A DNA stretch of 33,867 nucleotides from Terriglobia bacterium. Lineage in GTDB: Bacteria; Acidobacteriota; Terriglobia; Bryobacterales; Bryobacteraceae. The DNA lies in assembly GCA_025358575.1 (NCBI GenBank), contig JANYJA010000221.1, positions 1 to 33,867 on the forward strand. The letters are read 5' to 3'. Position 1 is the stretch's first letter; each line of letters opens with the position of its first letter. Under the pieces are notes generated by a model that was given only the letters and a program-made list of their open reading frames with translations, was not told the DNA's origin and made no database searches. This document shows, piece by piece, positions 1 through 33,867 of the stretch. The position numbers and the translations under genes are program-made.

Positions 1-11
1 CCTAAACGCGC

Positions 12-24
12 CCCGCAAAGCGGG
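12..24. repeat. Short GC hairpin in left-edge intergenic DNA
   Basis: CCCGC and GCGGG flank an AAA loop, giving a perfect 5-bp stem inside a GC-rich stretch with no reading frame of note. No T tract follows, so a terminator is not supported. It could be part of a dispersed REP-like hairpin, but only one copy is visible here. Confidence 0.3.
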
Positions 25-87
25 TCGCAGGCCTACGCTCCAGCCGCCCCCGCAAATCGATCAAACCAAACCCCTAACTGCCTAAGA

Positions 88-134
88 AGTGGTCTACTTT
101 CTCTCCGCCCCAGTGGTCTAGTTTTACTCCGCCC
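88..134 (+). repeat. Two tandem 23-bp repeats, probable IS end
   Basis: Units at 88-110 and 112-134 begin AGTGGTCTA and end CTCCGCCC, match at 20 of 23 positions, and are separated by one base. Tandem subterminal repeats are typical of the ends of several IS families, for example IS21-like elements. The second unit ends 14 bp before the first usable start of the truncated transposase at 149, and an in-frame TAG lies within it (119-121). The simplest reading is that one element's end replaced or cut off the 5' part of another transposase gene. The element family is not established. Confidence 0.5.
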
Positions 135-148
135 TTGACACAATTGCG

Positions 149-646
149 ATGGGCAAGCGCGATCAGGCCACTACGGATGTGTTTATCGAAGGTGTCCGGC
201 AGGCTATTGCGCCCGGCTCCTTATTCCAGATCACCACGGATGGATTCGCTCCCTACAAGACGGCTATACCGAACACGCTGAGCGACGTTGCATCTTTCGC
301 GCAGCTCATCAAGGTTTATAAGGCATCGTCAGACGGCGAACGTCGCTACTCTCCCGCCGAAGTTTCCAGCGTGGAGACGGTCCCAGTCATGGGCCGCCCC
401 GATCCGGCCCGCATTTGCACGTCAATTGTTGAGCGAAGCAATCTGAGCCTGAGAATGGGAACTCGACGCTGCACACGTTTGACGAATGCGTTTTCAAAGA
501 AGTGGGAGAACCACTGGGCCGCGATGTCGCTTTGGTATACGTTCTACAATTTCTGCCGGATTCACAAGAGTTTGCGCGTGACGCCTGCAATGGCCGCGGG
601 GATCGCGGATCGCGTCTGGGGGATCGCTGAATTACTCAATAGCTAG
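149..646 (+). pseudogene. IS1-like transposase, 5'-truncated remnant
   Basis: The 165-residue product is the C-terminal part of an IS1-type DDE transposase. The second catalytic Asp lies in 'TTDGFAPY' and the catalytic Glu in 'SIVERSNLSLRMGTRR'. The family C-terminus 'YNFCRIHKSLRVTPAMAAG' is intact. The N-terminal zinc-finger/HTH region and the first catalytic Asp block are missing, and full-length relatives are usually 250 residues or more. The upstream in-frame codon TAG sits inside the tandem repeats at 88-134, so the gene was cut off there. It runs convergent to the kinase gene and overlaps its 3' end by 11 bp. It is almost certainly non-functional as a transposase. Confidence 0.8.
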
Positions 647-1373
647 ACAGGGCGTGGGCGTGAGGGATGCGCGCACGCAGATTATTCCATTCACAAGTAT
701 TCGACTGGGCAAACATGCAGTGGTATGAGTCTGTGCACCCGTAATCCTTGGCGCAACGCTTTGCCTTTAGTGGTCCGTCCACAAAAAATTCCAAAATTTG
801 ATCGTGGATCGCGTCAATCGGAAGCGCTCCATTCAGATGATGGATATTTTCCTCATGCATCGCCTCGAAAATCGTTCGGGCCTGGGATAGGTTGGCGCGA
901 TCCTCGAAATGGTTAGGTTTTTCACCTCGATCATTAGCGATTCTATGAATACCGATAATGGGGTCAACATCCAAAAGAAATACTACATCGGGAAGAGGAA
1001 ACCGCTTTACCATTTCCGCCCACACCGTTTTTACGTTCGCACCGCGCGCGCCCTGATAGGCAATCGTCGAATAAAAATACCGATCTAGGATAACGATTCC
1101 ACCGGACTTTAGGGCTGGAAGAATGAGACCATCTACGTGCTCTTGGCGGTCGTTTATGAACGCCTCCAACTCCTGCTCTAATGGAAGCCTCCCGGTGGTT
1201 GCGGACTGCCTTAGGATACTCCCCCATTGCCCGTTCGTAGGCTCTTTTGAAGCCGTCACGGATTCGCCCGTGTCGTGGAGGGCATTCACCAACATACGCA
1301 CTTGGGTTGTTTTTCCGGCCCCATCTATGCCCTCGACTGCAATCAGGATTCCGCGTTGGGCAAACTCAGACAT
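636..1373 (-). CDS. tmk: Thymidylate kinase (dTMP kinase) with Cys-rich tail
   Basis: Phosphorylates dTMP to dTDP with ATP in the cytosol for dTTP synthesis. Family marks are the P-loop 'GIDGAGKTT' near residue 16, the substrate-binding 'ILDRYFYSTIAYQGARG' motif near residue 95, and a LID-like Arg-rich segment containing 'NDRGEKPNHFEDR'. The core would end near residue 205. About 40 further residues carry four cysteines (CAKDYGC, HCMF, TCEW), which is not part of the usual ~210-residue enzyme. The ATG at 1373 has an AGGA about seven bases upstream. Its isolated position beside an IS scar suggests an acquired or accessory copy rather than the housekeeping locus. The enzyme assignment is firm; the role of the tail is unknown. 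Confidence 0.88.
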   Translation of the reverse strand: MSEFAQRGILIAVEGIDGAGKTTQVRMLVNALHDTGESVTASKEPTNGQWGSILRQSATTGRLPLEQELEAFINDRQEHVDGLILPALKSGGIVILDRYFYSTIAYQGARGANVKTVWAEMVKRFPLPDVVFLLDVDPIIGIHRIANDRGEKPNHFEDRANLSQARTIFEAMHEENIHHLNGALPIDAIHDQILEFFVDGPLKAKRCAKDYGCTDSYHCMFAQSNTCEWNNLRARIPHAHALSSY

Positions 1374-1818
1374 TCTTGAATCCTATGCGGAGGAAGCGGG
1401 GATTGCCAAGTGACAGATGGTAGGGAACCTGTTTTATGAACATCTTTTCCTTCGGCCCGCAAGCGTTTTGCCACGAAGGGCTGCGCCAAAAAATCTGAAC
1501 TTAAAATGCTGTGGAAGGTGTTGATAAAACATTTTCATAAAGAAATGTTCCAAGCTTACCACAGCAACACACTTTTAGCGCACTACCCGCGTTTGACACC
1601 GCGGCCGCCGTGCGCCATCATAGACTAAACTAATCAAACCGTAATATTGTTCCGCAATGCTTCTTCTCCTCGCCGAGACGAAGCGCCGGTATCGCGGCAC
1701 CAGAGTCCATTTCCCCAGCCAAGAAGCTTCGCCCTGTCCGGCGGCCCCCTCTCTCTGAAGACTCGTCCGAACCCGTCGCTCGGCTTCTTCACCCCATTTC
1801 ATTTACAGGAGAAGCTTG
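1374..1818. other. Gene-free stretch between tmk and the TonB receptor
   Basis: About 445 bp without a credible gene, divergent between two genes, so it should hold both promoters. The tmk-proximal half (to about 1560) is clearly more AT-rich than the rest of the window and contains an inverted repeat, AACATTT (1528-1534) and AAATGTT (1543-1549) around an 8-base loop, with no T run after it. The receptor-proximal half (1640-1815) is pyrimidine-rich leader sequence. A 75-codon minus-strand frame here has no recognisable product and was not called. Confidence 0.6.
1593..1621 (+). promoter_or_regulatory. Candidate sigma70 promoter for receptor-urease operon
   Basis: A perfect TTGACA (1593-1598) is followed 17 bp later by CATCAT (1616-1621), which matches the -10 consensus at four of six positions. 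It would give a leader of roughly 190 nt before the receptor start at 1819. The -10 is weak and no other evidence supports it. Confidence 0.35.
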
Positions 1819-4800
1819 ATGATTTTTCGTCCCACAACCATTTTTATCGCGTCCTTGATGGCCGCCACGGCGGCGTTTCCGCAATCGACCACGTCGTTGC
1901 GAGGCACCGTGACCGACACGCAAGCCGCGGTCATCCCCGGCGCAATTGTGACTATCACCAACCAGGAAACGGGCGCGACACGCAAGATGCCCACGAGCAA
2001 CGCTGGAGAGTTTCAGTTCGCGCAGTTGTCGCCTGGAACCTATAAGGTGAGCGCTGAAAATTCGGGATTTTCGACTGTAATCCAGAGCGGCGTGAAGCTG
2101 CTCGTAAACACGCCTGCCACGCTGGACCTTCGCATGGAAGTGAGCACCGCCGGCGAAATGATCAACGTCACGTCCGAATCGCCAACCATCAACGCGGTCG
2201 ACGCTTCCATCGGAAATGCCTTCACCGAGACCCAGATCCGCCAGCTTCCTTTGTTGACGCGCAACGTCGTCGAGTTGCTGAGCCTTCAGCCTGGCGTGAG
2301 TCCCAACGGCGAGGTGCTGGGCGCGCGCCGGGATCAGAACAACATCACGCTCGATGGCGTGGATGTCAATGACAATCAGAATTCCGGAATCGCCACCACC
2401 TCCGGCGGACAAGGCTCGAACGCGAATGACGCCAGCTACTCCCCCGGCTTCAACGCCGTCCTTCCCATTCCCCTGGATTCGGTCCAAGAATTTCGTGTAA
2501 CCGTCGGCGGGCAGGGTGCCAATGAAGGCCGCTCAGCGGGCGGGCAGGTTTCGCTCGTCACCAAGAGCGGCACGAACCAGTTCCACGGATCGGCCTACGA
2601 GTTCCACCGCAATACCGCGACGGCGGCGAACACCTGGTTTAATAACCGGTCGGGCGTAGCGCGCGAGCCGCTGATCCGCAATCAATTTGGCGCGTCTCTC
2701 GGCGGCCGTATCATCAAGGACCGCGCATTTTTCTTCTTCAATTATGAGCAGCGTATCGATGCCAGCGGCTCAGCCGTTTCGCGCACCGTGCCGACGGATT
2801 CGTTGCGCAATGGCAATCTGGTTTTTCAAACCACCGACGGCGCGACACACACCCTGACTCCGGCCGACATCAAGCAAATCGATCCGCTCGGCATCGGCGT
2901 GAATTCCGGAGTGCAGTCGATTTTGAAATCTTATCCGACCGGGAACGATCCCGCGCTGGGCCAGGACGGCGGGCTCAATTTTACCGGCCTCCGCTTCAAT
3001 GCGCCCAATAAACGCAACGACAAAGCCTATGTGGGCAAAATGGATTTCCGGCTGGACAATACGGGAAAACACACTCTAGGCGTGCGCGGAACGCTGGCCG
3101 GAGACTCGCGCGATCAGGTGCTGGCGCAGTTCCCGGGGCAGGCTCCGGCGTCGCGACTTCTCGATAATAGCCGGGGCATCGCCGCCTTATATACCGCCGT
3201 CCTGACGCCGAATCTGGTGAACGCCTTCAATTTTGGATTTACCCGTTTGGGCCTTGAGCAGTCGGGTATTGCGGGCACCGGGTTGACGTTCAGCGCCCTC
3301 AGTTCGCTGCAGAATTGGAATGCGCGCGCCAACGGAAGGCGCATGCCGGTTACAAATATAGTGGACGACGTTACCTGGACGCGCGGCAAGCACACCTTCA
3401 TTACGGGCATCAATTTTCGCTTCGTGCAAAACGTCCGGTTCTCCTACGATTCGTCGTTCCCGGTCTATGGCTTCGGCAGCAGCGAATTGATTGGGTTGGG
3501 TTCGGACATTAACGGCGCGGTGCAAGATTACATTCGCGCCAAGACCGGCGACGCAACGCTGGTGCTCGCCGATCCCACGTCCGTGACCAACGGAATGGGT
3601 GCGCTGCTCGGTCCCATCAACGATCTCACTTTGACCTATCAGTTTCTGCGGGACGGAAGCCTTGTTCCGCAAGGCGTGCCGCAGAAACGCAAATTCATTT
3701 CGAACGAATACGAAGGCTACGTGGGTGACACCTGGCGCGTGCGTCGCGATCTTACTTTGACTTATGGATTGCGCTACGGAAATTATCGGCCGCCGTACGA
3801 AGCCAACGGATTGCAAGTCAGTCCGAACTTCGGGCTTGATCGGTATTTCGCCGAGCGAAACGGTTTGCAGGCGCAGGGTATCCCCGGTAACGCCATGCCG
3901 CACGCGACGTTAACTTACAATCTGAACGGCCCTTTGAATCACAAGCCAAGCTGGTACGGCACGGACAATAATAATTTCGCGCCTCGATTATCGTTCGCTT
4001 ACAGCCCGTCCGATCGCGGCGGCTGGCTTGGGAAGATGTTTGGCAAGGCCGGCGTGTTCCGCGGCGGAGCCGCTATGGTCTACGACCGTTTCGGCAGCGA
4101 TCTGGTCACGCCGTTCGATCAGTTCGGGTCGGTCGGCGTCGCGTCGAAAACAAATTTCCCGGATTCGTACAATTTCACTACATCGGGCCGATACAACGGC
4201 AGCTACCCCGCACCCCCGACTCCCCCTACCGGCGGATTCCCGTACACTCCACCCGATATCGCCAGCATTACCGGGGATTTTCTGGGGATCTCGCCCGATC
4301 TAAAAGCGCCATACTCGTATGTGCTGAATGCGAGTTTCGCGCGCGAGCTTCCCGGCAAGCTGACCATTGAAGTGGGATACGTTGGGCGGCTTTCGCGCAA
4401 GCTTCTCATGCAGGGCGATGTCTATACTCCGCTGGAACACTTCAAAGATCCGATCTCGGGGCAGACGTGGATTCAGAACGCAACTACCACGCGGAATCTG
4501 TTCGATAAAGGGCTCACCACCGCGGGCGTGAAGGCGAATCCCGCGCTGGTTCCAAACCTGCCATTCGTCGAAAGCATGTTCCCCGCGCTCAAAGATTTCT
4601 ACTTTCCCGGCAGTGCCTCGGCGAACTACTTCTACAGCGTCTATGGCGACTTCGGCGGAAGCTTTTTGGATAATCTCCACGCGTCCGATCGCATCCCAGG
4701 CTACTTCAATACGCCTCCCGGCACTTGCGCGAGTCGCACCGGTTGCTACACTTTCTTTTCGCGCCAAGGCAGTTCGATGCCGACTTGGATGAACGCTGGT

Positions 4801-5550
4801 ATCGCGGACTTCCATGGAGCGACGGTTTCAATTCGGCGCGCTTACAGCAGCGGGTTCGCGTTCGATTTAAACTACACCTGGTCGCACTCCATCGACAACG
4901 GTTCAGCCGCGGAATCGGGAGCGGGCCAGCAAGGGGGCTCGATCCAGAACATCTTCGCGCCCGGCGAGTTCCGCGGTTCGTCCGACTTCGATATCCGGCA
5001 TAACATCAACGCCAACGTGCTTTACGCGCTGCCATTCGGCAAGGGCCAGCGATTCTTCGCGGACGTGCCGTCCTGGTTCGATCAAGTTATTGGCGGTTGG
5101 CAGGTTTCGAGCATCATGCGCTACCGCACGGGCCTGCCGACCGTGGTCAGCGGCGATCTCGCATGGAACACCAATTATTGGTTGAGCTCGCTGGCGATTG
5201 TGACCCAGCCGATTCATCCCAAAATCGGCCTCAATGAAAACGGCAACCCGAGCATCTTCCCGAAGACCAGCGCGGCGAATTCGTTTGCGGATGAATTCCC
5301 AGGGGCCACCGGCACGCGCGCCGCGCTCCGGCTCGCGCCTTTCGTCAATTTCGATATCGCCGTTGCGAAATCCTTCAAGCTTCCATTCGAAGGGCACCGG
5401 ATGCAATTCCGCGCCGAAGCGTTCAATGCATTCAACAACGTGAATTTCGTCAGCCCGAGCTTGTCGTTGCAGTCGCCGCTAACCTTCGGAGAATTTCGAG
5501 ACACCACGCCCCCGCGCGTGCTGCAATTTGCGCTACGTTATGAGTTCTGA
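1819..5550 (+). CDS. TonB-dependent receptor, Oar-like, with carboxypeptidase-regulatory-like domain
   Basis: Large outer-membrane receptor of 1243 residues. A signal peptide (about residues 1-22, cleavage near 'AAFPQS') is followed by a carboxypeptidase-regulatory-like beta-sandwich (about 27-110, 'LRGTVTDTQAAVIPGAIV'). Next come a TonB plug region (about 120-250) and a long beta-barrel ending in '...LRYEF', a C-terminal aromatic residue as needed for BAM insertion. ATG 1819 was chosen because AGGAGAA at 1807-1813 is spaced five bases from it; an adjacent TTG at 1816 is too close. The stop TGA (5548-5550) overlaps the ATG of ureD (5550-5552) by one base, so translation of ureD is probably coupled. 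This family is greatly expanded in Solibacter-type Acidobacteria and its substrates are mostly unknown. Linkage to urease suggests nickel, a nitrogen compound or a ligand bearing urea, but that is inference. Confidence 0.93.
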   Translation: MIFRPTTIFIASLMAATAAFPQSTTSLRGTVTDTQAAVIPGAIVTITNQETGATRKMPTSNAGEFQFAQLSPGTYKVSAENSGFSTVIQSGVKLLVNTPATLDLRMEVSTAGEMINVTSESPTINAVDASIGNAFTETQIRQLPLLTRNVVELLSLQPGVSPNGEVLGARRDQNNITLDGVDVNDNQNSGIATTSGGQGSNANDASYSPGFNAVLPIPLDSVQEFRVTVGGQGANEGRSAGGQVSLVTKSGTNQFHGSAYEFHRNTATAANTWFNNRSGVAREPLIRNQFGASLGGRIIKDRAFFFFNYEQRIDASGSAVSRTVPTDSLRNGNLVFQTTDGATHTLTPADIKQIDPLGIGVNSGVQSILKSYPTGNDPALGQDGGLNFTGLRFNAPNKRNDKAYVGKMDFRLDNTGKHTLGVRGTLAGDSRDQVLAQFPGQAPASRLLDNSRGIAALYTAVLTPNLVNAFNFGFTRLGLEQSGIAGTGLTFSALSSLQNWNARANGRRMPVTNIVDDVTWTRGKHTFITGINFRFVQNVRFSYDSSFPVYGFGSSELIGLGSDINGAVQDYIRAKTGDATLVLADPTSVTNGMGALLGPINDLTLTYQFLRDGSLVPQGVPQKRKFISNEYEGYVGDTWRVRRDLTLTYGLRYGNYRPPYEANGLQVSPNFGLDRYFAERNGLQAQGIPGNAMPHATLTYNLNGPLNHKPSWYGTDNNNFAPRLSFAYSPSDRGGWLGKMFGKAGVFRGGAAMVYDRFGSDLVTPFDQFGSVGVASKTNFPDSYNFTTSGRYNGSYPAPPTPPTGGFPYTPPDIASITGDFLGISPDLKAPYSYVLNASFARELPGKLTIEVGYVGRLSRKLLMQGDVYTPLEHFKDPISGQTWIQNATTTRNLFDKGLTTAGVKANPALVPNLPFVESMFPALKDFYFPGSASANYFYSVYGDFGGSFLDNLHASDRIPGYFNTPPGTCASRTGCYTFFSRQGSSMPTWMNAGIADFHGATVSIRRAYSSGFAFDLNYTWSHSIDNGSAAESGAGQQGGSIQNIFAPGEFRGSSDFDIRHNINANVLYALPFGKGQRFFADVPSWFDQVIGGWQVSSIMRYRTGLPTVVSGDLAWNTNYWLSSLAIVTQPIHPKIGLNENGNPSIFPKTSAANSFADEFPGATGTRAALRLAPFVNFDIAVAKSFKLPFEGHRMQFRAEAFNAFNNVNFVSPSLSLQSPLTFGEFRDTTPPRVLQFALRYEF

Positions 5551-6353
5551 TGAACCTGAAGCTGGGCTTCACGCCGGGGCGATTCCTGGTGCACGAGCAC
5601 CAGGCGCCCTGGAAAGTGGTGCGCGCCTTTCACTCGCCGGGCGGTGAATCGCTGGTGCATCTTCACAACGTTTCCGGCGGAATCTTGGGCGGCGACTCGC
5701 TGGCACTCACAATGGATGTCGGCGCCGCGGCGCAAGTGCAAGTGACTTCCACCAGCGCCACTCGGGTGTATCGCGCGCGCGATGGCGCGTTGCCGGCGCA
5801 GTTGCGCACGCATGTTACGGTGGCGGGCGGCGCGCTGCTGGAGTATCTGCCCGACCCCGTAATTCCATTCGCCGGCTCGCGTTTTGAGCAACGAACCTCC
5901 ATCACGCTCCATGAAAGCGCGGGCCTGTTCTGGTGGGAGACGATTTCATGCGGACGAGAAGCCGCGGGCGAGCGTTTTCAATTCGAGTCGCTCTTTTCAC
6001 ACACCGAAATCCGCTCGGGCCGGCAGCTAATCGCCGTGGAACACTGGCGTCTGGAACCAGGGCGCGGGTCGGCCTCGTCACTGGTGAGAATGGGCCCGTT
6101 CCTCTATTCGACCGTCTTCTATTTGTGCCATCCCAAAGGCGTGTCGCTGGAAGGCGCGCTGGTAAAAATGGCGCATGAACTTTCCACGGTGGAAACTCGC
6201 TGGGGCGCGTCCGCACTGGTGGCGAACGGCTGCGTGGTGCGCGGGCTCAGCATGCAGTCCCGTTTTCTCGCCGCGGGGCTAATCTCGTTTTGGTCCATGG
6301 CGAAAGAAACACTCTACGGACGCGAAGCGATTCTTCCGCGTAAAATGTACTGA
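5550..6353 (+). CDS. ureD: Urease accessory protein UreD (UreH)
   Basis: Scaffold chaperone that binds the urease apoenzyme and, with UreF and UreG, delivers nickel to the active site. The 267-residue product has the family hallmark 'HNVSGGILGGDSL' near residue 38 and the later 'LEYLPDPVIPFAGSRF' segment. Its ATG overlaps the receptor stop by one base, and its own stop TGA at 6351-6353 directly abuts the ATG of ureA. Its position first in the urease genes is the common bacterial order ureDABC. Length is normal for the family. Confidence 0.93.
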   Translation: MNLKLGFTPGRFLVHEHQAPWKVVRAFHSPGGESLVHLHNVSGGILGGDSLALTMDVGAAAQVQVTSTSATRVYRARDGALPAQLRTHVTVAGGALLEYLPDPVIPFAGSRFEQRTSITLHESAGLFWWETISCGREAAGERFQFESLFSHTEIRSGRQLIAVEHWRLEPGRGSASSLVRMGPFLYSTVFYLCHPKGVSLEGALVKMAHELSTVETRWGASALVANGCVVRGLSMQSRFLAAGLISFWSMAKETLYGREAILPRKMY

Positions 6354-6656
6354 ATGCATCTGACGCCGCGAGAGCAAGAGAAGCTGATGATTTATGTCGC
6401 CGCCGAAGTTGCGCGCAAGCGGCAGGGTCGCGGACTGAAATTAAACTACCCTGAATCCATCGCCATCATAACGGCCGAAATCTTGGAAGCTGCTCGCGAC
6501 GGCAAGACAGTCGCCGAGATCATGAGTTATGGAGCCACGCTTTTGCATCGCGCCGACGTAATGGATGGCGTCGCGGAGATGATTCACGAAGTGCAGGTTG
6601 AAGCTACGTTTCCGGATGGCACCAAACTGGTGACCGTTCACGACCCCGTGCAATGA
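6354..6656 (+). CDS. ureA: Urease subunit gamma
   Basis: Small structural subunit of the (alpha-beta-gamma)3 urease, which hydrolyses urea to ammonia and carbamate. The 100-residue protein begins '[20 protein letters not shown]' and contains '[21 protein letters not shown]', a near-universal UreA signature. The start immediately follows the ureD stop with no gap, and ureB begins nine bases after its stop. Length is exactly that of the separate gamma subunit, so there is no gamma-beta fusion as in Helicobacter. Confidence 0.96.
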
Positions 6657-6665
6657 GGCTAGACG

Positions 6666-6971
6666 ATGCATCCCGGTGAATACATTCTCGAAACAGCGGA
6701 CGTGATCGCAAACGAGGGCAGGCCAGTGGTGCGCGTCCTGGTGCGGCACTCGGGCGATCGTCCAGTACAAGTAGGCAGCCACTATCATTTCTTCGAGGTG
6801 AATCGCGCGCTGAATTTCGATCGCGAAAAAGCACGCGGCATGCGTCTGAATGCGGCGGCGGGAACTGCCGTGCGTTTTGAGCCCGGCGAGGAAAAAGAAG
6901 TCGCTCTCACCCCGTTTGCCGGCGCGAAGATGGTCTTCGGGCACAACGGATTGGTCAACGGCGCCGTATGA
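6666..6971 (+). CDS. ureB: Urease subunit beta
   Basis: Second structural subunit, 101 residues. It starts 'MHPGEYIL' and carries the conserved '[18 protein letters not shown]' motif and '[18 protein letters not shown]'. The stop overlaps the ureC start in an ATGA tetranucleotide at 6968-6971, indicating coupled translation so that beta and alpha subunits are made in step. Length matches free-standing beta subunits. Confidence 0.96.
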
Positions 6972-8683
6972 GCTTAAACATTCCGCGCCGCGTCTACGCC
7001 GATCTCTACGGGCCCACGACGGGCGACCGCGTTCGCCTGGCCGACACCGATCTGATCGTCGAAGTTGAGCGCGATTTCACCTCCTACGGCGACGAGATTA
7101 CGTTCGGTGGCGGCAAGGTGATTCGCGATGGCATGGGCCAGAGCAGCCGCTCACTCACTGCCGAAACGCTAGACCTCGTAATCACAAACGCCCTGATCGT
7201 CGACCACTGGGGCATCGTCAAGGGCGACATCGGCGTGAAGAACGGCCGCATCGTGAAAGTGGGCAAGGCCGGTAATCCGGATGTGATGCACGGCGTCGAT
7301 CCTGAGTTAATTGTCGGCGCGGCGACCGAAGTGATCGCCGGTGAAAATCTGATCGTCACTGCCGGCGGCATCGATAGTCACATTCACTTCATCTCGCCGC
7401 AGCAGGTTTACGAAGCGCTCTCCAACGGCATTACGACCATGATCGGCGGCGGCACCGGTCCCGCGACGGGAACCTGCGCCACCACGTGCACGCCCGGCGC
7501 ATGGAATCTGGCGCGCATGCTCGAAGCCGCTGAAGCGTGGCCCATGAATTTCGGCTTCCTAGGGAAGGGAAATGCTGCCACCACGGAGCCTCTCGCCGAA
7601 CAGATTCGCGCGGGCGCTTGCGGCCTGAAGCTGCATGAAGATTGGGGAACCACGCCAGCGGCCATTGACGCCTGTTTGCGCGCGTGCGACGAATTTGACG
7701 TGCAAGCCGCGATCCATACCGATACCATCAATGAAGCCGGTTTTGTGGAGGACACCATCGCGGCGATTGCCGGCCGCGCCATTCACACCTATCACACCGA
7801 GGGCGCGGGCGGCGGCCATGCGCCCGACATCATTCGTATTGCGTCCTTCCCCAACGTGCTTCCGTCGTCAACGAACCCGACGCGCCCCTTTACGGTCAAT
7901 ACCATTGCCGAGCATCTCGACATGCTCATGGTGTGCCACCATCTAAATCCGCTGGTGCCCGAGGATGTGGCGTTTGCCGAAAGCCGCATTCGCCCCGAGA
8001 CCATCGCCGCCGAAGATATTCTTCATGATCTGGGTGTGTTCAGCATGATTTCGAGCGATTCGCAAGCCATGGGCCGCATCGGCGAAGTGGTCACGCGCAC
8101 GTGGCAGACAGCTCACAAAATGAAAGTACAGCGCGGCGCGCTGCGTGAAGATTCGGCGCGAAACGACAATGCGCGCGTGAAGCGCTATGTTTCGAAGTAC
8201 ACAATCAACCCGGCAATCACGCATGGCATGAGCACCGAGATCGGCTCCATTGAAAAAGGAAAACTCGCGGATCTAGTCTTGTGGAAGCCCGCGTTTTTCG
8301 GAGTCAAACCAGAAATCATCCTCAAAGGCGGCTTCATCGCCTGGAGCGTGATGGGCGATGCGAATGCGTCCATCCCGACGCCGCAGCCCGTCTTGTATCG
8401 TCCGATGTTTGGTTCATTCGGAGGCGCGACTGCATCTACTTCATTGACCTTTGTATCGGGCGCCGCCGAAAATGAAGGTATCGGCGAGCGCTTGGGATTG
8501 AAGAAAAAATGCGTGCCAGTTCGTAATTGCCGCAACATCGGCAAAAAAGACATGATTCACAACAGCGCAATGCCGAAGATCGACGTGGACCCCGAAACTT
8601 ATGAAGTCCGCGCCGATGGCGAGTTGCTCGAGTGCGAGCCCGCGAAAGAACTTCCGTTAGCGCAAAGGTACTTTCTATTTTGA
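6968..8683 (+). CDS. ureC: Urease subunit alpha, catalytic
   Basis: Nickel metallohydrolase of 571 residues. All expected active-site residues are present by position: His138 and His140 (IDSHIHF), the carbamylated Lys221 (GLKLHEDW), His250 (AAIHTDT), His276 ([12 protein letters not shown]), the mobile-flap Cys323-His324 (MVCHHL) and Asp364 ([15 protein letters not shown]). This is consistent with a fully active enzyme once nickel is loaded. The stop at 8681-8683 overlaps the probable TTG start of ureG. Neighbouring genes on both sides are urease components, so the operon is coherent. Activation would need the accessory proteins discussed under ureG. Confidence 0.98.
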
Positions 8684-9366
8684 AGCGGGAATCGTCAAGA
8701 GCTTTTCGAATTGGCGTGGCCGGGCCGGTCGGCAGCGGCAAGACGGCGCTGGTGAACTCCCTCTGCGAGGCGCTGGGCTCCAAGTATAGTTTGGCCGTGG
8801 TGACCAACGACATCTACACCCGTGAGGATGCTGAATTCCTCATTGCCGCGGGCTCCATTGCGGCGGAACGCGTGCGCGGCGTCGAGACCGGCGGCTGTCC
8901 GCACGCCGCCATTCGCGAAGACGCCTCGATGAACCTCGAGGCGATCGCGGAATTGGAAGCGGCTTTTTCGGATCTGGAACTGGTTTTCGTGGAAAGCGGC
9001 GGCGATAATCTGGCGGCGTCTTTCAGTCCGGAGCTGGTGGACGTTTCCATCTACGTGATCGATGTCGCCGGCGGCGACAAAATTCCGCGCAAAGGCGGCC
9101 CGGGCATCATTCGCTCGGACCTGCTCTTGATCAATAAAATCGACCTTGCGCCCTATGTAGGCGCATCTCTCGACGTCATGCGCAAAGACGCCGTGCGCAT
9201 GCGCGGCACTCTGCGCCCATTTGTGTTTTCAAATCTCAAGAGCGGTGAAGGCCTCGGCGCAGTGCGTGATTGGGTTGAGAACCAGATGAAAGAGCCGCGC
9301 CGCGAATTGGTGACGTTGCAGTCCGCGCGTGTTTCACATACCCATCGTCATCACCACGGTCATTGA
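8680..9366 (+). CDS. ureG: Urease accessory GTPase UreG with His-rich tail
   Basis: SIMIBI-class GTPase that hands nickel to the UreD-bound apo-urease. The P-loop '[10 protein letters not shown]', the '[15 protein letters not shown]' motif and the nickel-binding '[15 protein letters not shown]' motif are all present. I favour the TTG at 8680, overlapping the ureC stop, because it gives the short N-terminus usual for the family; AAAGG lies 12 bases upstream. An alternative GTG at 8632 would add 16 residues inside ureC. The C-terminus is unusual, ending '[10 protein letters not shown]', six His in the last ten residues. Such metal-storage stretches are more often found on UreE or at the N-terminus of UreG. 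No ureE or ureF lies next to it. The gene overlaps the convergent hydrolase by seven bases. Confidence 0.93.
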
Positions 9367-10343
9367 AGGAAGCGCGCGATCGCGGCGGCGACGCGAGCCT
9401 GGTCACAGCCCGGCGTCAAGTGTCCGCAAGGGCTATCGATCTCAAGCGTTTCGCAATGCAGCAGCTTGGCCAAACTCAATGCGGGCAGCGGATTCACCAT
9501 GTGATCCTGCAAGCCCACAATCACCAATGTCCTCGCTTTCACTTTCGCAGCGGCGCTCTCCATCGATCCGTTCGATGCCTTCGCGATATCGTGACCGATC
9601 ATAGCCTCTAGCTGGCGTGTCCAATCGTCCCAGGCAAAATGAGCGGGCGTGTTCTGTTCGTTCTCGCTCATGAATTTCGCCGCGGCCGCGGGCGTTGTCT
9701 CGGTCGCGCGGTAGTTCGGAGTGGTGAGCGCGAACGCGTGCATGTCGGCCACGGCGCGCATTCCGGCTCGCGGAGGTTTCGCCGCTTCGATGGCGTGCAG
9801 CTCGGCGTTCCAGAGCAGCAGGTCCGTCGAGGTGAGTTGCGGCGATCCGACAATCGGAATGGCCTTGTCGAAGAAGTCCGGGTAAGCCACCATCCATTGA
9901 AACGTCTGCATGCCGCCCATTGAAATTCCCATCACGGCGTGGAGATGCTTTAGATGCAGTGTTTCGGTGACCAGTAGATACTGCGACCGTACCATGTCAC
10001 CCGTTGTGAATTTTGGAAATCGCAAGTGCGGCTGCGCTTTGCTGTTGGATGGTGAAGTCGATATGCCATCGCCTATCGCATCCACTGCGATCACGAAATA
10101 CTTATCGGAATCAATCAGTTTGCCGTGACCGATGTTGCCTCGAAGGTCGTTCGAAGTCCCAGTGAACCACGTGGGAAACAGAACGGCATTCGATTTCGCG
10201 TCGTTAAGCTTCCCAAACGTCTGATAGCCGATGCGGCAGTCGTGAAGGGTCAATCCGCTATCCAGCCGAAAACTGCCGAGCGACGCGAACTGAATTTCGG
10301 CCTGGGCCGAGAGTGCTAGAAGAAGAACTGTGAGCAGGCGCAT
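9360..10343 (-). CDS. Secreted alpha/beta hydrolase, MetX (homoserine acetyltransferase)-like
   Basis: 327 residues with a signal peptide ([15 protein letters not shown]) and an alpha/beta-hydrolase fold of the homoserine O-acetyltransferase-like group. The nucleophile is Ser141 in 'MGISMGGMQ', the acid is probably Asp in 'GLQDHMVNP', and the His lies in 'SPCGHLTPG' near the C-terminus. True MetX enzymes are cytosolic and slightly longer; export and lineage context argue for an esterase or acyl hydrolase of unknown substrate. It is the last gene of the long minus-strand operon, five bases after the amidohydrolase. Family call is firm, substrate is not. Confidence 0.85.
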
Positions 10344-10348
10344 GTGTT

Positions 10349-11266
10349 TTACCCCGAAAATCGAAATAGCGATTGAGCCGTCAGGCCGCGGATCTTCGCG
10401 CGGTTCTCATTTGTCGTGAAGGCGAACATATGATTGAATACGCGCGTTGCCGCGGCGAACTCGCTCATGTTCATCCCCAGCGCGCCCCACATCATTCGAT
10501 CCGGCCCAAAGGCATCGAACAGGCGGCGCACCAGCGGTTGCGCGTCGTCAAAGGGTTCCCGTTGCTTCGATGAATAGTCCACGCCAGAATATTTCATATA
10601 CGTTCTTGGCCGCTTTGCCAGTGCGACGACCTGCTCGAATTGCTCAGGCGTGCCTTGCCCCGCACGGCCGAGATGGTCGAGGATCACCGGAACATTGGGG
10701 AACTGCGCGGCAAGCTCGGCGATTTGCGGCGCATAAAAGGGGATGAAATGCATCTGCGCCGCGAGACCGAGTTCCTGCGCCGTCCGCCACAATTCGCGCA
10801 TTCCGGAAGACTGCATATCGCGATCGCGAATCGCACCGCCCGTCGAATGCCGCGAACCGGGCGCATGATTTTCATGCACTCGCACGGCAACGATTCGATT
10901 CGGAAACTTCCGCGTTAAAGCCCCCATGCGCTGTGGAGTTTCCGGCGAGATGGGATCGAAGAGACACGTGGCCTTAAAAAAACCGGGCGAAGGCTCGTTA
11001 GAAAAGATGAAATCGAGAATGCGGTGATCGTCCTGGTAGGGTTCGGGATGAACCACGATTACGTGATCGAGATGCGCGTCCTTCGCAAACGCGAGATAAG
11101 AACCGAGGGTCTGCGCGGGAGGCTGGTAGCTCGCGTTGGCGTGAAACTGGAATCCGCGCAGGAAGAGATGGACGTGTGTATCGATGAGCGGCGCTCCCGT
11201 CGAGGCGCCCGCTCGCGATACCGCCACCGATGCTGTAGCGGCTATCCAACGCCGGCGCGTGATCAC
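10349..11266 (-). CDS. Exported amidohydrolase-family (TIM barrel) protein, missing usual Asp
   Basis: 305 residues related to amidohydrolase_2 / dicarboxylate-lactonase-like hydrolases. A twin-arginine style leader (ITRRRWIAATASVAVSRAGA) precedes the metal-binding 'IDTHVHL' (about residues 28-34), then 'HPEPYQDDH' and 'VILDHLGRAG' near 198. The strand-8 motif, normally 'DRLMWGSDWP', reads 'DRMMWGALGMN' (about 257-266), so the conserved metal/catalytic Asp is absent. The GTG start at 11266 forms a GTGA overlap with the GH127 stop; a longer frame begins at 11314 but would lie within GH127 and lacks the leader at its N-terminus. It may be inactive, or may use other residues. Confidence 0.82.
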   Translation of the reverse strand: MITRRRWIAATASVAVSRAGASTGAPLIDTHVHLFLRGFQFHANASYQPPAQTLGSYLAFAKDAHLDHVIVVHPEPYQDDHRILDFIFSNEPSPGFFKATCLFDPISPETPQRMGALTRKFPNRIVAVRVHENHAPGSRHSTGGAIRDRDMQSSGMRELWRTAQELGLAAQMHFIPFYAPQIAELAAQFPNVPVILDHLGRAGQGTPEQFEQVVALAKRPRTYMKYSGVDYSSKQREPFDDAQPLVRRLFDAFGPDRMMWGALGMNMSEFAAATRVFNHMFAFTTNENRAKIRGLTAQSLFRFSG

Positions 11267-13182
11267 TGCCGCGGCACCCAAACCTCCATCGAGTCCTGAC
11301 CACGATTGGCCCACGCATAATACGGAATAAACGTGAGGGTCACCGGCTTCGAACGCGGCTTGGGCGCTTCAAGGGCCGCGTAGAGCGGCTCATCTTCAAG
11401 CGGCGTTTCAGCAACCGACCCGTTGTGTTTCAGCACCGTGATGCCACCCAGGAGATCGCGGCTAAACTCCTCCGTAAATCCCCGCCCCGCCGATAATTCT
11501 TCATCGAAGAGCCGTGTATTCTTGGGCTGGTCCGTCTGTTCCAGGCAATAGACCAAGGGCCCGCGTTCCACCGCGACGCGCCCCACATTTTCCCGAACCA
11601 GCGTATTGGCACGCGTCAGGCGCGGCTGCATATCAAACGTCACTTCCACATGGTCGCCGCGTGACCACCTGCGGCGAATCTCATAATATGCGCCAGCCGC
11701 CACGCCATGCTGTGAGGCGCCGTTAATTTGAACCGCCGTAGTTTTAGACCATTCCGGAATTCGCACGAAGAGACTGAATTCAGCGGGCACCGCCGGATCG
11801 ACGGCGATCTCCACCCGGTTATTCCAAGGGTATTGCGTGGATTGCCGTACGCGCAATTTCGCGCCATCTTCCAGATGCCAGTCCATTGTGGCGTTGTGAA
11901 AGAAGTTAACGTAGACTCCTTGTTTGCTGGTATTGAAAATATACCCGGGCAGGGAAGACAACGTGCGCTCGATGTTGGGTGGGCAACAGCTAGTTTCATA
12001 CCACTCATTGCGAATTTTTTCGCCAGTGGATTCGAGCGGATTGCGATAGCAATAAAGCGTTCCATCCAGCGACATGCCTGAATTCGTTCCGTTATAGAGG
12101 GAACGCTCCATCACGTCCGTAAAGCGCGATTCTCCGGTGACCATCAGCATTCGCCAGTTCCACATATAGTTGGCGATGGCAGCGCAGCTTTCGGTGTACG
12201 CCTGCGCGTTGGGAAGCTCGTAGTCATTGCCGAAGGCTTCATCCTGCGACCGCGACCCCACTCCACCGGTGATGTACATCTTATGCGCCACCATATCGCG
12301 CCACAGTGTTTCGAGAGTCTGGCGGTAGCGGGCGTCGCCGGTTTCGGCGTAGTAGTCGGTGGCACCGCATGAGGCGTACATCGCGCGGACAGCATGCCCT
12401 TCGAATTGCGTGCGCGATGTGAACGGGACGCCGCTGAACATGTACTTGATCTGCGAGTCCTTTAGATGCAGACGTTCGCGCTCAACGCCGCTTAGCAGGT
12501 ATCCGGCAAACTCAAGATATTTGCGCTGTCCCGTCGTGCGGTAGAGTTCGATGAGGCCCATTTCCAGTTCGGGATGTCCCGTCAGCGCGGGGCGTTTCTC
12601 GGGACCGAAGTTTTCTACCAGATAGTCGGCATAGCGAATGCCGCCGTCCATAAGCTTTCGATTTCCAGTAGCGCGGTAATAAGCGATCGCCGCTTGCAAT
12701 AGGTGTCCCAGGCAGTAGAGTTCATGCGAGCGATACATTTCAGTGAAGCGCTTCGAAGCATTCACGCCCTGATAGTAAGTGTTCAAATATCCGCTCGGCT
12801 CTTGCGCGGAGAGAATTGTGTCGGTGAGCTCGTCGATCTTGGCATGAAGAAAGGGAACGTCGCCAGACTGCAGCACGAACGCGGCGGCTTCAATCCATTT
12901 ATAAAGATCTGAGTCGGTGTAGACGGGGCCATTGTGGGGGGCGCTGTTTTTGCTTGCGACGTTACGAAAGTTTTCAACGATGCCGTGCTGCTCTAGCAGT
13001 TGGATCATCGTCGGCAGACTTTTCTCGACATTCACCTTGCGGCGCTCGGACCAAAAGCCATCCCCCATGGTGACGGCACTCACGGGAACGTCGTGGAGCT
13101 TCGCATAAGGAGACTGATCCAGCTTCAAAACCTGGGCCGACAAGATTCCAAAGGCGAAGATAGAAATAACGAGCGGTTGCAT
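11263..13182 (-). CDS. GH127 (DUF1680) glycoside hydrolase, probable beta-L-arabinofuranosidase
   Basis: 639 residues with a signal peptide (MQPLVISIFAFGILSAQ) and the (alpha/alpha)6 barrel family GH127. The characteristic Zn-thiolate site is visible: Glu and Cys in 'AYTESCAAIANYMWNW' (about residue 330) and the paired cysteines in 'YETSCCPPNIERTL' (about 397), one of which is the catalytic nucleophile in characterised members such as HypBA1. This indicates release of L-arabinose from arabinan or glycoprotein glycans, outside the cytoplasm. It begins 16 bases after ubiE and overlaps the next gene by four bases. Substrate specificity within GH127 cannot be told from sequence. Confidence 0.92.
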   Translation of the reverse strand: MQPLVISIFAFGILSAQVLKLDQSPYAKLHDVPVSAVTMGDGFWSERRKVNVEKSLPTMIQLLEQHGIVENFRNVASKNSAPHNGPVYTDSDLYKWIEAAAFVLQSGDVPFLHAKIDELTDTILSAQEPSGYLNTYYQGVNASKRFTEMYRSHELYCLGHLLQAAIAYYRATGNRKLMDGGIRYADYLVENFGPEKRPALTGHPELEMGLIELYRTTGQRKYLEFAGYLLSGVERERLHLKDSQIKYMFSGVPFTSRTQFEGHAVRAMYASCGATDYYAETGDARYRQTLETLWRDMVAHKMYITGGVGSRSQDEAFGNDYELPNAQAYTESCAAIANYMWNWRMLMVTGESRFTDVMERSLYNGTNSGMSLDGTLYCYRNPLESTGEKIRNEWYETSCCPPNIERTLSSLPGYIFNTSKQGVYVNFFHNATMDWHLEDGAKLRVRQSTQYPWNNRVEIAVDPAVPAEFSLFVRIPEWSKTTAVQINGASQHGVAAGAYYEIRRRWSRGDHVEVTFDMQPRLTRANTLVRENVGRVAVERGPLVYCLEQTDQPKNTRLFDEELSAGRGFTEEFSRDLLGGITVLKHNGSVAETPLEDEPLYAALEAPKPRSKPVTLTFIPYYAWANRGQDSMEVWVPRQ

Positions 13183-13198
13183 CGCTCACTATTATTTA

Positions 13199-13891
13199 TT
13201 ATTTTGTGGCGCAATGAATGGCAATTCCGCCGAGAACAAAAGGGAGTGCCGTCACGTGATGAAATTTGGCGCTGGCAAGCGCCCGCGAAAACTCCGGCAC
13301 CGTGACAAAGCTTTGCAGCGAATCGGGGATATACGTGTAAATGCGCGGCTCGCGGTGCAAGAGCCAGCCCCAGATAGCGCCTTGTTCGTAGAGGTAAATC
13401 AGAAACAACCGGCGCCAAAAATGATTTTCAGGGAGAAAGAAGTCAAGCGTGATGAGCCTTCCGCCAGGTCGCAATACGCGATGGAGTTCGCCTATCGACG
13501 CCGCCAGCTCCGGAAAATTGCGAAGGCCGTAGCCCACGAATACGGCGTCCAAGGAATTATCTTGAAACGGTAAACACGCCGCATCCCCGCAAACAGGGTC
13601 TCGAGCTCCCCCTTGGCGCGCCAACCGCAACATCTCTTCCGTGAGATCGCATGCAATGGTGATGGCCTGCGGGCGTCGGGCATGAACCAGCTTCGAGAAA
13701 TCACCTGTCCCGCATGCAAGGTCGAGGACCGTCGCGCGCTCCGCAAGACCGGCCATCTCAACGGCTCGTCTCTTCCAGCTCCGATCCATCCCGTAGGAAA
13801 ACACGCGTGTGATGAAGTCGTAGCGAGGCGCGACGACGCCGAACAACCTCCGCATCTTGCGTGTGTCCTGCCGCTCGGGAGGGATGGGCAC
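13199..13891 (-). CDS. ubiE: Demethylmenaquinone methyltransferase, UbiE/MenG-like
   Basis: SAM-dependent C-methyltransferase of 230 residues that makes menaquinone (or ubiquinone) in the last biosynthetic steps. It shows the family start 'MRRLFGVVAPRYDFITRVFSYGMDRSW', the SAM motif 'VLDLACGTGDFS', and 'VGYGLRNFPE' and 'LHRVLRPGGRL'. The GTG at 13891 was chosen since it lies one base after the upstream stop and yields a typical N-terminus; a longer frame to 13993 would run through the preceding gene. An ATG at 13855 is an alternative. Acidobacteria generally use menaquinone, which would favour the name menG. Confidence 0.92.
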   Translation of the reverse strand: MPIPPERQDTRKMRRLFGVVAPRYDFITRVFSYGMDRSWKRRAVEMAGLAERATVLDLACGTGDFSKLVHARRPQAITIACDLTEEMLRLARQGGARDPVCGDAACLPFQDNSLDAVFVGYGLRNFPELAASIGELHRVLRPGGRLITLDFFLPENHFWRRLFLIYLYEQGAIWGWLLHREPRIYTYIPDSLQSFVTVPEFSRALASAKFHHVTALPFVLGGIAIHCATK

Positions 13892-13892
13892 T

Positions 13893-14408
13893 TTATCGAA
13901 GCATTTGCGATGCGGTAGTGAGCTCTCCGCCGCGAGACGCAAAATCGGCCAAGAAACGCGCCGCCGCCTGGGCGTCCAACGGGGCGATAGCATCGGTCAC
14001 AAGACGCACCGGTTTACCCATGCCAAGCAGGCCCAACGCCGCGAACCGCACACAAAGTTCGGTCACCACACCGTAGACCACATATTCATCCGCAGCCAGT
14101 TCAACCAGCAGCGGACCCAGCTTCGGACTCGTGAACAAGTCCAGTTGTTGCTTCTCGATGATGTGCTGGCCATTCATAAGCGCCGCGGGTTTCAACTGGC
14201 CGGCGGTGCCAATTACGCAGTGCGGCCCATACTTCAAGAACTCCGGATCGTCTTCTGCATGCGCGCACATGGTGGAAATAAGCGTCCCCGCGCCGCGGTT
14301 CAAACGAGCCAGCGTGGGAACCAGCAGTTCCGCCCCGGGAACGTAAAGCGCGCCAGTTGGAAAGAGAAAATCGATCTGCGTGTCAATATCGAAATAGACG
14401 CGTTTCAT
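13893..14408 (-). CDS. Isochorismatase-family hydrolase, probable nicotinamidase
   Basis: 171 residues of the cysteine hydrolase fold. The catalytic triad is visible as Asp in 'DIDTQIDFLFPTG', Lys in 'IEKQQLDLF' and Cys in 'VVTELCVRFAA'. Its neighbour is nicotinate phosphoribosyltransferase, with which it shares an ATGA overlap at 14405-14408; deamidation of nicotinamide to nicotinate would feed that enzyme, so PncA function is likely. It is shorter than classical PncA (about 210 residues) and lacks an obvious long metal-binding insert, so another isochorismatase-like activity remains possible. Confidence 0.85.
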   Translation of the reverse strand: MKRVYFDIDTQIDFLFPTGALYVPGAELLVPTLARLNRGAGTLISTMCAHAEDDPEFLKYGPHCVIGTAGQLKPAALMNGQHIIEKQQLDLFTSPKLGPLLVELAADEYVVYGVVTELCVRFAALGLLGMGKPVRLVTDAIAPLDAQAAARFLADFASRGGELTTASQMLR

Positions 14409-15682
14409 TGCACGCTCCCACGGGTCTGCTCGTCGAGCGCGAGCAGTTCGGTGCTGTGTTCGATGCGCGGTGTCATGGATGGAACGCGGCGGGCGCGCTC
14501 GCGCGATTGTTCCAGACTGGGCAAATCCTGAACCAGTTGGCCCCCGATGATCACCGGTTTGAGCAGCGCCTCCGCCTTAGGCACGCACTCACCCGACCGT
14601 GTGATCACATCTCGATCTGTCAAACGAAAGATTTGTTTTGGCCCAGGCATAGTCTGCTTATCGGGGCTTAGCTTCATCGTGTAACGCTTCATTCCGGCGA
14701 CGTCGATTTCAACTAGCTTATACACCGCGCCCATGGACGGTGCATCGGCCGATGTCGCGAGCTCAGTGCCCACTCCGAACGAATCGATGGGCGCGCCGGC
14801 GGCAACAAGTTCCGCGATGCGGTGCTCATCAAGATCGCCGCTGATCATAATTTTCGCGTGTCGCAGACCCGCGCCGTCAAGCAGCGTGCGCACCTCGCGA
14901 GTCAGCGTTAGAAAGTCGCCGCTATCGAGTCGCACGCCCCAAAACGGTTCGCCCAGCGCGATGGCGCGGCGCGTCCCCGCGAGAGTATCGTAAGTATCCA
15001 CCAGATAGACAGTTCTCTCGCCGAGCAGTTTCTGGAGCTGACGAAACGCCTCGGACTCTCCGGCGAACGCCATGGTCCACGAGTGTGCGGCCGTTCCAAA
15101 CACGGGCAAGCCGTAGCGAAAGCCCGCCAGCGTATTGCTGGTGCCGGCGCAACCACCAATGTACGCGGCGCGCGCTCCCAGAACTCCGGCATCGGGAGTG
15201 TGCGCCCGGCGAGTGCCGAACTCAACCACTGGCCGACCTTCAGCCGCTCGCACCATCCGCGACGCCTTACTGGCGATCAAAGATTGAAACGTGATTGCGG
15301 AGAGCAAATAAGTCTCAGGTATCTGCGCCTCGATGATGGGCGCGCGCAGGGTGAGGATCGGCTCGCCCGCATAGAGAACGGTGCCCTCGGGGACGGCGAA
15401 CAAATCGCCGGTAAATTTCAGGCCACGCAAATATTCAAAAAAATCGGGATCGGCGGCGCCAAACTGCGGAAGCCCTCGCAGGTATTCGATCTCGGCGGCC
15501 TCGAAGCTGAGGTTCAGCAGGTAATCTACAATCTGCGGCAGGCCCGCGACCACAAGATAGTCACGATTGCGCGGCAGCCGCCGCAGCATGAACTCGAAAG
15601 TGGCCAGTTCGGCGGTCTTGCCAGCCGCAAAATACCCCGCGGCCATCGTGAGCTCGTAAAGATCTGTGAGAAGCGCGTTCAA
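14405..15682 (-). CDS. pncB: Nicotinate phosphoribosyltransferase
   Basis: 425 residues. Converts nicotinate and PRPP to nicotinate mononucleotide in the NAD salvage (Preiss-Handler) pathway. The N-terminus 'NALLTDLYELTMAAGYF', the 'VEFGTRRAHTPDAG' region and the PRPP-contact 'VRLDSGD' segment are diagnostic. The start codon is TTG at 15682, overlapping the DUF4340 stop by four bases (TTGA), and no better in-frame start gives the conserved N-terminus. The downstream nicotinamidase is also overlapped by four bases, making a two-gene salvage module inside the larger operon. Confidence 0.94.
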   Translation of the reverse strand: MNALLTDLYELTMAAGYFAAGKTAELATFEFMLRRLPRNRDYLVVAGLPQIVDYLLNLSFEAAEIEYLRGLPQFGAADPDFFEYLRGLKFTGDLFAVPEGTVLYAGEPILTLRAPIIEAQIPETYLLSAITFQSLIASKASRMVRAAEGRPVVEFGTRRAHTPDAGVLGARAAYIGGCAGTSNTLAGFRYGLPVFGTAAHSWTMAFAGESEAFRQLQKLLGERTVYLVDTYDTLAGTRRAIALGEPFWGVRLDSGDFLTLTREVRTLLDGAGLRHAKIMISGDLDEHRIAELVAAGAPIDSFGVGTELATSADAPSMGAVYKLVEIDVAGMKRYTMKLSPDKQTMPGPKQIFRLTDRDVITRSGECVPKAEALLKPVIIGGQLVQDLPSLEQSRERARRVPSMTPRIEHSTELLALDEQTRGSVQ

Positions 15683-16998
15683 GACTTCTTCGCGGGCTTT
15701 GGAGCTTCGGCTTTGATGCCGGCGATTGCTTTCTGTAAATCTTCCACGGTTTTCGGGTCCACTATGTAGATGTCGGACTCGCCTTCCCGCTTCGCAAAAA
15801 ACGCGCCGGCCTGCCCGGAAATCGCTACTTTTTCCACTCGCTTCCCATCGGGAGAGCTAACCGTCAAATCAATAATCGTCGGCCCCGCGGCTTTGTCGCC
15901 AAAACTTGCGGCACTCAAATCGCGCAGTTTGTCGATCGCACTTTGCACGCTTCCCGAATCCATCTGCTGCGGTCCGGACATCCACTTGTCGCCGCTTTTC
16001 TGATAAGTCGCCGCGCCGATCTGAAGTTTCCCCGGATCGTTGAAGCCGAAGTCGAAGAGCTTCTTATTGCGGAAATCGTCCAGCGATTTGTCGAGCCCTT
16101 GGCCAAGGTCGTTGGCAATCTTGAAGACGCCAGTGACAGCGGAACCCTTGGCGTAAAAATTCTTATCTTTGTCTTTGCGGACTTCCAAACTCTGAGCGCC
16201 GGCGGAATCGGTCAACGTCGCCGTTCCCACTTTGGTGCCGGAAATAAACGCCGCCTGGGCCTTCTGCGCATCCGCGTCGCTCACCGTGGTGTCCATCTTG
16301 GCATCCTTTAGTTTGCGGATCAAGTCATCGACTTGGCTGCCGTCGGCGCGCAGTGGGCGCGGCTTCAGAATCTGCCACTCATTCTGATTGTTCTTGCCAA
16401 ATTCGACCAACTGGCCCTTGGCGGCAAGCTCCATGCGCGTTAACTTGTCTGAGTTAAAAGTCAGGAGGCGCTTGTCGCGTAAGTCTTTCGGAGATTTGTC
16501 GAGATTTGTTTTGACGTAACTGGCAACCGTGAACACACGGGGATCGCCGGCCACCTTGGCGTAAGTGCCCCCCGTCGGGCTGTCATCACCCAGTTGCACG
16601 ACTTTTGTTTGATTGTTAGTCAGCCCGATTGTGATCTCTTCGGACGGTGCACTGAGCCCGAACGTTTTCAAATCAGCCGGCTTCTCGTCAATGAGGCGGT
16701 CGGACGTGAGAGACGCCAGCGCCGTGACGACGGAATTGACGCTGTCCTGATCGGCGTGCAGTGATGCGGGCTGAACAATTTCCCACTGCGATCCGATCTT
16801 CGAGAGCATCACCGGTTCAGCGCCTTTTTTGGCGAGTTTGATTTCTTTAAACTGGGCTTCCGGGATCGTCAGAATTTTGGGCGGGCCGTCGGCTTCCGGC
16901 TTCTTCTCCGTCGTGTCTTTCGTTTTTTCAGACCAATAGACCGCGCCAGCCAGCGCCGCCAGCACCACGCCAGCGGCCAGTAATCCTTTAAATTTCAT
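15679..16998 (-). CDS. DUF4340 domain protein, membrane-anchored partner of Gld-type ABC transporter
   Basis: 439 residues with one N-terminal membrane segment (about 4-20) followed by a charged linker and several repeated alpha/beta DUF4340 units. The start ATG at 16998 has AGGAGA about 11 bases upstream; a longer frame to 17043 overlaps gldG and is not preferred. DUF4340 proteins typically follow GldG-like genes and are thought to be periplasmic parts of the same complex; their biochemical role is unknown. The gene lies seven bases after the GldG-like gene. Many repeated 'K.A.L...' stretches make it low in recognisable motifs. Confidence 0.85.
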   Translation of the reverse strand: MKFKGLLAAGVVLAALAGAVYWSEKTKDTTEKKPEADGPPKILTIPEAQFKEIKLAKKGAEPVMLSKIGSQWEIVQPASLHADQDSVNSVVTALASLTSDRLIDEKPADLKTFGLSAPSEEITIGLTNNQTKVVQLGDDSPTGGTYAKVAGDPRVFTVASYVKTNLDKSPKDLRDKRLLTFNSDKLTRMELAAKGQLVEFGKNNQNEWQILKPRPLRADGSQVDDLIRKLKDAKMDTTVSDADAQKAQAAFISGTKVGTATLTDSAGAQSLEVRKDKDKNFYAKGSAVTGVFKIANDLGQGLDKSLDDFRNKKLFDFGFNDPGKLQIGAATYQKSGDKWMSGPQQMDSGSVQSAIDKLRDLSAASFGDKAAGPTIIDLTVSSPDGKRVEKVAISGQAGAFFAKREGESDIYIVDPKTVEDLQKAIAGIKAEAPKPAKKS

Positions 16999-17005
16999 TC
17001 CCGCG

Positions 17006-18349
17006 CTATCTCCTCTTAAACCAGACCATGAGGCCGGAACCAATCACAATCAGCGGCAGGAAAACAACGCTACTGAGGAAAACCAGACGCATCTGGCGGC
17101 TGTTGAGATTCAGACGGCGGTCTTCTGGATCTTTAGGACGGATCGAAATCAGGTCTTCATCCGCGGTCAGCCAGTTCATCATGTTGAGAAGCAGATCGCG
17201 ATTGCCCACCGGCGCGCCAAGCAGGCTATTGCCGGCCCAATCGGAACTGCCGACCACCACGAAGCGTCCCCCGCCCGAAGTCAGCTTATCCGCGGCGGCG
17301 ATCACGAACGGACCTTTGCGCGCCTTGGCGCGGTCTAAAGTTATAGGAGGTTTCAGGCTTGTAGTAGCGTAACTATCTTCGGAAGTGGAAAATAGTTTTT
17401 GGACACCCGTGTCCGTCTTAACTGCTAAGCTGCGCGAGAGCGGAAAGAGCGTGGCATAGCGGAAACCATTTGTGATGGGTTGTGATTCATACTTCTGTAC
17501 CACTGGCGCGGTCGGATCGGGTCCGATGCCGCTGACATCGAGAATGAGATCGTCTTCGGGGGTAATTCCATAACTCGCAATAAACTTCACCAAGTTGGGA
17601 GTGCCGGCGTTGGGGATCTCGCCGCGCTGAATGGGCGGGTCCAGAAGAAACAAAGCTTTCCCGCCCGCATCCAGATAAGTTTTGATGGCGTTGATTGGCG
17701 CGTCGAAGTAGTCTTTGTCGGGGCCGGCGACCACGATAACCGAACAGTCTTTCGGAATCTCCGGCTTTTCCAAAATTGAGATTGCTCGCGTCTTATAGTT
17801 ATTCTTTTCAAGCGCGTCCTTAAAGACCGAATAGCCCCCTCGCCCGGTTTCATCGAGCGGATGCTCGCCGCTGCCCGTAAGGAAACAAACGTTGCGGACG
17901 CCATTCTTCAGAACCCGAATCAGCGCGCCCGTAATCTCTTCTTCGGTGAGACTCTTGGCTTCCTCCTTCTTAACGCCGTTGTCGAGAATGATGGAGCCAT
18001 AACTGCGGACTCCAGCCGCGCGTGCGATGTCCGGCTTCTTCTCCGGATCGATGTAATTGACGTGCAGTTGGGTCGAGAGGCTCTTGTACCGATCCAGAAG
18101 ATCGCGCCCGCGCGTGAAGTTCGAAGGCTGATCGAAGTAGTTGATCGTGACATCGTTCTTCAATCCGGAAACTACTTTGTTAGTCTGATCGGAAAGACTG
18201 AACCGCTTGTTCGCCGTGGTATCGAATGACTTATTGTGCCGGTTGGCCAGCCAATTTACAGCGGCCAGCACGGCGAAGATGATGATGACGTAAGTGGCAA
18301 GATACGCGCCATAGCGTGTCTGCCTCGCCTTGATCCATTCCCGGTTCAT
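17006..18349 (-). CDS. GldG-like ABC transporter auxiliary protein
   Basis: 447 residues. An N-terminal membrane helix (about 14-32, 'YLATYVIIIFAVLAAVNWLA') leads to a large extracytoplasmic ABC-type auxiliary domain (DUF7088/ABC_transp_aux type, 'VCFLTGSGEHPLDETGRGGY') and a C-terminal helix (about 422-444) ending 'VWFKRR'. This layout matches GldG, which with GldF and GldA forms a transporter needed for gliding in Bacteroidetes; homologues in non-gliders are widespread and of unknown substrate. One base separates it from the permease gene. Gliding itself is not implied. Confidence 0.88.
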   Translation of the reverse strand: MNREWIKARQTRYGAYLATYVIIIFAVLAAVNWLANRHNKSFDTTANKRFSLSDQTNKVVSGLKNDVTINYFDQPSNFTRGRDLLDRYKSLSTQLHVNYIDPEKKPDIARAAGVRSYGSIILDNGVKKEEAKSLTEEEITGALIRVLKNGVRNVCFLTGSGEHPLDETGRGGYSVFKDALEKNNYKTRAISILEKPEIPKDCSVIVVAGPDKDYFDAPINAIKTYLDAGGKALFLLDPPIQRGEIPNAGTPNLVKFIASYGITPEDDLILDVSGIGPDPTAPVVQKYESQPITNGFRYATLFPLSRSLAVKTDTGVQKLFSTSEDSYATTSLKPPITLDRAKARKGPFVIAAADKLTSGGGRFVVVGSSDWAGNSLLGAPVGNRDLLLNMMNWLTADEDLISIRPKDPEDRRLNLNSRQMRLVFLSSVVFLPLIVIGSGLMVWFKRR

Positions 18350-18350
18350 G

Positions 18351-19118
18351 TTACGACCTCCACCGGAGCGATTCCATGGATCGGGAAGTCAGAAAGAGCC
18401 CGAGGAAAATCATGGAAAGATAGAAGATTACGTCCTTGCTGTCGATGATGCCCTTCGAAAACGGCTCGAAGTGCGTGAGCACGGAGCAGTACGAAACCAC
18501 TTTGGCCCATCCCGCTTGCTCGAATGAGCTGACCCAATCGAGCACCCACAGCATGAGGCATACAGCGAACGTAGCCCCGCCCGCGATAATCTGATTGCGG
18601 GTCGTCGTCGAAATGAAGGTGCCGATGGCGAGGAGACAGCCGCCCTGCAGAATGAGCCCAAGATATCCGGCGAGAATCGGCTTCCAGTCGGGCTTCCCGT
18701 AAGCGTACAGCAGCACGATATTGAGCGCTGAAATTCCGATTACGCAGAGGTACATCAGCAGCGCGCCCAGCCACTTGCCAAGAATAATTTCTATGTCGCG
18801 CACCGGCGAGGTCATCAAAAGCTCCATCGTCCCAGAGCGCTTTTCTTCGGCGAAGAGGCGCATTGAGATCATTGGAATTAAGAACAACCCGACCACGCTG
18901 GCATTACCTAGCAGCGGACTGATCACGAATTCGTTCACGTTCATCGGACCGCCGCGTCCGGACATCTGCATTTCCATGCCCCGCATGACGAAAAATGCCA
19001 CGGCGCTGTAAAAGAAAAATCCGAATATTACGGCGAAGATTGCCATCAGCAAGTAAGCGATGGGCGACGAAAAATAACTCTTGAGTTCCTTCTGACAAAT
19101 AATCAGGATGTTCTTCAT
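18351..19118 (-). CDS. ABC transporter permease, GldF-like (ABC-2 type)
   Basis: 255 residues with about six hydrophobic segments; the first helix is 'IAYLLMAIFAVIFGFFFYSA'. It has the ABC-2 signature 'ISMRLFAEEKRSGTMELLMTSPV' near residue 85, shared with NosY and GldF permeases. It starts in an ATGA overlap (19115-19118) with the ATPase gene and is followed by the GldG-like gene, so it forms the membrane channel of that transporter. Direction is probably export or transmembrane force transduction; the substrate is unknown. Confidence 0.9.
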   Translation of the reverse strand: MKNILIICQKELKSYFSSPIAYLLMAIFAVIFGFFFYSAVAFFVMRGMEMQMSGRGGPMNVNEFVISPLLGNASVVGLFLIPMISMRLFAEEKRSGTMELLMTSPVRDIEIILGKWLGALLMYLCVIGISALNIVLLYAYGKPDWKPILAGYLGLILQGGCLLAIGTFISTTTRNQIIAGGATFAVCLMLWVLDWVSSFEQAGWAKVVSYCSVLTHFEPFSKGIIDSKDVIFYLSMIFLGLFLTSRSMESLRWRS

Positions 19119-20068
19119 GCGGCTTGTTTCTTCTCCGATGCGGTCAACTGCAGGAATACATCCTCCAAGCTCGCGCCCATGGGTCGGAGCTCATTCAGAT
19201 TCCAGCCGGAGTTCACGATCGCGCGTGCCAATTCCGCGCGCGGCGATTCCCCTTGCAGACTTTCAATCTCAAAACTATTACGGGAGTCGCGTGAATCCTT
19301 TAAAACCACGCGGCTCACGCCGGGCACTTGTTCCAGCTTTTGTCGAATCTCATTCACATCTTGAGGTCCTTCGATTTCAACCGCGACGATCTCGGTGCCT
19401 CGTAGCCGGTTAGTGAGATTTGCGACCGAATCCGTGGCCACCAGCTTTCCTTTGCTGATGATGATGACTTTGTTGCAGGAATGCTCGATTTCCGACAAAA
19501 TGTGTGTGCTTAAGATGATCGTGTGGTCGCCCGCGAGACTCGAAATGAGTTCACGCGTTTCGATGATCTGCTTCGGGTCGAGACCTGACGTCGGTTCATC
19601 CAAAATCAGCACATCGGGATTGTGAAGGATGGCTTGGGCCAGTCCGACACGCTGCCGGTAACCCTTTGAAAGCTTGCCGATCAGCTTACCTTTCACGTCG
19701 GCAACCGCGCACCGCTCCGCCACTTCGTCCACGCGCTTCGGCACGTCGGCTGACGCCAAACCCTTGAGTTTTCCGACGAAGGTTAAGTACTCTCCAACTT
19801 CCATGTCAGGGTAAAGGGGCGGCGACTCGGGAAGGTACCCGATGCGCTTCTTCACTTCCATCGGCTGCTCCAGAACGTCGAACCCGCCGATGCTCACCTT
19901 TCCGGAGGTGGGCGGCAGAAAGCAAGTGAGAACGCGCATCGTCGTGGTCTTTCCCGCGCCGTTGGGCCCCAGGAAACCGACGATCTCACCCTTCGCTACT
20001 GAGAACGAGATATTATCGACCGCGAGCGTGCGCGCATATCTCTTGCTAAGGCCTTCAACTTGAATCAT
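19115..20068 (-). CDS. ABC transporter ATP-binding protein, GldA-like
   Basis: 317 residues. Walker A 'GPNGAGKTTTMRVL' (about 35-48), signature 'LSKGYRQRVGLAQAI' (about 134), Walker B 'VLILDEPTSGLDP', and the H-loop in 'ILSTHIL' are all intact. About 90 C-terminal residues after the core are typical of NatA/GldA-type exporters. First gene of the ten-gene minus-strand string, about 40 bases downstream of a candidate extended -10 promoter at 20108-20116. Confidence 0.93.
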   Translation of the reverse strand: MIQVEGLSKRYARTLAVDNISFSVAKGEIVGFLGPNGAGKTTTMRVLTCFLPPTSGKVSIGGFDVLEQPMEVKKRIGYLPESPPLYPDMEVGEYLTFVGKLKGLASADVPKRVDEVAERCAVADVKGKLIGKLSKGYRQRVGLAQAILHNPDVLILDEPTSGLDPKQIIETRELISSLAGDHTIILSTHILSEIEHSCNKVIIISKGKLVATDSVANLTNRLRGTEIVAVEIEGPQDVNEIRQKLEQVPGVSRVVLKDSRDSRNSFEIESLQGESPRAELARAIVNSGWNLNELRPMGASLEDVFLQLTASEKKQAA

Positions 20069-20082
20069 AAGAGGGTTGGCAG

Positions 20083-20129
20083 AGCGTTTGCCGTTCCGCC
20101 ACCCAACATCATACCAAGCACGAAACGCT
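20083..20129. promoter_or_regulatory. Divergent promoter region with extended -10 and flanking inverted repeat
   Basis: Only 72 bp separate the start of the minus-strand ABC operon (20068) from the ZIP transporter start (20141). On the minus strand TGGTATGAT (20108-20116) is an extended -10 element with 5/6 match, giving a short leader to the ATPase. AGCGTTT (20083-20089) and AAACGCT (20123-20129) form a 7-bp inverted repeat framing it, which could be an operator. No clear -35 was found. Confidence 0.35.
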
Positions 20130-20140
20130 AGAGTAGAGTG

Positions 20141-20764
20141 ATGTTTTCACCGTTCCACTGGCGCTGGGCGCTGCCTCTGCTGGCGGCGGCGGTCGCCATC
20201 GCAGCCGCGCTGGCCGGAATTCTGGTCACCGGCGCGCGGAGATGGACACGCGTTGCCGAACCGTTGAGCGGCGCGCTCCTTTTGGGCGTTGCGCTCTTCG
20301 GATTGCTGCCCGAGTTGGCCCAGGAGATCGGTTGGATCCCGGCCTTGGTGCTTTTTGCCCTGGGATATTTTTTGCTATCCGCCTCCTCGCTGCACCGCTT
20401 CACCATTCCGCTAATTGCAACCGCCGCTCTGCATACTTTTATCGATGGATGGGGCCTCGCCAGTTTACAGAGCAGCGGATCTTTAGGAGTGCGAATTGCC
20501 TTCCCCATGGCCGTGATGCTGCACAAAGCCCCCGAAGGCTTAGCGCTGGGCGCGATGTTGGAATCGTCCACCGGCAGTAAGCGGCGCGCATTTGCCTGGG
20601 TCGCGGCAGTCGAGTTGATCACCGTGGCCGGCAGCGCCGTGGGCTTCGCGTTGGCCGCCGGGGCGTGGATTAGCTATCTGCTTGCGGTAACCGGCGGATC
20701 GTTCGTTTATTTAGGCGCCCACGCCGTGCGCGGGCTTACTTCCCGACAATCCCATCAATCGTAG
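20141..20764 (+). CDS. ZIP-family metal transporter
   Basis: 207 residues, about seven hydrophobic segments. Two family motifs carry metal-binding residues: 'ALHTFIDGWGLA' (His and Asp) and 'MLHKAPEGLALGAML' (the H..PEG motif of helix V). ZIP proteins move Zn, Fe, Mn or other divalent ions into the cytoplasm. ATG 20141 is preferred over the adjacent GTG at 20138. It is smaller than most ZIPs (often 230-310), lacking the long loop. Its last 29 bases overlap the 3' end of the convergent aminopeptidase gene. The metal cannot be predicted; a role in nickel supply to urease is only a thought. Confidence 0.82.
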   Translation: MFSPFHWRWALPLLAAAVAIAAALAGILVTGARRWTRVAEPLSGALLLGVALFGLLPELAQEIGWIPALVLFALGYFLLSASSLHRFTIPLIATAALHTFIDGWGLASLQSSGSLGVRIAFPMAVMLHKAPEGLALGAMLESSTGSKRRAFAWVAAVELITVAGSAVGFALAAGAWISYLLAVTGGSFVYLGAHAVRGLTSRQSHQS

Positions 20765-22559
20765 TTTGCGCAATCGGATGATACCCCGCCCGCGCTTTTT
20801 CATAAATCCCCCGCGCGCGCTCCTTACCCTCCGGCGTCTTCACCAGTTCCTCATACAGCGGTTTCAAATATTTCCGCCGCCCCACCGACACCAAAAACTC
20901 CTCTAATTTCGGATACGCCGCCTCATAGCGGTTCCGCACCGACATCAGCAACCACTGCTGTAAAATCTCGTCATTGCCAGATTGCGTAAGATGATACGCC
21001 TCGTCCAGCTCACCCATTTTCGGCGACTTCAATCCCCGCAAGAAATGCAGCCACTCCTGCGTTGACCAGTGCGTCGTATCCGGATTGCCGCTCGCTGCCC
21101 CCTGCTCCACCTTCGCAAACAGATCCGACACCGGTTTCGGAGCGCCCGCTGGCAGCCCCGGCTTAAAGATCCACTGATTGATCGGAATCTTTGAATCGAT
21201 GTCCGGCAAATTGTGCCGAATGTAATCCAGAAACTGCGCCGTCGTGATGCTCTGAAACGAAAAATGCTCGAAATATCCCTTCAGAAACGCGTCGAACTTC
21301 TCCCGCCCGTACTGCCCCTCAATCGCCCTCAACAGCAAAGCGCCCTTTTCATAAGGCACATTCGTCATTCCATCGTCCGGATCGCGACCCGTTAGGTTGA
21401 TGTGCAGAATCTGATCCCCTGGCGCCAACCCCGCCAGCTCTTGCTCCAGTTCCTGCCGCCCCAGCGCCGCTTCCATCTCCTCACGCTCGCGCCCATACAC
21501 TTGCTCGATAATCCGCCGCTCCAGATAAACCGTGAACCCCTCGTTCAGCCAGAAATCGCTCCACGTTGCATTCGTCACCAGGTTCCCCGACCATGAGTGC
21601 GCCATCTCATGCGCCACCAGCGACACCAGACTCTTATCGCCCGCGATCACCGTCGGCGTCGCAAACGTCAGCCGAGGATTCTCCATCCCGCCATATGGAA
21701 AGCTCGGCGGCAGCACCAGAATGTCGTACCGCCCCCAGCGATACGGCCCGTATAGCTGCTCAGCCTCTCGCAGCATCTTCTCGGTATCTTCAAACTCCTT
21801 CGCCGCCTTCGCCAGCAGCGGCTTTTCGGCATACACCCCCGTGCGTGCTCCAGCCGCTTGAAACCCAATGTCTCCCACCGCCAGCGCCACCAAGTAAGAC
21901 GGAATGCGCTCATTCATGTGGAAGCGGTAATCGCCCGTCGGCGCCGCAAACGCGTCATGGTCCGCGCCCATCACCGCCAGCAAATCTTTCGGTGTCGTAA
22001 TGTGCGCCGTGTAAGTGATGCGCACGCCCGGCGAATCCTGCAACGGAATCCAGCTCCGCGCGTGTATCGCCTCCGACTGCGTGAACAGAAACGGCGCGTT
22101 CTTCCCCATCGTCTGCTCCGGCGTCAGCCACTGCAGCCCCGAAGCGCTCGGGCTGGTCGAATATTTGACGCGCACAAATTTCGCGTCACCCGGAATCTGA
22201 ATCGTCAGCGGTGTCCCCAAAGACTTCTGCGGATTCCCCAGCTGAAACTTTGCCTCGTGAAATGTCTCACCGTCCGTGGACGTCTCCGTCTCGTCGATCT
22301 GCAGCTCCCGCGTATCTAAAATCAATTCGCGCGCCTGCGAGTCCACGTGCTCGATGCCCAGCACCGCCGACCCTTTCAGCGATTTCTGCTCGAACAACAC
22401 CGCCAAATCCAGCTCCAAGTGGCGCACCACAATCTGCTGCGGGTTGGAAAGCGATTGAATGTCTTTAGCGATCGGCATGGAATGTGAGCTTGTAAACCGC
22501 GTACAAGATGAGAGCAGCGCCACCAATGGCAGCACCAAAATGATTCGCCTGGATGTCAT
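20736..22559 (-). CDS. M1-family aminopeptidase, lipoprotein (leukotriene A4 hydrolase-like)
   Basis: 607 residues. A lipobox 'ALLSSC' at Cys19 predicts a lipid-anchored protein. The M1 fold is shown by exopeptidase motif 'GGMENPRLTF' and zinc site 'HEMAHSW' (near residue 315) followed 18 residues later by the third ligand in 'LNEGFTVYLERRI'. The C-terminal helical part resembles the LTA4-hydrolase C domain. Expected activity is removal of N-terminal residues from peptides in the periplasm or at the outer membrane. Its ATG overlaps the stop of the FHA-GAF-PP2C gene by four bases, so the two are co-translated. Confidence 0.92.
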   Translation of the reverse strand: MTSRRIILVLPLVALLSSCTRFTSSHSMPIAKDIQSLSNPQQIVVRHLELDLAVLFEQKSLKGSAVLGIEHVDSQARELILDTRELQIDETETSTDGETFHEAKFQLGNPQKSLGTPLTIQIPGDAKFVRVKYSTSPSASGLQWLTPEQTMGKNAPFLFTQSEAIHARSWIPLQDSPGVRITYTAHITTPKDLLAVMGADHDAFAAPTGDYRFHMNERIPSYLVALAVGDIGFQAAGARTGVYAEKPLLAKAAKEFEDTEKMLREAEQLYGPYRWGRYDILVLPPSFPYGGMENPRLTFATPTVIAGDKSLVSLVAHEMAHSWSGNLVTNATWSDFWLNEGFTVYLERRIIEQVYGREREEMEAALGRQELEQELAGLAPGDQILHINLTGRDPDDGMTNVPYEKGALLLRAIEGQYGREKFDAFLKGYFEHFSFQSITTAQFLDYIRHNLPDIDSKIPINQWIFKPGLPAGAPKPVSDLFAKVEQGAASGNPDTTHWSTQEWLHFLRGLKSPKMGELDEAYHLTQSGNDEILQQWLLMSVRNRYEAAYPKLEEFLVSVGRRKYLKPLYEELVKTPEGKERARGIYEKARAGYHPIAQTTIDGIVGK

Positions 22560-24178
22560 TGGCGCCGCGCGATCATGAGCGTGATGTCATCGCCCTGGGC
22601 CGTGCCTGCAGTCCATTCGGCCAGCGCCCGAGTCACCGCCTCCACAATAGCCGGAGCCGGTTTCGTGCGATGCGCAGCCAGCACCGCGCCCAGGCGATCC
22701 ATCTCAAACTGATCGCCCGCCACGTTCTCCGCCTCCGTCACGCCGTCGCTATAAACCACCAGCAAATCGCCCGTCTCCAGTTTCTCCGGATACTGCTGGA
22801 ACTCCATCGCCTGCATAATCCCCAGCGGTGGCCCGCCGCCCTCCAGCAAATCGTAATGCCCGTCCCCGCGCACCAGCAGCGGCGGATTGTGACCCGCATT
22901 CGCGTAAGACACATCCCCCGTCGGCCCATCCACAATGCACGCGAAAAAGCTGATGAATTTGTTGTCGGGGCAGTGCTTGCAAGTCGTGCGATTCAAGTTC
23001 GTAATGGTCCGCGCCAAGCTGGCCGGCTCATCGATCAGCACCTGCACCCGCGCCTGCAGCCCCATCATCATCAGTGACGCCGGCATCCCTTTACCCGACA
23101 CATCCCCCAGCACCATCGCCACCCGCCCGTGCTCGTAAGGAAAAAAATCATAGTAATCGCCGCCCACCGTGTGGCATGCGGCATTGTGACCCGCCAGATC
23201 CAGCCCGAACACGCAAGGTGCCACCGCTGGCAAATACTGCCGCTGAATCTCCGCCGCCTGTTCCAGATCATGCTCCAGCACTTTGCGAGCTTGTTCAATT
23301 TCAGCCAGCCGCGAATGCTCAATCCGGATCGCCGCCACATTCGCCATCACCGTCAGCAGACTCAAATCTTCTTTCGTGAATTCCCGAATCAGCGACGGCG
23401 AGTCCACATAGATCAGCCCAATGATCTGTTCGCGCGTCTGCAGCGGGACCGCCATCAGCGTCCGTATATTCTGCTCGACAATGCTGCGCCGCTCGCGAAA
23501 CGCATCGTCCAGTTCGGTGTTGCGCACCAGCACGGACACATGCTCGTCAATTACCCGATCGCGCACCACCTTGCTGATCCGGAACCCATCCCCCTGATTC
23601 GCGCGCACCACCAGATTGCCGTCTTCAATCGTCATCAGCACGCCCCGCTCGGCCGACACTGCCGAAATCGAAAGCTCCAGAATCAGATTGAACAACTCCG
23701 GCAGCGGTCGCTCGCCCGCAAGCTCATTCCCCGCGCGAATCAATGCGTTCACGTGCGCCGAACCCGCCACCGCGTCGGCATCCTGATTCCCGTGGATCAC
23801 ATTTTCAAAATCCGTGATCACGGTGGACGCGCCCGTCTTCCCGATCTCGCTCTCCACAAATACCACCGCGCGCGTCGCATTGTCGTTGGTGTGGTCGTAC
23901 AGCAGAATCAAATGCCCCGCCGTGATGCGATCCCCAAGCTTCAGCGCCGCCGGTTCCGTGATGCGGATACCGTTGAGCAGCGTCCCGTTCTTGCTCCCCA
24001 AATCGCGCACCGCCCATTCGCCGTTCTTAAGCTCGATCGCCAGGTGGTGTCGCGAGAGCCCCGCATCGTCCGCATAGCAGAGGTCCGCCGCGCTCGATCT
24101 TCCCAGCGTGAGCGCGTCTTTATGCAGCGGCACCTTGCGCGTCTGCCCATCCGGAGTCAAAATCTGAATTTCGTGCAT
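22556..24178 (-). CDS. FHA-GAF-PP2C (SpoIIE/RsbU-type) serine phosphatase
   Basis: 540 residues in three parts. An FHA phosphothreonine-binding domain (1-95; 'LTLGRSS', 'LSRHHLAIE', 'DLGSKNGTLLNG') comes first, then a GAF sensor domain (about 150-300). A coiled-coil linker with 'EQAAEIQRQYLP' leads to a PP2C/SpoIIE phosphatase (about 330-540) with metal-site motifs 'GGDYYDFF', 'LGDVSGKGMPASL', 'YANAGHNPPLL' and 'VYSDGVTEA'. Such proteins switch anti-sigma-factor antagonists or other phosphoproteins in response to a signal. It is the first gene of a two-gene unit with the lipoprotein peptidase. No partner kinase or anti-sigma factor lies in the window. Confidence 0.93.
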   Translation of the reverse strand: MHEIQILTPDGQTRKVPLHKDALTLGRSSAADLCYADDAGLSRHHLAIELKNGEWAVRDLGSKNGTLLNGIRITEPAALKLGDRITAGHLILLYDHTNDNATRAVVFVESEIGKTGASTVITDFENVIHGNQDADAVAGSAHVNALIRAGNELAGERPLPELFNLILELSISAVSAERGVLMTIEDGNLVVRANQGDGFRISKVVRDRVIDEHVSVLVRNTELDDAFRERRSIVEQNIRTLMAVPLQTREQIIGLIYVDSPSLIREFTKEDLSLLTVMANVAAIRIEHSRLAEIEQARKVLEHDLEQAAEIQRQYLPAVAPCVFGLDLAGHNAACHTVGGDYYDFFPYEHGRVAMVLGDVSGKGMPASLMMMGLQARVQVLIDEPASLARTITNLNRTTCKHCPDNKFISFFACIVDGPTGDVSYANAGHNPPLLVRGDGHYDLLEGGGPPLGIMQAMEFQQYPEKLETGDLLVVYSDGVTEAENVAGDQFEMDRLGAVLAAHRTKPAPAIVEAVTRALAEWTAGTAQGDDITLMIARRQ

Positions 24179-24213
24179 GATCTCAAACCATGCTACCGCC
24201 GCGGCCTATGCGT

Positions 24214-24246
24214 CTTTGCGCCTTTGCGTGAAACCCTTTTACCTTA
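24214..24246 (+). repeat. Left copy of imperfect direct repeat flanking the vapBC remnant
   Basis: A 33-bp stretch of the type 'ctttgcgcctttgcgtgaaa' followed by 'cttttacctta'. A diverged copy lies at 24843-24876 in the same orientation. Sequences of this 'ctttgcg' kind recur between genes in acidobacterial and cyanobacterial genomes. It sits just upstream of the phosphatase gene. Confidence 0.45.
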
Positions 24247-24310
24247 ACTCGTCCAAACCTGAATCAGTCGTTCGCGCAACGGCATCCCGTTCCTCGTCCC
24301 CGCCGCTAAT

Positions 24311-24560
24311 TCAGCACGAGGCCACGTCCGGCGGCTCGGCCAGGAACACAACCCGGTCGTCTTGAAATAGACGGTCATGGGTCTTCCACGCGCCCGCAAG
24401 CGTAAGCGGCTTCCCATCCATCGCGGCGGATGTGGTCAGGAGGCGCAGCACGCTAATTTGCGTGAGCCTCAGGAATGCGATCGTCCCGGACGGCGGAGGC
24501 GCGGTGAGAGTGATTGGCGAGGATTAAGGCGAGCCAGACATTGACGTCAGGGAAACTCAA
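24311..24560 (-). pseudogene. vapC: VapC-type PIN toxin, frameshifted and truncated
   Basis: Reading on from the antitoxin, a TTG at 24560 opens 'MSFPDVNVWLALILANHSHRA', the classic PIN-domain N-terminus with its first catalytic Asp, overlapping the vapB stop. After about 22 residues homology jumps to the next frame: 'SGTIAFLRLTQISVLRLLT', then 'AAMDGKPLTLAGAWKTHDRL' and 'DDRVVFLAEPPDVASC', ending at TGA 24311-24313. Roughly ten residues and the frame were lost together at about 24485-24500. The C-terminal half with the 'WNDAYLAAFA' and 'VTFD' Asp motifs is absent. The toxin RNase cannot be active. Each intact piece is under 60 codons, so it is easily missed. Confidence 0.82.
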
Positions 24561-24801
24561 TGAGCGCATGAATTTCGTCGTTGGTGAGATCGAAAGGCTT
24601 TCGGCCGTCGGCTGGCACGAGCGGCGGATCTAAACTAAGCCTGCGCCCGGGCCGGCGCGGTTCCGATTCCTCGACCGCCCGCTCGATACTTCGCAAAATC
24701 AACTGCCGAGCCGACGATCCTTTGCGCGCCGCCGCTTCACGCAGACGGCGATGGAGGCCAGCCGGGATGTCGAGTGACGTGCGGACCGTAGGCTCTGCCA
24801 T
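24547..24801 (-). CDS. vapB: VapB-like ribbon-helix-helix antitoxin
   Basis: 84 residues. An N-terminal ribbon-helix-helix DNA-binding region ('TVRTSLDIPAGLHRRLREAA') is followed by a basic linker and a C-terminal toxin-binding peptide 'PFDLTNDEIHALIEF'. This architecture matches antitoxins paired with PIN-domain VapC toxins, and a broken vapC directly follows and overlaps it. The RHH fold normally binds the operator of its own operon; a 6-bp inverted repeat lies at 24822-24835. The gene looks intact although its toxin is not, so it is an orphan antitoxin. Confidence 0.85.
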   Translation of the reverse strand: MAEPTVRTSLDIPAGLHRRLREAAARKGSSARQLILRSIERAVEESEPRRPGRRLSLDPPLVPADGRKPFDLTNDEIHALIEFP

Positions 24802-24837
24802 ATTTAAAAACGTAGCGCGGCGACTTATTTAAGTCAA
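24799..24837 (-). promoter_or_regulatory. Candidate vapB promoter/operator
   Basis: GACTTA and TAAGTC, two bases apart, form a perfect 6-bp inverted repeat (24822-24835). It overlaps a minus-strand TTGACT (24832-24837) followed 17 bp later by TACGTT (24809-24814). If used, transcription would start almost at the ATG, giving a near-leaderless message. RHH antitoxins commonly bind such repeats; the -10 is weak. Confidence 0.4.
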
Positions 24838-24842
24838 GCGCT

Positions 24843-24876
24843 CTTCGCGCCCTGTGTGTGAAAGCTTTTGACCTTA
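24843..24876 (+). repeat. Right copy of imperfect direct repeat flanking the vapBC remnant
   Basis: Diverged copy (34 bp) of the sequence at 24214-24246, sharing 'gcgcc', 'gtgaaa', 'ctttt' and 'acctta' blocks in order. Together the two copies bracket vapB and the vapC remnant, which could mean the pair arrived or was duplicated as a unit. Confidence 0.4.
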
Positions 24877-24903
24877 CCGGGCACAGAGAAATCTACGTTA
24901 CCC

Positions 24904-24917
24904 TTTCGGCGCCGAAA
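24904..24917. promoter_or_regulatory. 14-bp perfect palindrome upstream of hsdM
   Basis: TTTCGGCGCCGAAA is a perfect palindrome in the 175-bp space before hsdM, the only gene it could plausibly control on the plus strand. It may be an operator for the restriction operon. A TTGACG at 24940-24945 lies just downstream and could be a -35 element, but no good -10 follows. Confidence 0.4.
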
Positions 24918-25050
24918 AGCTGTCGCGCCAAAGTAACAATTGACGCGAATCGTGAAAACTTCCTACCGCCAACGATGACCCACATGCGTGAGCCCGCACA
25001 CGCGAAAACAGCACGCCGCCCCACTCCCGTCGTACATTAGGTAACGATCT

Positions 25051-26403
25051 ATGCTCACCGGCGAAATTCGCAGCCAAATCGACGCCATCTGGAACGCCTT
25101 CTGGACCGGCGGCATATCCAACCCCCTCGAAGTCATCGAGCAGATCACTTATCTCCTCTTCCTCCGCCGCCTCGATGAACTCCACACCCTCGAAGAGCTC
25201 AAGGCGGCCCGCCTGAATCAGCCGATCGACCGCCGAATCTTCCCGGAGGGCGAGGACGACCACCGCAATCCCCGCCCCTTCGATGATTACCGCTGGTCTC
25301 GCTCCAAGAATTTCGAAGCCCGCGACATGTTCGCGCTAATCGCGGAACGCATCTTCCCCTTCCTTCGCACGCTCGGCGGCGACGGTTCCGCTTACGCCCA
25401 GCACATGAAGGACGCGCGATTCACCATCCCCACCCCCGCGCTTCTCGCCAAAGTAGTCGACCTCCTCGACAAAGTCCCCATGCAGGACCGCGACACCAAG
25501 GGCGACGTCTACGAGTACATGCTCGGCAAGATCGCCACCGCCGGTCAGAACGGTCAGTTCCGCACCCCCCGCCATCTCATCCGTCTGATGGTGGAGCTCA
25601 CCGCGCCCCGGCCCACCGACCTCGTATGCGATCCGGCTTCCGGCACTTGCGGGTTCCTCGTCGCCGCCGGTGAATATATCCGCGAGCGCTATCCCGAAGC
25701 CCTTCGCGATCCCGAACTCCGCGAGCACTTCCACTCCCGCCTGTTTCATGGCTTCGATTTCGATAACACAATGCTACGCATCGGCAGCATGAATATGCTG
25801 CTGCACGGTGTCGAAGGACCCGATATCCGCTACAAGGATTCGCTCTCCCAGGAGCACAAAGGCGACGAGGACGCCTATACCCTGGTGCTCGCCAATCCGC
25901 CCTTCGCCGGTTCTCTCGATTACGAGAACTGCGCTAAAGATCTGCTCGAAATCGTCAAGACCAAGAAGACCGAGCTGTTGTTCCTCGCTTTGATGTTGCG
26001 GCTGTTGAAGCCCGGCGGACGCGCGGCGGTCATCGTTCCCGATGGTGTTTTATTCGGTTCAAGTAAGGCGCACCAGTCGCTGCGCACATTGCTGGTCGAA
26101 GGCCACAAACTCGACGCCGTCATCTCGCTGCCTTCCGGCGCATTCAAGCCATATGCCGGAGTCTCGACAGCCATTCTGATTTTCACCAAAACCAACTCCG
26201 GCGGTACGGACCACGTCTGGTTCTACGACATGCACGCCGACGGTTGGTCGCTCGATGACAAACGCCAGCCGCTGCTTTCGGAAGATAAGCTGGGGGTCGC
26301 TCCGTCGGCGCCTCTCACCGATGAGGAGCACGAAAAGAATAATCTCCCCGACGTAATCGCCCGCTGGCCGAAACGCGATAGGGAGGAGCGCGATCGTCCC
26401 TGA
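25051..26403 (+). CDS. hsdM: Type I restriction-modification N6-adenine methyltransferase HsdM, interrupted by UGA
   Basis: 450 residues ending at a TGA (26401-26403). The N-terminal helical HsdM domain (about 1-130) is followed by the methylase domain with SAM motif 'DPASGTCGFLVAAGEY' (about 190-205) and catalytic 'NPPF' (about 283-286). It methylates adenine at the site chosen by HsdS. Intact relatives are about 500-520 residues and end in a conserved C-terminal segment that packs on HsdS. Here that segment follows in the same frame after the stop. AGGT about ten bases upstream supports the ATG at 25051. As it stands, the protein lacks about 64 residues and may be impaired in complex assembly unless the UGA is read through or is a sequence error. 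Confidence 0.93.
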   Translation: MLTGEIRSQIDAIWNAFWTGGISNPLEVIEQITYLLFLRRLDELHTLEELKAARLNQPIDRRIFPEGEDDHRNPRPFDDYRWSRSKNFEARDMFALIAERIFPFLRTLGGDGSAYAQHMKDARFTIPTPALLAKVVDLLDKVPMQDRDTKGDVYEYMLGKIATAGQNGQFRTPRHLIRLMVELTAPRPTDLVCDPASGTCGFLVAAGEYIRERYPEALRDPELREHFHSRLFHGFDFDNTMLRIGSMNMLLHGVEGPDIRYKDSLSQEHKGDEDAYTLVLANPPFAGSLDYENCAKDLLEIVKTKKTELLFLALMLRLLKPGGRAAVIVPDGVLFGSSKAHQSLRTLLVEGHKLDAVISLPSGAFKPYAGVSTAILIFTKTNSGGTDHVWFYDMHADGWSLDDKRQPLLSEDKLGVAPSAPLTDEEHEKNNLPDVIARWPKRDREERDRP

Positions 26404-26595
26404 ACGGCGCAGAGTTTTTCAATTTCAAAAGCGGACATCGCGGCGACAGGCTACGATCTCAGCCTCAATCGCTATAAGGAGGTGATTCACGAGGAAGTGG
26501 ACCACGTGCCTCCGCAACAGATTCTTGCTGAGTTGAATGCGATTGAAGCAGAAATTCAGGAAGGGCTTCGAGAGTTGGAGGCGATGCTCGGATGA
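26404..26595 (+). pseudogene. hsdM: HsdM C-terminal segment beyond the in-frame UGA
   Basis: In the same frame as hsdM, codons after the stop read 'TAQSFSISKADIAATGYDLS' and 'LNRYKEVIHEEVDHVPPQQI', then an acidic helix, ending at TGA 26593-26595. 'GYDLSLNRYKE' is a standard HsdM C-terminal motif. The stop overlaps the hsdS ATG (26592-26594) as ATGA, the usual junction. No base is gained or lost, so a single substitution, for example CGA to TGA, explains the split. The reconstructed protein would be 514 residues, normal for HsdM. Confidence 0.88.
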
Positions 26596-27818
26596 AAAAC
26601 TGCCCTCGCACCGTGCCCCTGAACTTACTTGTTCAGTTCGTTGGCGGCGGAACCCCCGCGAAATCACAACCAGAATACTTTCGAGGCAACATACCCTGGG
26701 TGACTCCCAAGGACATGAAGGAAGGCGAAATTTGGACAGCACAAGATAAGATCACACCGGAGGCTGTCAAAGACAGTGCGGCTCGTTTGATTCCCGAAAA
26801 TTGCGTTTTATTGGTCGTTCGCTCAGGAGTACTCAAGCATTCGCTTCCGGTTGCCATCAATCGAGTTACGGTCGCCATCAATCAGGACTTAAAGGCGTTG
26901 CTGTGTTCACCCGAGATATTGCCGGAATATCTTTTCCACTATCTGCGCGCGTCAGCGCCAAGAATCCTCGACAGCGTTCGGGGTACCACAGCAGACAACA
27001 TCTCCGTCGATATTCTTAGATCCTGCGCGGTTCCACTCCCGCCCCTCGACCAACAACGCCGCATCGCCGCAATCTTGGACAAGGCCGACTCCCTGCGCGC
27101 CAAACGCCGCGCCGCCATCGCCAAGCTCGACTCTCTGGCCCAGTCCATCTTCCTCGACATGTTCGGCGACCCAGTCACCAACTCTAAGGGCTGGCCGGAT
27201 TCCGGAGCACTCGGAGGTGTCTCAGACATCGTCTCTGGGATAACCAAGGGCCGTCCTTTGCCAATCGGGCCCGTTAGGGAGGTCTCGTACCTTGCCGTTT
27301 CGAACGTCCAAGATCAAGCGCTCAATCTTAGCGTCATAAAGACAATCGTTGCATCAGAAGGGGAAATCTCGCGCTACCGGCTATGTCAACGAGACCTGCT
27401 TTTGACCGAAGGAGGTGACCCAGACAAACTTGGGCGTGGCGCCCTCTGGGATGGATCAATCTCAGACTGTATTCACCAGAACCACGTTTTTCGAGTGCGC
27501 GTCTCTGACCCGGCGATCAACCCTACATACCTTTCCTGGCTCGTTGCAAGCCGGAGGGGGAAAACCTACTTTCTGCGTTCAGCAAAGCAAACTACGGGTA
27601 TCGCGTCGATCAACATGACGCAGCTAAAAGGCTTTCCCGTTTTGTTTCCGCCGATCGTGCTTCAGCAAGACTTCGAGAAGATCGTAACCAAAGTTAACGC
27701 GGAGTCTGAGAGGTCGAAAAATTCCCTACGCGTCCTCGACGCCCTCTTCGCCTCCCTCCAGCACCGCGCCTTCCAAGGAGATCTCGAGTCAAGCGCACTC
27801 ACCGCCGCAAATGTCTAA
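26592..27818 (+). CDS. hsdS: Type I restriction-modification specificity subunit HsdS
   Basis: 408 residues with the two-part architecture of HsdS. Target recognition domain 1 (about 1-145, 'GGGTPAKSQPEYFRGNIPWV') is followed by a conserved helical repeat ('PLPPLDQQRRIAAILDKADS', about 150-200). Target recognition domain 2 (about 205-340) is followed by a second helical repeat ending 'LFASLQHRAFQGDL'. It decides which bipartite DNA sequence the complex methylates and cuts. The ATG overlaps the end of the HsdM tail. TRD segments are visibly less GC-rich than the flanking genes, as expected for exchanged recognition domains. Confidence 0.93.
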   Translation: MKNCPRTVPLNLLVQFVGGGTPAKSQPEYFRGNIPWVTPKDMKEGEIWTAQDKITPEAVKDSAARLIPENCVLLVVRSGVLKHSLPVAINRVTVAINQDLKALLCSPEILPEYLFHYLRASAPRILDSVRGTTADNISVDILRSCAVPLPPLDQQRRIAAILDKADSLRAKRRAAIAKLDSLAQSIFLDMFGDPVTNSKGWPDSGALGGVSDIVSGITKGRPLPIGPVREVSYLAVSNVQDQALNLSVIKTIVASEGEISRYRLCQRDLLLTEGGDPDKLGRGALWDGSISDCIHQNHVFRVRVSDPAINPTYLSWLVASRRGKTYFLRSAKQTTGIASINMTQLKGFPVLFPPIVLQQDFEKIVTKVNAESERSKNSLRVLDALFASLQHRAFQGDLESSALTAANV

Positions 27819-30800
27819 CTTCGGCTTCCTCCAGCCCGAGTTCCCCGCCATCTACAACGCCGCCCAACGCGCGTCCGCCGCCGTCTACCCCGACCCTCGC
27901 GCCGCCTGTTTCTACGCCCGCCGCGCTCTTGAACTCGCCGTCTCTTGGGCTTTCAAACATGACCCCGCCCTGCGCCTCCCTTACCAGGACACTCTCAGCG
28001 CTCTCATCCATGAACCCACCTTCCGCGCGTCTGCCGGTGAAACCGTCTACGTCAAAGCGCAGCTCATCACGCGTCTCGGAAATCAAGCCGTCCACAGTCA
28101 GGCGCAAATCTCGACCGCTGACGCGCTCACCGCTGTTCGCGAATTTTTCCACGTCTCGTACTGGCTCGCCCACACTTACTCCCGCGCGGTTCGGCCCGCG
28201 TCCGCCCTCGTCTTCAATCCGCAGTTGCTGCCCCGCACCGCGCCCATTCCGCGCCAGACGCTCGAGCAACTGCAATCCCTTGAGGCCGGTTTGCGCGAGC
28301 GCGATGAAAAGCTCAGCGCCATCCTCGCGGATCGCAACGCCCTTGATGAGGAGCTGAAGCGGCTCCGCGCCGAGGTTGCGGAGGCGCGCCGCGCCGCGGA
28401 ATCGCGGCCCGATACCCACGATTACTCCGAAGCCGAAACGCGCGACACCTTCATCGATCTCCTTCTCCGCGAAGCCGGATGGCCACTCAACGAGCAGCGG
28501 GACCGCGAGTTCCCGGTCTCTGGAATGCCCAACGCCGAAGGCCATGGTTTCGTCGATTACGTCCTCTGGGGTGACGATGGCAAGCCCCTCGCACTCATCG
28601 AGGCCAAACGCACCAAACGTGACCCGCGAGTTGGCCAGCAGCAAGCCAAACTCTACGCCGATTGCCTCGACCAACAGTTTGGTCAGCGTCCCGTCATTTT
28701 CTACACCAACGGTTACGAGCATTGGCTGTGGGATGACGCGCAGTACCCCCCTCGATCCGTTCAGGGTTTTTTCAAGAAAGCGGAATTGGAGCTGATGATC
28801 CAGCGCCGGTCCACCCGTCTTTCGCTGGCCGGAGCCACCATCGATAGCGCCATCGTCGAACGCGCCTACCAAACTCGCGCCATTCGCCGCATCTGCGAAG
28901 CGTTCGAGAAGAACAGAGACCGCCGCGGCTTGCTGGTCATGGCCACCGGTGCCGGCAAAACCCGCACCGTCATCGCCCTGTGCGACGTTCTCATGCGCTG
29001 CAACTGGGCCAAGCGCATTCTCTTCCTTGCCGACCGCGTTGCCCTCGTCAACCAAGCCGTTAACGCCTTTAAACTTCACCTTCCCGCTGCTTCCCCCGTC
29101 AATCTGGTGACTGAAAAAAACACCGAAGGCCGCGTTTTCGTTTCCACCTACCCGACCATGATGGGGCTCATCGACGAGACCAATGCCGAGACTGGCGGCG
29201 GTCTGCGCCGCTTTGGCCCCGGGCACTTCGACCTGATTGTCATCGACGAAGCGCACCGCTCCATTTACCAGCGCTATGGAGCCATCTTCGATTACTTTGA
29301 TTCGCTGCTAGTGGGTTTGACGGCTACGCCGGTCGACGAAATCGACCGCAATACTTATAGGCTCTTCCATCTTGAGACAGGCGTCCCCACCGACGTATAC
29401 GGCATCGATGAAGCCGTTCGCGACGGCTATCTGGTCCCGCCCAAAGCCGTTTCCGTTCCCCTGCGGTTCCAGCGTGAAGGCATCGACTATAACGGCCTCT
29501 CCGATGAAGAAAAAGCCGCATGGGATGACCTGGAGTGGACCGAAGAGGGCGAGGTCCCGAACAGAGTGGAAGCCGAAGCCGTCAATAAATGGCTCTTCAA
29601 TATCGATACCGTCGATAAAGTCCTCCAGCACCTGATGACTCGCGGTCAGAAAGTCGCGAGCGGAGACAAAATCGGCAAAACCATTATCTTCGCCAAGAAC
29701 CAGGCCCACGCAAACTTCATTGAAGACCGTTTCAACCGAAACTATCCGCACTACAAAGGTTCGTTTGCGCGTACCATCACCTTCCAAACCGGATACGCAC
29801 AATCCCTCATCAACGCTTTTTCAAATTCGGTAAAACCTCCGCAAATTGCTATCTCGGTGGACATGCTCGATACCGGAATCGACGTGCCGGAGGTCCTGAA
29901 TCTCGTCTTTTTCAAGCTCGTGCGCTCGAAGACCAAGTTCTGGCAAATGCTTGGGCGCGGAACCCGGCTTTGCCCGGATGTATTTGGCCCGGGCACCCAT
30001 AAGAAGTTCTTTTACATCTTCGACTACTGCCAAAATCTGGAATATTTCAGTCAGAATCCTGAAGCTACAGAGGGCGCGGGATCGGAATCGTTATCGAAGC
30101 GCCTTTTCGTCGGTCGCCTTGAACTAATCGAGGAACTTGACCGGCGGTATGCGAGTAACGCGTCGGAACAGGAAAGGGCACTCCGTCAGTACACCGCTGG
30201 AGAGTTGCGTACCGAAGTCGCACAGATGAATCTCAATAACTTCATCGTGCGTCCCAAGCGCCGCTATGTGGAGCGCTACGCCGAGCCTGCGGCTTGGAAA
30301 ACGCTCAATCTCGAACACTACGCCGAATTGGCGGAGCACGTCGCCGGGCTCCCGACGGAAGCCGAAGATCCCGACATCGAAGCCTGTCAGTTCGATTACT
30401 TGATGCTCCGGCTCCAACTTGCTCTGCTGCGTGCCGAACCTGCATTCACGCGCCTCCGCGAGACCGTCCAGGGCATTGCTCAATTATTTTCCGAAAAGGA
30501 AAGCATCCCCATGGTGCGCGAACAAATGGAACTCATTCTGGAGGTGCTGACGGATGCGTTCTGGGAAGACGTTACCGCGCCCATCCTCGACGGCGTTCGC
30601 CGCCGCCTTCGCGCGCTCGTGAAGCTGATCGAGAAGACCAAACGCAAGCCGGTTTTCACGGATTTTGCGGACGAAATGGGCGAGGAAATAGAAATCGTGC
30701 TCCCTGGCATCGTTGCCGCGGGAGACTTCGAGCGCTTCCGCGAAAAGGCCCGCGCATTCCTGCGCAAACACGAAGATCATCCCGCCATCCGTAAGGTCCG

Positions 30801-31197
30801 CGAAAATGAGCGTCTCAACTCGGAAGACCTCCTCGCCTTGGAACGCCTTCTCCTCGAAGCGGGTATCGGGACGGCGGAAGACATTCGCCAAGCCCGCGAA
30901 GCCAGCCACGGCTTCGGGCTTTTCATACGATCTTTGGCGGGTATGGATCGGCAAGCCGCCACCAAAGCCTTTGAACACTTCCTTCAGGGTCGCCGCCTCA
31001 CTGCCAACCAGCACGAATTTGTCGAACTGGTTCTCAGCCACTTAACCGAACGCGGCTACGTCGATCCGGTGATCCTTTATGAATCCCCATTCACCGATCT
31101 GAGCGCTAGAGGAGTCGAGGGCCTCTTCGCTTCTGGCGAAGTCGTTCAAATCGTGGAGATCCTCGCCGATATTCGGCACCGAGCCCTTGCGGGCTAG
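27811..31197 (+). CDS. hsdR: Type I restriction endonuclease subunit HsdR with DUF4145 N-terminus
   Basis: 1128 residues; ATP-driven translocase and nuclease. An N-terminal DUF4145-like helical domain (about 1-125, 'FYARRALELAVSWAF') and a coiled coil (about 150-195) precede the HSDR_N nuclease with Asp in 'FVDYVLWGDDGK' and 'LIEAKRT' (about 247-268). The SF2 helicase follows with 'MATGAGKTRTVI' (about 376), 'IDEAHRS' (about 478), 'GLTATP' (about 502) and 'MLGRGTRL' (about 712), then an EcoEI-type C-terminal domain. All key residues are present. It overlaps hsdS by eight bases, so hsdM, hsdS and hsdR are one coupled operon. If HsdM fails, unmodified sites would be at risk, which raises the stakes of the UGA. 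Confidence 0.95.
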   Translation: MSNFGFLQPEFPAIYNAAQRASAAVYPDPRAACFYARRALELAVSWAFKHDPALRLPYQDTLSALIHEPTFRASAGETVYVKAQLITRLGNQAVHSQAQISTADALTAVREFFHVSYWLAHTYSRAVRPASALVFNPQLLPRTAPIPRQTLEQLQSLEAGLRERDEKLSAILADRNALDEELKRLRAEVAEARRAAESRPDTHDYSEAETRDTFIDLLLREAGWPLNEQRDREFPVSGMPNAEGHGFVDYVLWGDDGKPLALIEAKRTKRDPRVGQQQAKLYADCLDQQFGQRPVIFYTNGYEHWLWDDAQYPPRSVQGFFKKAELELMIQRRSTRLSLAGATIDSAIVERAYQTRAIRRICEAFEKNRDRRGLLVMATGAGKTRTVIALCDVLMRCNWAKRILFLADRVALVNQAVNAFKLHLPAASPVNLVTEKNTEGRVFVSTYPTMMGLIDETNAETGGGLRRFGPGHFDLIVIDEAHRSIYQRYGAIFDYFDSLLVGLTATPVDEIDRNTYRLFHLETGVPTDVYGIDEAVRDGYLVPPKAVSVPLRFQREGIDYNGLSDEEKAAWDDLEWTEEGEVPNRVEAEAVNKWLFNIDTVDKVLQHLMTRGQKVASGDKIGKTIIFAKNQAHANFIEDRFNRNYPHYKGSFARTITFQTGYAQSLINAFSNSVKPPQIAISVDMLDTGIDVPEVLNLVFFKLVRSKTKFWQMLGRGTRLCPDVFGPGTHKKFFYIFDYCQNLEYFSQNPEATEGAGSESLSKRLFVGRLELIEELDRRYASNASEQERALRQYTAGELRTEVAQMNLNNFIVRPKRRYVERYAEPAAWKTLNLEHYAELAEHVAGLPTEAEDPDIEACQFDYLMLRLQLALLRAEPAFTRLRETVQGIAQLFSEKESIPMVREQMELILEVLTDAFWEDVTAPILDGVRRRLRALVKLIEKTKRKPVFTDFADEMGEEIEIVLPGIVAAGDFERFREKARAFLRKHEDHPAIRKVRENERLNSEDLLALERLLLEAGIGTAEDIRQAREASHGFGLFIRSLAGMDRQAATKAFEHFLQGRRLTANQHEFVELVLSHLTERGYVDPVILYESPFTDLSARGVEGLFASGEVVQIVEILADIRHRALAG
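31182..31195 (+). terminator. Possible weak terminator at end of hsdR
   Basis: AGCCC, TTGC loop, GGGCT form a 5-bp hairpin that overlaps the hsdR stop codon and is followed by a loosely T-rich stretch (agttactttctt). Too weak to be certain of function. Confidence 0.25.
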
Positions 31198-31322
31198 TTA
31201 CTTTCTTCGGTCACGCCTCTCCCCCAAAAATCCCCCTAACCCCCTCAACCACTTACCACAATCCTCCCACGCCCCGCCTCCAGGGCCATGCTAAAAACTA
31301 AGTCAGAGGACACCAAAAAATC

Positions 31323-32021
31323 ATGGCGACTATGTTGCAGTTAGCGGCGAACTTACTAAACGCGAAGAAATCGACTGGACCAAACACTACTAACGGCACG
31401 GCCCGCTCCAAGCTTAACGCAGTCAAGCACGGGCTAAGCGCCCAAACCGTCCTCCTGCCGAACGAGGACGCCTTGGCTTACAAAGCCCTCTGTCAGAAAT
31501 ACTCCGCGCATTACCGCCCGGCCGACTTTGCCGAACAGACCCTCGTGCAGCAAATCGCCGATACCGTCTGGCGTCTCGGCCGCTGCTTTGCCCTCAGTGA
31601 GAACGTGTTTTCCACCGGCCACATGGGCGCTGACGGCAACTTACTCATGCCCGATCCCGCCCTGCACGCCGCCGTCACCGCGCCCCGCGTTCTCAAAAAC
31701 AACGTCCCGTCGCTCGAAGCCGTCTCCCGCGCCACTAGCCGTCTCGAACGCGGCCTGGAAAAGGTCATGGTGCGGCTCGAAGTCATTCAAGAGAGGCGCC
31801 AAGCCCGCGAAAAAGAAGCTCTCGAAATCGCTGCCGCCACCCGCAAGCACTTCAAAACAATCTACAAACCCTTTATCCCCGTGGAACTTGGCTTCGTTCT
31901 GACAACCGAAACAATCGACGCCCACATCCAGCGCCAATCCTTCATCCAAGCGGCCCTCGAAGCCTTTCCGTTGCGGCCGCCCTGCATCGCCGCCCCAACG
32001 CGTGAACGGTTTTTGACGTAA
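31323..32021 (+). CDS. Small protein of recurrent 'KSTGP...NAVKHGL' family, function unknown
   Basis: 232 residues. The N-terminus 'NAKKSTGPNTTNGTARSKLN' and 'AVKHGLSAQTVLL' belong to a family found in many copies in Acidobacteria and Planctomycetes genomes, usually annotated hypothetical. The rest is mostly helical and charged ('LEVIQERRQAREKEALEIAA', about 155-175), with no membrane segment, signal peptide or catalytic motif that I can see. The lysine/arginine-rich start suggests nucleic-acid contact, which is inference. It follows hsdR by 125 bp of pyrimidine-rich DNA with no gene and ends 17 bp before a convergent gene. Confidence 0.75.
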   Translation: MATMLQLAANLLNAKKSTGPNTTNGTARSKLNAVKHGLSAQTVLLPNEDALAYKALCQKYSAHYRPADFAEQTLVQQIADTVWRLGRCFALSENVFSTGHMGADGNLLMPDPALHAAVTAPRVLKNNVPSLEAVSRATSRLERGLEKVMVRLEVIQERRQAREKEALEIAAATRKHFKTIYKPFIPVELGFVLTTETIDAHIQRQSFIQAALEAFPLRPPCIAAPTRERFLT

Positions 32022-32038
32022 AAGCTGCTGTTTGGTTG

Positions 32039-33781
32039 TTACTTCACGGCGATGGTCGGCCCGATAAAGCTGGTGAAGCTCGCGTTTCCGCTGCCAAGGG
32101 TGATCGAAATCGGGACCGCGATGCCGGGTGCCACTCCGGTGGGAATCAGGAGGTTCAATTGGCACAATCCGGCTACCGATCCGGGCGCTCCCCCCATATA
32201 CTGCACCAGCGCGGGCACTCCCCCAATGGTCGCGGTGACAGGCAGGAGCGGCACTGGACCCAGTGGCCCGGCGTCGATTCGTCCGTCGATTCCGGCCGGG
32301 TTTGTCTGGCCTTCCCCGGTCAGATATAGCACCACGACATTGCCCCGCTGTGCCGCGTTCGTCGCGCTGTTGATGGTGCCGTCCTGATTGATCGCGGCCG
32401 CCGGTCCACTGCCGGAATCGTCAAGCGTGAAGAAGCCGGGGACAGCGAAGTCCACCGTCAAGTTGATGGCGTTCGAAGTCGCGGAGTTGTAAATCACGGT
32501 CAATGCCACCGGCGTACCAGGTACCACGCTGTAGGGAACGATGAAACTGAGCTGGTTCGCTTGGGTGTAGATCAAGGGTGCCGGCGTCGTCCCGAACATA
32601 ACTTGCGTGTTGGCCAGCGTTGTCGCCAGGTTTCCGCTGGCCGTTACGGTCAAGCTGGATGGCCCGATCCCCGCGCCGAAAATTGTCATGATCTGGCCCG
32701 GCGCGACACTCCCGCCCTGCAGGCTGGCCGCGCTCACGATTCCCGTCGAATAGATTCGCGGGCCCGGCGGAAGCACGGGCACGTTGATCGCCGTGGAATC
32801 ACCCGCTGCCCCGTTTGAGACTCGGATGGCCAGCGTAGCCGCCGCTGCTAACAATGTGGCGGGGACCACCGCTGTCATCAAATTGGCGCTCAAAAGCACG
32901 GAGGTGAGCACCGTATCAGTTCCCGCAATGTTCGCTTTCACGGCCGACCCGGTGAAAAAGCCCGCGCCCGAGACCGTCAAAGTTGTGGCGCCGGCGCTCT
33001 GCGTCACAGCGACGGGAAATAGAGAATACAGAACCGGTAACCCCGGAGCGATCACCAAGCTCACGTTTATGGTTTGCGTCGGGTTCGAAGCCCCGGCTGC
33101 CGCCAGCGTAATTTTCCCGGCGTACGTTCCCGGAAAGAGCCCGGTAGGATCGGCGACCGCGGCCACAGTCGCCGGAAACGCCGCGAATACCAGTCCAGTC
33201 GGCGGAGTTACCCGCAACCAGTTGCCGGTGGATGTCGCCGATGTGGTGTAAGAAAGGAAAGTGCCGCTGCTCCCGACCGCCAGATTTTGCACGACTGGCG
33301 CCGCCGTTCCGACTTGATAATTGAAGGTTAGGGACGCGGGTGAGACGCTCAGTGAAATGGGCGGGGCCTTGACCGTGAGTGAGACGGCGACCGTCTGCGT
33401 CGCTGCACCCGCTGCGAGAGCCGCGACCATGACCTTGCCGGTATAAGACCCGATTGGAAGCCCGGACGGGTTTACCAGGACGCTGAGTGAGCCAGGCGTC
33501 GACCCGCTGCTGGGGCTGACCGCCAGCCATCCGCTTCCAACTGGAGTCGTCACGCTAGCGCTAGCGGTAAACGCGACCGAAGCGGTTCCGGCGGTGACCT
33601 TCACGGCTTGCGCCGGAGGAAGGGTCGCCGAGGTTGGGTCGTTAGAGAAGACCAGGGAGACCGGGGTTGCCGCCAGCGTGGACGCGGACGCGGGACGCCG
33701 CCCCGGGTTAGGCTGCGATGCGTCCGCCGCCGATGCCATCAAAATCAAACAAGCGAAGCGCGAAAGAGGGTTGAAGCTCAC
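32039..33781 (-). CDS. Secreted BACON-repeat protein with Solibacter-type TIGR03437 C-terminal domain
   Basis: 580 residues. A signal peptide (about 1-22) is followed by two BACON-like beta-sandwich repeats ('WLAVSPSSGSTPGSLSVLV' near 105 and 'WLRVTPPTGL' near 190). An IPT/TIG-like repeat (about 250-335) precedes the C-terminal domain typical of Solibacter ('INQDGTINSATNAAQRGNVV' with 'LYLTGEGQTNPAGIDG', about 350-580). These domains mediate surface carbohydrate or protein binding in general; the domain's own function is undefined. The start codon is GTG at 33781; TAA lies three codons upstream, so no longer frame exists. It is a single gene, convergent to the preceding one, with its promoter in the last 86 bp of the window. 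Confidence 0.9.
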   Translation of the reverse strand: MSFNPLSRFACLILMASAADASQPNPGRRPASASTLAATPVSLVFSNDPTSATLPPAQAVKVTAGTASVAFTASASVTTPVGSGWLAVSPSSGSTPGSLSVLVNPSGLPIGSYTGKVMVAALAAGAATQTVAVSLTVKAPPISLSVSPASLTFNYQVGTAAPVVQNLAVGSSGTFLSYTTSATSTGNWLRVTPPTGLVFAAFPATVAAVADPTGLFPGTYAGKITLAAAGASNPTQTINVSLVIAPGLPVLYSLFPVAVTQSAGATTLTVSGAGFFTGSAVKANIAGTDTVLTSVLLSANLMTAVVPATLLAAAATLAIRVSNGAAGDSTAINVPVLPPGPRIYSTGIVSAASLQGGSVAPGQIMTIFGAGIGPSSLTVTASGNLATTLANTQVMFGTTPAPLIYTQANQLSFIVPYSVVPGTPVALTVIYNSATSNAINLTVDFAVPGFFTLDDSGSGPAAAINQDGTINSATNAAQRGNVVVLYLTGEGQTNPAGIDGRIDAGPLGPVPLLPVTATIGGVPALVQYMGGAPGSVAGLCQLNLLIPTGVAPGIAVPISITLGSGNASFTSFIGPTIAVK

Positions 33782-33867
33782 AATTGCTTATCGGTGAGAA
33801 TGGCGGGCGTTCTAGCGGAAATTGACTCGATGTTGGATGGTCCCCGGCGTGCTTTGAGCAAAGCCGA

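Follow-up and report, generated by a model that had tools for sequence, protein, structure and literature searches.

A premature in-frame UGA in hsdM of a Terriglobia type I restriction-modification operon, probably an ordinary nonsense mutation that silences the system

What becomes of a type I restriction-modification system when its methylase gene carries one internal stop codon is the question raised by an hsdM gene in a draft Terriglobia genome (4.77 Mb, 261 contigs), in which a single TGA separates the catalytic part of the protein from its C-terminus. The window, that is, the whole stretch of DNA analysed here, is the complete contig JANYJA010000221.1 (C13) of 33,867 nt, and the following features in it are concerned.

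25051..26403, forward strand: hsdM as terminated, 450 amino acids plus TGA, with HsdM_N and N6_Mtase domains, ending at the premature TGA
26401..26403, forward strand: the in-frame TGA, with Arg at the aligned position in 75 of 80 homologues (the best 80 of at least 568)
26404..26595, forward strand: HsdM C-terminal tail as in-frame continuation, 63 codons plus its own TGA
26592..27818, forward strand: hsdS, 408 amino acids, open frame, overlapping the tail stop as ATGA
27811..31197, forward strand: hsdR, 1128 amino acids, open frame, with nuclease, ATPase and EcoEI_R_C domains

The three genes are co-directional from 25051 to 31197 and their junctions overlap. The tail codons (26404-26592) include the motif GYDLSLNRYKE, and the TGA that closes them (26593-26595) overlaps the hsdS start codon ATG (26592-26594). 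The TGA at 26401-26403, the 63 open codons behind it, the motif and the ATGA junction had all been described in a sequence-only reading of this DNA and are confirmed, as is its statement that no indel is needed, since the same frame simply continues past the TGA; a frameshift as the cause is thus rejected. The HsdM_N and N6_Mtase domains were found in the window HsdM using Pfam and PADLOC profiles. HsdS has two recognition domains, the PADLOC specificity profile being matched over positions 8-392 of 392, while Pfam Methylase_S recognised the first domain only at the cut used. The nuclease and translocase of HsdR were identified by the PADLOC REase_I profile (9-1091 of 1107), Pfam domains and motifs. 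What sets this operon apart from an intact type I system is that the HsdS-binding tail of HsdM lies outside hsdM's own open frame because of the TGA at 26401. A Pfam search of the genome found this hsdM as its sole N6_Mtase-family match.

Some other features of the window were also recorded. The N-terminus of HsdR (27811-28143) contains a DUF4145-type domain at residues 20-110 (Pfam) before the nuclease region, which seems ordinary for such an HsdR, since the nearly full-length REase_I match spans this part. Antisense to the start of hsdR, there is a 485-aa open frame on the reverse strand (27799-29256) without a Pfam match, most likely a shadow frame such as high-GC coding DNA gives rise to. 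Farther upstream, a urease cluster, ureD-ureA-ureB-ureC-ureG, is located at 5550-9366 (Pfam); ureC overlaps the ureG frame, so that this contig has no ureE or ureF between the two.

Whether the 63 codons are a genuine HsdM C-terminus was decided by an alignment of homologues, a check proposed in the sequence-only reading. Among bacterial and archaeal genomes, a scan confirmed at least 568 homologues, and the best 80 of them, with 72-80% identity by best segment to the 450-residue HsdM part, were compared. All 80 align through the position of the window TGA and none has a stop there; the aligned codon encodes Arg in 75, Pro in two, His in one and Cys in one, with a gap in the remaining one. Counted from this codon, the gene ends 63-67 codons farther on in 77 of these best 80, compared with 64 in the window, and the other three (L057, L105 and L106) run off their contigs. 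None of the 77 uncut homologues ends naturally at residue 450, an ending which the sequence-only reading had named as one that would refute it. Moreover, the Pfam N6_Mtase match in the window genome crosses the stop (25486-26496, with one TGA within). The match across the stop and the alignment of every one of these 80 homologues through it indicate that the continuity of the tail is not due to chance and that the tail is real HsdM. A split like that of Type IB systems, in which HsdS carries the HsdM tail (an idea taken from the part of PMC3510504 available), was also rejected: hsdS begins after the tail and in another frame, and the match of the window HsdS to the 392-position profile begins at position 8 and extends as far as the profile does.

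As it is absent from the homologues, the stop is private to the window genome within the sequences compared. In the same taxonomic family, L143 (genome G235) has an intact hsdM with Arg at this position, and when 237 family genomes were searched at the DNA level, no near-identical hsdM copy turned up, the best other genome reaching 72%. A plasmid search returned 35 records, of which the 20 listed are hsdM relatives that match part of the query at 65.0-71.9% DNA identity; two of the 35 fall in the 80-90% identity band. Furthermore, none of the 34 listed matches from 26 of 101 genomes has a stop in the matched stretch, the query having ended before the site of the stop. In a class-wide survey of 399 genomes, 249 have an N6_Mtase match; among the 150 matches listed (counted by hand), two contain a stop, namely that of the window and, in a further genome of the class, G094:C65:116953-117948, which is interrupted by an in-frame TAG. 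This suggests that nonsense hsdM is uncommon per gene and is to be expected across many genomes. Two further irregular copies were observed: L108, from a Rokubacteria draft genome, has an in-frame TAG in the hsdM head where the window has Trp18, and L144 (G130:C146:11524-12839), from the same family as the window genome, is short of 218 nt relative to the window and could be another broken copy or a misjoin.

Considering these results, we assume that the stop is probably a private and recent nonsense mutation of the ordinary kind, a single-base change in hsdM that silences the whole type I system. Of the four options offered in the sequence-only reading, a nonsense mutation with the system switched off is thus the one that is best supported, a sequence error is the rival, and readthrough and a reversible switch have fallen back. 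In the proposed course of events, a single-base change would create the TGA in the hsdM of a standard hsdM-hsdS-hsdR operon, and the truncated HsdM would retain its N-terminal and catalytic domains and lose the tail, whose long helix packs on HsdS in relatives. The M2S assembly would then fail, HsdR would be left without the complex it needs, and modification and restriction would both be off; reduced translational coupling between hsdM and hsdS would be a second effect.

The structural comparison concerns the lost tail. The solved structure closest to an intact homologue (L031) by phmmer is 5ybb_A, and the alignment extends through the tail, the cut falling near residue 431 of 507 as we read it. 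Foldseek also places 5ybb_A first for this homologue, with a TM of 0.64 and a large rmsd of 15.2; the closest solved HsdM is a distant one, and both the alignment and the structure matches are loose. In the AlphaFold model of the homologue (mean pLDDT 78.9), residues 486-511 form a long C-terminal helix that lies in blocks of pLDDT 65-92. The protein in 5ybb is probably TTE-HsdM, with which it shares the length of 507. As reported in the part of PMC3047542 available, removal of 21, 30 or 40 C-terminal residues from TTE-HsdM abolishes co-purification of HsdS, and removal of 10 does not; the window truncation, at 63 residues, is longer than any of the failing deletions. The C-terminal tails of PacII join HsdS in a four-helix bundle, and assembly is completely disrupted once those of M1 and M2 are deleted, according to the accessible portion of PMC9613975, and the same effect of tail deletion is cited for EcoKI HsdM from Powell 2003 in a section of PMC6158711. 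By analogy, the M2S methylase should not form without the tail, although the catalytic part of HsdM may fold despite the truncation. Since HsdR requires the M-S complex, modification and restriction would be lost together, which would be harmless to the cell. In addition, hsdM and hsdS of EcoKI are translationally coupled, as described in the available text of PMC3510504; in the window, ribosomes would halt about 190 nt before the hsdS start, so that coupling would be weaker and HsdS may drop. A GGAGG lies ten bases 5' of the hsdS ATG and could permit independent starts.

Decay of the tail was assessed at those alignment columns where 90% or more of the other sequences share one residue, with 78 comparators (the 77 homologues and L143; L057, L105 and L106, which are cut by contig ends, and L144 were left out). 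In the tail, the window deviates at two of 26 conserved columns, and 15 of the 78 comparators deviate at two or more; in the head, it deviates at nine of 273, and 20 of the 78 deviate at nine or more. In mean agreement, it falls short of the median in the tail as well as in the head, with seven of the 78 comparators lower in the former and 11 in the latter. Thus, there is no clear sign of excess decay of the tail, which fits a recent mutation. A wrong base or continued use of the tail would fit this result as well, so that it does not separate them from a recent stop, and the open hsdS and hsdR frames would likewise fit a tail in use or a base error.

The strongest competitor, which we regard as unlikely while giving it real weight, is that the TGA is absent from the majority genome and arose as a base-call or consensus error, or as a minority variant chosen by the assembler. 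The genome is a draft in 261 contigs, and elsewhere the operon is open and the tail apparently undecayed, which fits such an error. The clean state of other genes counts on both sides: no stop occurs in any of the 55 ABC_tran and 14 Pkinase matches of the window genome, which speaks for an error, and the same 69 matches give no sign of a generally error-rich assembly. Against an error, furthermore, there is no long homopolymer at the TGA site, and a substitution rather than an indel accounts for the change.

Far less probable is that termination is leaky, with a few ribosomes passing the UGA and supplying enough full-length HsdM for a type I system needed at low dose. We give the same low probability to the extended form of this idea, in which trace readthrough feeds such a system and the short HsdM acts as a second, assembly-defective form that limits it. 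The undecayed tail would suit it, and among the stop codons of E. coli UGA leaks most according to the portion of PMC11126739 available, in which reporter means for UGA readthrough lie at 0.21-7.23%, depending on the condition, and a single position reaches about 80% at 18 C. Moreover, a Pro preceding the stop can stall termination in E. coli, as stated in the accessible part of PMC7246954, and the last codon of the window hsdM is Pro. Basal leakage together with stalling at Pro might yield some full-length HsdM. However, this Pro belongs to the family consensus (alignment A1, made from 29 of the 80 homologues), which argues that the stop context was not selected, and a stop kept at the site, as conserved programmed readthrough would require, occurs in none of the best 80 of at least 568 homologues. 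The RNA 3' of the UGA folds no better than shuffled sequences (z of 0.13 for 50 nt and -0.49 for 120 nt), Rfam, searched over 26200-26800 with E up to 5, gave no match, and RF2 is present in the window genome. A literature search for natural hsdM readthrough, covering lists of papers and a part of PMC4444293, found no case. The suggestion in the sequence-only reading that readthrough gives two HsdM forms thus obtains no positive evidence from homologues, RNA folding or Rfam.

It is very improbable that initiation farther downstream supplies the tail as a separate peptide that complements the truncated HsdM. An in-frame GTG does occur at 26497, 14 nt after a GGAGG, but this spacing is long, the peptide would begin after GYDLS, and AAGGAGGTG merely represents the K-E-V codons of the family motif. 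Reading of the UGA as selenocysteine had to be considered, since the window genome has a tRNA-Sec with anticodon UCA and a SelB match (L173, G000:C44:4910-5977, and L164, G000:C187); the SelB match, in an open frame of 461 aa, is above the curated cut-off but covers just 1-339 of the 581 positions of the profile. This reading is scarcely credible: the homologues have Arg, with Cys in one of the best 80 of at least 568, and the 50 nt from the UGA give neither better folding than shuffles nor an Rfam match, the hairpin being judged by these two means and not by a dedicated bacterial SECIS model. Genome-wide reassignment of UGA is rejected by the presence of RF2 and of tRNA-Trp with anticodon CCA, by the sense anticodons of 40 of the 42 tRNA matches (ARAGORN; those on C134 and C160 were not called), and by the stop-free ABC_tran and Pkinase matches given above. 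A reversible off-switch, another proposal of the sequence-only reading, is also disfavoured: neither a tandem array nor an SSR lies at the stop, 25000-31300 contains no direct repeat of at least 16 nt, and the two imperfect inverted repeats in the operon (76% and 82% complementary, the former enclosing the stop) are unconvincing as a switch.

Returning to an ordinary nonsense mutation, if the stop is real, the type I methylase and its restriction barrier have probably been lost through one base. The sequence-only reading had held that a live HsdR beside a crippled HsdM would be dangerous. This is not supported: according to the available part of PMC8084154, DNA binding by HsdS and the activity of HsdR both require HsdM, and a group A Streptococcus strain with hsdM deleted had no growth defect. 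A broken HsdM in type I systems is therefore expected to silence restriction and not to unleash it, and the present case would be of greater importance only if full-length protein were still made. The same partial text reports spontaneous hsdM mutations in four of ten transformed derivatives, including a stop at position 380 of 526 in one. Furthermore, disruptions of hsd genes are termed common in a review (PMC3874165), and clinical isolates carry hsdM and hsdS loss-of-function alleles according to an excerpt of PMC7591249.

Compared with known systems, the group A Streptococcus mutants have in common with the window an hsdM inactivated by a stop, the difference being that they arose in laboratory-transformed strains. 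With the TTE-HsdM, PacII M1/M2 and EcoKI HsdM deletions, the window shares the loss of the C-terminal HsdS-binding region, but for those constructs failure of assembly was measured (by citation for EcoKI), while we infer the effect in the window. The operon as a whole resembles type I systems of the hsdM-hsdS-hsdR order in its gene order, its overlaps, the full-length profile matches of HsdS and HsdR and the Pfam EcoEI_R_C domain of HsdR; hsdM alone differs from the standard arrangement, being cut by the premature TGA.
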